Of a DNA stretch of 48,058 nucleotides, positions 1-48,058 are shown piece after piece. The DNA lies in NCBI GenBank assembly GCA_016191845.1, contig JACPVF010000015.1, positions 407,258 to 455,315 of the forward strand. The letters run 5' to 3'. The notes beneath the pieces were generated by a model that worked only from the letters and a program-made list of their open reading frames with translations, was not told the DNA's origin and did not search any database. The translations under genes were made by a program, and so were the position numbers. Each line of letters begins with the position of its first letter. Positions within the stretch are counted from its first letter, which is position 1. The stretch comes from Chloroflexota bacterium (lineage in GTDB: Bacteria; Chloroflexota; Anaerolineae; Anaerolineales; Villigracilaceae).

Positions 1-69
1 TCGTGATGCCAACTTGCGTAAATTTTTCCTGCCTCGCGTGTTCTTTACAAATGGACGCCCCTTTTCTGC

Positions 70-136
70 CGAAAGGGAAAAATGTTATCGGTTATACTTT
101 GCCCCGCTGTAACTTTTTTACGAGGTTTGTATCTAA
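70..136 (+). promoter_or_regulatory. Leader and probable -10 of the sigma-factor operon
   Basis: The first 136 bases hold no gene I can support. A TATACT box lies at 93-98, and GAGGTTTG at 121-128 is a possible ribosome binding site for the ATG at 137. I see no convincing -35 of the housekeeping type. An autoregulated ECF promoter is possible but cannot be shown from one site. Confidence 0.35.
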
Positions 137-745
137 ATGATGACGGATGAAACGCAGACCGAAATCTCGGTAGAGGCTCTCAAAGCGGGAGACCGCGCCG
201 AGTTTGCCCGCCTGGTGGACCTGGCGTCCGCGCCGATCTATCGGTTGGGGTTGAAGATGTTGGGCAACCCGCAGGACGCCGAGGATGTGTTGCAAAATAC
301 CTTCCTCAAGGCCCTGCAATCGTTGGGAAATTTCGAGGGCCGTTCCAGCCCGCTCACATGGCTGTATCGTATCGCGATCAACGAAGCGCTGATGCTGATC
401 CGCCGCCAGAAGCCGCAGGTGGAGATCGCCGAGGAGCCGCAGGACGAGGAGAGCAACCTGCCCACCCCCGTCCAGTTGACCGACTGGTGCTGCCTGCCCG
501 AATCTGATTTCCTCACCACCGAGTCGAAGCGTGCCCTGGATGCGGCCATCCTGAAGCTGCCTGAAAAACTGCGTGTGGTCTTCCTGTTGCGCGACATCGA
601 GGGCATGTCCATTCAGGAGACCAGCGAGGCGCTCGGTCTGACCGAGACCGCCGTCAAGACCCGTCTGTTGCGGGCGCGGCTCAACCTGCGCGAACAGTTA
701 TCGTCCTACTTTACTGAACGACTGATAGAGGAGAGAGAGAAGTGA
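137..745 (+). CDS. RNA polymerase sigma factor, sigma-70 family, ECF type
   Basis: This 202-aa protein should direct core RNA polymerase to a small regulon. Region 2 spans about residues 25-90, with the DAEDVLQNTFLKAL helix and the WLYRIAINEA segment that melts the -10. Region 4 spans about residues 133-190, with LPEKLRVVFLLRDIEG and the recognition helix around TETAVKTRLLRAR. The 40-residue acidic linker between them is typical of ECF factors, and there is no region 1 or 3. Its TGA stop overlaps the GTG start of the next gene (GTGA, 742-745). That gene encodes a zinc-type anti-sigma factor, so the two are translationally coupled and this factor is presumably its target. Family assignment is firm. 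The ECF subgroup and regulon are not determined; the downstream TlpA and OsmC genes suggest redox stress. Confidence 0.95.
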   Translation: MMTDETQTEISVEALKAGDRAEFARLVDLASAPIYRLGLKMLGNPQDAEDVLQNTFLKALQSLGNFEGRSSPLTWLYRIAINEALMLIRRQKPQVEIAEEPQDEESNLPTPVQLTDWCCLPESDFLTTESKRALDAAILKLPEKLRVVFLLRDIEGMSIQETSEALGLTETAVKTRLLRARLNLREQLSSYFTERLIEEREK

Positions 746-1005
746 GACACCAACACAAACAGGAGTGTAATGAGCTACTGGGAAGTATCTCCGAATACGT
801 GGATGGTTCCCTGCACGAGGAATTGTGCCGCGAGTTGGAGCATCATCTCTCCGAATGCGAAGACTGCCGCGTGGTGGTGAATACCATGAAGAAGACCATC
901 GAACTCTACCAGACCGATGCGCCCAAGGACGGCCTGCCCGTCGATGTGCGTCAACGCCTGTACAAGACCCTTCATCTCGACGACCTGCTGCACACCACGC
1001 ATTAG
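742..1005 (+). CDS. Zinc-binding anti-sigma factor (zf-HC2 / ZAS domain)
   Basis: The 87-aa protein starts with GTG inside the stop codon of the sigma-factor gene. Residues about 8-45 carry the zf-HC2 pattern: an early Cys in QECNELL, then HHLSECEDC, which gives the H-x3-C-x2-C zinc site of ZAS anti-sigma factors such as RsrA and ChrR. In those families oxidation or metal loss at this site releases the bound sigma factor. There is no transmembrane helix, so it is a cytoplasmic sensor rather than a RsiW-type membrane protein. Its role as inhibitor of the upstream sigma factor is inferred from overlap and domain. Which signal it senses is unknown, but TlpA and OsmC downstream point to thiol stress. 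Confidence 0.88.
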   Translation: MRHQHKQECNELLGSISEYVDGSLHEELCRELEHHLSECEDCRVVVNTMKKTIELYQTDAPKDGLPVDVRQRLYKTLHLDDLLHTTH

Positions 1006-1012
1006 ATTTTCC

Positions 1013-1213
1013 ATGACCTCCGAACGAAATCTCTCCTCGCTCGAACTGCTTCTGATGGGCATTGGCCAGCCTGAGACGCCCAAGCTTGAGCCGTTGCGCT
1101 CAGGCTCTGCTTGCCCGCAGTGCGGCCAGGGGCGGCTGGACTACAACGGCCTGTTGCAGCTCGAATGTCCGCGCTGTGGATATGTCAACGGCGAGGGCGG
1201 CGGCTGTACCTGA
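1013..1213 (+). CDS. Small zinc-ribbon protein, function unknown
   Basis: The 66-aa protein begins at the ATG at 1013, eight bases after the anti-sigma stop. The C-terminal half holds two CxxC knuckles, CPQCGQG and CPRCGYV, about 20 residues apart, which is a classic four-cysteine zinc ribbon. The N-terminal 30 residues are hydrophilic and resemble nothing I know. It lies between the anti-sigma factor and a TlpA-like thioredoxin in a tightly spaced operon, so a role in redox or metal sensing is possible but unproven. The reading frame stays open upstream to 917, inside the anti-sigma gene; I reject that longer start because it would overlap 89 bases of a well-defined gene. Confidence 0.7.
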   Translation: MTSERNLSSLELLLMGIGQPETPKLEPLRSGSACPQCGQGRLDYNGLLQLECPRCGYVNGEGGGCT

Positions 1214-1262
1214 TGATCAACTCCGCGCCCCGTGAGGGCGCTCTCTACGGAACCATCCATCC

Positions 1263-1838
1263 ATGACCGAATCTTCATCTCCTAAAAAACTCTCCACGAT
1301 CCTGCCTTTGATCATTGCAGGGGTGGGATTGGTGTTGCTGGGTGTGGCGGCCTTTGCCCTGTTGCCAAAGCCCGACTCTCAGGGTTCGACGACCGAATAT
1401 TCCACCATCCCGTTGGAAGTCAACTATGCGGCCCCCGACCTGAGTCTGACAGCCCTCGACGGGACGCCCACCTCCCTGGCTGATTATCGCGGACAGGTGG
1501 TGCTGGTCAACCTGTGGGCGACCTGGTGTCCGCCCTGCAAGGCTGAGATGCCCACCCTGCAATCCTTTTATGACAAGTACCAGGCGGACGGCTTTGCGGT
1601 GGTGGCCATCAATGATGGTGACCCGACCGCCGATGTAACGCAGTTCGTGAAGGATTACGCCCTGACCTTCCCCGTCTGGCTCGACCCGAAATACGTAGCC
1701 ACCGAGCAGGCCTTCAAGAGTATGAACCTACCCAGCTCGTATGTGATCGACCGCAATGGCGTGATTCGTTTGCAATGGGTGGGCGAGATCTCGTCCGCTA
1801 TGCTCGAAAAATATGTCACCCCTCTAATCACGGAGTAA
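1263..1838 (+). CDS. Membrane-anchored TlpA/ResA-like thioredoxin
   Basis: This 191-aa protein has one N-terminal transmembrane helix (about residues 14-34) followed by an extracytoplasmic thioredoxin-like domain. The active site is WATWCPPCKAEMP (about residues 84-96), the CPPC form common in TlpA/ResA/DsbE proteins. The conserved cis-Pro lies in NLPSSYVID near residue 156. Such proteins reduce disulfides in apo-cytochromes c or other exported proteins. No cytochrome c maturation genes lie nearby. Instead it sits between a zinc ribbon and OsmC in a sigma/anti-sigma operon, which suggests thiol homeostasis outside the membrane. The start at 1263 is the first ATG, with only a weak GGA as ribosome binding site. 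Confidence 0.9.
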   Translation: MTESSSPKKLSTILPLIIAGVGLVLLGVAAFALLPKPDSQGSTTEYSTIPLEVNYAAPDLSLTALDGTPTSLADYRGQVVLVNLWATWCPPCKAEMPTLQSFYDKYQADGFAVVAINDGDPTADVTQFVKDYALTFPVWLDPKYVATEQAFKSMNLPSSYVIDRNGVIRLQWVGEISSAMLEKYVTPLITE

Positions 1839-1841
1839 ACC

Positions 1842-2300
1842 ATGGAAGCGAAACTGACCTGGAAAGAAAAAATGACCTTCATCGGCGTGGCAGATAGCGG
1901 TCACGAGGTGAAAGTCGATACGGACGCGGGCGTCGGCGGTGACGATACCGCTGCCCGCCCGATGGAGTTGATCGCGTTGGGCCTGGCGGGCTGCACCGGC
2001 ATGGACGTGATCTCCATCCTGCGCAAGAAACAGCAGAAGGTTGCCGCCTTCGATGTCAACGTCAGCGCCGAACGTGCCGCCGAACATCCCAAGGTCTTCA
2101 CCAGGGCCATCATCAACTATGTCGTGAAAGGCGAAGGTCTGGACGAGGCCGCGCTGGTGCGCGCCATCGAACTTTCGGCGCTCAAGTATTGTCCCGCGCA
2201 GGCCATGCTCGGCAAGGCCTTCCCGATGGAACTGCGTTATCAGATCTATGAAGGCGACGTTTTGGTCAAGGAAGGGACCTGGCAGCCGCCTGCTGCCTAG
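1842..2300 (+). CDS. OsmC/Ohr family peroxidase-like protein
   Basis: The 152-aa protein matches OsmC throughout: ARPMELIALGLAGCTGMDVISIL (about residues 38-60) carries the first redox Cys, and ELSALKYCPAQAMLG (about 108-122) carries the second. OsmC/Ohr proteins reduce organic hydroperoxides through this Cys pair, usually recycled by lipoylated proteins. This one is closer to the general OsmC/YhfA branch than to classical Ohr, judged by the longer N-terminal strand region and the KYCPAQ context. Its ATG follows the TlpA stop by three bases, and CGGAGTAAACC overlapping that stop supplies the ribosome binding site. It is the last gene of the sigma operon and is followed by a strong terminator. 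Confidence 0.9.
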   Translation: MEAKLTWKEKMTFIGVADSGHEVKVDTDAGVGGDDTAARPMELIALGLAGCTGMDVISILRKKQQKVAAFDVNVSAERAAEHPKVFTRAIINYVVKGEGLDEAALVRAIELSALKYCPAQAMLGKAFPMELRYQIYEGDVLVKEGTWQPPAA

Positions 2301-2307
2301 ACAAACG

Positions 2308-2344
2308 AAATCCCCGCCTCGATTTTGTCGAAGCGGGGATTTTT
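2308..2344. terminator. Bidirectional intrinsic terminator
   Basis: AAATCCCCGC and GCGGGGATTTTT form a GC-rich stem around a short loop with its own small cga/tcg pairing. A-tracts and T-tracts flank both sides. It separates the convergent osmC-type gene (+) and the LysM/M23 gene (-). Confidence 0.9.
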
Positions 2345-2353
2345 GATTCGCAA

Positions 2354-3850
2354 TTATGGTGGGCCTGCCTTGATGGCGGTGCCCGCGTCGCCGCATTCGC
2401 AGGCTGTGACAGTGGCGTTGCCGCGCGTCAGTGTGCCTTGATAAGCCACCGAGCCGCTGTGGGCGATCCAGCCTTCCATGTTGAAGGCCAGCGGACTGTC
2501 GGCAAGAATCCACTCGCCGTTGTATTTGCGCGCAATGTGGACGTGCGTGCCCGTCACATGGCCACCCTGGCAGGAGGGATACCCGATGGGATCGCCCGCA
2601 CGCAATTCCTTGCCCAGCGGAGCGCGGCCTTCCTGGGCAAGGTGCAGATAGTAGATGACCCAACCCGTGCGCTCGTCGCCGTCCTTGTCGAGGTCGAGCG
2701 CCAGCCCGTCGATGCTCGAGCGGACCACCAGACCGTCGGCCATGGCCACCGAAAACTGCTCGGGTTCCACCTTGAAGCAGCCCGAGAATTCGGAAGGCGG
2801 CGCGAAGTCCACGGCGACGAAGGGCAGGCCAGTGCCCCAACCGGTGTGTGGTCCGCCTGTGTAGGACCAGGGGCGTCCCGGGGGGAAGGGCAGGAGCAGG
2901 TCGGGCTGTTTCAAGCTGCCGGGGATCAACTCGAACTGGACCGCCCACGGGTCGCCGAACAACTCGGTGTAAGTGCGCAACAGACCATCGGGTCCCGTGG
3001 CAGACAGGAACTGCTGCCCGGCATAGATGTGCGAAAAGTAATACTGTAAGGCCACCGACGCGGCGTTCTGCCAGGGATCGGGACGGGTCAGGGTCCCGTC
3101 TGTCAACTCGAATTCCAGCAGGTTGCCTTCGCGCCAGCCGTAATATCCGTTGTTGAGGGTGTTGGCCGCCCAGACCAGTTGCAGGTACGGGCTTTCGTAG
3201 TAGACCTTCTTGTATCCGAGCAAATACTTGCTAACCGGCGGCTTGGACTGGGACAGGGCGCCGCCCTGGTATTCGAGCAGGGCCAGCAACAGGCGCGGGC
3301 TGACGCTGAAATTGGTGGCGATGTAATCGACCAGCTGAGGCCCGGTGCGCCACTCTCCACCCGCGTAGGTGCGATAGGTCTTCAACCAGCCGTCGCGGGC
3401 GTTGACGAAGGCGGTGGTGTTGAATCCGATCAGGGCTGGGCCGTTGACAAAGGCGTGGTCGGGCAGGGGTTGGAACGAGCTGCCCCACAAGGCGCGGTAA
3501 TAGATGGGGATCTTCATCGGCAGACCGGGCGGCATGGTGGTGGCATCGCGCGGAATGATCGGGTTGGCGGCGAAGATCTCATCCATGGTGGTGTTGAAGC
3601 GTGCAGCCAGGGCGGGCAGGGTGTCGCCGTCCTGGGCGGTGTAGTCCACCAGTTCGCCGGGTGCGTAGGAGGGGCGGGTTGGCAGGGGTGTACTGGCCGG
3701 GAGCGCGGGGGCAGCCGTCGGCGGGAGGGAGGTGGGGGTTGTGAGCGGGAGGGAATTGGATGGGACGCAAGCGGTCAGCGCAAGCAGGCAGGCACTCAGC
3801 GCCATCCAGCCGCGCCTAAGGACCGACAGGCGAGGGGGTAGGTGTGACAT
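2354..3850 (-). CDS. LysM / lysozyme-like / M23 peptidase lipoprotein (paralogue A)
   Basis: The 498-aa protein is a predicted cell-envelope hydrolase, the third in a row of three paralogues. An n-region with RR and a hydrophobic stretch end in the lipobox LTAC (Cys28). A Pro/Thr-rich linker follows to about residue 68, then a LysM-like domain around YTAQDGDTLPALAARF. A middle helical domain contains VSPRLLLALLEYQGG. The C-terminal M23 domain keeps GGPHTGW, AVDFAPP, YLHLA and THVHIAR, the zinc and catalytic His/Asp set. An insert with DLDKDGDERTGW resembles a calcium-binding DxDxDG loop. I chose the ATG at 3850 because it gives a complete signal peptide. It overlaps the upstream gene by 35 bases; an ATG at 3805 would avoid overlap but leaves no n-region. 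Confidence 0.85.
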   Translation of the reverse strand: MSHLPPRLSVLRRGWMALSACLLALTACVPSNSLPLTTPTSLPPTAAPALPASTPLPTRPSYAPGELVDYTAQDGDTLPALAARFNTTMDEIFAANPIIPRDATTMPPGLPMKIPIYYRALWGSSFQPLPDHAFVNGPALIGFNTTAFVNARDGWLKTYRTYAGGEWRTGPQLVDYIATNFSVSPRLLLALLEYQGGALSQSKPPVSKYLLGYKKVYYESPYLQLVWAANTLNNGYYGWREGNLLEFELTDGTLTRPDPWQNAASVALQYYFSHIYAGQQFLSATGPDGLLRTYTELFGDPWAVQFELIPGSLKQPDLLLPFPPGRPWSYTGGPHTGWGTGLPFVAVDFAPPSEFSGCFKVEPEQFSVAMADGLVVRSSIDGLALDLDKDGDERTGWVIYYLHLAQEGRAPLGKELRAGDPIGYPSCQGGHVTGTHVHIARKYNGEWILADSPLAFNMEGWIAHSGSVAYQGTLTRGNATVTACECGDAGTAIKAGPP

Positions 3851-5435
3851 CGGGATCGCGGAAAATGATCGACCAGGCCTGTCCGACCGGGTCGGCTGTA
3901 ATGGTTTTGTTGTTGCGCACCAGCAGGCCCTCGTAGGGTTTCTTGCCTGCCACGGCGCGCCAGCCGCTGAGCATGAAGGGGATCGGGCCGTCGGCAGGGA
4001 CCCATTCGCCGTTGTATTTGCGGGCGAAGTGCAGGTGCGTGCCGGTCGAGACGCCACCCTCACAGGAGGGATGGCCGATCTTGTCGTTGGTGTCCAGCCA
4101 TTCGCCCTTCTGGACGCGGTCGGTGGTGGCGATGTGCAGGTAGAGCAGGACCCAGCCTGTCTCTTCGTAGCCGTCGCCATCGAGGTCTACGACCACCACA
4201 CCCTGTTCCGAGCGGACCACCAGCCCGGGCGCAGCAGCGGTCACCCAGGCGGTGGTGACGGAACAGCCGCCGTGATCGGTGGAGGGGGCGAAATCGATGG
4301 CAGCCAGAGCGCCGTCATGTTCCCAGGCGCCGTGCGGGCCGCCGGTATAGCTCCATTCCACGCCCGCCTGGAAGGGCAGGACGAGGTCGGGCTGGGTCAG
4401 TCCGGGTGGAAAGATGGGGTTGACGATGTTGCCGCGCGCCCACGGGTCGCCGAACATGTCGGCATACAAGGCGGGGAAGCCCGTCTTGGCATCCATGATC
4501 TGCGCCCACTGCGACTGGCTGTGTTGTTTGGAGAACAGGTATTGAACGGCGACCGTGCCCGCGTTCAGGCGCGGATCGAGGCGCAGGCGCGTGCCATCGG
4601 GGAAGGTCAACTCGGTGATCGAGCCGTCGCGCCAACCGTAATAGCCGATGGACAACTGGTTGACGGCCCAAACCATCTGCGTGAACATGCTCTTGTAGCG
4701 GAAATCCTCGTAGCCCATCGGGTACTCGGCGTGCAGGGCGTCCACGGGCTGGCCGCGCACCCAGCGGCTTTCGTATTCGAGCAGGGCCAGCAACAGACGC
4801 GGATTGATCGAGTTCTCGAAGGCCAGGCGCTTGATGGCCTGCGAACCCGTCACCCAACCGGTCGAGCCGAGATACTCACGATAGGTGCTGAGATACCCAT
4901 CCGCCTTCTTGATGTAATCAGCGATGTCAAAATCCACCGCGCTGGCAGTGAAGACGACTTCGCTATCGGGCAGGATCTCCTCGTTGGGGGTCCGCTGCGC
5001 CGTGACTTTGTCTGGGATGACGAGCAGGGTGCCCGGGTCGATCAGTGTTTTCTCGCCTGGCAGCGTCGTCGTGGACGTGATGTCGGCCACCTCGACGCTG
5101 AAGCGTTTGGCCACGCCCGAGAGCGTATCCCCGCTTTGGGTGTAGTACAGGATCGGCGCGGCGTTGGGGTTGGGCGTGGCGCTCGGTTCGCCGAAGCCCG
5201 ATCCGCGGCGGGTGGGGGTGACGAAGGATTTGATGGCGGTGGGGGTGATACTGGCCGTGGGGGTGATTGTGGGCGTGCCCGTCGGCGTGGAGGTCTGGGT
5301 GGGGCGCGGCGTGGGCGTGTCCGATGGCAGGACAGGCGTCGGCGTGGAATACGTCCCCCACAGGGACGGAGTCGCCATCCCACATGCGAATTGGAAGATG
5401 GCCAGGATGGAGATAGCGGTGAGCAGGCGTTTCAC
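3816..5435 (-). CDS. LysM / lysozyme-like / M23 peptidase lipoprotein (paralogue B)
   Basis: The 539-aa protein has the same layout as its neighbours. A signal peptide ends near FQFAC (Cys18, an imperfect lipobox), then come a TPTP-rich linker, a LysM domain around YTQSGDTLSGVAKRF, a middle domain with INPRLLLALLEYESRWV, and an M23 domain with GGPHGAW, AAIDFAPS, LYLHIA and THLHFAR. M23 enzymes cleave peptidoglycan cross-bridges. The middle segment resembles the catalytic helix of lysozyme-like transglycosylases, and only this paralogue keeps the ES pair expected there. DLDGDGYEETGW is a likely calcium loop. The start is GTG at 5435 with no Shine-Dalgarno sequence, but TATAAT ends eight bases upstream, so the mRNA is probably leaderless. 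Confidence 0.87.
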   Translation of the reverse strand: MKRLLTAISILAIFQFACGMATPSLWGTYSTPTPVLPSDTPTPRPTQTSTPTGTPTITPTASITPTAIKSFVTPTRRGSGFGEPSATPNPNAAPILYYTQSGDTLSGVAKRFSVEVADITSTTTLPGEKTLIDPGTLLVIPDKVTAQRTPNEEILPDSEVVFTASAVDFDIADYIKKADGYLSTYREYLGSTGWVTGSQAIKRLAFENSINPRLLLALLEYESRWVRGQPVDALHAEYPMGYEDFRYKSMFTQMVWAVNQLSIGYYGWRDGSITELTFPDGTRLRLDPRLNAGTVAVQYLFSKQHSQSQWAQIMDAKTGFPALYADMFGDPWARGNIVNPIFPPGLTQPDLVLPFQAGVEWSYTGGPHGAWEHDGALAAIDFAPSTDHGGCSVTTAWVTAAAPGLVVRSEQGVVVVDLDGDGYEETGWVLLYLHIATTDRVQKGEWLDTNDKIGHPSCEGGVSTGTHLHFARKYNGEWVPADGPIPFMLSGWRAVAGKKPYEGLLVRNNKTITADPVGQAWSIIFRDPDVTPTPSPVGP

Positions 5436-5449
5436 TGGCGGGAATTATA
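5436..5449 (-). promoter_or_regulatory. -10 box (TATAAT) of a probable leaderless transcript
   Basis: On the minus strand TATAAT (5449-5444) is separated by only eight bases from the GTG start at 5435. That places the expected transcription start at or next to the start codon. No consensus -35 is visible. Confidence 0.5.
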
Positions 5450-5495
5450 CCCGCCTTGATAAGCGCTGCATGAGAACAACTTCGTTGTAAACAAC

Positions 5496-5546
5496 CTCCG
5501 CCCTGAGCGGAACGAGGCGACAGCCGAGAGTAGTCGAAGGGCGGAG
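5496..5546. repeat. Dispersed GAGCG...GTCGAAGGGC-type inverted repeat
   Basis: CTCCGCCC (5496-5503) and GGGCGGAG (5539-5546) frame an interior reading CTGAGCGGAACGAGGC...AGTAGTCGAAGG. A shorter relative lies inside the GH13 gene at 10620-10654. It sits in the 168-base gap between two LysM/M23 genes, which otherwise holds only a promoter box. Confidence 0.6.
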
Positions 5547-5603
5547 CATTGTTGAAATTTATGGCTCGACCCTGTTGCCAGGTTGCAAATGGATGCCTTC
5601 GCG

Positions 5604-7166
5604 TTAGCGGGTGATCTGATTTAGGTCGTTGACCCCGTCCCAGGCCTCGACCTGCTGGCCGCCGCGCTTGAGGTAGCCGTCGTATTCGTTGCCTGTGCCG
5701 CTCGAGATCCAGCCGTCGAGATTGAAGGGCAGGGGACCATCGGCGGCGATCCACTCGCCGTTGTATTTGCGCGCCAGGTGGACGTGCGTCCCGTTGGAGA
5801 CGCCCCCTTCGCAGGAAGGATGCCCGATGGGGTCGCCCGCTGTGACGAAGGTGCCAGGCTGCACGCGTCCGTCACTGGCGATGTGCATGTAGAGGACGGT
5901 CCAGCCTGTTTGCTCGTAGCCGTCCCCATCCAAATCCTGGATGACAGCGCCGTCGGCGGCACGCACGATCAGGCCGTCGGCGACGGCCACCACCCAGGAG
6001 TCGCTTTGGACGCAGCCCGCCGTCTCACCAGGTGGAGCGAAGTCCACTGCGGCCCAGGCCGAGCCCACGTCCCAGCCGCCATGCGGACCGCCCGTGAAGG
6101 ACCAGGTTTCCCCTTGTGCAAAAGGCAGGGTCATGCGGGGCTGAGTCAGCCCGAAGGGGAGCAGCGGTTCGATGGCCAGGTCGAAAGGATTGCCGAACAT
6201 CATAAAGTAGGTCTTGAACAAACCGTCAATGGTCACGTCCGTTTGCCAGCCGTCGAAGGCGTCGAGTTGTGAGAACAGGCGCTGCACGCCCGCCGTGCCC
6301 GCGTTGATGGTGGGATCCACGGGGACGACCGAACCGTCGGCCAGCACCCAGGTCGAGACGGCGTTGGCACGCCACCAGTAGAAGCCGCGGTTGAGTTCGT
6401 TGGCGGCCCAGGCCAACTGGCGGTACAAACCCAGGCGGTAGCCGTCCACAAAACCGAGCGGATAATCGCTCACGGCGGGTTGCGGATTGGAAACCCAGCC
6501 GCTCTGGTGCTCGATCAGCGCCAGCAGCAGGCGCGGGTTGACCGAATAATTCTGCGCGACGAGCACGACGATCTGCGATCCCGTTAGAAATTCCCCGTTG
6601 ACGTCTTGCGTGTAGGCACTCAGGTAGCCGCCGCGGTCCTGCACGTATTTGTCCACATCGAAGAGCGCGCTGGCGGGACCGTACACCAGTTCCGAGTCGG
6701 GGATGACCTTGAACGACGGCCCTCCCGAGCCGGGTTCGGGCGCAGGGATGTCGAGCGTCATGCCGACTGTCAGCAGGTTCGGGTCGGCCAGACCGTTGGC
6801 CTGCATCAGCGCCTCCAGGCTGACCCCGTAGCGTTGGGCGATGCTGCCGAGCGTGTCACCCGCCTGGACCACGTACTGATCCGCATCCTGACGCAGGGTG
6901 GGCAGCGCACGTGGAGAATCGGGCGTGGGTGTGACCAGCGGCGCGTTTGGGTTCCGCGGCGGGACCGTCACCGAGAGCGGCGCGCGCGTGGGCGTGGGAC
7001 CAGGCGTCCGTGTGGGCAGCGGACCTGCTTCCACCACTTGAAGCGGAAGATTGTTCCCGCCACCCTGCACGAACGGATCCACCGTGGGGTAGGGTGTGGC
7101 GGTCGTCTGTCCGCAGGCGGTGAGCAGAGAGGCGGAGATGAGAAGGAGGATGATAACTCGGCGCAT
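5604..7166 (-). CDS. LysM / lysozyme-like / M23 peptidase lipoprotein (paralogue C)
   Basis: The 520-aa protein is the first of the three paralogues. The signal peptide ends in LLTAC (Cys18). A TPGPTPT-type linker leads to a good LysM domain at about residues 98-141 (YVVQAGDTLGSIAQRYGVS). The middle domain has VNPRLLLALIEHQSGWV, with Gln where paralogue B has Glu. The M23 domain has His362 in GGPHGGW, Asp375 in AAVDFAPP, His428 in LYMHIA and the HVH pair 461/463, so the peptidase site looks intact. DLDGDGYEQTGW near residues 411-422 is a likely calcium loop. LysM should hold the enzyme on peptidoglycan. The ATG has no ribosome binding site but lies seven bases after TACAAT. Confidence 0.88.
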   Translation of the reverse strand: MRRVIILLLISASLLTACGQTTATPYPTVDPFVQGGGNNLPLQVVEAGPLPTRTPGPTPTRAPLSVTVPPRNPNAPLVTPTPDSPRALPTLRQDADQYVVQAGDTLGSIAQRYGVSLEALMQANGLADPNLLTVGMTLDIPAPEPGSGGPSFKVIPDSELVYGPASALFDVDKYVQDRGGYLSAYTQDVNGEFLTGSQIVVLVAQNYSVNPRLLLALIEHQSGWVSNPQPAVSDYPLGFVDGYRLGLYRQLAWAANELNRGFYWWRANAVSTWVLADGSVVPVDPTINAGTAGVQRLFSQLDAFDGWQTDVTIDGLFKTYFMMFGNPFDLAIEPLLPFGLTQPRMTLPFAQGETWSFTGGPHGGWDVGSAWAAVDFAPPGETAGCVQSDSWVVAVADGLIVRAADGAVIQDLDGDGYEQTGWTVLYMHIASDGRVQPGTFVTAGDPIGHPSCEGGVSNGTHVHLARKYNGEWIAADGPLPFNLDGWISSGTGNEYDGYLKRGGQQVEAWDGVNDLNQITR

Positions 7167-7182
7167 GCGGCGGATTGTACCA
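7167..7182 (-). promoter_or_regulatory. Extended -10 of a probable leaderless transcript
   Basis: Minus-strand TGGTACAAT, a TG-N extended -10 with TACAAT at 7179-7174, ends seven bases before the ATG at 7166. No Shine-Dalgarno sequence fits in the gap. Confidence 0.5.
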
Positions 7183-7282
7183 AAGCGGATGCGGGCGGGC
7201 AGTCGGACTTTGGGGGCATTCGGGGTGGATTTTCCTTACAGGATTGAGAAGTGTACGCCCTCCGCCATCTTTGTTGTATTGC

Positions 7283-7311
7283 TTGACTTTTGAAGAGACC
7301 TTTTGTACGAT
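7283..7311 (+). promoter_or_regulatory. Sigma-70-type promoter of the 7353 membrane gene
   Basis: TTGACT (7283-7288), a 17-base spacer and TACGAT (7306-7311) give a reasonable housekeeping promoter. The predicted transcription start leaves a leader of about 35 bases that carries AAAGGA before the ATG. Confidence 0.55.
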
Positions 7312-7352
7312 TCTGCTATATTCTTGGCTGGGAGTTGAAAGGAAAAACGAAC

Positions 7353-7766
7353 ATGAAACATTTATTGAATCTGACAAAATTTACTCTGGCAATTTTGGTC
7401 CCTATGGCGGTCTTCCTTGCAATTTCTGAAATTTTCAAAATACATTTAGAGCCGTTTACTTTATTTTTGAGCAACCTGACTGTTATTTTCTCTATGGAAA
7501 TTATTACCGTGCAATTAAGGCGCGAGTCTTATTGGTCGGTCATCTCGAGATCGAGAAAAGACATAGTGGTATTTATTATCGGTTTGATCTTGATTGGAAT
7601 CCTTGTATCCTTTCCACAATATTATGGAATAAAGACATGGTGGATTAGAATCTCCTTTTTGGTAGTTGGATATTTGCTTGGATTTGGTTGCATGAAATTA
7701 TTTGGGAGTAGGGCGATGAATGCAGTATTGTGGGGGGCAAATAAAGAGGTTGCAACAGATATATAA
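7353..7766 (+). CDS. Small multi-pass membrane protein, unknown function
   Basis: The 137-aa protein has about four hydrophobic helices, roughly at residues 9-27, 32-50, 69-87 and 97-117. No motif I recognise is present. The gene is clearly AT-richer than its neighbours (many AAA/ATT codons), which suggests separate ancestry. The frame is open from 7290, but the ATG at 7353 is preferred: GAAAGGAAAAACGAAC precedes it, and the extra residues would put charged sequence before the first helix. It is monocistronic, transcribed away from the LysM/M23 cluster and closed by a bidirectional terminator. Confidence 0.72.
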   Translation: MKHLLNLTKFTLAILVPMAVFLAISEIFKIHLEPFTLFLSNLTVIFSMEIITVQLRRESYWSVISRSRKDIVVFIIGLILIGILVSFPQYYGIKTWWIRISFLVVGYLLGFGCMKLFGSRAMNAVLWGANKEVATDI

Positions 7767-7794
7767 AACCCACCGCTGTTCTGCAAGACCGAAT

Positions 7795-7831
7795 AAAATT
7801 GACAGCCACCCGAATTGTGACTGTCAATTTT
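7795..7831. terminator. Bidirectional intrinsic terminator
   Basis: AAAATTGACAG and CTGTCAATTTT are exact inverted repeats around a 15-base loop. They separate the convergent membrane gene (+) and GNAT gene (-). Confidence 0.85.
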
Positions 7832-7842
7832 ATTTTAGAAAA

Positions 7843-8319
7843 CTATTTCTTATACACCTTGCGCATGTTGATATTCGTCACTTCATAGCCCATCTTCTTG
7901 TACAACTCGAATGCGTTGGTGTTGTGGCCGAAGACGTGCAATCCCACGCTTTCGGAGCCCATCTCCATCAGTTTCTCGTCGAGGGCGGTTAGGGCCTGTT
8001 TACCGAAGCCCTTTCCGCGGAATTGCTCGTCGATGACGAAATCGAGGATGAAGGCTTCGCGGCGCGGCTCGTCCATTTTGACCTGGACCCACAACACGCC
8101 CAGTTTTCGTTGGGCCTCGTTGTCAAAAATGGTGAAAACGAATTGGTCTTTGGAATGACGGCCATCGGGCAGGTAATGCTCGAACTCCTTGCGCGATTTT
8201 TCCAGGGCATCTTCGGCCTGCCAGTTTCCGCTTTTGACCTTGTCCTCGGCGTATCCGACAATTTCCTGTTCGAGGAAGACCTCGAAGTCCGCTTGTTCGA
8301 TGGGGAGAAGTTGAATCAT
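7843..8319 (-). CDS. GNAT family N-acetyltransferase
   Basis: The 158-aa protein has the GNAT core in its second half. The acetyl-CoA pyrophosphate loop is FRGKGFGKQAL (about residues 100-110), preceded by the central strand AFILDFVIDEQ. NTNAFELYKKMGYEV near residues 133-147 is the typical C-terminal segment. The substrate cannot be read from the sequence. The ATG at 8319 has AAAGGAATATC upstream. It lies 20 bases after the hotdog thioesterase gene and is probably the last gene of the fdhD-containing run. Confidence 0.9.
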   Translation of the reverse strand: MIQLLPIEQADFEVFLEQEIVGYAEDKVKSGNWQAEDALEKSRKEFEHYLPDGRHSKDQFVFTIFDNEAQRKLGVLWVQVKMDEPRREAFILDFVIDEQFRGKGFGKQALTALDEKLMEMGSESVGLHVFGHNTNAFELYKKMGYEVTNINMRKVYKK

Positions 8320-8339
8320 GATATTCCTTTCTGTTTCTA

Positions 8340-8792
8340 TTATTCGCTCACGATAAAGTGGACGGCTTTGGCACGGGCCAATTTGAGTCCCTGCTCGGTG
8401 GTGACCTCGGCGGTGAATTTCAGGAAGCGCTTCTCGCGGCTGACCAGCCTGGCAGTGACGAGAAAGGTCTCGAGGTCCAGGGTGATGGGGCGGTGATAGG
8501 TGACCTCCAGGGTGCGAGTCACATTGGGCGGCGCGACCAGCATGCTGAGCGGGCCCAGGGCGTTGTCGATGGCGGCGGCGATCATCCCGCCCTGCACGGT
8601 GCGGTACGGATTGTAGTCCTTTTCCAGCACGGGGAAGCGCACGGTCAACGAAGACGCTTCAGGGTCGAAGGTCACCACCTCGGCCTGCATCGAAACGAAG
8701 ACGGGCGGCGGGAGGAGAAAGTCACCAGCTCGATCCCCTAACTTGTCCTGGATATATGCCTGGATCGGTTCCAGTCCATTTTTATTCTGCAT
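8340..8792 (-). CDS. PaaI-type hotdog-fold thioesterase
   Basis: The 150-aa protein fits the PaaI/YdiI acyl-CoA thioesterase family. NPYRTVQGGMIAAAIDNALG (about residues 61-80) is the hotdog helix with the GG-x2-A-x2-D-x-A pattern; Asp77 is the probable catalytic acid. The strand LEVTYHRPI follows. Members hydrolyse aryl- or acyl-CoA thioesters and often act in repair or catabolism. Here the substrate is unknown. Its ATG lies within the last 11 bases of fdhD, so translation is likely coupled; GGAAGAATCCTCG supplies a ribosome binding site inside fdhD. Confidence 0.88.
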   Translation of the reverse strand: MQNKNGLEPIQAYIQDKLGDRAGDFLLPPPVFVSMQAEVVTFDPEASSLTVRFPVLEKDYNPYRTVQGGMIAAAIDNALGPLSMLVAPPNVTRTLEVTYHRPITLDLETFLVTARLVSREKRFLKFTAEVTTEQGLKLARAKAVHFIVSE

Positions 8793-9561
8793 CGAGGATT
8801 CTTCCCTTGTGAGTGTACACGTTGAAGCGGTGGCTGCGGGCGTAGCCGATCAGTGTGATGCCATAGCGCTCGGCCATCTCGATCGAAAGCGATGAAGGCG
8901 AGGTGCGCGAGATGAGGATCGGCGCCCCGAGGCGCGCCGCCTTTTGCAGCATCTCCGAACTGATGCGTCCTGTGGTGAGCAGGATGCGCGTGGCGGGCCA
9001 GGCGGCTTGCATCAGGCACAGGCCCGCAATCTTGTCGAGCGTGTTGTGGCGGCCGATATCCTCAGCCGATTGGATCGTCCGCTCGCCGTCGCTGAGGATG
9101 GAGGTGTGGACCCCGCCCGTCTCACGATAAAGCACCTGCGCTTCGAACAATAATCCCAGCATGTGCTGGATCGTCCTCGTCTGGACTTTGGGCTGGTCGC
9201 CGTCAAACCAGACGTTTTCCCGCGCGAGGGCGTCCACCGCGGTGACGCCGCCCGTACAGCCCGAGGTGCGCCGCCAGGCGGTCGGCTGGGCGGCGGCGTG
9301 ACGCAGCCACACATCCACGTTGTCGCCATGTTCGCACACGCGCGCCTCGACCACCTCATCCATGCTCTCGATGATGCCCTCGTTGTAGAGGAAGCCCACC
9401 GCCATCGCCTCCAGGTCCACGGGCGTGCACATAAAGGTCAGCCAGACCTCCCCGTTGACCGTCAGCGAGACAGGCGTTTCGACGATGGTGTGCTCATCGA
9501 AGGCGGTCCACTTCTTGAACTCGAACTGGTCATAATGGATCGGTCTTTGAGGGGCGATCAT
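8782..9561 (-). CDS. fdhD: Formate dehydrogenase accessory sulfurtransferase FdhD
   Basis: The 259-aa protein matches FdhD. ETPVSLTVNGE and MCTPVDLEAMAVGFLYNEGI form the N-terminal signature, RTSGCTGG carries the catalytic cysteine loop, SAEDIGRHNTLDKI is the conserved cofactor-binding stretch, and TTGRISSEMLQKAA completes the C-terminal half. FdhD takes sulfur from the cysteine desulfurase and loads it on bis-MGD molybdenum or tungsten cofactor for formate dehydrogenase. The loop has one Cys rather than the CxxC of E. coli; the first Cys is the one reported as essential. No formate dehydrogenase lies in this window. The ATG at 9561 has TAGGAGTCAGCC upstream. Confidence 0.95.
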   Translation of the reverse strand: MIAPQRPIHYDQFEFKKWTAFDEHTIVETPVSLTVNGEVWLTFMCTPVDLEAMAVGFLYNEGIIESMDEVVEARVCEHGDNVDVWLRHAAAQPTAWRRTSGCTGGVTAVDALARENVWFDGDQPKVQTRTIQHMLGLLFEAQVLYRETGGVHTSILSDGERTIQSAEDIGRHNTLDKIAGLCLMQAAWPATRILLTTGRISSEMLQKAARLGAPILISRTSPSSLSIEMAERYGITLIGYARSHRFNVYTHKGRILDAE

Positions 9562-9594
9562 GGCTGACTCCTATACCGCTAAGAAAAGAGGTGA

Positions 9595-10230
9595 CTATAA
9601 AGTTACATCCCAATCGGCAGGCAGGCTCGGCGGCGACCAGCCTGGGTCGGGACGCCAGTCGCGCCAGGCGCCGTCCAGCGGGTAGGCTCGGTTCGAGTAG
9701 CGCACCGACACCTCGGTGCGGGCCCGCTCGATGGCTGAAACCCACTCGGGGCGAATCCCGCCCATGCGGATGGCGTTCTGGTACTCGTCCACATCCTTCC
9801 ACGTCCAGACGTAATCAGGGTCGATGATGATGTCCAGGTCGAGATCGAGGGTGTCGAATCCCAGGCGGGTGCGGCGGAAAGGCAGTTGGAAGTTGACGTA
9901 ATAGCAGTCGAAGCGATCCGAGGCATCCTCCCAGATGTACATAAAGGAGTAATACTTGTCGGGTTCGAGCAGGATCAGGAAACGGTTGGTGTGCCAGGGA
10001 GCCATCGTCAGGTTAAGCGAATCTGTCAATGTTTCCTGCCAGCGGTTCCACTCGGGGCTGTGGGCGTGGCCGAGGTATCCGCCTGGCACCATGCACTCTG
10101 CGCCCGGCCAGATGAGTAGGGCGGTCTCTTCGGGCGTGTCCTTTACCACCCGCGCCGACTGAACGTACACGGGTCGGCCTTCGTACATGCCGCGCAGGAC
10201 GACCGAAGCGCCTTCATTCCATAGATTCAT
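9595..10230 (-). CDS. DUF402-domain protein
   Basis: The 211-aa protein resembles the DUF402 / FomD-like fold: ARVVKDTPEETALLIWPGAE, WEDASDRFDCYYVNFQLP and FDTLDLDLDIIIDPDYVWTWKDVDE fit the family, whose acidic cluster binds divalent metal. Characterised relatives (FomD, SA1684-type) are nucleotide phosphohydrolases. The specific substrate here is unknown. The start is the ATG at 10230 with AAAAAGGAAGAAC upstream; the frame is open further up, inside the YHS gene, but that extension is unlike the family. It overlaps the YHS gene by 17 bases and lies 33 bases before fdhD. Confidence 0.8.
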   Translation of the reverse strand: MNLWNEGASVVLRGMYEGRPVYVQSARVVKDTPEETALLIWPGAECMVPGGYLGHAHSPEWNRWQETLTDSLNLTMAPWHTNRFLILLEPDKYYSFMYIWEDASDRFDCYYVNFQLPFRRTRLGFDTLDLDLDIIIDPDYVWTWKDVDEYQNAIRMGGIRPEWVSAIERARTEVSVRYSNRAYPLDGAWRDWRPDPGWSPPSLPADWDVTL

Positions 10231-10441
10231 GTTCTTCCTTTTTGATCGGACCTTTGGTTTTTTCTGAATTGCGATGCGCCTTGTAGAATGCCTCCGTATC
10301 GGCCAGGAACGCGCCCAGGCAGGACTCGGTACAGAAATAGATTGTGCGCCCGCGATAGGTCGCACGCGGGAAATAGCTCGAGTCGGTGTCGCGGAAGATG
10401 CGTCCGCACAGGGTGACGAACTGGGGCCTGGAGGGGGTCAC
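10214..10441 (-). CDS. Small YHS-domain protein
   Basis: The 75-aa protein is almost entirely a YHS/TRASH-like domain: CGRIF near residue 12, ATYRGRTIYFCTESCLGAFL at about 27-46, and a terminal FYKAH. YHS domains are small metal-binding modules found in heavy-metal transporters and some oxygenases. The three Cys could bind a metal ion, though the first CxxH/CxxC knuckle is incomplete. It overlaps the GH13 stop by four bases (ATGA) and the DUF402 start by 17, so it is cotranslated with both. Function beyond metal binding is not apparent. Confidence 0.78.
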   Translation of the reverse strand: MTPSRPQFVTLCGRIFRDTDSSYFPRATYRGRTIYFCTESCLGAFLADTEAFYKAHRNSEKTKGPIKKEEHESME

Positions 10442-12177
10442 GGCTTGAGTTCGGCGATCAGCACCTCGAAGGCGCCGACCGTCAGGCTGGTCAGCGTTTC
10501 GTCGGCTTTGCTGCGCCCCGACGAGGAGAACAGCACGCGCGCTGTTTTGAAACCAGGCACCTTGAGCTTCAACTCCTGGCGCTGGTCGGAGTAATTCAAC
10601 ACCACCAGTACGGTTTGCTCGCCCTTCGACTTCGCTTCGCTCTGCTCAGGGCGGATGGTTCGTAGGAAAGCGAAATATTCCTTCGAGCGGACCGCCAGCG
10701 GTGTGTATTCGCCTTCGAGCAGGGCGGGCGTGGACTTGCGGACGCGGATCAGGCGTTTGTAATAGTTAAGCAGCGAGGCGGGATTGTCCTGCTGGTCCTT
10801 GACATTGATGCCTTCGGCGTAATTCGGGTTGACGGGCAGCCAGGTCTCGACGTGTAAGGGCGAGAATCCGCCGTTGGGGCCTGATGACCACTGCATGGGC
10901 GTGCGGTTCTTATCGCGGGTCATCTCCCCTGCACGGACGGTGGCCTCGGCGGCTTCGACGTTCAGTTCGTTGACCGACTGGTCGTAGTACCAGGTGGCCA
11001 TCGTGTCGCGTAGTTTGGTCGGGTCGGTGATGATTAGGTCGGTCATGCCGATCTCTTCGCCGTTATAGAGGAAGGGCGTGCCACGCAGGGTCATTACCAA
11101 AGCGGCGTTCAGGCGGGCCAGTTCCGCGTCGTGGATCCTGTCGCCGAAGCGGGTATGGATGCGCGAGCAGTCGTGATTGCCAAGCGTATTGCACGGCCAG
11201 CCGCGCATGGGCAGGGCATCCAACTGGCTCAGGCGATCCTTCTGATTCTTGCGGATGTGCGGCGGATTGATGTGCTCCGTGCGCATGAGCGGGAAATTGA
11301 AGACCAGGTGCAGTTCGTCGTCCCCATTGCCCATGTAGGCGATGTTGTCGTCCTCGCCGACCAGCATGCGGTCGCCGTCGTACTTGTCGAGTACAACGCG
11401 CAGTTCCTTCATCAGGTCGTGCAGTCCAGGTCCGCCCCATTGGTTCTTGAACATCTCGTGCCAGTACTGATCCTTGAGTTTGTGCTCGGCGGGCGTCCTG
11501 GCAATCTCCGAGAAGCGGCGCAACTCGGCCAGCGTCATCGGAACGGTGTGCGGAGTCAGGTTCGGATCCTCGTAGATGGTGCCGAGGGCGTCGAGGCGGA
11601 AACCGTCCACGCCCATGTCCAGCCAGAAGCGGGCAGCGTTCCACATGGCCTGTCTGACAGCGGGGTTGCGCCAATTCAAGTCGGGCTGCTGGCGCATGAA
11701 GTAATGATAGTAGTACTGTCCGCGCTCGGGGGCATAGGTCCAGGCCGAGCCATCGAAGCAGGATTGCCAGTTGTTGGGCGGTGTGTCGACCCACACGTAC
11801 CAGTCGGCTTTGGGGTTGTCGCGGCTGGACTTGGATTCGAGGAACCAGGGATGCTCGTCCGAGGTGTGGTTCAACACCAGGTCGAGGATCAGGCGCATGC
11901 CGCGCTTGTGGGTCTCTTCGAGGAAAGTCTTGAAGTCATCCAGCGTGCCATACTCGGGCGCGACGTTGCAATAGTCCGAGATGTCGTAACCCCAATCCCA
12001 ATTGGGGGAGGGGAAGTGTGGCGAGAGCCAGATGGCGTCCACGCCCAGGTCGTGGAGGTAATCGAGCTTTTCGGTCATGCCTTTGAAGTCGCCGATGCCG
12101 TCGCCATTGCCGTCGGCAAAGGAGCGCGGATAGATCTGATAGAAGAGGGCGGTCTGCCACCACTTGGGGGTTGTCAT
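10438..12177 (-). CDS. GH13 alpha-glucosidase / oligo-1,6-glucosidase-like enzyme
   Basis: This 579-aa enzyme belongs to glycoside hydrolase family 13. LFYQIYPRSFADGNGDGIGD opens the barrel, with a calcium-type loop at 22-30. The catalytic residues are visible: nucleophile Asp196 in DGFRLDA, acid/base Glu275 in MLVGEDDN, and transition-state stabiliser Asp336 in LGNHD. LVLNHTSDEHPWF and the start motif group it with oligo-1,6-glucosidases and related alpha-glucosidases or trehalose-type enzymes; substrate cannot be fixed by eye. There is no signal peptide, so it acts in the cytoplasm. Residues about 509-520 (EQSEAKSKGE) are encoded by a dispersed repeat inserted in frame. AAGGAACTCCCCAACC precedes the ATG. 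Confidence 0.93.
   Translation of the reverse strand: MTTPKWWQTALFYQIYPRSFADGNGDGIGDFKGMTEKLDYLHDLGVDAIWLSPHFPSPNWDWGYDISDYCNVAPEYGTLDDFKTFLEETHKRGMRLILDLVLNHTSDEHPWFLESKSSRDNPKADWYVWVDTPPNNWQSCFDGSAWTYAPERGQYYYHYFMRQQPDLNWRNPAVRQAMWNAARFWLDMGVDGFRLDALGTIYEDPNLTPHTVPMTLAELRRFSEIARTPAEHKLKDQYWHEMFKNQWGGPGLHDLMKELRVVLDKYDGDRMLVGEDDNIAYMGNGDDELHLVFNFPLMRTEHINPPHIRKNQKDRLSQLDALPMRGWPCNTLGNHDCSRIHTRFGDRIHDAELARLNAALVMTLRGTPFLYNGEEIGMTDLIITDPTKLRDTMATWYYDQSVNELNVEAAEATVRAGEMTRDKNRTPMQWSSGPNGGFSPLHVETWLPVNPNYAEGINVKDQQDNPASLLNYYKRLIRVRKSTPALLEGEYTPLAVRSKEYFAFLRTIRPEQSEAKSKGEQTVLVVLNYSDQRQELKLKVPGFKTARVLFSSSGRSKADETLTSLTVGAFEVLIAELKP
10620..10654. repeat. Dispersed repeat copy inside the GH13 coding sequence
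   Basis: CGCCCT (10620-10625) and AGGGCG (10648-10653) frame TCGACTTCGCTTCGCTCTGC. Read on the minus strand this is a short relative of the element at 5496-5546 (GCCCTGAG...GTCGAAGGGC). It adds about ten charged residues to the C-terminal beta domain without breaking the frame. Confidence 0.6.
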
Positions 12178-12221
12178 GGTTGGGGAGTTCCTTGAATGAA
12201 GATGAGATTCGAACTGGGGAG

Positions 12222-12476
12222 TTAGGCCGAGGTCAGCCTGCCCACGATCTGGACGCAGTCGTGTTTGAAGACCTCGTCTTTGTGCGGGGCCTCGGGAAGT
12301 TCGTCGGTCAGGTCCTGGCCCGCGAAGTGCAGATTTTCATGCAGGCCTGTGCGCCACTTCGGGCAATCGGTCACATCGTAGACGATGCCGTCGCGCGCGA
12401 TCCATAGGCGCGTGCCGCGCTCGCCCGTGTTGCGGCGCAGTTCCATTTGAGAGATGATACGGTCGGGAATTTGCAT
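12222..12476 (-). CDS. Cytochrome b5-like heme/steroid-binding domain protein
   Basis: The 84-aa protein carries a minimal cytochrome b5-like fold: WIARDGIVYDVTDCPKW, then HENLHFAGQDLTDEL, then the C-terminal VQIVGRL. This matches the small bacterial predicted heme/steroid-binding proteins in which the loop before AG(Q/K)D holds the first axial His. Whether it binds heme is not shown. The frame is open to 12530, but the ATG at 12476 is preferred because the extra residues are encoded by a terminator hairpin and a promoter. TATAAT ends seven bases before this ATG, so the mRNA is probably leaderless. It is the first gene of the run leading into GH13, 44 bases downstream. Confidence 0.78.
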   Translation of the reverse strand: MQIPDRIISQMELRRNTGERGTRLWIARDGIVYDVTDCPKWRTGLHENLHFAGQDLTDELPEAPHKDEVFKHDCVQIVGRLTSA

Positions 12477-12489
12477 GAGTTGGATTATA
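12477..12489 (-). promoter_or_regulatory. -10 box (TATAAT) of a probable leaderless transcript
   Basis: Minus-strand TATAAT (12489-12484) ends seven bases before the ATG at 12476. It begins only three bases after the terminator hairpin of the preceding operon. Confidence 0.5.
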
Positions 12490-12492
12490 ACG

Positions 12493-12521
12493 AAAATCTC
12501 CCGCGCGTATGGCGGGAGATT
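12493..12521 (-). terminator. Intrinsic terminator after the DUF1697 gene
   Basis: AATCTCCCGC and GCGGGAGATT form a ten-base-pair stem, followed on the minus strand by TTTTCGTT. It ends the membrane protein-VOC-DUF1697 operon. Confidence 0.8.
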
Positions 12522-12545
12522 CGATGGCATGAAATAAGTTGCAGG

Positions 12546-13070
12546 CTATCCGTACTTTTCCACGATCTTCGTCATGGTGTTCAGGTTGCGCGCCGTGGCG
12601 GATGTGCCCAGCGCCTTTTCGATCATATTGTTGTTGAACGGCGACTTGTCACGGTCACGCCGCAGCCAGTAGACCTCGCGTCCCTGTACGGCGAACTCGT
12701 CCGTTTGGGTGGAGAGAGCCAGCACCGCCTGCCTGGACTTGACGCTGGGCGCGGCCTGCAACAAGTGGATGAAGAGCGTCTCCTCACCCTGCTGCCCGAA
12801 GGGACTCTTCTTCACGATGGTGCGGACTTCGTCCATGCTGCGCAGGAAGACTTCGACTTCGAAGCCGAAGGTCTGCTGGATTTGGCCCTCGATCCGTTCT
12901 CGGAGGTCGTCCGCTTCGAGGGCCTCGAAAATCACGTTTCCGCTCTGGATGTAGGTGGCGACGTTTGCGAATCCAAGCGCTTCGAACATACGCCGCAAGT
13001 CTTCCATCTTGATGATCTTGGTCCCGCCGACGTTGATGGCGCGCAGGAAGGCCACGGTTCTTTTGCTCAT
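12546..13070 (-). CDS. DUF1697-domain protein
   Basis: The 174-aa protein fits DUF1697 along its length: VAFLRAINVGGTKIIKMEDL at the start, then NVATYIQSGNVIFEA and a C-terminal part ending in TSATARNLNTM. The family is widespread in bacteria and has no established reaction. It has no signal peptide or membrane segment. Its start overlaps the VOC stop by four bases (ATGA), so it is the last gene of a three-gene operon, followed by a terminator. Confidence 0.92.
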   Translation of the reverse strand: MSKRTVAFLRAINVGGTKIIKMEDLRRMFEALGFANVATYIQSGNVIFEALEADDLRERIEGQIQQTFGFEVEVFLRSMDEVRTIVKKSPFGQQGEETLFIHLLQAAPSVKSRQAVLALSTQTDEFAVQGREVYWLRRDRDKSPFNNNMIEKALGTSATARNLNTMTKIVEKYG

Positions 13071-13459
13071 AAGGTTTCAGGTTCCAATAAATCCCATAAA
13101 TTGCCGTACAGGTCTTCGAAGACGGCCACGGTACCGTACGGCTCCTTACGCGGCGTCTCGCGAAATTTGACGCCCTTGGCCTGCATGGCGGCGTGGTCGC
13201 GCCAGAAATCGTCTGTGTGGAGGAAGAATCCGACACGGCCGCCCGTCTGGTCTCCCACATGGCTGACTTGTTCGAAGCCATCGGCCTGGGCCAGCAGCAG
13301 ACAGGTCTGTGCGCCGGGCGGAGCGACCCGCACCCAGCGTTTGGTCCCGCCATCCAGGGCGGAATCCTCCACGAGGTCGAAGCCGAGGGAATCGACGAAA
13401 AAGCGGATCGCCTCGTCATAGTCGCGGACGAGGTAGGTGACGTTGGCGATGGTCCGCAT
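13067..13459 (-). CDS. VOC (glyoxalase/bleomycin resistance) family protein
   Basis: The 130-aa protein has the paired beta-alpha-beta-beta-beta units of the vicinal oxygen chelate fold. The first unit begins NVTYLVRDYDEAIRFFVDSLGF, and the second contains VGFFLHTDDFWRDHAAM and ends AVFEDLYGNLWDLLEP, where the terminal Glu is the usual metal ligand. Possible roles range from lyase to resistance protein; the substrate cannot be inferred. It shares one base with the upstream stop (TAATG) and four with the downstream start, so it is tightly coupled to both neighbours. Confidence 0.9.
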   Translation of the reverse strand: MRTIANVTYLVRDYDEAIRFFVDSLGFDLVEDSALDGGTKRWVRVAPPGAQTCLLLAQADGFEQVSHVGDQTGGRVGFFLHTDDFWRDHAAMQAKGVKFRETPRKEPYGTVAVFEDLYGNLWDLLEPETL

Positions 13460-13896
13460 TACTGCTTGTAGATTTCGATGGCCTTTTGGATGGCGGCGCG
13501 GATGGTCTCCTCGGGAATGTCCTTGACCTCACGGTAGGGTTTGCCATCCACCCAAATCTCCAGCCCGCCGTCTGTGGCGGTGCCGAAATCCACCGTGTGC
13601 CCGCTCAACTGTGGGTCGGAGGCCATCAGTTTTTTCAGGATGTCTTCGATCTGCTCGGCGAAGGGTGCGGCCAGTTTCTCACCCGCATCTTCATTGAAGA
13701 GCGTGATGCCCTCCCCCTCAGCCTGGGTAGCCGACAGGGTCTCCTGCGGTGGGGTGGTGCGCATCCACTCGGGTTTCTGGCCTTCCTGTGTCCCGGTCAG
13801 GTCGACCTGGTTGGAACGCAGGAACAACCAACCCAGCGCCACGACCATTACGATCACGACAATGCCGCCAAGGATCAAGAACAAACTCATAGTCAT
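13459..13896 (-). CDS. Membrane-anchored protein with a small soluble domain, unknown
   Basis: The 145-aa protein has one N-terminal transmembrane helix (about residues 4-26, rich in V, I and L). A disordered Gln/Thr/Pro stretch follows to about residue 65, and then a folded C-terminal part with a long helix (AAPFAEQIEDILKKLMA) and VDFGTATDGGLEIWVDGKPY. I do not recognise the domain. The ATG at 13896 has a strong GGAGGAAACC ribosome binding site, and TATAAT lies about 38 bases upstream. It is the first gene of the operon with the VOC and DUF1697 genes. Confidence 0.75.
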   Translation of the reverse strand: MTMSLFLILGGIVVIVMVVALGWLFLRSNQVDLTGTQEGQKPEWMRTTPPQETLSATQAEGEGITLFNEDAGEKLAAPFAEQIEDILKKLMASDPQLSGHTVDFGTATDGGLEIWVDGKPYREVKDIPEETIRAAIQKAIEIYKQ

Positions 13897-13934
13897 GGTT
13901 TCCTCCGAAATATTCTGAGATGACTTTGGGGACG

Positions 13935-13940
13935 ATTATA
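13935..13940 (-). promoter_or_regulatory. -10 box of the membrane protein-VOC-DUF1697 operon
   Basis: Minus-strand TATAAT at 13940-13935 gives a leader of roughly 30 bases before the ATG at 13896, ending in GGAGGAAACC. No clear -35 is present. Confidence 0.4.
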
Positions 13941-13962
13941 CGCCCGCGCCACTCTTTCGCGG

Positions 13963-14292
13963 CTAATCGACGATGAAGAGTTTCGCGCCTGTGGAGGTAT
14001 ACGAACGATGCGGCTCGGCGTTGTCGGCCACCTGGTAACTCATGCCCGCCGTGAGCGTGAACTGACGGCCATCGGCCAGCTCGGTGTGCAGTTCGCCTTC
14101 GAGGCACAGCAGGATATGCCCTTTCTCGCACCAGTGGTCGGCCCGATAGCCCGGGCTGTACTCCACCATGCGCACGCGGATCTGGTCGAACTGACAGACG
14201 CGGCGTGTGACGGTGCCCGTTTCGCCCGCCTGGGTGACGGGCGGGACCTGCGTCCAGTCGGTGACGCCGAAGGGGATGTTTTTCATATCCAT
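13963..14292 (-). CDS. DHCW-motif cupin-fold protein
   Basis: The 109-aa single-domain cupin contains YRADHWCEKGHILLCLEGEL (about residues 45-64), the signature of the family called DHCW-motif cupin-fold proteins. It also has the second cupin stretch FTLTAGMSYQVADNAEPHRS and terminal KLFIVD. The His and Cys of the motif and the later His probably bind a metal. No reaction is established for the family. The start is ATG 14292 with TAGGAGCCTGCCTC upstream; an ATG two codons later is possible. It follows the 264-aa gene by 11 bases and is probably cotranscribed with it. Confidence 0.88.
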   Translation of the reverse strand: MDMKNIPFGVTDWTQVPPVTQAGETGTVTRRVCQFDQIRVRMVEYSPGYRADHWCEKGHILLCLEGELHTELADGRQFTLTAGMSYQVADNAEPHRSYTSTGAKLFIVD

Positions 14293-14303
14293 GAGGCAGG
14301 CTC

Positions 14304-15098
14304 CTATGCCAACGGAAGATGCAGGAGCGCGCCCGTCAGGTCGTCGTGCAGGCGCACCACATCGTTGGTGGGATGGCTCGCGCCGACCTGTTCGACGAAG
14401 CGGCACACGCTGAAGTTGCGGCCCTGGCGCTCGTACTCTTCCACCCATTGACGGGTCTCGGCGTCATCTCCTTCACGCGGAAAGGTGAACTTGCGTCCGC
14501 GCATCTTCATGCGGCGCGGCTTGGGCGTCAGCCTGGCGCGGAAGCAGGCCTGCTTCGCGCATAGCAGTGCATACAGGCCGTCGCAGTTGAATTCGCGCAT
14601 CATGCCCTGGGTGGCAGAGTCGCGCGGATCGAATTCCCTGCCCAGCACGATCACGCGAGCGCCCTGGAAGGTCTCGTAAATGCGGAAGCTGAAGTCGCGG
14701 TATTTCTTGACCGCCAGGCTGCGGACCATCTCGTAGATCTTGTCCTTGCCCTGCGGTGCGTTGCGCTTGAACAGGTCGCCAAGCGAGAATTTAGGCTGGT
14801 CGATGTCCATAATCAGCAGACGCTCCACGTTCAGCACGCGCGCGCCGTATCGGTTGCGGGTGATGACGGCGTCGGGGCGGATCTCATCCAGAATCTCCTC
14901 GCGGATTTCCACCTCGTAGTCGTCGAAGACGCCTTCCTCCCCCTCGATCTTTCTCTCGATCAACTCGATCTTGGTCAGCGCGTTACGGGAGGCATCCTCT
15001 TCCGACAGGTTCGACCCGCCGTAGACCTTGATCTGTCTATCCTCACCATCGATATTGATGTTGCGTTGCTCGACTTTCCAGTAGCGATAGATTTTCAT
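14304..15098 (-). CDS. Conserved-looking cytoplasmic protein, possible AEP-like fold, unknown
   Basis: I do not recognise this 264-aa protein with certainty. The N-terminal 75 residues are charged and helical. The core has LLIMDIDQPKF (about residues 94-104), an acidic DxD at a strand end, and FRIYETFQGARVIVLG (about 138-153), a strand-turn-strand that recalls primase-polymerase (AEP) proteins. A Cys-bearing helix (CDGLYALLCAKQAC), a basic patch (PKPRRMKMRGRKF) and VVRLHDDLTGA follow. The AEP link is a visual guess only. The start at 15098 has AAAGGAACATTCTC upstream, and TATACT lies about 35 bases before it. The DHCW cupin follows 11 bases later. Confidence 0.7.
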   Translation of the reverse strand: MKIYRYWKVEQRNINIDGEDRQIKVYGGSNLSEEDASRNALTKIELIERKIEGEEGVFDDYEVEIREEILDEIRPDAVITRNRYGARVLNVERLLIMDIDQPKFSLGDLFKRNAPQGKDKIYEMVRSLAVKKYRDFSFRIYETFQGARVIVLGREFDPRDSATQGMMREFNCDGLYALLCAKQACFRARLTPKPRRMKMRGRKFTFPREGDDAETRQWVEEYERQGRNFSVCRFVEQVGASHPTNDVVRLHDDLTGALLHLPLA

Positions 15099-15270
15099 GA
15101 GAATGTTCCTTTGCGCCGTGGTTTGATACGCGGAGTATAGCACCACGATGCGCAGACAATCCTCCCCCGTTCGTCCGCCCGCCTGACCATGTATCGTGAC
15201 CAATATCCCATGTCAGCAGGCAGGATGCTGACTATAATCCCAATACCTCATGGCGAGCATGAGACCCCTC

Positions 15271-15308
15271 AAACAAAATCTCCCGGTTTGGCGGGAGATT
15301 TTGTTTTT
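15271..15308 (-). terminator. Intrinsic terminator
   Basis: ACAAAATCTCCCG and CGGGAGATTTTGT are exact 13-base inverted repeats around GTTTGG. On the minus strand it follows the membrane-protein gene that ends at 15310. The 172 bases between it and the start at 15098 hold only a promoter region. Confidence 0.85.
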
Positions 15309-15309
15309 G

Positions 15310-16026
15310 TCAATCTGCTGAGACGGGTGCAGGAGAGACCGCTCGCTGTGGCCACAATCCAAAGTAGGCCAGGAATTGGATCGCCACATACATGACCGTT
15401 TTGGGGATCATCAACATCCCGATGATGGGGATCTCGCGTGAGAACAGGATGACAGGCGTATAGAATAGGTAGGAAAACAACACACAATATCCCATCCAGC
15501 GGAAGAGACGGTCTTTGGTTTTGACCGAATCGCGCAGATACAGGTACAACACACCCACCCCCAGAATGACCAGGAACAAATTGCGGAACAAACCCCAAAA
15601 GGCGGGCGGGACACTGGCACCCCAGTCATTTTGCGGAAAGGCCATCACGATCAGCCGCACAGGGATCGTTGCCAGCAGGGCATATTCCAGCAGGCCGAAA
15701 TGTCCACGGAAGCGTTCCTTCCAGATGTACAACATGACCACGTAGAAGAACGTGACTGTGATCGCGGTTGCCAGCGCGCCCAGGCCGACCAGGCTGCTGT
15801 TCTGTTCCAGCCCGCCCATGGCGTAAGCAGCCACGCGAAAGCCGACATGTCCCGTGTCGCCTAGGGCCAGCAGCACAAAGGCCCAGCGGAACAGGTTCGC
15901 GATCTTTCGATCTCCCTGCGGTACCCCCTTCAACTGCGCGGACATGATCCCGTTCATTGCCCACACGACGATCAGGTACAGGACATTGAATCCCACCTCG
16001 ACGTACATGCGCATTACATCCGACAT
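15310..16026 (-). CDS. Seven-helix-type integral membrane protein, unknown
   Basis: The 238-aa protein is hydrophobic throughout, with about seven predicted transmembrane helices (for example VGFNVLYLIVVWAMNGIM, LFRWAFVLLALGDTGHVGF, LFLVILGVGVLYLYL). Conserved-looking polar residues (GDTGHVGFR) lie inside the second helix. I cannot assign a family. The ATG at 16026 has CGGAGGGAAT upstream. It lies 16 bases after the TetR stop, so the pair is probably cotranscribed and the regulator may respond to a ligand handled by this protein. Confidence 0.75.
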   Translation of the reverse strand: MSDVMRMYVEVGFNVLYLIVVWAMNGIMSAQLKGVPQGDRKIANLFRWAFVLLALGDTGHVGFRVAAYAMGGLEQNSSLVGLGALATAITVTFFYVVMLYIWKERFRGHFGLLEYALLATIPVRLIVMAFPQNDWGASVPPAFWGLFRNLFLVILGVGVLYLYLRDSVKTKDRLFRWMGYCVLFSYLFYTPVILFSREIPIIGMLMIPKTVMYVAIQFLAYFGLWPQRAVSPAPVSAD

Positions 16027-16042
16027 ATTCCCTCCGAAAAGT

Positions 16043-16600
16043 TTATCTGGCACCCTTCAGGAAGAAGGTTGTCAGTTTATTGGCTAGAATTTGGTTATCG
16101 CCGTATTCGCGCGAGTGGGTGATGTAGCTTTCGACCATGCCCATGAACAGGTGAGCCAGGAATTTGGCTTCACCGCTCAGTTCGCCGTCATCCACGGCAG
16201 ATTGCATCAAGGCGGTGATGGGTGAGAAGAGTTCATCTGCAAATGCCTGGCGGACGCGTGCGGCATTCTCCTCCCTTTTGATGTGCTCCAGGTCGTGCAT
16301 CAGGTGGGCGTAATTGACCTGGAAGCCTTCCAGCATGGCGGCTGCAATGCGTTCCAGACGTTGTTCCAGGGCCCCTGCCTGTTCGATGACTTCATGGAAA
16401 CCCCGCAGGCGGCGCAAGAGCACCTCGACGAACAAGTCTTCCTTATCCTGGAAATAATAATACAGCGTGGGCTTGGTTATGCCGCAGCGCAGACAGAGCT
16501 CGTCGGTGGACACGCCGCGGTAGCCCTTCTGTTGAAATAGTTCCCAGCCGTCCTGTAGGATGCGTTCGGCGGTGTCGTGTTCGGTCGGTTTGATTTTCAT
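16043..16600 (-). CDS. TetR/AcrR family transcriptional regulator
   Basis: The 185-aa protein has the TetR helix-turn-helix at about residues 12-58: ILQDGWELFQQKGYRGVSTDEL, then CGITKPTLYYYFQDKEDLF. The C-terminal ligand domain (about 65-185) is helical and diverged, as usual. It likely represses its own operon with the downstream membrane protein. A 37-base region directly upstream (16600-16636) contains inverted TATACTATT/AATAGTATA arms and overlapping TATAC boxes, which would place an operator on the promoter. The ligand is unknown. Confidence 0.93.
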   Translation of the reverse strand: MKIKPTEHDTAERILQDGWELFQQKGYRGVSTDELCLRCGITKPTLYYYFQDKEDLFVEVLLRRLRGFHEVIEQAGALEQRLERIAAAMLEGFQVNYAHLMHDLEHIKREENAARVRQAFADELFSPITALMQSAVDDGELSGEAKFLAHLFMGMVESYITHSREYGDNQILANKLTTFFLKGAR

Positions 16601-16636
16601 ATACTATTCAGTATATAAAGTATACCAAATAGTATA
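16600..16636. promoter_or_regulatory. Probable TetR operator and promoter
   Basis: TATACTATT (16600-16608) and AATAGTATA (16628-16636) are exact inverted arms. CAGTATATAAAGTATAC fills the space between them, itself AT-rich and partly symmetric. It abuts the TetR start codon, as expected for autoregulation. Confidence 0.6.
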
Positions 16637-16646
16637 TAGACTTGGA

Positions 16647-16690
16647 AGAGAAAAGGAGACTCCCATCTTGATGGGAGTCTCCTTTTCTCT
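16647..16690 (-). terminator. Perfect 20-bp hairpin after the HAD gene
   Basis: AGAGAAAAGGAGACTCCCAT (16647-16666), loop CTTG, and the exact complement at 16671-16690. On the minus strand it follows the HAD gene and ends in a pyrimidine-rich TTTTCTCTTCC tract. The perfect 20-bp stem is longer than most terminators. Confidence 0.75.
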
Positions 16691-16709
16691 AGGTAGATTC
16701 AAGCAGGGG

Positions 16710-17363
16710 TCAATTAATTTTTCCCAATATCCCCTGCAACTCTTTCATGGATTGGAAGGGAATCGCGCCTGCATCCTCCAGCCGCCGGGGATCGGTCAGC
16801 GCCGCATAGCCGTAGACCGTCATCCCCGCGCGGACGCCCGCCCGCACACCGGGCAGGCTGTCCTCGACGGCGATGCAGCGGGCGGGGTCGATGTCGAAGG
16901 CTTGGGCGGCGGCCAGGTACACGTCGGGAGCGGGCTTGGGGTGAGGCACTTCCGCGCCGCTGAAGATGGCGTCGCCGAAGCGCTCGGTCAGACGGGAAAG
17001 GCGCAGGCGCAGGGAGATCTCGTCGCGGCTGCCGTTGGAGGCCACGCAGATCGGCACGGACAGGCTGTCGATCAGCGCCTCCACGCCGGGCACGGTGCGC
17101 ATCTTGCGCTCGGTCAGGGCGCTCAGTCGTTGGTGAAATTGGGGGACGAACTCCGCAGGCGGGGCCCAGTTCAACTTGCGCGAGGTGACAGCCAGACGGT
17201 CGTGCAGGTACATCCCCGCAAATTCGTGCAGATAAGCTTCGGTGTCCACCTGAAAGCCGTATTCTTCCAGCAGTTCCACGTACACTTGATTGGCGAGCGG
17301 CTCGGTATCCACCAGCGTGCCGTCGCAGTCGAAAATAACAAGATCGAACAGTTTTGTACTCAT
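16710..17363 (-). CDS. HAD superfamily hydrolase (beta-phosphoglucomutase-like)
   Basis: The 217-aa protein is a subfamily IA HAD phosphatase. Motif I is VIFDCDGTLVDTEPLANQ with nucleophile Asp in DCDGT (about residues 11-15). Motif II is CVASNGS, motif III the Lys in HPKPAPDVYL, and motif IV VEDSLPGVRAGVRAGM. The helical cap between motifs I and II and the wording of motif IV match beta-phosphoglucomutase / phosphatase YcjU- or YieH-type enzymes that act on small phospho-sugars. Mutase and phosphatase cannot be separated by eye. The ATG at 17363 lacks a ribosome binding site, but TATAAT ends nine bases before it. Confidence 0.9.
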   Translation of the reverse strand: MSTKLFDLVIFDCDGTLVDTEPLANQVYVELLEEYGFQVDTEAYLHEFAGMYLHDRLAVTSRKLNWAPPAEFVPQFHQRLSALTERKMRTVPGVEALIDSLSVPICVASNGSRDEISLRLRLSRLTERFGDAIFSGAEVPHPKPAPDVYLAAAQAFDIDPARCIAVEDSLPGVRAGVRAGMTVYGYAALTDPRRLEDAGAIPFQSMKELQGILGKIN

Positions 17364-17378
17364 AGCGCGGAGATTATA
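17364..17378 (-). promoter_or_regulatory. -10 box (TATAAT) of a probable leaderless transcript
   Basis: Minus-strand TATAAT at 17378-17373 ends nine bases before the ATG of the HAD gene. The spacer CTCCGCGCT contains no Shine-Dalgarno sequence. Confidence 0.45.
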
Positions 17379-17411
17379 CATGGAGAAGCGACTAGTTGGA
17401 TGGTTGCTTTC

Positions 17412-17446
17412 AGACCTGACAGGTTTCGCGAAAACCTGTCGGGTCT
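17412..17446. repeat. ACCTGACAGGTTT hairpin, dispersed family
   Basis: AGACCTGACAGGTTT and AAACCTGTCGGGTCT form a hairpin around CGCGA. Another member with the same GCCTGACAGGT core lies at 23332-23374. This copy lies upstream of the FTCD gene, where a terminator would serve no obvious gene on either strand. Confidence 0.6.
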
Positions 17447-17502
17447 TCTTTATTCCCTCTTTCATCCCTTATAATTGCCCTGTCAGTTGCACCTCCAACC
17501 CA

Positions 17503-17517
17503 TAAAATGGACATCCC
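17503..17517 (+). promoter_or_regulatory. -10 box before the FTCD start
   Basis: TAAAAT (17503-17508) ends nine bases before the ATG at 17518, with no Shine-Dalgarno sequence between. A second box, TATAAT at 17470-17475, lies further upstream and would give a leader of about 35 bases. Either could be used. Confidence 0.35.
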
Positions 17518-19047
17518 ATGACCCAACTTGTCGAATGCATCCCTAATTTCTCTGAAGCCCGCCGCCCCGAGGTGGTGGACCAGATCGTGGCCGCCATCAC
17601 CTCCGTGGAAGGCGCGCGCCTGCTCGACCGTTCCTCCGACCTCGACCATAACCGCACCGTGGTCACCTTTGCAGGCCCGCCCGAGGCGGTGGAAGAGGCC
17701 GCCTTCCGCGCCATCCAGACCGCGGCGAAGTTGATCGACCTCGACCAGCACACGGGCGCACATCCGCGCATCGGCGCGACGGACGTGGTGCCCTTCGTCC
17801 CGCTCTCGGACGTCAAGATGGAGGACTGCGTCGCCATTGCGCAGCGCCTCGGTCAGCGCGTGGGCAACGAACTCAATATCCCCGTCTACTTGTACGAGGC
17901 GGCGGCGACCCGTCCCGAACGGACCAACCTCGAGGTCATTCGCAAGGGCCAATACGAAGGCCTCAAGATGGAGGTCGAAACCCACCCTGAGCGCAAGCCC
18001 GATTTTGGTCCCGCCAAGTTGGGCAAGGCGGGCGCCACTGTCATCGGTGCGCGCAATCCGCTGATCGCCTTCAACGTCTACCTCACCACCGACGACGTGG
18101 ACATCGCCAAGAAGATCGCCAAGGCCATCCGTCACTCCTCGGGCGGCTTGCGCTACGTCAAGGGCAGCGGCTTCTTCGTGGACGGCCGCGCCCAGGTCTC
18201 GATGAACCTGACCAACTTCCGCGATACGCCCATCGCGCGCGTGGTGGAGTTCATCCGTCGCGAGGCCCAACGCTACGGCGTGGGCATCCATCACAGCGAG
18301 CTGGTGGGATTGATCCCCCAGGAGGCGCTGGTGGACGCCGCCGTCTGGTACACCCAACTGGATCAGTTCGACAAAGAGCAGATTCTGGAATCCAGACTCT
18401 TTGCCGCCGCGAGCGCCCCCGCAGCGGACCCTCAGCCTGCCTCCTTTATCGAGCAGTTGGCGGCCCCCACGCCGACTCCCGGTGGAGGTTCGGCGGGGGC
18501 GTATGCAGGCGCGATGGGCGCGGCATTGGTCGCCATGGTGGCGGGTGTGACCATCGGCAAGAAGAAATATGCTGAGGTCGAGGCCGAGATGCAGGCCATC
18601 CGCGTGGTGGCGGAGAACCTGCGTGGAGAGTTGACCCAGGCCGTCGATGACGATGCCTCGTCGTTCGAGGTGCTGATGGCCTCCTTCAAACTGCCCAAGG
18701 ACACCGATGAACAGAAGGCTGCGCGCGCCAAGGCCATTGTCCAGGCCACGCTCAACGCGGCGCACATCCCGCTGCACGTGGCCGAGGACTCGGTCAAGGT
18801 GATGGAGCTGGCTCTGAAATGTGCCCAGCATGCCAACGTCAACGCCATCAGCGACTCCATGTCGGGTTTTGCCATGGCGCGCGCCGCGCTGACCGCCGCA
18901 GCCTCCAACGTGCGCATCAACCTCAACACGCTGGAGGACAAGTCCGCGGGCGAGAAGATGCTCAAGGAACTGGCTGAGTACGAAGCGCAGGCCGATGGCC
19001 TCGAAACCGAGATCCGCCAGGTGATGAAGGACCGCGGCGGAATTTAA
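17518..19047 (+). CDS. ftcD: Bifunctional glutamate formiminotransferase / formimidoyl-THF cyclodeaminase
   Basis: The 509-aa protein fuses two folate enzymes. Residues 1 to about 300 are the formiminotransferase, with VECIPNFSEARRPEVVDQIV and DQHTGAHPRIGATDVVPFVP; His82 corresponds to the catalytic His of mammalian FTCD. After an Ala/Pro linker, about residues 310-509 are the cyclodeaminase, opening FIEQLAAPTPTPGGGSAGAY. The protein moves the formimino group of N-formiminoglutamate to tetrahydrofolate and then releases ammonia to give methenyl-THF, the end of one histidine degradation route. No hut gene is nearby. A one-carbon connection with gcv and fmt elsewhere in the window is loose. Start as at 17518, with TAAAAT nine bases upstream. 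Confidence 0.96.
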   Translation: MTQLVECIPNFSEARRPEVVDQIVAAITSVEGARLLDRSSDLDHNRTVVTFAGPPEAVEEAAFRAIQTAAKLIDLDQHTGAHPRIGATDVVPFVPLSDVKMEDCVAIAQRLGQRVGNELNIPVYLYEAAATRPERTNLEVIRKGQYEGLKMEVETHPERKPDFGPAKLGKAGATVIGARNPLIAFNVYLTTDDVDIAKKIAKAIRHSSGGLRYVKGSGFFVDGRAQVSMNLTNFRDTPIARVVEFIRREAQRYGVGIHHSELVGLIPQEALVDAAVWYTQLDQFDKEQILESRLFAAASAPAADPQPASFIEQLAAPTPTPGGGSAGAYAGAMGAALVAMVAGVTIGKKKYAEVEAEMQAIRVVAENLRGELTQAVDDDASSFEVLMASFKLPKDTDEQKAARAKAIVQATLNAAHIPLHVAEDSVKVMELALKCAQHANVNAISDSMSGFAMARAALTAAASNVRINLNTLEDKSAGEKMLKELAEYEAQADGLETEIRQVMKDRGGI

Positions 19048-19050
19048 CAG

Positions 19051-19129
19051 ATGTCATTGCGAGGAACCCTTTGGGCGACGAAGTAATTCCCTAATTAAAG
19101 GGGTTGCTTTGCTGCGCTTGCAACGACAT
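19051..19129. repeat. ATTGCGAG...CAACGACAT inverted repeat element
   Basis: ATGTCATTGCGAGGAA at the left pairs with TTGCAACGACAT at the right, with interior CGACGAAGTAATTCC and GGTTGCTTTGC. A clear second copy lies at 44501-44578. It fills most of the gap between FTCD and dcd and may also act as a hairpin in the transcript. Confidence 0.75.
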
Positions 19130-19167
19130 GAATTTATTGAAATTGACCAAGGATTGGAGTATCTATC

Positions 19168-19722
19168 ATGGGCCTGAAACCTGACCATTGGATCCGCAAG
19201 ATGGCGCTCGAGCATAAGATGATCGAGCCCTTCGAAGACAAGCAGGTGCGCAACGGCGTGATCTCTTACGGCGTGTCGTCCTATGGCTATGACGTGCGCG
19301 TGGCGGACGAGTTCAAGATCTTTACCAACGTCTTCTCTGCCACGGTGGACCCGAAGAACTTCGACACCAAATCCATGGTGGACTACATCGGCGACGTGTG
19401 CATCGTCCCGCCCAATTCCTTTGCGCTGGCGCGCACCGTGGAGTATTTCCGCATTCCGCGCAACGTGCTGACGGTCTGTCTGGGCAAATCGACCTACGCG
19501 CGTTGCGGCATCATCGTCAACGTGACTCCCTTCGAGCCCGAGTGGGAAGGTTTCGTCACGTTGGAAATTTCCAACACCACGCCGCTGCCCGCCAAGATCT
19601 ACGCCAACGAAGGCTTGGCTCAGGTGCTCTTTTTCGAAGCAGACGAGGCATGCGAAACCTCCTACGCCGACAAGAAAGGCAAGTATCAGAAGCAACAGTC
19701 CATTGTGTTGCCAAAACTATAA
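19168..19722 (+). CDS. dcd: dCTP deaminase
   Basis: The 184-aa protein matches dCTP deaminase, which converts dCTP to dUTP for thymidylate synthesis. [14 protein letters not shown] (about residues 32-45) and [18 protein letters not shown] belong to the dUTPase-like jelly roll. [19 protein letters not shown] carries the nucleotide-binding Ser/Arg motif, and [11 protein letters not shown] holds the Glu expected as general base. Length is normal for a trimeric Dcd, with no bifunctional dUTPase extension visible. GGAGTATCTATC lies before the ATG. A perfect palindromic terminator follows. Confidence 0.95.
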
Positions 19723-19724
19723 GG

Positions 19725-19754
19725 AAAAAGGCCCTGGATATCCAGGGCCTTTTT
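19725..19754. terminator. Bidirectional terminator, perfect 30-base palindrome
   Basis: AAAAAGGCCCTGGAT is followed directly by its exact complement. It serves the convergent dcd (+) and pepF (-) genes. Confidence 0.92.
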
Positions 19755-19767
19755 GTTTTCAGAGCGG

Positions 19768-21576
19768 TTATTTTCCTGTCAGCACGCCCAGACGGTCGAT
19801 ATACTCTTCGAGCACGGTGAAGGCATCTTCGATGGGACCCGTGCTGGTCATATCCACGCCCGCCAGTTTGTAGACTTCCATCGGCGATCTGGACGAGCCC
19901 GCCTTGAGGAAGTTGATGTGATCCTGGGCCGCGTTGGGAGTGCTGCTGAGGATACGTCTGGCGATGGCGTTGGCAGCAGAGATGCCGATGGCATACTGGA
20001 ACGAGTAGTAGTCGATGTAGAGATGGGTGGTGAAGGTGCCCCAGGTGATGCCGACCCGCTCCCGGTCCAGGTTCATATAGCCGCCGTAGCCTTCGCTGAA
20101 CAGGTCCGCCATCAGCTCGATCATCCCGTCGGCGGTGAGGGGCTGTCCCTTTTCGACGCGCTGATGCGTCTCCAGTTCGAAGCGCGCCAGCGTCGGCATG
20201 ATGAAGAAATAGCGGTGGAAGTTGTCCATCGCTTCTTCCAGGAGCGCGATCTGGAAGTATTTATCGGGATTGGCCTGGAGCAAATAGGCGCGCGTCATGG
20301 CCTGATGAAAGTTCGAGGCGGTCTCGGCCACGATGGAGGGATAGGTGTAGTAGAGCATCGGCTGGGCGCGGCTGGCGTAGTAGGCATGCATCGAGTGACC
20401 CAACTCATGCGCGAGCGTGCTCATGCTGCCGACGTCATCGGTGTAGCTCATGAGGATGAAGGGATGTGTGCCTTTGGGAACGCGCGTGGAGAAGGCACCC
20501 TGACGTTTGCCCGCGTTGGGTGACCAATCCACCCAGCGCTCTTCGAGGCAGCCCTTGCGCAGGATGTCGACGTAGCTGCCGCCCATCGGCTCCAGGCCAG
20601 CGCTGATCCAATCCACGGCCTTAGCGAAGGGGACCTTATGCTTGCGGGTGGTCAACGGCGCCCACACGTCGTAGGGATGCAGGGTCTTGACCCCCAGGGC
20701 CTTACGGCGGATCTGCCAGTATTTGTGCCAGAGCGGCAGCTTCTTCTTGAAGATCTCCAGCAGATTGTGGAACATCTCGACGGGCACATCGCCGTTGAAG
20801 AGCGTGGACTCGAGCGAGGAGTTGAATCCGCGCGCCTTCATTTGGAAGACGTTCTGCTTGATGGAGGCGGTCAGGTTACTGGCCAGGGTGTTCTTGTATT
20901 CGAGATACTTGTCGTTGTAGTTTTGCCAGGCGGTCTGACGCGCCTTGCGGTCAGAGGTGTTGAGGATGGCGTCGAAGGTGCTTTGGGTCAACTCCACGGG
21001 CTGGCCCTGGCTGCTCCGCGCGGGCTTGAATTTGAAGTCGGCATTGGCCAGCATGCCCGCCGTCGAGCGGACCGTCCCGAACGGGTCGCGTAACATGCCG
21101 AGCAACTCTTCCACCTCGGCGTTGCGGACGTGCGCCTGTCTGCGGAACAGGTCGTTGATGTAATGTTCGTACAGGGCCAGACGTGGATCTTTCTTCAGCC
21201 AACTGCGTAATTTCTTCTCACCAATGGCCAGCAGTTCTGGGTCCACGAAGGAAGTCGCCGCGCCGACCTGCGCCTGGACGCTCATGGCCTGTCCGCTCAT
21301 GGCGGCGCCTTGTTGATTCCCCGTGTCCACGGCGGAGGACATGGTGGCATACACCTGCACCTTGCTGGCGCGCTTCGAGATCCAGTCGATGGCATCCATG
21401 GCTTCCAGAAAGGCATCGGGTGTGTCGCCGAGGTGCCCCTGGAATTTCTTCAGCGTGGGCAGGCTGTTGAGCAGGCTGGCGACTTCTGCCTCGAAATCTG
21501 CGGGCGTGGCAAAAACGCTTTCAGTGTTCCAGGTTTGGTTCGGTTTGACTTTCGCACGGGGAAGGGGCGTGGTCAT
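19768..21576 (-). CDS. pepF: Oligoendopeptidase F, M3B zinc metallopeptidase
   Basis: The 602-aa protein is a cytoplasmic M3-family peptidase. The zinc site HELGH lies at residues 390-394, followed by SMHAYYASRAQPMLYYTYPSIVAETASNF, which carries the third ligand Glu in the AETAS stretch. N-terminal helices typical of PepF (WNTESVFATPADFEAEV) are intact and length is normal. The enzyme hydrolyses peptides of about 6-20 residues. GGAGATCGACC precedes the ATG. It begins 12 bases after the HEAT-like gene and may be cotranscribed with it, although base use differs sharply between the two. Confidence 0.95.
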   Translation of the reverse strand: MTTPLPRAKVKPNQTWNTESVFATPADFEAEVASLLNSLPTLKKFQGHLGDTPDAFLEAMDAIDWISKRASKVQVYATMSSAVDTGNQQGAAMSGQAMSVQAQVGAATSFVDPELLAIGEKKLRSWLKKDPRLALYEHYINDLFRRQAHVRNAEVEELLGMLRDPFGTVRSTAGMLANADFKFKPARSSQGQPVELTQSTFDAILNTSDRKARQTAWQNYNDKYLEYKNTLASNLTASIKQNVFQMKARGFNSSLESTLFNGDVPVEMFHNLLEIFKKKLPLWHKYWQIRRKALGVKTLHPYDVWAPLTTRKHKVPFAKAVDWISAGLEPMGGSYVDILRKGCLEERWVDWSPNAGKRQGAFSTRVPKGTHPFILMSYTDDVGSMSTLAHELGHSMHAYYASRAQPMLYYTYPSIVAETASNFHQAMTRAYLLQANPDKYFQIALLEEAMDNFHRYFFIMPTLARFELETHQRVEKGQPLTADGMIELMADLFSEGYGGYMNLDRERVGITWGTFTTHLYIDYYSFQYAIGISAANAIARRILSSTPNAAQDHINFLKAGSSRSPMEVYKLAGVDMTSTGPIEDAFTVLEEYIDRLGVLTGK

Positions 21577-21588
21577 GGTCGATCTCCT

Positions 21589-22920
21589 TTATTGCTTTTC
21601 AGTCCAGGTTCTGATTGCGTAATTTCTTGTGTCTTCTTCAGCATCGAATTGACACTCATATAGCATTTCTTCAGTGAGTTTCTGCCATTTTTCAAGTTGC
21701 TGGAGCGTTCTAAATCGACAGTGCGTACACGGTGTGTTTTCGTAAACCCATTTTAGCGCATCAGTCAGTTTGATGTTTTGTTGTTTTTCAGCCAATTGCA
21801 AGATGCCATACCCAAGGCCATGAGCCTCGCCCGTAGTTGGTTTGGAAAGAACAAGTGCTTTTGTGATCTCATCGATATCTTGTTCTTCGAAATTGTTTAG
21901 AAATAATTCAATACTGTTGTTGTCGGCCCCCAGAATTTTCCCTGACTTTAGTTTTGATAGAGCCAGAGCGTGTATTTTAGGGTCTGAAATTTGTGTCAGA
22001 GCATTAATGGCGGCCGTTCTTATTTTTTTATTTCTCCCATTTGCCCAAACGAAGATTCTTTTGTCCAGCCTTGGTAATGGGGCACGGCGAAAAACCCACA
22101 GAAGCCTGAGTGTCACAGCAGGGTCAGTTTCGATGAGTAGGTGCTCGTAGATTACCCCCAATTCTTCTGGTGTGGCATGACGGCCAAAGGAAAGATAGCG
22201 ACCAGGAAATTCACCCTTCTTCTCTTTTGCATCTTGAAGGATTCTTTCTAAACTATATTCCCGTCGAAATTCTTCATCTTGGATTTTCCTGGCAGCGTCT
22301 CTGTCTGCTTTTGATGGCCGAGGATCAAAAACTCCCCTGGCTTCCAGGTAATTTAAATACGTCTCGATCTCTTTCTCGTTTTTCGCACTTTGCAACAAAG
22401 CATTTCTATATTCTTTTTGGGAGAATCCATCAGGAACGAAGTCATCTGGATCAACCAACAATCGCTTTCCATAGATCCTGGCCAGATCGAGAAAGCCTGG
22501 AATGCCTTCCAGTTCGACCCACAAGACAGCTCCCATCCAATCATCGGAGGAGGGAAGGCTGGCGATTTCAAAAGCACGCTCTTTTAGAACCTCCTTTGCT
22601 TTTATATTTCCATTTGCCGCCATTTCTTTAGCGAGATTGCAAAGTTGAACCAAATCCCACGACTCTGTCTCAACTCTTAGCCTTTCCAGGATGGATTCAC
22701 TGATCTCCTCATACCACATGGAATCTCTGAACATTTGCAACAGCCAGGATGCCCTGCTTGACTCGATCTGTGCATCGTAGCTTTGGTTGTGAAGGCAGGC
22801 GTCCAGAATGAGATCATCTAGGTCTCCGATACCAAATTGAATTGCATGTAACAATGCGCGACCCTGACCTTTTTTCAAGGCTGCAGCGAATTCATCTCTG
22901 CTCAATGGATTTTGATTCAT
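21589..22920 (-). CDS. HEAT-like helical repeat protein, unknown function
   Basis: The 443-aa protein is helical throughout, with repeat-like units such as RNKKIRTAAINALTQISDPKIHALALSKL and TDPAVTLRLLWVFRRAPLPRLD that suggest HEAT/PBS-type repeats. A CTHCRF pair occurs near the C-terminus. There is no signal peptide or membrane segment. I cannot name a family. The gene is noticeably AT-richer than pepF downstream and lacks a good ribosome binding site before the ATG at 22920. With the inverted repeat upstream, this suggests acquisition. HEAT-like proteins usually act as scaffolds; the partner is unknown. Confidence 0.75.
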   Translation of the reverse strand: MNQNPLSRDEFAAALKKGQGRALLHAIQFGIGDLDDLILDACLHNQSYDAQIESSRASWLLQMFRDSMWYEEISESILERLRVETESWDLVQLCNLAKEMAANGNIKAKEVLKERAFEIASLPSSDDWMGAVLWVELEGIPGFLDLARIYGKRLLVDPDDFVPDGFSQKEYRNALLQSAKNEKEIETYLNYLEARGVFDPRPSKADRDAARKIQDEEFRREYSLERILQDAKEKKGEFPGRYLSFGRHATPEELGVIYEHLLIETDPAVTLRLLWVFRRAPLPRLDKRIFVWANGRNKKIRTAAINALTQISDPKIHALALSKLKSGKILGADNNSIELFLNNFEEQDIDEITKALVLSKPTTGEAHGLGYGILQLAEKQQNIKLTDALKWVYENTPCTHCRFRTLQQLEKWQKLTEEMLYECQFDAEEDTRNYAIRTWTEKQ

Positions 22921-22935
22921 ATCACTGTTTTTGGT

Positions 22936-23000
22936 TAGACCTCAAAAATCTGCACGGAGTCTCTTGGGCGGGAGCCCTGCAGGCAGACTTCCGAGGTCTA
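22936..23000. repeat. Imperfect inverted repeat between two minus-strand genes
   Basis: TAGACCTC (22936-22943) and GAGGTCTA (22993-23000) are exact outer arms. Inner CTGC/GCAG and GGGC/GCCC pairings extend the hairpin. It fills the gap between the zinc-ribbon gene and the HEAT-like gene. It could be a mobile mini-element or a terminator without a T-tract. Confidence 0.45.
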
Positions 23001-23004
23001 TGAT

Positions 23005-23244
23005 TCAATTTTTATTCTGGTGAATATGCGTGCCAAACTTTTTCTTAAGTCTTTCAATGCCTTCTGGATAATCGACCCATTCCTCGCTAAACCCACAGGA
23101 ACTGCAAACATAGCGAGTCAGATAGACTGAGGTAAAGGCTGAAATCCCGATAGGAATAATATTCCCTCTCCTTTCAATACCCGTCTGGCCCGGGATACGG
23201 ATGATCTCATTCCCGCCGCATTTGGGACAAACACCGTTTTTCAT
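23005..23244 (-). CDS. Small zinc-ribbon protein, unknown
   Basis: The 79-aa protein has two zinc knuckles, CPKCGGNE at residues 6-9 and CSSCGFSEE at about 52-55, separated by a loop with ITSVYLTRYV-type strands. This spacing matches a family of short zinc-ribbon proteins of unknown role. The ATG at 23244 has GGGAGAGATTTGC upstream. It stands alone between the arsM terminator and the HEAT-like gene and is AT-richer than the surrounding housekeeping genes. Confidence 0.78.
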   Translation of the reverse strand: MKNGVCPKCGGNEIIRIPGQTGIERRGNIIPIGISAFTSVYLTRYVCSSCGFSEEWVDYPEGIERLKKKFGTHIHQNKN

Positions 23245-23331
23245 GCAAATCTCTCCCTTACAAAAGTGGATTGTTGCTCATGGAACTTATTGTATCGCGT
23301 TGCAAGAGAAGTTGCTTTTGTTTCAAGACAA

Positions 23332-23374
23332 AAAGGCCTGACAGGTTTTCGCAAAGCGTACCTGTCAGGCCTTT
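23332..23374 (-). terminator. Terminator of arsM, member of the CCTGACAGGT hairpin family
   Basis: AAAGGCCTGACAGGT and ACCTGTCAGGCCTTT are exact 15-base arms around TTTCGCAAAGCGT, flanked on the minus strand by a T-tract. The core is shared with the hairpin at 17412-17446. Confidence 0.85.
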
Positions 23375-23386
23375 CCTTCCAAAAAA

Positions 23387-24187
23387 TTACGCAGGCTTAT
23401 AGGCCGTGATCTTGGCGCTATAGACCGCCTTGTACACATCCTCGCGCGGATACTCCGTCACATCCAGCTTCATGTCATCCAGGGCGCTGTCCACAGTTTG
23501 TTTGTCGAAGAACACAGGCTTGACCGAAATGCCTGTGAAGCCCACGGCTTCCATCATGCCGATGTATTCCTTCGCATCCACCGCGCCCGCCACACATCCC
23601 GCCCAGGCGCTCAGGCTGGTCTTCACTGCTTCGGGCAGCACGCCATCCGTCACGATATCCGAGACAGCCAGCTTGCCTCCTGGCTTGAGCACGCGGAAAG
23701 CCTCGGCAAAGACCTTGCTTTTATCGGGCGAAAGGTTGATGACACAGTTCGAGATGATGACGTCCACAGTGGATGAATCCACGGGCAGGGCTTCGATAAA
23801 GCCCTGGCGGAAGTCCACGTTCGTGAGGTTCAGGCGCGCCGCGCTGGACCTGGCGCGCTCGAGCATTTCGGGTGTCATGTCCACGCCGATGACCTGGCCA
23901 GACGGCCCCACCTTTTGGGCGGCGAAAAAGCAGTCGAGGCCCGCGCCTGATCCCAGGTCCAGGACGGTCTGTCCAGGCTGGAGGGCGGCCAGCGTGATCG
24001 GGTCGCCGCATCCAAAGCTGACGTTTGACTCTCCCTGAGGCAGGGTCTGCAACAAGTCGCTGGGATAGAGGTTGCTATCGGTGGAGCAGCAGGAGTCTCC
24101 GCCGCAGCAGGGCTGGTTGTTGGTGATGCGCTCCGCATAATGCTCGCGCACAGCATCGTGAATGGGGGTGGATGGGATGGTGGTCAT
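23387..24187 (-). CDS. arsM: Arsenite methyltransferase ArsM
   Basis: The 266-aa protein is an S-adenosylmethionine-dependent As(III) methyltransferase. VLDLGSGAGLDCFFAA (about residues 75-90) is the SAM motif I. The cysteines that bind arsenite in characterised ArsM are present: Cys60 in SFGCGDP, Cys148 in ISNCVINLSPDK and Cys198 in WAGCVAGA. The N-terminus adds CCGG and CC pairs near residues 27-34. The enzyme makes methylated arsenicals that are volatile or exported, here perhaps through ArsP. AAAAGGAGATAAACC precedes the ATG. An ArsR-type box lies about 75 bases upstream, so it has its own regulated transcript. Confidence 0.95.
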   Translation of the reverse strand: MTTIPSTPIHDAVREHYAERITNNQPCCGGDSCCSTDSNLYPSDLLQTLPQGESNVSFGCGDPITLAALQPGQTVLDLGSGAGLDCFFAAQKVGPSGQVIGVDMTPEMLERARSSAARLNLTNVDFRQGFIEALPVDSSTVDVIISNCVINLSPDKSKVFAEAFRVLKPGGKLAVSDIVTDGVLPEAVKTSLSAWAGCVAGAVDAKEYIGMMEAVGFTGISVKPVFFDKQTVDSALDDMKLDVTEYPREDVYKAVYSAKITAYKPA

Positions 24188-24260
24188 GGTTTATCTCCTT
24201 TTGAAATGATTTGAAAGTGGCTTGTGCAAATGGTGAAATAGCGGGTTATATTTATTTTTA

Positions 24261-24278
24261 CATAGACTGATGTCTATG
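24261..24278. promoter_or_regulatory. ArsR operator 3, upstream of arsM
   Basis: CATAGAC-TGAT-GTCTATG is an exact 7-base inverted repeat and the best of three copies (also 24459-24474 and 24866-24881). On the minus strand TTGCAA lies 17 bases before TCTATG, so the box covers the spacer and -10 of a likely arsM promoter. The 168 bases from arsM to the peptide gene hold nothing else I can identify. Confidence 0.8.
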
Positions 24279-24355
24279 TATGCTTGCAAAAAAATTTACC
24301 GATAAGTCAGCTCTGTCCACCTAAGGGCGAACAGAGGTCTTTCATGCCTGTGATG

Positions 24356-24439
24356 TTAGCAGCAGCTTCCGCCACCGCCGCAACCGCACTCAGGGCAATC
24401 GTCACAGCCGCACTGGGCCTGGATCACGTTCAGTTCCAT
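24356..24439 (-). CDS. 27-residue cysteine-rich peptide in the arsenic cluster
   Basis: This small gene encodes 27 residues with seven cysteines, at positions 10, 12, 15, 18, 20, 26 and 27. The N-terminal nine residues (MELNVIQAQ) are followed by CGCDDCPECGC, a Gly stretch and terminal SCC. An excellent Shine-Dalgarno sequence, AAAGGAGGTGAAAGCC, precedes the ATG at 24439, and TAA ends it at 24356. It lies between arsR and arsM with its own ArsR-type box 20 bases upstream. A metallothionein-like arsenic-binding peptide is the simplest reading. A precursor peptide for the nearby radical SAM/SPASM enzyme is a bolder one. No family is recognised. Confidence 0.72.
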   Translation of the reverse strand: MELNVIQAQCGCDDCPECGCGGGGSCC

Positions 24440-24458
24440 GGCTTTCACCTCCTTTCAT

Positions 24459-24474
24459 ATAGATATTTGTCTAT
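24459..24474. promoter_or_regulatory. ArsR operator 2, upstream of the cysteine-rich peptide
   Basis: ATAGAT-ATTT-GTCTAT differs from the perfect repeat by one base. On the minus strand TTGGAG lies 17 bases before TCTATA, so the operator again sits in the spacer and -10 of a plausible promoter. Confidence 0.75.
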
Positions 24475-24484
24475 GGATTACTCC

Positions 24485-24522
24485 AAAAAAATGGGAGGGC
24501 GGTCTGCAGCCAGCGCCTCCGC
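24485..24522 (-). terminator. Probable terminator of arsR
   Basis: On the minus strand GGAGGCG and CGCCCTCC pair with one bulge and are followed by CATTTTTTTGG. It lies directly after the arsR stop at 24529, so the peptide gene needs its own promoter. Confidence 0.6.
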
Positions 24523-24528
24523 ATCTTT

Positions 24529-24840
24529 TTACTGATTGATGACCTTGAGCAAATTCTCGGTAACAGACGTCTCGGGCGCGAACTTGACCATGATCTGCCC
24601 GCAGCACACGGCAATATATTCCTGGTTCAGAGAATAAAAGGTCTGCTTGCCTTCTTCACGTATCTTGACCAGGTTCGCATCGCGCAGGATGGCCAGGTGA
24701 TGTGAAATGGTCGGCTGGGTGAAGCCCACTTTTTCCACGATCTCGCTCACCGAAAGCCAATTGCAACAACACTCGCCCATGATCTTCTGGCGGGTTTCAT
24801 CGGCAATGGCCTTGGCGAAAAGCACAGGATCGAACTTCAT
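24529..24840 (-). CDS. arsR: ArsR/SmtB family arsenic-responsive repressor (first copy)
   Basis: The 103-aa winged-helix protein has ALADETR-type start (AIADETRQKIMGECCCNWLSVSEIV), where the CCC cluster takes the place of the ArsR CVC metal site in helix 3, then the DNA-recognition helix TQPTISHHLAILRDANLV. A further Cys pair (AVCCGQ) lies in the C-terminal helix. It should leave DNA when As(III) binds. I prefer the ATG at 24840, with GGAG nine bases upstream. A GTG at 24855 lies five bases after the -10 and could serve as a leaderless start adding MELPF. The promoter carries a strong operator, so it is autoregulated. Confidence 0.92.
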   Translation of the reverse strand: MKFDPVLFAKAIADETRQKIMGECCCNWLSVSEIVEKVGFTQPTISHHLAILRDANLVKIREEGKQTFYSLNQEYIAVCCGQIMVKFAPETSVTENLLKVINQ

Positions 24841-24860
24841 GAAAGGTAACTCCACGGTTT

Positions 24861-24888
24861 ATTATATAGACAAACGTCTATTTGTCAA
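24861..24888 (-). promoter_or_regulatory. Consensus arsR promoter with ArsR operator 1 in the spacer
   Basis: On the minus strand TTGACA (24888-24883), a 16-base spacer and TATAAT (24866-24861) match both consensus hexamers. The operator ATAGAC-AAAC-GTCTAT (24866-24881) fills the spacer. A bound repressor would block RNA polymerase directly. Confidence 0.88.
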
Positions 24889-24899
24889 GGCGAAAATAC

Positions 24900-24981
24900 A
24901 GGTGACAGCCCCCTTCCTTGTCCTATGCGCAACAAGGCACTTGCACCCTTACAGGGTGCTTCGCAGAGGGGACTGTCACCT
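24900..24981. repeat. Long REP-like element between arsR and acr3
   Basis: The ends AGGTGACAGCCCCC and GGGGACTGTCACCT are imperfect inverted repeats that share the GGTGACAG/CTGTCACC core with four REP hairpins further right. The interior contains CAAGGCACTTGCACCC and GGGTGCTTCGCAG. It lies just after the acr3 stop and may also end that transcript. Confidence 0.7.
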
Positions 24982-24990
24982 TTCTATTTT

Positions 24991-26043
24991 TTATTTCGAG
25001 AAAATCCGCTTTTGCAACGCGAAGGCCGCGTTGACCAGGGCGATCATCACAGGCACCTCCACCAACGGTCCGATCACGGCGGCGAAGGCCTGGCCCGAAG
25101 AGATGCCGAAGACCGCCACGGCCACGGCGATGGCCAGCTCGAAGTTATTGCTGGCGGCCGTGAACGAAAGCGTGGCCGTCTTGGAATAGTCCGCACCCAC
25201 GGCCTTGCCCATCAGGAAGCTGACGAAGAACATCACCACGAAGTAGATCAGCAGCGGGATGGCAATGCGCACCACGTCCATCGGAAGTTGGACGATGTAT
25301 TCACCCTTTAGGCTGAACATGACCACGATGGTGAAGAGTAGGGCCACCAACGTGATGGGGCTGATCTTGGGGATGAATTGGTCGTGATACCATTCCTTGC
25401 CCTTGATACGGATCAGGGTAAAGCGTGTGATGAAGCCTGCCAGGAAGGGGATTCCCAGGTAGATGAACACGCTCTTCGCGATCTCGCCGATGGTGATGTC
25501 CACGATGGCGCCCTTCATCCCAAACCAGGTGGGCAGGACGGTGATGAACACGTAGGCATACACACTGTAGAATAGCACCTGAAAGATGCTGTTGAAGGCC
25601 ACCAGGCCCGCAGCGTACTCGGTATCGCCGTGTGCCAGCTCGTTCCACACGATGACCATCGCAATGCAGCGCGCCAGGCCGATCAGGATCAGGCCCGTCA
25701 TGTACTCGGGATAACCGCGCAAAAAGACGATGGCCAGCACGAACATCAAGATCGGGCCAATGACCCAGTTTTGCAACAGCGAGAGTCCCAGCACCTTCCA
25801 GTTGCGGAACACATCGCCCAACTCTTCGTATCTCACCTTGGCCAGCGGCGGGTACATCATCAGGATCAGGCCGACGGCGATCGGGACGTTGGTGGTGCCG
25901 ACCGAGAACAGCACGTTGAAGCGCGCCACTTTGTAGGCGTAGAAATATCCCAGGAAAACTCCCACCAGCATCGCCAGGAAGATCCACAGTGTCAGGTAGC
26001 GGTCGAGGAAGGAGAGCCGTTTGGTCAGGGTCGTGGTTGCCAT
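24991..26043 (-). CDS. acr3: Acr3-type arsenite efflux permease
   Basis: The 350-aa membrane protein has about ten transmembrane helices and the Acr3 signatures. [18 protein letters not shown] occurs in the fourth helix region, [16 protein letters not shown] holds the essential conserved cysteine (Cys126), and [17 protein letters not shown] occurs near the end. Acr3 exports As(OH)3 driven by the proton gradient. The start at 26043 has AGAGGATCATATTAAT upstream; the open frame before it lies in the radical SAM gene. It is the last gene of the arsR2-arsP-thioredoxin-radical SAM-acr3 run, 26 bases after the radical SAM stop. Confidence 0.95.
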
Positions 26044-26069
26044 ATTAATATGATCCTCTCGTTTTGTGT

Positions 26070-27326
26070 TTAGGGGCAACGGATCAGTCCACGCGCCCAC
26101 AGACAGCCGCCGCAGGTGGGATGAACGTTGCCAAAACAATCTTCCAGGTTCTCATTGGCCATTTCACAGCTGTTGCAAAAGGCGCAGGGCGAGAAATCGA
26201 AATCCTGCAGGCGCTTTCTCAGCGCGCGATAGGCTTGCGTGTTCCATATCTCAACCAGGCTGTCTGCCTGAACATCCCCTGCAAAATATTCCTTTGAGGT
26301 GCGTTGGCGCTCGTCCAGGTAATGCTGGTGAGTATACAGCAGGGGCAGGCACGGACTGACCTTGCCATCCCAGCGCACAGCCAGGCTTCCGCGCTCCACG
26401 AACGGACATTGATCCGTGTTCCGATTGAGCAGACTGCCGGTCAGTTCCAATTGATTCAAGTCTTTCAGGATATTCATCAGCGCCCTGGCCGTTTCTGATT
26501 GCATATCCATCAGCGGCATGTGGATCAGCGGTCTGCTCTCCTGGCCTATGACCGTGTTCAGAGAACGCATATACAGATTTTCGCCAAGCAGCTCGTCATT
26601 ATGGGCCAGGACATTGCTGATCGAAAACTCCGTTGCGCCCAGGCGGGTGCCGAGGCGAATGACCTCATTCAGATCATGGATATTGCGCCGCATGGCGACG
26701 AAGGCAATTCCCAGCTTCGGATGGCCGCCCCAACTGGCCCCGCCGAACCGTTGAATCCTTTGAGTCCGCAATTGATTCAAATTTTCCAGGACGGTAGGCA
26801 GCGAGTCACCCAGACGCACGTCGCTGTAACATTCGGGCGAAGCGCCGTCCAGCGAGACCCACAGCATATCCAGATGCAGGTCGATCAGGCTGGTAATGAC
26901 CGTCTTCGTCAATAGAATACCGTTGGTGATCAAGGAGATGCGGTGCCCACGTTGTTTGGCCCGTTCGATCATGTGTAGGATGCGCGGATGGGAGAGCGGT
27001 TCGCCATAGCCGCCGAGAAAGATCTCAGGCTTCTCGGGTAGACCCTCCACGCCAGCCAGGATGCGCTCGAACGTATCCATGGACATGTGCCCGTATTTCA
27101 CATTCCACACGTTGCGCATGCAGGTGCTGCACGTCAGGTTGCATTTGTTGGTCACTTCCACGTACACGCGCCTGAGGCCATGAATGGACGGATGCATGTG
27201 CAATCCGCCTCCATTCATCTCCACCCGTACCTCATCGCCAGGCTGAATCCCCATTTTCCTGGCGAGTTGCGGCGGCAGCACGATCTCCTGCCTTTCGTTG
27301 ACGCGGGCGTAATGGACTTTTGCCAT
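26070..27326 (-). CDS. Radical SAM/SPASM protein with N-terminal AbrB-like domain
   Basis: The 418-aa protein joins three modules. Residues 1-47 are a SpoVT/AbrB-like DNA-binding swapped hairpin ([22 protein letters not shown]). Residues about 52-270 are a radical SAM barrel with the iron-sulfur motif CNLTCSTC (Cys62, 66, 69) and GGYGEPL. The C-terminal part is a Cys-rich SPASM-like region (CAFCNSC, then [18 protein letters not shown]), which should bind auxiliary clusters. SPASM proteins modify peptides or proteins. The substrate here is unknown. It sits inside an arsenic operon between a mini-thioredoxin and acr3. It does not look like ArsS or the arsinothricin enzyme ArsL by motif. Confidence 0.88.
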
Positions 27327-27378
27327 ATGGATTTGGCGCTCCTGTCGGGCATATTCCGTTTCTGCCCGTTCGTTACGA

Positions 27379-27630
27379 TCAGACGGCCTGGAGGGCGTTG
27401 GTCAGCCAGGTGGTGATCTGGGCTTCGCTGGGCAACTTCCCCGCGCTGACCAATTTCTCGTTGATCACCAGTCCAGGTGTGGACATGATGTTGTATTGCA
27501 TCATCTCGGCATAGTCGGTCACTTTGACAACCTGCGCTTCGACGCCCAAATGTTCGACGGCGCGTTCGGCCAGCCAGGCCAGGCGTTTGCAGTTTTCGCA
27601 GCCAGAACCGAGAATTTTGATGGTGAGCAT
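27379..27630 (-). CDS. Mini-thioredoxin (TM0996/MTH895-type small redox protein)
   Basis: The 83-aa protein is a minimal thioredoxin fold with the redox pair in GSGCENCKRL (Cys11, Cys14) and the cis-Pro in MSTPGLVINEKLVSAGKLPS. Such proteins are common next to ArsP/DUF318 permeases and arsenic genes and may supply electrons to arsenate reductase or remove arsenicals from thiols. The ATG at 27630 has AGGAGAGATCGAC upstream and lies 11 bases after arsP. The 52-base gap to the radical SAM gene has no terminator. Confidence 0.9.
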   Translation of the reverse strand: MLTIKILGSGCENCKRLAWLAERAVEHLGVEAQVVKVTDYAEMMQYNIMSTPGLVINEKLVSAGKLPSEAQITTWLTNALQAV

Positions 27631-27641
27631 GTCGATCTCTC

Positions 27642-28688
27642 CTAAAGGATCCAATTGAATAGAAAGCCCGTCAGCATGATCGCACCCGCGACGACGCTGA
27701 AGAACGTGATCAGCAACGGCAGTTTCAGCACACGCCGCAGGATGACCGCCTCGGGCAAACTCAGTCCGATCACTGACATCATGAAGGCCAGCGCCGTGCC
27801 GAGCGAAGCGCCCTTCTCCAGCAAGGCGCTGACAATCGGGATCATACCTGCCGCGTTGGAGTAAAGCGGAACTCCCAGCAGCACGGCTGCGGGCACCGAC
27901 CACCAGCTTTGTTTGCCCATCATGGACACCAGGGCCGATTCTGGCACGTAGCCGTGAATCCCTGCGCCGATCGCGATCCCCACCACCACGTACAACCAGA
28001 CCTTGCCGACGATCTCCTTCACCGAGGCCGCCGCCTGCGAGATACGCTGGCCCCAGGTCAGTTTTTCTTCGCTGGTCTCTCCCGAGCGGTGGATCTTCCA
28101 CACAAAATCTTCCACAAAGCGTTCCATCTTGAGCCTGCCCATGATCCAGCCTGCCAGGATGGCGATGCTCAACCCTGAGAGGATGTACAGCCCCACCACT
28201 TTGATGCCGAACAATCCCAACAGCATCACGATGGCTACTTCATTGATGGTGGGCGCCGCGATCAGGAAGGAGAAGGTCACGCCCAGCGGGATGCCCGCCT
28301 CCACGAAGCCGATGAAGAGCGGCACCGCCGAGCACGAGCAGAACGGTGTGACGATGCCCAGCAGGGCCGCCAGCACGTTCCCAACTCCCTCGCGTTTACC
28401 GCCCAGCAGGGCGCGGGTCCGCTCGGGGCTGAAGAAGGAGCGCACGATGGAAATCAGGAAGACCATCCCCGAAAGCAGGAGCAGGATCTTGGGAACGTCG
28501 TATAGGAAGAACGCCAGGGCCTCCCCAAGGCGGGAATCCTGTGGCAGGTTCAGGGCGGAATAAGAGATCCAGTTGGCCAGCGGCTGGATCAAGTTATAAG
28601 CGGCGGCCCAGGCGACGACGCACAGGACCACGATCAGGGTCAACCGACGGGTGGGGAGAGAACTGGAAGGAGCGGGCAGGGTGGTCAT
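27642..28688 (-). CDS. arsP: ArsP-type permease (DUF318 family)
   Basis: The 348-aa protein has about eight to ten transmembrane helices in two halves with a cytoplasmic loop (RFVEDFVWKIHRSGETSEEKLTW). VTPFCSCSAVPLFIGFVEAGIP carries the CSC pair (Cys117, Cys119) characteristic of ArsP_1 permeases, and GVPLYSNAAGMIPIVSALL is the matching motif in the second half. Characterised ArsP exports trivalent organoarsenicals such as methylarsenite, which fits the presence of arsM. It lies six bases after arsR2 and 11 before the mini-thioredoxin gene. Other DUF318 members move other substrates, so the exact cargo is inferred. Confidence 0.88.
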   Translation of the reverse strand: MTTLPAPSSSLPTRRLTLIVVLCVVAWAAAYNLIQPLANWISYSALNLPQDSRLGEALAFFLYDVPKILLLLSGMVFLISIVRSFFSPERTRALLGGKREGVGNVLAALLGIVTPFCSCSAVPLFIGFVEAGIPLGVTFSFLIAAPTINEVAIVMLLGLFGIKVVGLYILSGLSIAILAGWIMGRLKMERFVEDFVWKIHRSGETSEEKLTWGQRISQAAASVKEIVGKVWLYVVVGIAIGAGIHGYVPESALVSMMGKQSWWSVPAAVLLGVPLYSNAAGMIPIVSALLEKGASLGTALAFMMSVIGLSLPEAVILRRVLKLPLLITFFSVVAGAIMLTGFLFNWIL

Positions 28689-28694
28689 TTTCTT

Positions 28695-29069
28695 TTATAG
28701 AGCCTCAATGTGGATCAGGGTTGTTTCCGCCTTGGCGCTGCATTTCGGGCAGGGACACACGTTGTTCGCGTGGCGATGTTGGGGGAGGGTGGGGCGAACG
28801 CCTGCAGCAGCCTGCAGGGCGGCCAGCACGTCGAAGATTTCTGGCTTGACCACGCGATAGTACAGGTTCAAGCCGTCGCGCCGCGATTCGACCAGGCCAG
28901 CATTCTTCAAGGGCATCAATTGCTGCGAGATATACGCCTGTCGCAGGCCCAGGGTGGCCTCCATGTGACAGACGCATTGCTCCCCGTCTTTCAGGATGTC
29001 CAGAATGGCAAGCCGCGTGGGATGGGCGAAGGCTTTGAGAAATTCGCTTTGTATTTCGTAAGGATCCAT
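28695..29069 (-). CDS. arsR: ArsR family repressor (second copy)
   Basis: The 124-aa protein is a winged-helix ArsR. AFAHPTRLAILDILKDGEQCVCHMEATLG contains the CVC As(III) site in helix 3, and RQAYISQQLMPLKNAGLVESRRDGLNLYYRV is the recognition helix and wing. The C-terminus adds CPCPKC, a second possible metal site. It differs clearly from the first arsR, so the two are not recent duplicates. The ATG at 29069 is preceded by TAGGTTTGTC. A separate inverted repeat, ATTCA...TGAAT, lies just upstream. It heads the arsP-thioredoxin-radical SAM-acr3 run. Confidence 0.93.
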   Translation of the reverse strand: MDPYEIQSEFLKAFAHPTRLAILDILKDGEQCVCHMEATLGLRQAYISQQLMPLKNAGLVESRRDGLNLYYRVVKPEIFDVLAALQAAAGVRPTLPQHRHANNVCPCPKCSAKAETTLIHIEAL

Positions 29070-29080
29070 GACAAACCTAC

Positions 29081-29096
29081 ATTCAAAATTGTGAAT
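29081..29096. promoter_or_regulatory. Probable operator of the second arsR operon
   Basis: ATTCAAAATTGTGAAT is symmetric at 14 of 16 positions and lies 12 bases before the ATG. TATATT and TATACT boxes overlap or adjoin it on the minus strand. It shares nothing with the ATAGAC-N4-GTCTAT boxes of the first arsR. Confidence 0.65.
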
Positions 29097-29113
29097 ATAG
29101 TATAAGCAAAAGA

Positions 29114-29141
29114 AGGACGCAGGGCGAATGACCTGCGTCCT
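29114..29141 (-). terminator. Intrinsic terminator of arsC
   Basis: AGGACGCAGG and CCTGCGTCCT pair around an 8-base loop, followed on the minus strand by TCTTTTGC. It separates arsC from the arsR2 operon. Confidence 0.85.
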
Positions 29142-29160
29142 CAAAAGTTTATGACAAAGC

Positions 29161-29586
29161 TCACGCTTGTTCGGCCAGCCAACTTTGGATTTTCTGATCG
29201 ATCAGGTCGCGCACCTCGCGGAATTTGGCCAGTTTCTCCGCTTCCGTGCCCTCGACGGCGGCTGGATCCTGAAACGACCAGTGCAGGCGGGTGCTGACGC
29301 CTGGCCAAACGGTGGGACAGTTCCTGTCTGCATCGTCGCAGACGGTGACCAGGGATTGGAACAGCGTTTTTCCCAGGTACACTTCCACGCTTTTCGAGGT
29401 CTGGCCCGAGAGATCGATCCCGACTTCCCCCATGACCCTGACGGTCAAGGGGTTCAGGCCCTTGGGTTCCAGGCCTGCGCTGTGCGCTTCGAAGCGGTCG
29501 TCCGCGTACTTGCGGAGGAAGGCCTCCGCCATCTGGCTGCGCGCTGAATTTCCCGTGCAAAGAAAGAGGATCTTTGGTTTGCTCAT
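29161..29586 (-). CDS. arsC: Arsenate reductase, low-molecular-weight phosphatase type
   Basis: The 141-aa protein is a thioredoxin-coupled arsenate reductase. The P-loop [14 protein letters not shown] holds Cys10 and the Arg of CX5[13 protein letters not shown] carries the two further cysteines of the intramolecular disulfide cascade. It reduces As(V) to As(III) for export by Acr3 or methylation by ArsM. I chose the ATG at 29586 directly before KPKILFLC, with GGATGGAAAC upstream; upstream ATG and TTG codons add a few residues but lack a ribosome site. A GATAAT box at 29620-29615 may be its -10. It is a separate transcript between the RAYT gene and arsR2. Confidence 0.93.
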
Positions 29587-29702
29587 GTTTCCATCCATAG
29601 ACAAGGATGAATCTATTATCAGGGAGGAGCATTAACGGTCTTTTAAAGGCCTGTAATCCTTCCGTTAAGAGCAATGAGACATGGCGGCTATCGCCTACGA
29701 TC

Positions 29703-30299
29703 TTATTTCTCCAACTCCACCAGGAACTTCCTGACCTCGTCGGGCAGGGCGCGGGTTTGGAGATATTGAAACAGAAACTTCTTGTATTCCTGCGGACCGT
29801 CGAACTGGTTTTCGATGAAATCATGGTCGACCAGCGTGCCGTGTCGCTCTCCGATCCATTCGGGATAGTTCGAGTAGGGCCATGCCGCAGGGTCGTCAAC
29901 CAGGCCATCTTTGACAGGGTTGCCGTGGATGTAGCGGCATAGGTGCAGTAAATGGCTTTTCGACTGGATCGGTTTTGCGCGGAAACGCCCCTCGAACAAG
30001 GTGCCGCTGTGTGAGTATTTGAGGTTGTAGGCCTTGGTATAACTGTTGAACACGTATTGCGGAAGGTTCCCCGCGGGTTCTGCGCCGTCCTGCCGCACGA
30101 GCAGGTGATAATGGGTGGGCATCAGGCAGTAGGCAAGTACGGCCAGGTGATATTTGCGGGCGTAATGCCCGAGCTTTTCGGTGACAAAGAGGTAGTTGGT
30201 GGGCTCGCGGAAGATGGACATCTGGTGCGCCCCGCGGTTGTAGATGTGATAATACAGCCCTGTCTGCCAGATGAGCATATCTTTACGTGCATAGGGCAT
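29703..30299 (-). CDS. REP-associated tyrosine transposase (RAYT, IS200-like Y1 fold)
   Basis: The 198-aa protein is a single-domain HUH/Y1 transposase. MPTHYHLLVRQ contains the HUH pair (His-Tyr-His), and YVFNSYTKAYNLKYSHSGTLFEGRF contains candidate catalytic tyrosines and the RAYT signature GTLFxGRF. HLCRYIHGNPVKDGLV is the conserved following helix. RAYTs nick single-stranded DNA at REP hairpins and spread them. A perfect REP hairpin lies 21 bases upstream of its start, and three more, plus a longer relative, lie within 10 kb. AAGGAGGTACTTCC precedes the ATG. The protein looks intact. Confidence 0.93.
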   Translation of the reverse strand: MPYARKDMLIWQTGLYYHIYNRGAHQMSIFREPTNYLFVTEKLGHYARKYHLAVLAYCLMPTHYHLLVRQDGAEPAGNLPQYVFNSYTKAYNLKYSHSGTLFEGRFRAKPIQSKSHLLHLCRYIHGNPVKDGLVDDPAAWPYSNYPEWIGERHGTLVDHDFIENQFDGPQEYKKFLFQYLQTRALPDEVRKFLVELEK

Positions 30300-30319
30300 G
30301 GAAGTACCTCCTTGTCAGG

Positions 30320-30356
30320 CCAGGTGACAGTCACCTTCAAGGTGACTGTCACCTGG
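30320..30356. repeat. REP hairpin next to the RAYT gene
   Basis: CCAGGTGACAGTCACC and GGTGACTGTCACCTGG are exact 16-base arms around TTCAA. Each arm is itself a small palindrome (GGTGAC-A-GTCACC). It lies between the RAYT start and the hsdS stop. Confidence 0.88.
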
Positions 30357-30361
30357 TTCGA

Positions 30362-31708
30362 TCATCCTTCGATCAAGCGCTCCACCTCGGCTTTGGCCTC
30401 TGCTAACAGCCGTTTGGCTTCCTGGCGGGCATGTCGTGATTGTTGAATCTTGCCAACAATTTCATTTACGATCTTCCCGTCAGTAGGCAATGTCACAGGA
30501 ATATTCAACAAATCAGCAGTGGAAATGGCTGGATACATGGAAGCAGTGGTGAACAAATCCAAAATCTCGCAGACTACAGGAATACGAAGGTAGGTCAAAA
30601 GCAATTCAGAGGGAATGGCTTTTGGCTTTAATACCGCAAAACCAGAGGAACAAACAAAACCATCTTGTTCGGCCTCAATGATGGCACTCAAACGGCGTAT
30701 AGGGCGGACGGTTGAAGTAATGAGGTCGCCCGCGCTGACAATCCATTGGGCGCGGCTGGGGGCCTCTTCGCCTTGAATGGTTTGGCTTTCCGCCAGTCCA
30801 TCACTGGTCAAGTCGCTAATTTCAATATACTGAAACGGCTCTCCTGCAACTGGCTCAAAGCGGCGTTTCGACAAATCTGCAATATCACCCAGTGTCTTTC
30901 CAGATTCTCCCATCACTTCCAAGATGCGTTCATATTTTGGTTGAAAATACTCTGCATCAATTCGATTGGACGCTTGAATATCCGACACATTCTTGATGCT
31001 GAACAAGCTCTCGCTCAAATCCAGCTTATCCAACCCCAACTCGGAGGCAAGCAGGTTTTCTGCGTCAGCGTAGAAATTTATTGAGTCGCTGGTTTTCTGA
31101 AGCGACTGTTTAAATAAATGCTCTATCTTATTTGCATATTCATCAGAAACCGTCGGAACGGGTATCTCTTTTAAATCAGGCAAGATTAAGCCCTGTTGCA
31201 CGGCTCCACGTGCACGCCGCTGAATTTGGCCTTGTCCAATATCAGACATTAAGTAGGCAGCCAAAAAATAAGGATTTACCCTGTTTGCACGTAAAATAGC
31301 AATTTTGCAACTTCCTGTCAGATAATCATACTTGTTAGTAACAAATGAAACACTCCCTACTGTACCAATAACTGAAAGTAGGACATCACCTGTTTTCATG
31401 TGGCAACGAGGCATTTTATCGTATAGTTCTTTGGAGATATAAACTGGATTGGAATCGGATATAAAAAAACTACCTAGATCTTGTCCACGTAAATATCGAA
31501 TTCCGTTGTCGGAAAATTCATCTTTGATTGTCATATGATTACCATCAAATACTCTGGCAATACTTGACAATGCTTTTGGAGCAAGGTTTTCCAGCCTTTG
31601 ATCCTGTAACAGATACATCGGTTTGTAATATTCCGCATCAATACGACGAGAAGATTCCAATGCACTTACTCTTACAACAGAAACACTCAGTCCCGCCCTT
31701 CTAACCAC
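30362..31708 (-). CDS. hsdS: Restriction-modification specificity subunit (HsdS-like)
   Basis: The 448-aa protein has two target-recognition halves. The first begins RIDAEYYKPMYLLQDQRLENL with GDVLLSVIGTVGSVSFV and LPDLKEIPVPTVSDEYANKIEHLF. The second begins RIDAEYFQPKYERILEVMG with GDLITSTVRPIRRLSAI and DLLNIPVTLPTDGKIVNEIV. Each recognition domain is followed by a coiled helix. It should give DNA specificity to the fused methylase-nuclease upstream. The start is uncertain: GTG at 31708 is the first usable codon after the hsdM stop but lies in a hairpin and lacks a ribosome binding site; TTG at 31660 is the alternative. The gene is AT-richer than hsdM. Confidence 0.87.
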   Translation of the reverse strand: MVRRAGLSVSVVRVSALESSRRIDAEYYKPMYLLQDQRLENLAPKALSSIARVFDGNHMTIKDEFSDNGIRYLRGQDLGSFFISDSNPVYISKELYDKMPRCHMKTGDVLLSVIGTVGSVSFVTNKYDYLTGSCKIAILRANRVNPYFLAAYLMSDIGQGQIQRRARGAVQQGLILPDLKEIPVPTVSDEYANKIEHLFKQSLQKTSDSINFYADAENLLASELGLDKLDLSESLFSIKNVSDIQASNRIDAEYFQPKYERILEVMGESGKTLGDIADLSKRRFEPVAGEPFQYIEISDLTSDGLAESQTIQGEEAPSRAQWIVSAGDLITSTVRPIRRLSAIIEAEQDGFVCSSGFAVLKPKAIPSELLLTYLRIPVVCEILDLFTTASMYPAISTADLLNIPVTLPTDGKIVNEIVGKIQQSRHARQEAKRLLAEAKAEVERLIEG

Positions 31709-31734
31709 TTGTTTGAGCGTGTGGTCAGAAGGGC
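31695..31734. promoter_or_regulatory. Hairpin between hsdM and hsdS covering the hsdS start
   Basis: GCCCTTCT-a-ACCAC and GTGGT-c-AGAAGGGC form a 13-bp stem with one mismatch around a 14-base loop. The proposed GTG start of hsdS lies in the stem. There is no T-tract after it, so translational control is likelier than termination. Confidence 0.5.
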
Positions 31735-33711
31735 TTAGGCGAAAAAATCCAGCCGCTCCTCTTTGGCAAAGGCTTGAAAGGCCTCCACAATCTCGTTCAG
31801 GTCGTGGTCGAGGGTCAAGTCCTCGCCCATTTTCTTGTTGCTGGTGTCGCGCACACGCTCTTTGGTTTCCTTGTCCAGCCAAATGTAGGAACCTGAATTG
31901 TCCTTGCCCGATCTCTGGCTGGTGGCAAAGAAGATGCGGTAATCGCCCGCCTCCGCCCGTTCTTCCTCGCTTTTCCACTTTTGCACCAGCAAAACACTGG
32001 TCTTGGTGCCTGTAAAGGGCTTGAACATATTGCCGTGCAGGCCCACCACGCCGAGCAAGCGGGCATGCTTCATCACGTAATTGCGGATGTACTCGTCGCT
32101 GGTGTTGTTGAAAATACCCTGCGGCAGCACAATCGCCATGCGCCCGCCAGGTTTCAGGAAGCGCAGGCAGCGCTCGATGAACAGCACGTCGCGCTCCACC
32201 TTGTTGGCGCGTTTGTTTGTGGTCGGGTCGCCCTTGTAGGCAAGGTCATAGCCGCCCAAAATCTCCGCCTGGGTGATCTCACCCGCAAAGGGCGGGTTGG
32301 TCATCACGATGTCGAACATCCCGTCGCGCACTTTATCTCCCACGCGGTAGGGATGGCTCTTCCATTCGCGCGGGTCGAGCGAACTGACGCGGAAGACGTT
32401 GGTCTTGCCGTCGCCCATGATGAGCATCATTACCTTGGCGACCTTGGCGAGTTTCAGGTCGAAATCGATGGCATACAGGAAGTTCTGGGCGTATTCCTTC
32501 TTGCGCCCCTCCACTTCGCGCCCCCATTTGCGCTTGAACTTTGCATCTTCGGTGACGTGCTTCAAGGTATGGATCATGAATCCGCACGGGCCGCAGGCGG
32601 GATCGAGGCAGGCTTCGGTATCACGCGGGTTCAACATTTCCACGCACATCTGCACCACATGGCGCGGGGTGAAGTATTGTCCCTTGTCGCCTTTCTGTTC
32701 GGGGTTGATCAGGTGCTCGAAAGCCGCATCCAGCACGTCCAGATCGGAGCCGAAGAAGCGGTATTTTTCCAATTCACTGACACAGGGCGCAAGGGCCTGC
32801 GGGGTAAGTTGGATTTTCTCGGCGGGGTCGAAGATTTCGTTCCAGCCTGGATGTTGTGTGGCGCGCACGAACAATTTTTGAATTCGGTCATGTAACTCTT
32901 CGGGCGTTTCGCTGCCACGGCGAAACAACAAGGCCTCTTCATCGCCGTGGATGTGTTCATCGTACAACTTGGCAAAGATCAATTTGAAGATTTCGTCGAA
33001 GGCCGAAACGCCCGCGTTGGCCAGCACGCGCTCCTCCAATAATTCCACCAACTCGCGCAAATTGACCAGCGGTTCGAGGTCTTTTTTCTTGCGCGGCGCG
33101 CGCACGTCGTCGATGGTCTCCCCTGCGGCGGGCAGGCGGTCGATGGAGGTAAAGATATTCGGCTCTTCCCGATACCGAATCAACTCGTCCTTGCCGTTCA
33201 GCCACCAGCCGAATGGAACGCCCGTGGCGTTCATGTAACTTTCGAGCTGGTCGATACCGTCTTTGCGAAGCGGGCGCTTCAACTCGACCACGATATAGGG
33301 CGTCAATCGCAAGGCCGCTTCACGATAAATGACGATGTCTGCCGCTTTGCTGTGAACCGAACTGCCCATCTTCACGGGCACTTCCAGCGCCATCTGGTCG
33401 GCGGTGTATCCCACATCCAGCAGGCGCTTGATGCACAGTTGACGCACAATTTCTTCTGGCTTGGCTACGATCTTCTTCTGGCGAATCAAGCAATGCAAAT
33501 AATACTTTTCACCTCGTTGCCATAAGTCCAGCAACTTCTGCTCATGCGCGGCAAAAACCGTCAAACCATGTTTGATGTCGGCGTCGCGGAAAATGGCATC
33601 CAGGGCCGCCGCCCTGTCTTTGACGGGCATGAATTGCTCGCCCGTCTCGTACTCAGCCGAAGGCTCTTTGATGGTCGCTTTTTTGCTCGTTTTTGCTTTT
33701 GCCGTTGCCAT
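31735..33711 (-). CDS. N6-adenine methylase with N-terminal HsdR-type nuclease domain
   Basis: The 658-aa protein joins restriction and modification functions. Residues about 70-190 resemble the HsdR N-terminal PD-(D/E)xK nuclease: Asp125 in KAADIVIY, Glu143-x-Lys145 in VVELKRP and Gln155-x3-Tyr159. Residues about 225-640 are an HsdM-type methylase with FTPRHVVQMCVEMLNP, SAM motif DPACGPCGF (370-378, where DPACGxGG is usual) and catalytic NPPF at 472-475. No helicase domain is present, and no separate hsdR lies nearby. With the specificity subunit this resembles BcgI-type Type IIB systems, in which one chain both cuts and methylates. The ATG has only weak upstream signals. Confidence 0.88.
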   Translation of the reverse strand: MATAKAKTSKKATIKEPSAEYETGEQFMPVKDRAAALDAIFRDADIKHGLTVFAAHEQKLLDLWQRGEKYYLHCLIRQKKIVAKPEEIVRQLCIKRLLDVGYTADQMALEVPVKMGSSVHSKAADIVIYREAALRLTPYIVVELKRPLRKDGIDQLESYMNATGVPFGWWLNGKDELIRYREEPNIFTSIDRLPAAGETIDDVRAPRKKKDLEPLVNLRELVELLEERVLANAGVSAFDEIFKLIFAKLYDEHIHGDEEALLFRRGSETPEELHDRIQKLFVRATQHPGWNEIFDPAEKIQLTPQALAPCVSELEKYRFFGSDLDVLDAAFEHLINPEQKGDKGQYFTPRHVVQMCVEMLNPRDTEACLDPACGPCGFMIHTLKHVTEDAKFKRKWGREVEGRKKEYAQNFLYAIDFDLKLAKVAKVMMLIMGDGKTNVFRVSSLDPREWKSHPYRVGDKVRDGMFDIVMTNPPFAGEITQAEILGGYDLAYKGDPTTNKRANKVERDVLFIERCLRFLKPGGRMAIVLPQGIFNNTSDEYIRNYVMKHARLLGVVGLHGNMFKPFTGTKTSVLLVQKWKSEEERAEAGDYRIFFATSQRSGKDNSGSYIWLDKETKERVRDTSNKKMGEDLTLDHDLNEIVEAFQAFAKEERLDFFA

Positions 33712-33757
33712 GATATACCTCTCTGAATGCCTGAATTCCTCGATTATATCCGATACA

Positions 33758-33788
33758 GCTGACAGTCACCTTTAAGGTGACTGTCAGC
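33758..33788. repeat. REP hairpin upstream of the methylase gene
   Basis: GCTGACAGTCACC and GGTGACTGTCAGC are exact arms around TTTAA. It lies 46 bases upstream of the methylase start. Confidence 0.85.
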
Positions 33789-33798
33789 GATTTTCCAG

Positions 33799-33880
33799 GT
33801 TAAGCCAAGAAACTTCCGCGTTAAGCCAACAAACTTTCGGATTAAGCCAACAAACTTCCCCGTTAAGCCAAGGAATTCAA
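33799..33880. repeat. Four tandem 21-bp repeats (GTTAAGCCAACAAACTT...)
   Basis: Units start at 33799, 33820, 33841 and 33862. Each begins (g/a)TTAAGCCAA and the first three continue with (g/c)AAACTT(c/t)C; the fourth diverges after 12 bases. The array lies exactly between two REP hairpins. There is no palindrome within the unit and no spacer, so it is not a CRISPR array. Confidence 0.85.
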
Positions 33881-33911
33881 GTTGACAGTCAACTGCCAGG
33901 TGACTGTCAAC
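33881..33911. repeat. REP hairpin, diverged copy
   Basis: GTTGACAGTCA and TGACTGTCAAC are exact arms; the inner bases AC-TGCCA-GG have drifted from the family. It directly follows the 21-bp tandem array. Confidence 0.75.
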
Positions 33912-33938
33912 CGCCCACCACAATCAGGCCCCTGGCGC

Positions 33939-33974
33939 AAAAAAAGAACGGCCTGGGCTGGCCAGACCGTTCTT
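33939..33974 (-). terminator. Intrinsic terminator of the HU-like gene
   Basis: AAGAACGG (33944-33951) and CCGTTCTT (33967-33974) pair. An inner CTGG/CCAG pairing extends the stem, and on the minus strand it is followed by TTTTTTTGCG. Confidence 0.88.
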
Positions 33975-34000
33975 CATGGGGCGCGGGCAGGTCGATACGA

Positions 34001-34399
34001 TCATCCCTCGGTGGGGATGGGGTCCTCGGGATGGGCCTCGTTCCAGAGGGCGACCATCTCCGCCTCGCTCTTGCCGATGTTCTCGGCGTTCAACCACTTG
34101 CCGCGAAAGCCTGCATTGACGCGCTTGTCCAGTTCGGGGCTGACGCGCACGTTGATATCGACGGTGCCATCCTTCTTGCCGATGGGCTCGAAGTGTGTCC
34201 CGTTCGGCAGCTGCACGATCCGACCTGCCCGCAGGCCCGCTTCCAGCTGCACGTCCAATTCAGAGAGCACCGCCAGCACCGACCCCTTGCTCTGGTTGGT
34301 GGTCTGGATGATGTTCTCGATCAATTCGTCCTTCGTCATGGGAAGTCCATGCGCAATCTTGGGCCCAAAAGCTGACCACACCTGGATTTTCTTAGCCAT
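34001..34399 (-). CDS. HU-like DNA-binding domain protein
   Basis: The 132-aa protein resembles the HU/IHF-like (HU-HIG type) family. MTKDELIENIIQTTNQSKGSVLAVLSELDVQLEAGLRAGRIVQLPNGTHFEPIGKKDGT follows the HU helix-turn-helix and the first strands. A tail with VDINVRVSPELDKRVNAGFRGKW replaces the normal DNA-binding arm, as seen in related bacteroidal and chloroflexal proteins. It probably binds DNA as a dimer; a specific role is unknown. AAGGAGGATTGAACT precedes the ATG. It stands alone, between REP copies, upstream of the restriction-modification genes, and could regulate them. Confidence 0.78.
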   Translation of the reverse strand: MAKKIQVWSAFGPKIAHGLPMTKDELIENIIQTTNQSKGSVLAVLSELDVQLEAGLRAGRIVQLPNGTHFEPIGKKDGTVDINVRVSPELDKRVNAGFRGKWLNAENIGKSEAEMVALWNEAHPEDPIPTEG

Positions 34400-34543
34400 A
34401 GTTCAATCCTCCTTATTGCGTCTGATGGTTGGGAAACAATCCTGCCCGTGGGTGGGAACTGCCTTGCTCGATATCCCACGCTAAAGCTACTATACAACAT
34501 CCCCGCTGGTTTGCACTTTTCAATGGGCTTACAGAAAGAATAC

Positions 34544-34576
34544 AGGTGACAGTCACTTTCAAAGTGACTGTCACCT
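34544..34576. repeat. REP hairpin downstream of glmS
   Basis: AGGTGACAGTCACTTT and AAAGTGACTGTCACCT are exact 16-base arms around a single C. It lies seven bases after the glmS stop and may also act as its terminator (T-tract is poor). Confidence 0.87.
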
Positions 34577-34582
34577 TATTGT

Positions 34583-36370
34583 CTAATCCACCGTCAACGT
34601 CTTGGACAAGTTTCTCGGGAAGTCGGGATCGAAGCCGCGCATCACGGACATGTGATACGACAGTAATTGCAGCGGCAGCACGGCCAGCAGCGCATTGACC
34701 TGCGGGTCTGTGGGCGGCAGGGCCACCAGGTCGTCGCCGTTGGCGCGCAGGCGGGGATCCTCCTGAGCAATGACGATGGTCCGTGCACCGCGCACCTTGA
34801 CCTCGTTGATGCCGCTGATGATGAGCGGCACATCCTCGGGTCCCGCCGCGAAGAGGATGGGATAGCCCTGGCTGACCGCCGAGAGCGGTCCGTGCTTGAA
34901 CTCGGTCGAGAGCATGCCTTCGCAATGGGCGTAGGTGATCTCCTTGAGTTTCAGCGCGCCTTCCAGGGCGATGGGATAGGTGGCGCCGTAGCCCAGGCAG
35001 TACATGTCATTCCACGTGTTGATGTCCTTGGCAATGGCTTCGATCTGCGGACCGACCATGTCGAGGGTTTGATCCATCAGGTCGGGGATGCGCGCCAATT
35101 CGGCGGTGTCCTTCCCAGCCAGTCGATAAGCCAGGTACAGGAAGGTCACGACCTGATTGGTGAAGGTCTTGGTGGCGGGCACGCTGATCTCGTAGCCGCA
35201 GCACAGCGGCAGGCAGAACGAAGTGGCTTTCGTCAGGGTCGAGCCGACCACGTTGGCCAGGCCGAAGCAGGCCATTCCGTGTTTCTCAGCCGCCTCCAAG
35301 GCGTTGAGCACGTCCTTGGTTTCGCCCGATTGACTGACGAAGATGCCCACATCCTCGTGGCCGACAGCGGGTGCATATTGCGCGATGAACTGCGGAGCCA
35401 GGACGGGAATGGCGGCGCGTCCCGCCAGTTGGGCGAAGTACACCGCTCCCACCGACGCGGCGTGATAGCTGGTGCCGCAGCCGATCAGATACAGGTGACG
35501 GGCTTTCTTCATCTTTTCGACCAGCGGCGCGACGTCGGGACTGCCGTCCAGCAGATGCAGCAACTCGCGCGCCACCTGGGCCTGCTCGTGAATCTCCTTG
35601 AGCATGAAGTGTGGATATCCGCCCTTCTGGACGGCGTCCATGGTCTCGGTGACGAGTTCGGGCTGGCGGTCGATCAACTTGCCATCCTTCACCGAGCGAA
35701 CCTCGACCCTGTCTGCCCATAAGGTGACGATCTCCCCGTCCTGCGGGCGGATCACGTTGCGGGTCAGCGGCAGGATCGAGGGCAGGTCCGAGGAGACGCA
35801 GGTAAAGCCTTCGCCCAGTCCCACCACCATGCCCGAGCCCTTCTTGAAGGCGTACAGCTTGTCATCGTCCGCGCGCCCGATGACGAAGGTGTAATCGCCT
35901 TGCAGGTCGCCGTAGGCCAGGCGGATGGCGTCGATGAACTGGTAGCCCTTGTTGATGTAGCGTTCGACCGCGTGGACACAGGTCTCACCGTCGTTCTGCG
36001 AACGGACGGTCATGCCCTCGGCCATGAACTGTTCGCGCAATTCCACGTTGTTGACCACGTTGCCGTTATGCGCGCCGACCATGTCGCCGTCCGAGTCGAG
36101 ATGCGGCTGCGAATTCACTTGCGACGGCTCGCCAAAGGTGGCCCAGCGCAACTGGGTGATGCCGCGCTGTCCGCGCATCTCGGCGATGTTGTATTTCGCT
36201 GCCACTTCGCCCACCTTGCCCGTGTCCTTGCGCAGGTCGATCTTGCCGTGATGGATCGTCGCCGCACCGACCGAGTCATACCCGCGATAGGTCAACCGCT
36301 CCGCCGCCGCGATCAGGATCGGGCCGAGGGCCTCTTCCTTGTCCGTCACATAGCCGAAAATTCCGCACAT
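34583..36370 (-). CDS. glmS: Glutamine-fructose-6-phosphate aminotransferase
   Basis: The 595-aa enzyme makes glucosamine-6-phosphate for cell-wall synthesis. MCGIFGYV supplies the N-terminal Cys nucleophile after Met removal. YRGYDSVGAA, RWATFGEPSQVNSQPH, AHNGNV and NDGETCVHAV form the glutaminase site. The two SIS domains contain LIGCGTSYHAA, VSQSGETKDVLNALE and VPATKTFTNQV, and the end PRNLSKTLTVD is the expected C-terminus. RWATFG has Phe where RWATHG is usual. CAGGAGATAATAATTC precedes the ATG. A -10 TATAAT (36460-36455 region) lies about 85 bases upstream, with paired hairpins in the leader. Confidence 0.93.
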   Translation of the reverse strand: MCGIFGYVTDKEEALGPILIAAAERLTYRGYDSVGAATIHHGKIDLRKDTGKVGEVAAKYNIAEMRGQRGITQLRWATFGEPSQVNSQPHLDSDGDMVGAHNGNVVNNVELREQFMAEGMTVRSQNDGETCVHAVERYINKGYQFIDAIRLAYGDLQGDYTFVIGRADDDKLYAFKKGSGMVVGLGEGFTCVSSDLPSILPLTRNVIRPQDGEIVTLWADRVEVRSVKDGKLIDRQPELVTETMDAVQKGGYPHFMLKEIHEQAQVARELLHLLDGSPDVAPLVEKMKKARHLYLIGCGTSYHAASVGAVYFAQLAGRAAIPVLAPQFIAQYAPAVGHEDVGIFVSQSGETKDVLNALEAAEKHGMACFGLANVVGSTLTKATSFCLPLCCGYEISVPATKTFTNQVVTFLYLAYRLAGKDTAELARIPDLMDQTLDMVGPQIEAIAKDINTWNDMYCLGYGATYPIALEGALKLKEITYAHCEGMLSTEFKHGPLSAVSQGYPILFAAGPEDVPLIISGINEVKVRGARTIVIAQEDPRLRANGDDLVALPPTDPQVNALLAVLPLQLLSYHMSVMRGFDPDFPRNLSKTLTVD

Positions 36371-36402
36371 GAATTATTATCTCCTGATGGTGAGGGCGAG
36401 GA

Positions 36403-36430
36403 TTTCCCGCCCTGGGCGGGAAACCCGCCC
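36403..36430. promoter_or_regulatory. Mutually exclusive hairpins in the glmS leader
   Basis: TTTCCCGCC...GGCGGGAAA (36403-36423) and GGGCGGG...CCCGCCC (36414-36430) share the central GGGCGGGAAA and cannot form together. They lie in the predicted 5' leader, about 35 bases before the ribosome binding site. It does not match the glmS ribozyme. Confidence 0.4.
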
Positions 36431-36533
36431 CTGCAAGATTGGACTTACTCTACGATTATAGCGACCCCGCACGGAACTGAGTATTTACCTTCCGCGTCAA
36501 TTTACCCGCGAATCGTCACGCCTTGAAAATGAC

Positions 36534-36959
36534 TTAACCCAGTTTCAAATTCCCATCTTCATCGAACTCGAAGAACGGGTTGTACGCCACCTCCCAGGCG
36601 AAACCATCGGGATCGGCGAAGTAGGAACTGTACCCGCCCCAGAAGACCTTCTGCGGCTCTTTGAGGATGCGCACGCCCTTGGCTTTGAGCGCCGCGATGA
36701 TCTCATCCACCTCGGCCTCGCTGCGGGCGTTATAAGCCAGCGTCAACCCTGCAAAGCCACTGCCTTCCGCCAAGACCAACGCATCCTCGGCCAGTTTCTC
36801 GCGCGGATACAATCCCAGCACCGCGCCGCCCGCCTGGAAAAAGACCACATCGTCCGAACTGGCGGCGGAGGGCCGCCAACCCAACGTCTCGGCGTAGAAC
36901 TGGCGCGAGACGGCCAGGTCCCGCACGCCCAGGGTGATGAGATGCAGATGTTGATTCAT
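36534..36959 (-). CDS. VOC (glyoxalase) family protein
   Basis: The 141-aa protein has two VOC units. The first is LITLGVRDLAVSRQFYAETLGW with VVFFQAGGAVLGLYP. The second is GLTLAYNARSEAEVDEIIAALKAKGVRI, ending SSYFADPDGFAWEVAYNP with the metal-ligand Glu. It resembles lactoylglutathione lyase-like proteins (the wording ADPDGFxWEVAxNP is frequent in that group), but the substrate is unknown. AAAAGGAGTCGAT precedes the ATG, 11 bases after the DUF1786 stop, so the two genes are probably cotranscribed. It is not closely related to the VOC protein at 13067. Confidence 0.9.
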   Translation of the reverse strand: MNQHLHLITLGVRDLAVSRQFYAETLGWRPSAASSDDVVFFQAGGAVLGLYPREKLAEDALVLAEGSGFAGLTLAYNARSEAEVDEIIAALKAKGVRILKEPQKVFWGGYSSYFADPDGFAWEVAYNPFFEFDEDGNLKLG

Positions 36960-36970
36960 ATCGACTCCTT

Positions 36971-38122
36971 TTATGCGATATCCCAGGGGGCGGTTTCGCG
37001 CCCGCCCCGCATGGACCTGTGGATGGGTTCCGCCAAATTGGGCATGACCTCCGCGGTGGCCGCCAGCAGCCCGAAACAGCCCGCGATCATCATATCGCCG
37101 AACGGTGCGGCGAAATACGGTTTTGGCAGGGAGGGATGGCCGTCCACCTCTGTTGTGAACATCGAACGTCTCGGCCCTGTCACGACCACGTCGAATTCGT
37201 CCTGCCCAAACTCGAATGATTCACTTGCGTAGACCAACGCGCCGTGGCCCATATCGTCGAAGACATCCTGATGCTTCAATGAGCCATCTGCCAGTTTGTA
37301 CAGCAGTCCTTCCAGTTTCCTCCGATCGATCTCGCCCGTGTGATGCTCGAAGACACCCTCGATCCGTCTGCTCCGCAGCCGAAAGGCAATGGTGTGGAAA
37401 TTGCCCACGTTGACGATGAGTTGACGTTCGCGCTTTGCAACAACGGGGTCGAGGGTCGCGCCCAGCACGGCGGCGGGAGCCGTGTCCATTACCAGCAGGG
37501 GGCAGGGCAGGTTCGGTGCCGAGTCCGCCACGGCTTGCAGGCGTGTCATGATGGGAGGAATCTCTGTGGAAGGAAAAATAAAGGAGGAAAGGGAATTCTT
37601 TGCGTGGATGCGTTCGTCCAGATAATCGAAGCGGAACTGTCGGTCAGACACTCCCGCGGGCGCATTGCCATGGTCGAAGACCGCCACTGCCACTGCTGAC
37701 AAATCGTCCAGGGAAACGCCGTACTCTGCAAAGGTCTGCGCGATTTGATCAAAGTCAAAATCCTTCAGCACGATTTTTTGCGCCTCGATCTTTTGGCTTT
37801 CTTCTTCGGAGACGATGTGAATCCCCAGCGCCCGCACCTTGTCCAATTCGTCATTGAGTGTGGCTGCCGCTTCGGGCGTCATATACACGGGGATGCCCGT
37901 TCGTGCGGCCTCTTCGATGGCCCAGGCCGAAGGGCCGCCGCCCATCAGATGGCCTGTCAACAGGATGGGGGTCCGTGTTTGGAGGGCCCGCTTGACGCGG
38001 CGATGGATCATCATGGTGGGCGAGGGCAACACCAGTTTGAAGCCGTTTTCCACATCCAATTCGGAGTTATAAAGGAAGATGTCTTGTGTGCCCGTGCCGA
38101 TGTCAACAGTAAGGATTTTCAT
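36971..38122 (-). CDS. DUF1786-domain protein, actin-like ATPase fold likely
   Basis: The 383-aa protein matches DUF1786. MKILTVDIGTGTQDIFLYN at the N-terminus resembles a phosphate-1 loop of ASKHA proteins. LTGHLMGGGPSAWAIEEAARTG, VAVFDHGNAPAGVSDRQFRFDYL and LIVNVGNFHTIAFRL are the other conserved stretches, the last resembling a phosphate-2 loop. The family appears mainly in archaea and anaerobic bacteria and is sometimes linked by annotation to pyruvate formate-lyase activation; no reaction is established. The ATG at 38122 follows AGGAGAAT, and TAAAAT ends eight bases upstream, so the leader is minimal. The VOC gene follows 11 bases later. Confidence 0.85.
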   Translation of the reverse strand: MKILTVDIGTGTQDIFLYNSELDVENGFKLVLPSPTMMIHRRVKRALQTRTPILLTGHLMGGGPSAWAIEEAARTGIPVYMTPEAAATLNDELDKVRALGIHIVSEEESQKIEAQKIVLKDFDFDQIAQTFAEYGVSLDDLSAVAVAVFDHGNAPAGVSDRQFRFDYLDERIHAKNSLSSFIFPSTEIPPIMTRLQAVADSAPNLPCPLLVMDTAPAAVLGATLDPVVAKRERQLIVNVGNFHTIAFRLRSRRIEGVFEHHTGEIDRRKLEGLLYKLADGSLKHQDVFDDMGHGALVYASESFEFGQDEFDVVVTGPRRSMFTTEVDGHPSLPKPYFAAPFGDMMIAGCFGLLAATAEVMPNLAEPIHRSMRGGRETAPWDIA

Positions 38123-38183
38123 ATTCTCCTATTTTAGCCTGACAAGGTTACTTTAATCCCATGGATTTCGTGACGTAAAAAAA

Positions 38184-38212
38184 GTGACAAATTTTTTGTA
38201 GGGGCGTAAGAT
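38184..38212 (+). promoter_or_regulatory. Promoter of the first secreted lipoprotein gene
   Basis: GTGACA (38184-38189), 17 bases, TAAGAT (38207-38212). The leader carries TAGGAGGACTAA before the ATG at 38241. Confidence 0.55.
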
Positions 38213-38240
38213 GAAATCATATCACCGCTAGGAGGACTAA

Positions 38241-39002
38241 ATGCAAAAACGTATTTCCCCCATTTTGTCGGTAATTCTGATCCTGGCCTTCGTTTCGATG
38301 GCTTGCAGCGCCAGTGCAGCGCCCACTCCCACGGCCACGCCTGTGCCTGCCACCAATACTCCCGAAGCGACCGCCACCAACACGCCCAAACCGACGAATA
38401 CCCCCCTTCCCACCGCCACCCCGAACGTGGCCGCCACCCAGCGGATCGAGGATTTCAATTCGATCCTGCAGGATTATGCGAGCAACGGTTATATCGGAGG
38501 CACGGAAGGCAAGATTACGGAATTGGATGATTTTCATGAGGACTGGGCCCAACTCGGCTGGTATCAGTGGTGGCCTCAGGATAAAGTGAGCGGCGATTTC
38601 GTGTTCAAGAGCCACTTTGCCTGGTCCACGGCCAGCAATACCCCTGAGACCTCTGGTTGTGGCATCGTCTTCGGCATGCAGGAGAACAACGATCATTACG
38701 CCATCTTCATTGACAAGGGACGTATCCTGTTCCTGATGGGCCGTGGCTCGCACATCTATAACGTGGGCAAGACCAGCGGGTCGGGACGCCTCAACTATGG
38801 CAACCCTGCCGAAGCGGACCTGATCGTGGCCGTGAGCAACCAGATCGCTTACGTCTCTGTGGACGGCGACGTGACCAAATATACCTTGTCCGCCGACCAG
38901 ACCTCCAGCGGCACCCTGGCCTTGTCAGTCCTTTCTGGGACGAACAGGGATTACGGAACCCGCTGCGAAATGACGGATACGCTTCTCTGGGTCGCGAAGT
39001 AA
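38241..39002 (+). CDS. Secreted lipoprotein with lectin-like beta domain (paralogue 1)
   Basis: The 253-aa protein has a lipoprotein signal ending VSMAC (Cys22). A 40-residue TPTATP/TNTP linker follows, then a short helix (AATQRIEDFNSILQDYASNGYI), and from about residue 95 a beta-rich domain: GDFVFKSHFAWS, CGIVFGMQENNDHYAIFIDKGRILFL, ADLIVAVSNQIAYVSVDGDVTKYTL and a last strand with RCEMTDTLLW. The order of strands resembles concanavalin/laminin-G-like (DUF1080-type) domains. A Cys pair (SGCG, TRCE) could form a disulfide. The function is unknown; surface binding of glycans is a guess. It is the first of three tandem paralogues and has its own promoter and terminator. Confidence 0.85.
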   Translation: MQKRISPILSVILILAFVSMACSASAAPTPTATPVPATNTPEATATNTPKPTNTPLPTATPNVAATQRIEDFNSILQDYASNGYIGGTEGKITELDDFHEDWAQLGWYQWWPQDKVSGDFVFKSHFAWSTASNTPETSGCGIVFGMQENNDHYAIFIDKGRILFLMGRGSHIYNVGKTSGSGRLNYGNPAEADLIVAVSNQIAYVSVDGDVTKYTLSADQTSSGTLALSVLSGTNRDYGTRCEMTDTLLWVAK

Positions 39003-39052
39003 TCGACCGATCTGACGGGGGATGAAGAAGAACCATTCGAATATCGGACCAA

Positions 39053-39083
39053 ACTCCCCAGGATAGTCACCTGGGGAGTTGTT
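39053..39083 (+). terminator. Terminator after lipoprotein 1
   Basis: AACTCCCCAGG and CCTGGGGAGTT are exact arms around ATAGTCA, followed by TGTTTATT. The next 300 bases to the second lipoprotein gene are AT-rich and hold one promoter and no further gene. Confidence 0.85.
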
Positions 39084-39147
39084 TATTAATTCAGATGAAC
39101 TTGAAAATAATATTATTTTTGTCTTATATGTTTATTACTCTTGTAAA

Positions 39148-39177
39148 TTGACCCACCGATTGTGAGAGGGATACAAT
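39148..39177 (+). promoter_or_regulatory. Promoter of lipoproteins 2 and 3
   Basis: TTGACC (39148-39153), 18 bases, TACAAT (39172-39177). It predicts a long leader of about 200 bases before the coding start. That leader includes two Shine-Dalgarno sequences, AAGGAGGTG (39313-39321 region) and AGGAGGAAGC before 39386. Confidence 0.5.
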
Positions 39178-39385
39178 GCCCTCATCCTTGGAGGAGATTC
39201 TGAATTAAGGTTGGGTAAAGGAATTTATCTTTGATTTTGTGTAGGAAATATCTGACGCGGAAATGGATGGATATTGTGGGTTATTCTCTTTTACAGGTCA
39301 GTCGGTTGTTTTAAGGAGGTGAATGAATGCTGTTCAACCTCATATGTATATTGTTACTTTCAACTCAACCCCATCAGGAGGAAGC

Positions 39386-40159
39386 ATGACCAGATTTAAG
39401 TTTTATCAAGCTGTTTCATTTCTCGCAATCACAACCATCTTGACGGCCTGTAGCATGGGTGTAGCGCCTGCCGCGCCAACTCCAACTCTATTCCCTCTCA
39501 CGGAAACGCCCCTGCCGACTGCCACCAGTACACCCATCCCAACCGATACCCCTGAACCGACCGCCACGCCCGATGTTGCGGCCACTCAAAAAGCGGAGGC
39601 CTTTCAGGATATCTTGCGGAATTTCCAGGAGAAGGGATATATCGGCACCACCGACGGAGAGTCGACCTATCTCAAGGATTTCGAAGGCGAATACGCCAAA
39701 CTTGGATATTATTACAAGTGGTGGTGGCCTTTGGGTGACAAGGAGTATGGCAATTTTGTATTCAGTGCCCATTTCAAATGGGATTCCTCTGGATCCACAT
39801 CCGATGCCTCGGGCTGTGGGGTGGGTTTTGGCATCAAGCCTAACGAGAATCACTATGCTGTCTTTCTCGATCGCGAGAACATCTTCCTGGTACGCGCCAA
39901 AGGAACCCAACTTTATCGCATGGGGACCTCGGGTGGAAAACGCTTCCCTACCATTCCCATCCCTGCCAAGGCTGATTTTGTGCTCGCCGTGTGGGATCAA
40001 AATGTAACGGTCTCCGTGAACGATGCGATTGTCACATATATCCTCTCCTCAGAATTGACCGGAGAGGGAAAATTGGCCTTCTCGGTCCTTTCTGGGACCA
40101 ACGGCGGTTACGGTACGCATTGTGAAATGTCGGATATCATCTTTTGGACGCCGAAATAA
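39386..40159 (+). CDS. Secreted lipoprotein with lectin-like beta domain (paralogue 2)
   Basis: The 257-aa protein repeats the plan of paralogue 1. The signal ends LTAC (Cys22), followed by a TPT/PTDTPEPT linker, the helix AATQKAEAFQDILRNFQEKGYI, and a beta domain with YYYKWWWPLGDKEYGNFVFSAHFKWDS, GVGFGIKPNENHYAVFLDRENIFLV, ADFVLAVWDQNVTVSVNDAIVTYIL and HCEMSDIIFW. I chose the ATG at 39386 (AGGAGGAAGC upstream) because it begins a normal signal peptide. An in-frame ATG at 39323 has an even better AAGGAGGTG but adds 21 residues before the signal. The role is unknown. Confidence 0.84.
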   Translation: MTRFKFYQAVSFLAITTILTACSMGVAPAAPTPTLFPLTETPLPTATSTPIPTDTPEPTATPDVAATQKAEAFQDILRNFQEKGYIGTTDGESTYLKDFEGEYAKLGYYYKWWWPLGDKEYGNFVFSAHFKWDSSGSTSDASGCGVGFGIKPNENHYAVFLDRENIFLVRAKGTQLYRMGTSGGKRFPTIPIPAKADFVLAVWDQNVTVSVNDAIVTYILSSELTGEGKLAFSVLSGTNGGYGTHCEMSDIIFWTPK

Positions 40160-40215
40160 GGCGGACAAGATAGGTGTCCATCCAGATAATTCTTCAGTAG
40201 TTTTCAAGAGGAAAC

Positions 40216-41133
40216 ATGTACAAGCTCAATACCTTCAAGACAGTAATCCTTTCGACCCTGGTCGTAATTCTTTCGGCCTGCTCCATGGGGGCGCCAGTTG
40301 CCACATCCACGCCTCTGCCGCCGACGGAAACACCCCTGCCAGCCAATACTTCAACACCTCTTCCCACCGCGACCCCGGCCTTCACTCCTACTGCCACGCC
40401 CAACGCCACTGCCACCAAGCAGGCGGAGGATGTCCAGGTCGTATTGAAGGATTTTCAGGACCAGGGCGTTCTGGATTCCATCGAGGGCACCAGCAAGGCT
40501 TTGCCCGATTTCAAGATGGAATTTGCTAAAAAAGGATATTGGAACGAGCTCTTCGATACGGGCGAAAGTTTGCCTGATACTTTCATGATCCGCGCTCACA
40601 TGAAATGGGAATCGGCCACAGAGACCGAGAGCCTGTCGGGGTGTGGCATTGCCTTTGGCGTGCAGGATAACGACGATAATTACCTGGTCTTTCTGGACAA
40701 GGGTCGCATCCTGTTCACTTTGAAGCGAGGCATAAGGTCCTACCTTGTCGGAAGGACGAGTGGCCCTGCTGGCCCCGCGGCAGGAACTCCCACGGAACAT
40801 GACTTCGCCCTGATGGTGAAGGGTCAAGCGGCGTACGTCTGGGTAGACGGAGTGGTCACCTCCTACACATTGTCCGCCGACCAGGTCTCATCTGGAAGAC
40901 TGGCCTTTACCGTCCTTTCAGGTTCCGATATCGATTATGGGACCCGTTGCGAAATGTCCGATATTCTCTTGTGGACCAAGACCGAGCAGACCGCCGCCCA
41001 AACAGCAGTGGATTTCCCTGCCTTGCTGGATAAATTCAAGGAAAAGGGTTACATCGACACCGTGGATGGCGAGACGGTATCCATTGCGGATTTTGAGAAG
41101 TCCATGGCGCAGAAGGGCTGGTATTACAAATGA
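40216..41133 (+). CDS. Secreted lipoprotein paralogue 3, 5' part up to an in-frame TGA
   Basis: This open part encodes 305 residues: signal ending LSAC (Cys22), a TP-rich linker, helix (ATKQAEDVQVVLKDFQDQGVL), a complete beta domain (MIRAHMKWES, CGIAFGVQDNDDNYLVFLDKGRILFTL, CEMSDILLW), a second helix (AAQTAVDFPALLDKFKEKGYI) and GWYYK, where TGA at 41131-41133 stops it. The frame continues without shift into a second complete beta domain to 41577. Paralogue 2 reads YYKWW at this point, so TGA most likely replaces TGG for Trp. The full-length form would be a 453-aa two-domain lipoprotein. GAGGAAAC precedes the ATG; 56 bases separate it from paralogue 2. Confidence 0.85.
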   Translation: MYKLNTFKTVILSTLVVILSACSMGAPVATSTPLPPTETPLPANTSTPLPTATPAFTPTATPNATATKQAEDVQVVLKDFQDQGVLDSIEGTSKALPDFKMEFAKKGYWNELFDTGESLPDTFMIRAHMKWESATETESLSGCGIAFGVQDNDDNYLVFLDKGRILFTLKRGIRSYLVGRTSGPAGPAAGTPTEHDFALMVKGQAAYVWVDGVVTSYTLSADQVSSGRLAFTVLSGSDIDYGTRCEMSDILLWTKTEQTAAQTAVDFPALLDKFKEKGYIDTVDGETVSIADFEKSMAQKGWYYK

Positions 41134-41139
41134 GGCTTT

Positions 41140-41577
41140 GTGGATGAAGCCAAGGGCGAATACGAGAATTTCGTTTTCAGTGCTCATTTCAAATGGGACT
41201 CGTACACCTCGACGCCCGATATCTCGGGGTGTGGCATCGGTTTTGGCATCAAGGAGGATGGGAAACATTACGCGGTCTTCCTGGATCGTGAGAACGTGGT
41301 GCTTGCCAAGGGTACGGAGAGTACTGCCAAGCGTATGGGCCTTGCAAGCGACAGCGAAAGATTCCCGATCATCCCCAAACCTGCCGAAGCAAATTTTGCC
41401 GCAGCTGTCTGGAATGGCAATCTGTATCTGTTTATCAATGATACGTTCGTTCATTTCGTCCTCCCCTCAGATCAGGATGCAGTAGGTAAATTTGCCCTCT
41501 CAGTCCTCTCAGGCGGAAACAGCGGGTACGGGACACGTTGTGAAATGTCCAACATCAACTTCTGGACGCCAAAGTAA
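41140..41577 (+). pseudogene. 3' part of lipoprotein paralogue 3 after the in-frame TGA
   Basis: This stretch is in the same frame as the gene at 40216 and encodes the second beta domain: GEYENFVFSAHFKWDSYTS, CGIGFGIKEDGKHYAVFLDRENVVLA, ANFAAAVWNGNLYLFINDTFVHFVLPS and RCEMSNINFWTPK. It has no signal peptide. A GTG at 41140 could start it but has no ribosome binding site, and the domain begins before it. It is best treated as the separated C-terminal part of one gene. No other frame damage is visible, so the stop is recent, is read through, or is a sequencing error. Confidence 0.8.
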
Positions 41578-41586
41578 TCTGATATC

Positions 41587-41625
41587 AAAGGCCTCCGAGC
41601 TTCTGCTCGGAGGCCTTTTTGTTTT
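41587..41625. terminator. Bidirectional terminator
   Basis: AAAGGCCTCCGAGC and GCTCGGAGGCCTTT are exact arms around TTCT, followed by TTGTTTTT. It separates the convergent lipoprotein 3 (+) and gcvPB (-) genes. Confidence 0.92.
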
Positions 41626-41648
41626 TAGCTCTTTCCGTAGTTCTCTGC

Positions 41649-43142
41649 CTACGCGTTTTCGTTGTAATCTTCAGGCAGCCAGCAGCAGAGGACCAGTTCG
41701 CGGGCGGCCTTGACCTCGTCCATGCGGCCGAAGGGGGTATTGTGCGGCGCTTCGTGCAGCAACTCGGGCTGGGACTTGGCCTCTTCCGCGATCTTGATCA
41801 GAGCGTCGGCGAAGGCGTCGAGCGTGTCCTTGTTCTCGGTCTCGGTCGGCTCGATCATCAACGCCTCGTGGACGATGAGCGGGAAGTAGTTCGTCGGTGG
41901 ATGGAAGTCATAATCCATCAGGCGCTTGGCAATGTCGAGCGCGCGCACATCCGAGCCTTCGAACTGTCCCTCGGCCACAAACTCGTGCATGCAGATGCGG
42001 TCGAATGGAACGTGGTAGGTGCTGCGCAGGCGGGCCAGCAGGTAGTTGGCGTTGAGCACGGCGTATTGGGCAATGTCCTTCAAGCCATCGGGACCGTGCA
42101 TGGCGATGTAGGTGTAGGCGCGCACCAGGCCGCCGCCGAAGTGTCCATGGAAGGCTTTCATGCGGCCGATGGACTGGGGAGGTTTGACAAAGCCGTAAAG
42201 TGGAGCCTGCTCTTCGTCATCGCCGTCTTCGAGGATGCCAACCAGCGGTTCGGGCAGGAAGTCGAGCAGACGCTGTGAGACGCCCACGGGACCCGAGCCT
42301 GGTCCGCCGCCGCCGTGTGGCACGGCAAAGGTCTTGTGCAGGTTGAAGTGCATCACGTCGAAGCCCAAATCGCCCGGGCGGACGATGCCGAGCAGGGCGT
42401 TCAGGTTGGCGCCATCGCCGTACATTAATCCGCCGCAGTCGTGGACGATCTTGACGATCTCTTCCACGTGCTCGTCGAACATGCCGAGCGTGTTCGGGTT
42501 GGTCAGCATCATGCCGACCACGGTATCGTCGCAGGCGGCTTTGAGTTTTTCCAGGTCCACGTTGCCGCGCGCATCCGAAGGGATGACGACGATGCTCATG
42601 CCCAGCATGCCAGCCGAAGCAGGGTTGGTGCCATGCGCGGAATCGGGAACGATCATCTTGGTGCGCTTGTGGTCGCCGCGAGCCTTGTGATAGGCGCGCA
42701 TCATCAGCACGCCCGTAAACTCGCCGTGTGCCCCCGCCGCGGGCTGGAGCGTGACGCCCGCAAAGCCGCTGATCTCCTTGAGCCATTCCTGCATCTGGTA
42801 CATCAGCGCCAGGTTGCCCTGGACGGTCTCGATGGGTTGCAGCGGGTGCGTGTACAGGAAGCCCGGCAGGCGGCAGGTGTCTTCATCGATCTTGGGGTTG
42901 TACTTCATCGTACACGAGCCAAGCGGATAGAAGCCGCTGTCCACCGAGTAGTTGAACTTGCTCAGATGCATGTAGTGGCGCACGACATCTACTTCGGCCA
43001 GTTCGGGCAGGGGCAGGTCTTCACGCAGCAGGTCCGTCGGGAAGTCGGCGCGAGGCACGTCAGGCGTGGGGAAGGTCACGCCGATGCGCCCGGGCGAAGA
43101 CAGCTCGAAGACGGTTGGCTCGACAATCTTGGGATTAGTCAT
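41649..43142 (-). CDS. gcvPB: Glycine dehydrogenase (decarboxylating) subunit 2
   Basis: The 497-aa protein is the C-terminal-type half of the split P-protein. It decarboxylates glycine with pyridoxal phosphate and passes the aminomethyl group to lipoyl-GcvH. [38 protein letters not shown] and the PLP-binding [18 protein letters not shown] (Lys270) are all intact. Split gcvPA/gcvPB is usual in many anaerobes, archaea and Chloroflexota, in contrast to the single chain of E. coli. Its ATG overlaps the gcvPA stop by eight bases. It is the last gene of the riboswitch-controlled operon. Confidence 0.97.
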
Positions 43143-44490
43143 GGCTCACCTCCTCAAGGACCTCGGCCAGCACATCGATCTCTTCCTTGCTGTTCATCTC
43201 GGTGACGGCGATCAGCATGTGGTCCTTGAGCGCAGGATAATCCTGTCCCAGGTCATAGCCGCCCAGAATGCCGTGTTCGAGCAGGCGTGCGTTGACCTCC
43301 TCCACAGGGCGGTTGACGCACAAGGCGAACTCGTGGAAGAAGGGATCGCTGAAGCACAATCCCATGTCCTTGATCTGGCTCAAGCACTCAGCGGCGTAGT
43401 GCGCCTTGTGATAGCACAACTCAGCCACCTGTTTCATGCCGCTCTTGCCCAGCACGCTCATATAAATGGCTGAAGCCAGCGCCAGCAATCCCTGGTTGGT
43501 GCAGATGTTGGAGGTGGCGCGCTCGCGTTTGATGTGCTGTTCGCGGGCGGTCAGGGTCAGCACGTAGGAGCGTTGTCCGCGTGTGTCGATGGTCTCGCCG
43601 ACCAGGCGTCCCGCCATTTTGTGGACGTAGGATTTGCGCGTGGCGAAGAAGCCCAGGCTGGGTCCGCCGTACCACATGGGGATGCCCAGCGGTTGTCCCT
43701 CGCCGACGACGATGTCGGCGCCCATCGAGCCAGGTGTCTTGAAGAGCGCCAGGGCGGTGGGGTTGGCCACCACGCAGACCAGCGCACCCTTGCCGTGGGC
43801 GGTCTCGATCAGCTTGGTGTAGTCATAGATGCGCCCGAAGAAATCGGGATACTGCACTACGACCAGCATGGTGGTATCGTCGATCAGGCCCGCCAGGTCG
43901 GCGGGGTTGGAGTTGAGGTCAGCGTTGGGGTCGTCGCCCGCCACTTCCAACTCCATGCCCTGTGTGTACGTGCGCAGCACGGCGCGATATTGCGGATGGA
44001 CGGTGGGGGAGACGATCACTTTTTTGCGTTTGCCGCGGAATTGGGCAAAGGCCAGGTTGACGGCTTCGGCGGTGGCGGTGGCGCCGTCGTAGTGCGAGGC
44101 GTTCGAGAGTTCCATCCCCGTCAAGGCTGTGATGAGTGACTGATACTCGAAGATGGCCTGCAAGGTGCCCTGCGAGATCTCGGGCTGGTAGGGTGTATAG
44201 GCGGTGTAGAACTCACCTCGCCGCAGCATGTGGTCGATGACCGAGGGGATGTAATGGTTGTACATGCCCGCGCCGAGGAAGGAAATCAGGTCGCCGCGCA
44301 CGTGCTCGTTGGCGTCCGCAATGTCGGCCAATTCGGCTGCGGCTTCCATCTCCGTCAGGGCGGGAGGCAAATTCAGGGCGGGGAAACGATGTGCGGCAGG
44401 CACAGCCTCGAAGAGGTCATCCAGCGTTTTCACGCCGATGGCCGCCAGCATCGCGTCCCGTTCCTTTGGGGAGATCGGGATATAGGTCAT
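43135..44490 (-). CDS. gcvPA: Glycine dehydrogenase (decarboxylating) subunit 1
   Basis: The 451-aa protein is the N-terminal-type half of the split P-protein. It has [76 protein letters not shown] and [18 protein letters not shown], all typical of GcvPA. It forms a heterotetramer with GcvPB. The start at 44490 is chosen because GGAGACCACA precedes it; the ATG at 44502 lies inside a repeat element. The repeat at 44501-44578 separates it from gcvH. No gcvT lies within the window. Confidence 0.95.
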
Positions 44491-44500
44491 TGTGGTCTCC

Positions 44501-44578
44501 ATGCCATTGCGAGCGACTGAAAGGAGCGAAGCAATCTCCTGTGACTGGGAGGTTGCTTTGCTGTGCTCGCAACGACAT
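44501..44578. repeat. ATTGCGAG...CAACGACAT inverted repeat inside the gcv operon
   Basis: This is the second copy of the element at 19051-19129. ATGCCATTGCGAGCG at the left pairs with CGCAACGACAT at the right, with AGCGAAGCAATCTCC and GGAGGTTGCTTTGCT inside. It fills the gap between gcvH and gcvPA and could lower or stabilise the downstream message. Confidence 0.8.
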
Positions 44579-44586
44579 CTTGGTTA

Positions 44587-44964
44587 TTAATGCGCGCGAC
44601 CGTCGCAGTAGGCGGTGTAAGCGGCGGCGTCCATCACGTCGCCTTCCGCTCCGCCTTCGAGCTTGATCATCCAGCCTTCGCCGAAGGGGTCGCTGTTGAG
44701 CGTGTCGGGCTTGTCGACCAGGGCGCTGTTGACAGCCGCGACCTTGCCGCCCGCGGCGGCGTAGATCTCTGCCGAGGCCTTGACCGATTCGACCGAAGCG
44801 ATGGGTTTGCCCGCCGAGATCTCTTCACCGACCTCGACCAGCAGCTCCACAAAGACGATGTCGGAGAGCTGGCTCTGGGCGTAATCGGTGATGCCCAGGT
44901 TTCCTGTGGAAGGATCGAACCATTCATCGGACTTGGTGTATTTCAGATTGGAAGGGACGTTCAT
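44587..44964 (-). CDS. gcvH: Glycine cleavage system H protein
   Basis: The 125-aa protein carries the lipoyl arm that shuttles the aminomethyl group in glycine cleavage. The lipoylation site is Lys62 in ASVESVKASAEIYAA. LKYTKSDEWFDPSTGNLGITDYAQSQLSDIVFVEL before it and NSDPFGEGWMIKL after it are typical. The ATG at 44964 has TTGAGGAGTTTCAAC upstream; the open frame before it runs into the attenuator region. It is the first gene after the riboswitch terminator. Confidence 0.96.
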   Translation of the reverse strand: MNVPSNLKYTKSDEWFDPSTGNLGITDYAQSQLSDIVFVELLVEVGEEISAGKPIASVESVKASAEIYAAAGGKVAAVNSALVDKPDTLNSDPFGEGWMIKLEGGAEGDVMDAAAYTAYCDGRAH

Positions 44965-44999
44965 GTTGAAACTCCTCAAGTAGTGGATTTGGCGAGAAT

Positions 45000-45031
45000 C
45001 AAAAAGGCGCACGGAGTGAACCGTGCGCCTC
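45000..45031 (-). terminator. Attenuator terminator of the glycine riboswitch
   Basis: On the minus strand GGCGCACGG and CCGTGCGCC pair around TTCACT, followed by TTTTTGATT. It lies between the riboswitch and gcvH, so it stops the transcript before the first gene unless glycine binding prevents it. The second aptamer's P1 strand (CAGAG) overlaps the start of this stem. Confidence 0.9.
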
Positions 45032-45254
45032 TGTTATTGGACCTGAGAGATTACTTGCGCTGCGTGCCAGGCGGTTTTGAAAACCAGCCAACAACCTGAC
45101 CGTTCACGAAGTTTACACCGTCGGTGTCCCATGTGGGAACTTTCCAGAGTGTTGCGGGGCAGGGTCCTTTTGCCTGAGAGATTCGCCTGGCCTCGCTGGT
45201 TCCAGACTTGCACCTTCGGCGCTCCTCAGAAACTGAGAGGAGTCTCTTCCCTGC
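45029..45254 (-). ncRNA. Tandem glycine riboswitch
   Basis: On the minus strand the first aptamer (about 45254-45159) is closed by GCAGGG/CCCTGC and contains the diagnostic GCGCCGAAGGTGCAAG and AATCTCTCAGGCAAAAGGAC. The second (about 45149-45029) is closed by CTCTG/CAGAG and contains CACCGACGGTGTAAAC and AATCTCTCAGG. Two aptamers in series followed by a terminator and gcvH is the classic gcvT-motif arrangement, which turns on glycine cleavage when glycine is plentiful. The second aptamer core is somewhat diverged from consensus. Confidence 0.95.
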
Positions 45255-45274
45255 TTCCGTTATGTTGTAAATCC

Positions 45275-45303
45275 ATTCTACGGGTGAGCAGGGATGAAGT
45301 CAA
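45275..45303 (-). promoter_or_regulatory. Promoter of the gcv operon
   Basis: On the minus strand TTGACT (45303-45298), a 17-base spacer and TAGAAT (45280-45275) form a good sigma-70-type promoter. The predicted start near 45268 lies just upstream of the first riboswitch stem. Confidence 0.8.
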
Positions 45304-45325
45304 GAGGACAAATTTCCTCTTTTAC

Positions 45326-45775
45326 CTACGCTACCTTGCGCGTGCGCAGCGGGGCGGCGGGATCCGCCTCAGGTTGGGAGGGAGTCTGTTGTACAGGGAC
45401 AGGTGCCGGCGTCGGAATCCCGTTGATTTCGTCGAAGTAGCGTTTTATGATCAGGTCATTGTAGAAGACTAGGGCGAGGATGCCCACCACCATCGAAAAG
45501 GCGTTGCCCGCCAGGATGCAGGCGATCTCTAGAGCGGCGATCCCCGTCGATGGACGTGCGGGTTGGGTGGGTCCTCCGAATAGACGGGCGGCGTACACGA
45601 TCTCAACAACACCCAGGATGGCGGGCAGGATGGTGATCGGGACGCAGAGAATGCCGATGACAGTGGATATCGCACTGTGTGAGGCGATCATGCCCCAGAA
45701 GACGTTGACGATGCCGCTGACCAGGGTCATTGCTGCAATGAGGTTGATGAGGCTGGGCCTCTGATTTGTGTTCAT
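45326..45775 (-). CDS. Small membrane protein with about four helices, unknown
   Basis: The 149-aa protein has hydrophobic helices at about residues 10-30, 36-62, 84-104 and 106-118, and a proline-rich cytoplasmic tail (TPAPVPVQQTPSQPEAD). No motif is recognised; it has the general look of DUF4064/DUF4870-type small membrane proteins, two of which follow upstream on the same strand. The start is ATG 45775 with AAAGGAGCAACC upstream. A terminator separates it from the DUF4870 gene, so it has its own transcript. Confidence 0.72.
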   Translation of the reverse strand: MNTNQRPSLINLIAAMTLVSGIVNVFWGMIASHSAISTVIGILCVPITILPAILGVVEIVYAARLFGGPTQPARPSTGIAALEIACILAGNAFSMVVGILALVFYNDLIIKRYFDEINGIPTPAPVPVQQTPSQPEADPAAPLRTRKVA

Positions 45776-45828
45776 GGTTGCTCCTTTGTCTGTGGAATAT
45801 AACGAAGGAGCATGCAATGGGTTGCAAT

Positions 45829-45854
45829 AAAAAAAGCCTGCTGGTGTGCAGGCT
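45829..45854 (-). terminator. Terminator of the DUF4870 gene
   Basis: AGCCTGC and GCAGGCT pair around TGGTGT, with a T7 tract after it on the minus strand. Confidence 0.85.
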
Positions 45855-45874
45855 CGTCATGAAGTCAAAAGGAA

Positions 45875-46309
45875 TCAATGGGTGAGCGTTCCGCGTACCC
45901 AGTCGCCGACCAGCCAATACTTGAAGTCCCTTCCCTGGCTGACCTGTACCCCGCCATAGATGCCGTATCCAAGTGCGGCCAGGGGGATCAGGCTGAGCAC
46001 GAGGGCGATAGGAATGCACAGAAGGCCAATTAGCACGGCGCTCAAAATCCCAGTGATGGCCCAGGCTGCACCGATCAAAAATCCGCCGCCCACCCACCAG
46101 ACCAGTTGAAAGATCAAGGATTGAAGCGAGTGATAGGCCACGTAACGGGAACGATCTTTGTAGATCATGTAGATGACCAGCGGGGCGACCACTCCCAGGA
46201 ATCCAGTGACGAGATTGAGCAGGATGCTCAAATGCGCGAACATGGCCCACTGTCGCTCATCAGCTTCGGAGAGCGGCACGGGTGGTGTGAAATTGGACGA
46301 TTCGTTCAT
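45875..46309 (-). CDS. DUF4870-domain membrane protein
   Basis: The 144-aa protein has the DUF4870 signature: DERQWAMFAHLSILLNLVTGFLGVVAPLVIYMIYKDRSRYVAYHSLQSLIFQ, followed by two more helices and a short loop. The Asp-Arg-Ser motif and HSLQSL after the second helix recur across the family. The family has no proven function. AAGGAGAATTGCC precedes the ATG. It is related to the shorter protein encoded at 46392-46703 but has its own terminator and probable -10 (TACACT). Confidence 0.88.
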   Translation of the reverse strand: MNESSNFTPPVPLSEADERQWAMFAHLSILLNLVTGFLGVVAPLVIYMIYKDRSRYVAYHSLQSLIFQLVWWVGGGFLIGAAWAITGILSAVLIGLLCIPIALVLSLIPLAALGYGIYGGVQVSQGRDFKYWLVGDWVRGTLTH

Positions 46310-46343
46310 GGCAATTCTCCTTGGGACGAGTGTACCACCAAAT

Positions 46344-46373
46344 AAAAAGGCCCGCGGAATATTCCGCGGGCCT
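46344..46373 (-). terminator. Terminator of the short DUF4870-like gene
   Basis: AGGCCCGCGGAAT is followed directly by its exact complement ATTCCGCGGGCCT. On the minus strand a TTTTT tract follows. Confidence 0.92.
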
Positions 46374-46391
46374 CGGGAAGGCAGATGGAGA

Positions 46392-46703
46392 TTATGCCCA
46401 GCCCTGGTTCTTGATGAAGTCGCTGATGAAGGGGATCTTCACGTCCTGACCCTGGTACGCCTGATAGGCCCACCAGAACATGACGAGGAAGAGCACGGTG
46501 CCGCAACCGAAGGTCACGGTGGAGATAATCGTCAGCGCCACGGTGGCTACCAGCGACTGCACGGCGTTGAACTTGATGTAAGGACGAGCCTTCTTGTCCT
46601 CCATAAAGAGCACAACAATGGCGATGATGGGGAAAACGTACCCGAGCATGGCCCACAGTTTATCATCACTGGTCGGGCCGACGTTCATATTGTCACTGGA
46701 CAT
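46392..46703 (-). CDS. Short DUF4870-like membrane protein
   Basis: The 103-aa protein has KLWAMLGYVFPIIAIVVLFMEDKKARPYIKFNAVQSLVATVAL, which follows the DUF4870 pattern (helix, short charged turn, FNAVQS), then one more helix pair and a Trp-rich end. It lacks the longer linker of its neighbour. The ATG at 46703 has GAGGAGATTAAG upstream. TAAAAT at about 46748-46743 is a possible -10. The function is unknown. Confidence 0.85.
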   Translation of the reverse strand: MSSDNMNVGPTSDDKLWAMLGYVFPIIAIVVLFMEDKKARPYIKFNAVQSLVATVALTIISTVTFGCGTVLFLVMFWWAYQAYQGQDVKIPFISDFIKNQGWA

Positions 46704-46810
46704 CTTAATCTCCTCTGAATGGTCTGAATTGAATTTGGCGTATTTTACAACCAATCCACCCAAAACGCAACAAACCCTACCTGCCCACTGGTACTATTCG
46801 CGCGCTGTGC

Positions 46811-46822
46811 TACAATCGCGGC
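46811..46822 (+). promoter_or_regulatory. Extended -10 of a probable leaderless fmt transcript
   Basis: TGCTACAAT (TG-N extended -10, TACAAT at 46811-46816) ends six bases before the ATG at 46823. There is no Shine-Dalgarno sequence. Confidence 0.55.
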
Positions 46823-47731
46823 ATGTCGATCAAAGTTGTCTTCATGGGTTCTCCCGATTTTTCCCTCGCCACCTTGCGCGCGCTTGCGCAACACTATGAG
46901 GTAGTGGGCGTCGTCACTCAGCCCGACCGTGCCGCGGGGCGCGGCCGCGAACTCAAGCCGCCGCCCGTCAAAGTCTTGGCGCATGAATTGGGCCTGCCCT
47001 GCATCCAGCCCGTCAAACTGCGACAGCCTGAGGCGATGGACCAACTCCATGCCTGGGCGCCAGACTTGATTGTGGTGGCCGCTTTTGGGCAGATCCTCAA
47101 ACCCGAGGTACTCGACCTGCCGCGCTTCGGCTGCATCAACGTCCATGCTTCGCTGCTTCCGCGCTGGCGGGGGGCGGCTCCAATCAATGCCGCCATCCTG
47201 GCGGGGGACGCGGAGACAGGCGTGACCATCATGAAGATGGACCCCGGGCTGGATACGGGCCCGACCCTCAGTTGCCGCTCCCTCTCCATCGGTGCGGATG
47301 ATACGGCGGGTTCCATTTTTGAAGCCCTATCCACGCTGGGAGCCGACCTGCTGATCGAGACCCTGCCCGCTTACCTGAGCGGCGACCTGGTCCCTGTGCC
47401 ACAGCCTGAGGAAGGCATGACCTATGCGCCGATGCTCAAAAAGGAAGACGGTCTGCTCGATTTCAACCACCCCGCGGAAGAGTTGTCCCGTCGTGTGCGG
47501 GCCTTCAACCCGTGGCCAGGCGCATACTTTGAATGGGGCGACGGGGTCATGAAAGTCCATCGTGCGCACGCCGAGTCGGGATCTGCTTTAGCGGGGCAGA
47601 AGTTGATTGTGCATGGGTTCCCTGTCGTGGGTACCTCGGACGGCCTGTTCGTTTTGGACGAGGTCCAGCCGGCGGGTAAAAAAGCGATGAGCGGCAAAGC
47701 TTTCCTTGCAGGTGCGCGCGGCTGGGAATAG
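46823..47731 (+). CDS. fmt: Methionyl-tRNA formyltransferase
   Basis: The 302-aa enzyme transfers a formyl group from 10-formyl-THF to initiator Met-tRNA. The N-terminal domain has VVFMGSPDFSLATL, and the catalytic set Asn106, His108 and Asp144 lies in CINVHASLLPRWRGAAPI and MDPGLDTGPT. The C-terminal OB-like domain (about residues 205-302) has LSRRVRAFNPWPGAYF and ends normally. The length is slightly short but standard. Usually it lies next to def or rsmB; here neither is seen. Formylation matters especially for leaderless starts, which seem common in this window. Confidence 0.97.
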   Translation: MSIKVVFMGSPDFSLATLRALAQHYEVVGVVTQPDRAAGRGRELKPPPVKVLAHELGLPCIQPVKLRQPEAMDQLHAWAPDLIVVAAFGQILKPEVLDLPRFGCINVHASLLPRWRGAAPINAAILAGDAETGVTIMKMDPGLDTGPTLSCRSLSIGADDTAGSIFEALSTLGADLLIETLPAYLSGDLVPVPQPEEGMTYAPMLKKEDGLLDFNHPAEELSRRVRAFNPWPGAYFEWGDGVMKVHRAHAESGSALAGQKLIVHGFPVVGTSDGLFVLDEVQPAGKKAMSGKAFLAGARGWE

Positions 47732-47745
47732 ATTTAATTTGGATG

Positions 47746-47784
47746 AAAAAACATCCGCAGGCATTTGCCTGCGGATGTTTTTTT
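47746..47784. terminator. Bidirectional terminator
   Basis: ACATCCGCAGGCA and TGCCTGCGGATGT pair around a two-base loop, with A6 and T7 tracts. It separates fmt (+) and the SLH gene (-). Confidence 0.93.
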
Positions 47785-47802
47785 GTTACAGGGCCGAGCT
47801 AC

Positions 47803-48058
47803 TTACGGTAGAGGTAATTGGAAAGTACGGACGAGGAAGACAGCCATCTGGTCGCGGGTGACGGAGGTGGCAGGGCAGAAGTTGCCGCCGCCACAACCAC
47901 CGGTCACACCCTCGGCTGCCAGCTGCTTGATCCAGGCCGCCGCCCAGTAGGTGGTGGGCACATCGGCGAAGCCCGTGCTGGCACCCACCGCCGGCGGGTT
48001 GTAGCTGGCGCCATGCTCGGCGCGCAGCAGGAAGACCGCCATCTGGTCACGGGTGACC
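47803..48058 (-). CDS. SLH-repeat (S-layer homology) protein, C-terminal fragment
   Basis: Only the last 84 residues lie in the window; the gene continues beyond 48058. They show one complete S-layer-homology-type repeat and the end of another. VTRDQMAVFLLRAEHG and VTRDQMAVFLVRTFQLPLP are the repeat ends, and FADVPTTYWAAAWIKQLAAEGVTGGCGGGNFCPATS the linking unit. SLH repeats bind secondary cell-wall polymer or link surface proteins to the envelope. The pair of Cys in GGCGGGNFC is a variation typical of this kind of bacterium and could form a disulfide. The rest of the protein cannot be judged. Confidence 0.85.
   Translation of the reverse strand, partial: VTRDQMAVFLLRAEHGASYNPPAVGASTGFADVPTTYWAAAWIKQLAAEGVTGGCGGGNFCPATSVTRDQMAVFLVRTFQLPLP

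What the first reader, a model, noticed from the sequence alone, without database searches (positions are those of the whole stretch)
24356..24439. Unannotated 27-residue, seven-cysteine peptide controlled like an arsenic gene
Seen: an 84-base frame with seven Cys in 27 codons, a near-perfect Shine-Dalgarno sequence (AAAGGAGGTGAAAGCC), and its own ATAGAC-type operator 20 bases upstream, between arsR and arsM. It is too short for usual gene callers. Inference: an arsenic-binding metallothionein-like peptide that protects the cell or hands As(III) to ArsM. Alternatively it is a precursor peptide modified by the SPASM enzyme 2 kb away. I know of no named family like it.
Basis: partly seen in the sequence, partly recalled or inferred. 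Interest (0 to 1): 0.85.

Follow-up and report, generated by a model that had tools for sequence, protein, structure and literature searches.

The report
Tiny arsenic-switched cysteine-rich peptide gene
A real but overlooked gene for a peptide of about 25 amino acids, a quarter of them cysteine, sits under the arsenic sensor's control in a family of Chloroflexota bacteria and most likely soaks up arsenite inside the cell.

Summary
The 27-residue frame (24356-24439, minus strand, seven Cys) belongs to an undescribed conserved peptide family. I found relatives in 40 of the 96 genomes of its taxonomic family that have the neighbouring ArsR: 37 distinct peptides, 22-29 residues, 6-8 Cys, 36 ending Cys-Cys, with purifying selection on the protein (pN/pS 0.29). 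All 32 distinct arsR-side copies have an ArsR-type operator with at most 2 mismatches and a Shine-Dalgarno-like match; the other 7 follow arsM or a permease position. In the window's genome the perfect operator occurs at three sites only: arsR, peptide, arsM. Six genomes carry arsR plus peptide with no arsM or acr3 beside them; five have no ArsM over the family cut-off and none has an Acr3 match. So delivery to ArsM cannot be the general function. The SPASM enzyme shows no linkage or correlation with the peptide. Best reading: an ArsR-induced, metallothionein-like peptide that buffers As(III), the arsenic counterpart of SmtB-SmtA. Arsenic binding is inferred, not shown.

The parts
24356..24439 (-). 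27-codon cysteine-rich peptide gene
   Evidence: Translation; conserved family
24446..24455 (-). Shine-Dalgarno sequence AAAGGAGGTG
   Evidence: Sequence; a Shine-Dalgarno-like match precedes 32 of 32 distinct arsR-side frames and 7 of 7 others
24459..24474 (.). ArsR-type operator of the peptide gene, ATAGAY-N4-RTCTAT, perfect
24485..24523 (-). putative terminator of arsR (hairpin followed by T7) just before the peptide's operator
   Evidence: Sequence; in the 32 distinct arsR-side frames a T-run of 6 or more in 29, with a fold of -5 kcal/mol or better before it in 21. The consensus scan did not list it
24529..24840 (-). arsR, ArsR/SmtB repressor with CCC and CC cysteine clusters
   Evidence: Pfam HTH_5, NCBIfam HTH_metalloreg
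24866..24881 (.). ArsR-type operator of arsR, inside a perfect TTGACA-16-TATAAT promoter
24262..24277 (.). ArsR-type operator of arsM
23387..24187 (-). arsM, arsenite methyltransferase
   Evidence: NCBIfam NF008823, 308 bits against a cut-off of 263
24991..26043 (-). acr3, arsenite efflux transporter
   Evidence: NCBIfam TIGR00832, 459 bits against a cut-off of 282.8
26070..27326 (-). AbrB/SPASM radical SAM protein (tungsten-cofactor maturase-like); judged not part of the peptide system
   Evidence: TIGR04317 285 bits, below its cut-off of 380; no linkage with the peptide

Best explanation
The frame is a gene for an As(III)-responsive, metallothionein-like peptide. Steps that rest on sequence: the same palindromic operator sits in front of arsR, the peptide gene and arsM; the peptide has its own operator, a strong Shine-Dalgarno sequence and, in most relatives, a terminator-like T-run between arsR and that operator. 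Steps inferred: arsenite (or antimonite) enters, binds ArsR's cysteines and lifts repression; a very short mRNA is translated at high rate; the peptide's 6-8 thiols bind one or two As(III) as As(Cys)3 and keep it off essential thiols. Where Acr3 or ArsM exist, bound arsenic can later pass to them or be diluted; in genomes with neither, buffering by the peptide would be a main response. This is the arrangement of SmtB-SmtA (sensor plus sequestering peptide), with an unrelated and much shorter peptide and an arsenic-type sensor.
For: Family with constant hallmarks: 37 distinct peptides, 6, 7 or 8 Cys in 8, 27 and 2 of them, 36 of 37 ending CC; 34 of 39 distinct frames begin M-(x)-E/D-L-x-V/I/M. 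Purifying selection: pN/pS 0.29 over 10 independent pairs, 34.5 of 79 changes synonymous against 18% expected, p = 3e-7. Operators: all 32 distinct arsR-side frames (31 with arsR seen beside them) have one with at most 2 mismatches, 30 with at most 1; arsR has one with at most 1 mismatch in 83 of 99 loci, arsM in 61 of 86. In G000 the perfect operator occurs only at arsR, peptide and arsM in 4.63 Mb, control pattern 0. Copies without their own operator lie 21-38 bases after the arsM match in five genomes, and in two g17 genomes behind an operator-led ArsP-type permease or its lost place. arsR-peptide units without neighbouring arsM or acr3 in six genomes, none with an Acr3 match at E 0.001, five without ArsM over cut-off. 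Only 1 of 37 peptides has Lys, Arg or His after residue 3, as one would expect for neutral As(Cys)3 rather than Zn/Cd clusters (inference). In print: As(III) binds cysteine-rich metallothionein, and ArsR structures show As(Cys)3 (PMC11590777, passages). Presence is clustered on the ArsR tree: 12 changes against 31.1 in shuffles.
Against: No binding or expression data. Cys spacing varies freely, and one divergent member (L018) has only 4 Cys. One of the ten pairs (L156/L014) shows little constraint (3.5 synonymous, 14.5 non-synonymous changes) and another has 0 and 2. 56 of the 96 ArsR genomes show no peptide in the 1.5-2 kb examined on each side of arsR, 52 of them with ArsM, so it is dispensable there. 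Operator specificity is weaker elsewhere: in 16 other genomes the perfect pattern has 26 sites and the reversed control 8, and G146 has none. The conserved N-terminal motif is not explained by metal binding alone. ArsR's ligand is inferred, so Sb(III), Cu(I) or Cd(II) are not excluded. ArsB, ArsJ and ArsK were not searched, and G218 has an ArsP-type permease behind its own operator.
Confidence: 0.66

Rival explanations
1. Metallochaperone: the peptide carries As(III) to ArsM (or Acr3), docking through the conserved N-terminal E-L-x-V motif, as ArsD does for ArsA.
For: 31 of 40 peptide genomes have the gene between arsR and arsM (26, one judged from a split contig) or directly after arsM (5); the N-terminal motif is conserved while its codons vary (Leu by five codons, Pro by four); vicinal Cys pairs resemble ArsD's (three pairs, passage of PMC12608789).
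Against: Five peptide genomes have no ArsM over the family cut-off, and they and G167 have no Acr3 match, so neither can be the obligatory acceptor. In G167 arsM sits with another arsR copy 0.6 Mb away. Of the 56 ArsR genomes with no peptide seen, 52 have ArsM in the list.
Confidence: 0.17
2. RiPP precursor: a short leader with a Cys-rich core that a radical SAM/SPASM enzyme such as the one at 26070-27326 modifies.
For: Conserved N-terminal leader-like stretch and Cys/Gly core; a SPASM protein lies 1.6 kb away in the window.
Against: The enzyme's ortholog (66% identity or more) is in 13 of 152 genomes, 5 with and 8 without the peptide; 35 peptide genomes lack it (more distant homologs, about 40-50% identical, are common: 64 of 152 genomes have some match at E 1e-100). 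In the 12 others it lies on another contig or more than 100 kb from arsR (Fisher p = 1.0). No such enzyme was seen in the six arsR-peptide stretches without arsM. Its own best family is a tungsten-cofactor maturase.
Confidence: 0.04
3. Cis-acting leader peptide: a run of Cys codons that senses charged tRNA-Cys and attenuates transcription of arsM.
For: Short frame with many Cys codons upstream of arsM.
Against: In the window arsM has its own operator after the peptide. In other genomes the gene lies after arsM or without any arsM beside it. The amino-acid sequence is under selection.
Confidence: 0.03
4. Metallothionein-like peptide for another soft metal (Cu(I), Cd(II), Sb(III)), with ArsR responding to that metal.
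For: 7 Cys in about 25 residues also fits Cu(I) clusters, as in the 25-residue, 7-Cys metallothionein of Neurospora (recalled). ArsR ligand not measured.
Against: The same operator precedes arsM in the window and, with at most 1 mismatch, in 61 of 86 loci examined; the same ArsR type precedes acr3 in relatives L173-L178.
Confidence: 0.1

Closest known systems
SmtB-SmtA (also BxmR-BmtA, AzuR-NmtA) of cyanobacteria
   Same: A small Cys-rich peptide gene under an ArsR/SmtB-family repressor; smtB and smtA are adjacent and bmtA and bxmR form an operon, nmtA being remote from azuR (passages of PMC8790569; PMC12193353).
   Different: SmtA-type proteins are about twice as long, contain His and a zinc-finger fold, and bind Zn/Cd (partly recalled; zinc-finger fold in passages of PMC10612145); the peptide here matches no Pfam or NCBIfam model and is 22-29 residues long, with His in 1 of 37 members.
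Neurospora crassa copper metallothionein (recalled)
   Same: About 25 residues, seven Cys, Gly-rich, no His.
   Different: Fungal and copper-binding (recalled); no sequence relation was tested.
ArsD arsenic metallochaperone
   Same: ars-operon protein with vicinal Cys pairs (passage of PMC12608789) and trivalent arsenic as ligand.
   Different: ArsD is a folded protein of about 120 residues acting on ArsA (recalled); the peptide is far shorter and occurs without the candidate acceptors tested (ArsM, Acr3).
Thermus TtSmtB regulon (TtarsX, TtarsM)
   Same: An ArsR/SmtB repressor binds operators in front of arsM and of another arsenic gene (passages of PMC8649762).
   Different: Different operator sequence; the passages read mention no Cys-rich peptide.

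Membership tests
Bacterial metallothionein (SmtA/BmtA type) | match to a described protein family model | tested here: not met
   Window peptide and three relatives: 0 Pfam families at E 1; 32 members: no NCBIfam match except one at E 0.63 to IscR; 0 PDB chains
Bacterial metallothionein (SmtA/BmtA type) | about 50-60 residues with 9-10 Cys plus His and a zinc-finger fold (recalled) | tested here: not met
   22-29 residues, 6-8 Cys, a basic residue or His after position 3 in 1 of 37; fold not tested
Bacterial metallothionein (SmtA/BmtA type) | control by an ArsR/SmtB-family repressor | tested here: inconclusive
   Sequence level only: operator in 32 of 32 distinct arsR-side frames and own-genome operator count; binding of ArsR to DNA not tested
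Metallothionein in the broad sense (small, Cys-rich, metal-thiolate) | binds metal through thiolates | not testable with these tools
   No biochemistry available
RiPP precursor of a radical SAM/SPASM enzyme | conserved linkage or co-occurrence with a maturase | tested here: not met
   (for the window's SPASM enzyme only)
Transcription-attenuation leader peptide | located in the 5' leader of the regulated gene with no independent operator between them | tested here: not met
   arsM operator downstream of the peptide in the window; copies after arsM or without arsM beside them
ArsD metallochaperone | ArsD-like protein of about 120 residues acting with ArsA (recalled) | tested here: not met
   27 residues, no Pfam match
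Translated gene | frame conserved under purifying selection | tested here: met
   pN/pS 0.29; codon-position changes 17/24/38; p = 3e-7

The most novel reading that the evidence does not exclude
A dedicated, genetically encoded arsenic metallothionein of bacteria, among the shortest metal-binding peptides with its own promoter and operator, which in some relatives may be the main arsenic-response gene next to the arsenic sensor (no ArsM over cut-off and no Acr3 found; other transporters not searched), so that these cells would tolerate arsenite by binding it rather than by methylating or exporting it.
Probability: 0.45. Interest if true: 0.82.

Novelty: new variant of a known kind. Interest (0 to 1): 0.72.

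Why it matters
A 2025 paper states in its abstract that no specific gene for intracellular sequestration of arsenic has been found within the ars operon (PMC12093948). This peptide is a strong candidate for that component, found in 40 of 96 arsR-bearing genomes of one bacterial family and easily missed because of its length. It would give arsenic a counterpart of the SmtB-SmtA pair, offers a minimal natural As(III) ligand for chemistry and sensors, and shows that very short operator-controlled genes can be found by combining a regulator's operator with Cys-rich frames.

Tried and rejected
Peptide alone as query in 400 genomes of the order: 3 genomes matched, the own copy and two weak ones (G150, E 0.002, inside a 376-residue frame; G298, E 0.006, in a 79-residue frame), treated as chance. 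Profile searches A1 and A2: useful in the family (31 of 152), but the profile does not report the window's own copy and misses others found by direct scan (for example G218 and G272), so absence by profile is weak evidence. Outside the family the phylum search (400 genomes, 18 with a match, 8 of them family genomes) left 10 genomes at E 0.015-0.093, and the order search (400 genomes, 31 with a match, 29 of them family) left 2 at E 0.016 and 0.064; these frames were not inspected one by one. More distant ArsM loci (L028-L083): no family member in the pattern scan. A relaxed scan found one extra member, L018, and two unlike Cys-containing frames within 210 bases of an ars gene match (L070, L077), which I set aside as unrelated by eye.

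The terminator scan of the window did not list an arsR terminator; I rely on T-runs and fold energies, which support it in most but not all relatives. Structure prediction was not run: the peptide is under the 30-residue limit. A selenocysteine reading was not pursued. Ten literature searches showed no paper describing an arsR-linked peptide of this kind; only open-licence PMC papers are held, one search returned nothing, and hits were judged from listings except eight papers of which passages were read.

Full report
What is there. On the minus strand the order is rSAM, acr3, arsR, peptide, arsM. The frame 24356-24439 reads MELNVIQAQCGCDDCPECGCGGGGSCC and stop, with AAAGGAGGTG before the ATG and a perfect ATAGAY-N4-RTCTAT palindrome 19 bases upstream. 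arsR carries the same palindrome inside a perfect TTGACA-16-TATAAT promoter, and arsM has a third. In the whole 4.63 Mb genome these three are the only perfect matches; the control pattern gives none. ArsM and Acr3 pass the curated cut-offs of their families.

It is a conserved gene. 96 of 152 genomes of the taxonomic family have an ArsR relative at E 1e-15 or better. I took 1.5-2 kb on each side of the ArsR matches, less at contig ends (99 loci), and scanned all frames for the peptide pattern. 40 of the 96 genomes carry a relative: 26 between arsR and arsM (one judged from a split contig), 7 after arsM or distal to it, and 7 with arsR but no arsM in the stretch; one of these seven, G391, has arsM about 1.8 kb further on. 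In the other 56 no relative was seen in the stretch examined; the one other genome of the window's genus, G254, is among them. The 37 distinct peptides are 22-29 residues long with 6 (8), 7 (27) or 8 (2) Cys; 36 of 37 end Cys-Cys; one has a basic residue or His after position 3. 34 of 39 distinct frames begin M-(x)-E/D-L-x-V/I/M. The pattern gives 37 hits in 376 kb of ArsR loci and 0-1 in each of ten Markov resamples. One more, divergent member with 4 Cys lies after arsM in L018.

Selection acts on the protein. Ten independent close pairs give pN/pS 0.29 and changes at codon positions 1/2/3 of 17/24/38; 34.5 of 79 changes are synonymous against 18% expected, p = 3e-7 with 34 of 79. Not every pair agrees: L156/L014 has 3.5 synonymous and 14.5 non-synonymous changes, L124/L128 0 and 2. 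Leu, Pro and Val of the N-terminal motif are encoded by four or five synonymous codons each.

Control. All 32 distinct arsR-side frames (31 with arsR seen beside them, L014 on a contig that starts just before the gene) have an operator with at most two mismatches (30 with at most one), 31 of them 16-25 bases before the ATG, all with a Shine-Dalgarno-like match; 29 have a run of six or more T before the operator, and in 21 a fold of -5 kcal/mol or better precedes it, as expected for an arsR terminator. The 7 distinct frames elsewhere lack an operator of their own (3 or more mismatches). Five genomes have the gene 21-38 bases after the arsM match. In the two g17 genomes it lies 1.0 and 1.7 kb after arsM: in L024 44 bases behind an ArsP-type permease (Pfam ArsP_1, 118 bits) that is preceded by an operator, and in L021 the permease frame is missing but operator and peptide remain. 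Across the 99 ArsR loci, arsR has an operator with at most one mismatch in 83 of 99 and arsM in 61 of 86. Perfect matches in 16 other genomes number 26 against 8 for the reversed control, one genome (G146) having none, so the clean count in the window's genome is better than average.

It does not need ArsM, Acr3 or the radical SAM enzyme. In L092, L111, L133, L137, L141 and L147 (G167, G206, G218, G290, G272, G260) arsR and the peptide have no arsM or acr3 beside them. None of these six genomes has an Acr3 match at E 0.001, while the window's genome does. Five have no ArsM over the cut-off of NF008823 (their best matches are 46 to 71 bits against 263, as for ordinary methyltransferases); the sixth has arsM beside another arsR. 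The assemblies are 91-96% complete. G218 has an ArsP-type permease behind its own operator, so other transporters may contribute; ArsB, ArsJ and ArsK were not searched. The radical SAM ortholog (66% identity or more) occurs in 13 genomes, 5 with and 8 without the peptide (Fisher p = 1.0); more distant homologs are common (64 of 152 genomes with some match).

History. On a tree of 97 ArsR rows, presence of the peptide needs 12 changes against 31.1 for shuffled labels (0 of 500 as low); one starred clade of nine rows, which holds all six loci without arsM or acr3, carries it throughout. So it is inherited, with repeated losses or gains. The tree has few columns and many open forks. Profile searches found no credible relative outside the family in 400 genomes each of order and phylum, but the profile misses the window's own copy, so absence elsewhere is not proven.

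Mechanism. Shown by sequence: a conserved, selected, operator-linked Cys-rich frame. Inferred: it is translated; ArsR senses As(III), because arsM and, in relatives L173-L178, acr3 share its locus; the peptide binds As(III) as As(Cys)3, as reported for ArsR structures, with As(III) binding reported for metallothionein (PMC11590777, passages); seven thiols would hold up to two arsenic atoms. I prefer buffering to delivery because the constant partner is ArsR, not ArsM or Acr3. The N-terminal E-L-x-V is unexplained and is the best argument for a docking role.

Comparison with the known. It works like SmtB-SmtA: PMC8790569 (passages) describes smtB and smtA as a divergon and BmtA with BxmR as an operon. 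It is not a member of the bacterial metallothionein family by model match, length or His content. PMC12093948 (abstract and passages) says that no gene for intracellular sequestration has been found within the ars operon. None of my ten searches of the open PMC library showed this peptide described. I rate it a new variant of a known kind: sensor plus sequestering peptide, with a new peptide family and an arsenic-type sensor.

Noticed in passing
window 26070-29144 (-): A second arsenic-type cluster (another ArsR, ArsP-type permease, ArsE-type thioredoxin-like protein, then an AbrB/SPASM radical SAM protein resembling tungsten-cofactor maturases but below cut-off) runs into acr3 on the same strand; no perfect ATAGAC-type operator lies in it.
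   Followed up: partly
L111 1814-2128 (-) and L236 1175-1489 (-): A 104-residue protein with a CCSF motif and no Pfam match above cut-off (best 14 bits) sits between an operator and arsR in G206 and ends just before arsR, perhaps cotranscribed with it.
   Followed up: partly
L024 6485-7590 and L021 6485-6875: In one relative an operator precedes an ArsP-type permease followed by the peptide; in a close relative the permease frame is missing but operator and peptide remain.
   Followed up: partly
L071 3814-3945 (-): A 43-residue frame with repeated CCGDPSKM units and seven Cys about 1 kb from an ars gene match of a more distant Chloroflexota MAG; unlike this family, possibly another short metal-binding peptide.
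   Followed up: no
L092, L133, L141, L137, L147, L121, L134: A variant operator, ATCGATATGTATCTAT (one base different in L147), precedes the peptide in seven members of one ArsR clade, while arsR itself keeps the ATAGAC/T form.
   Followed up: partly
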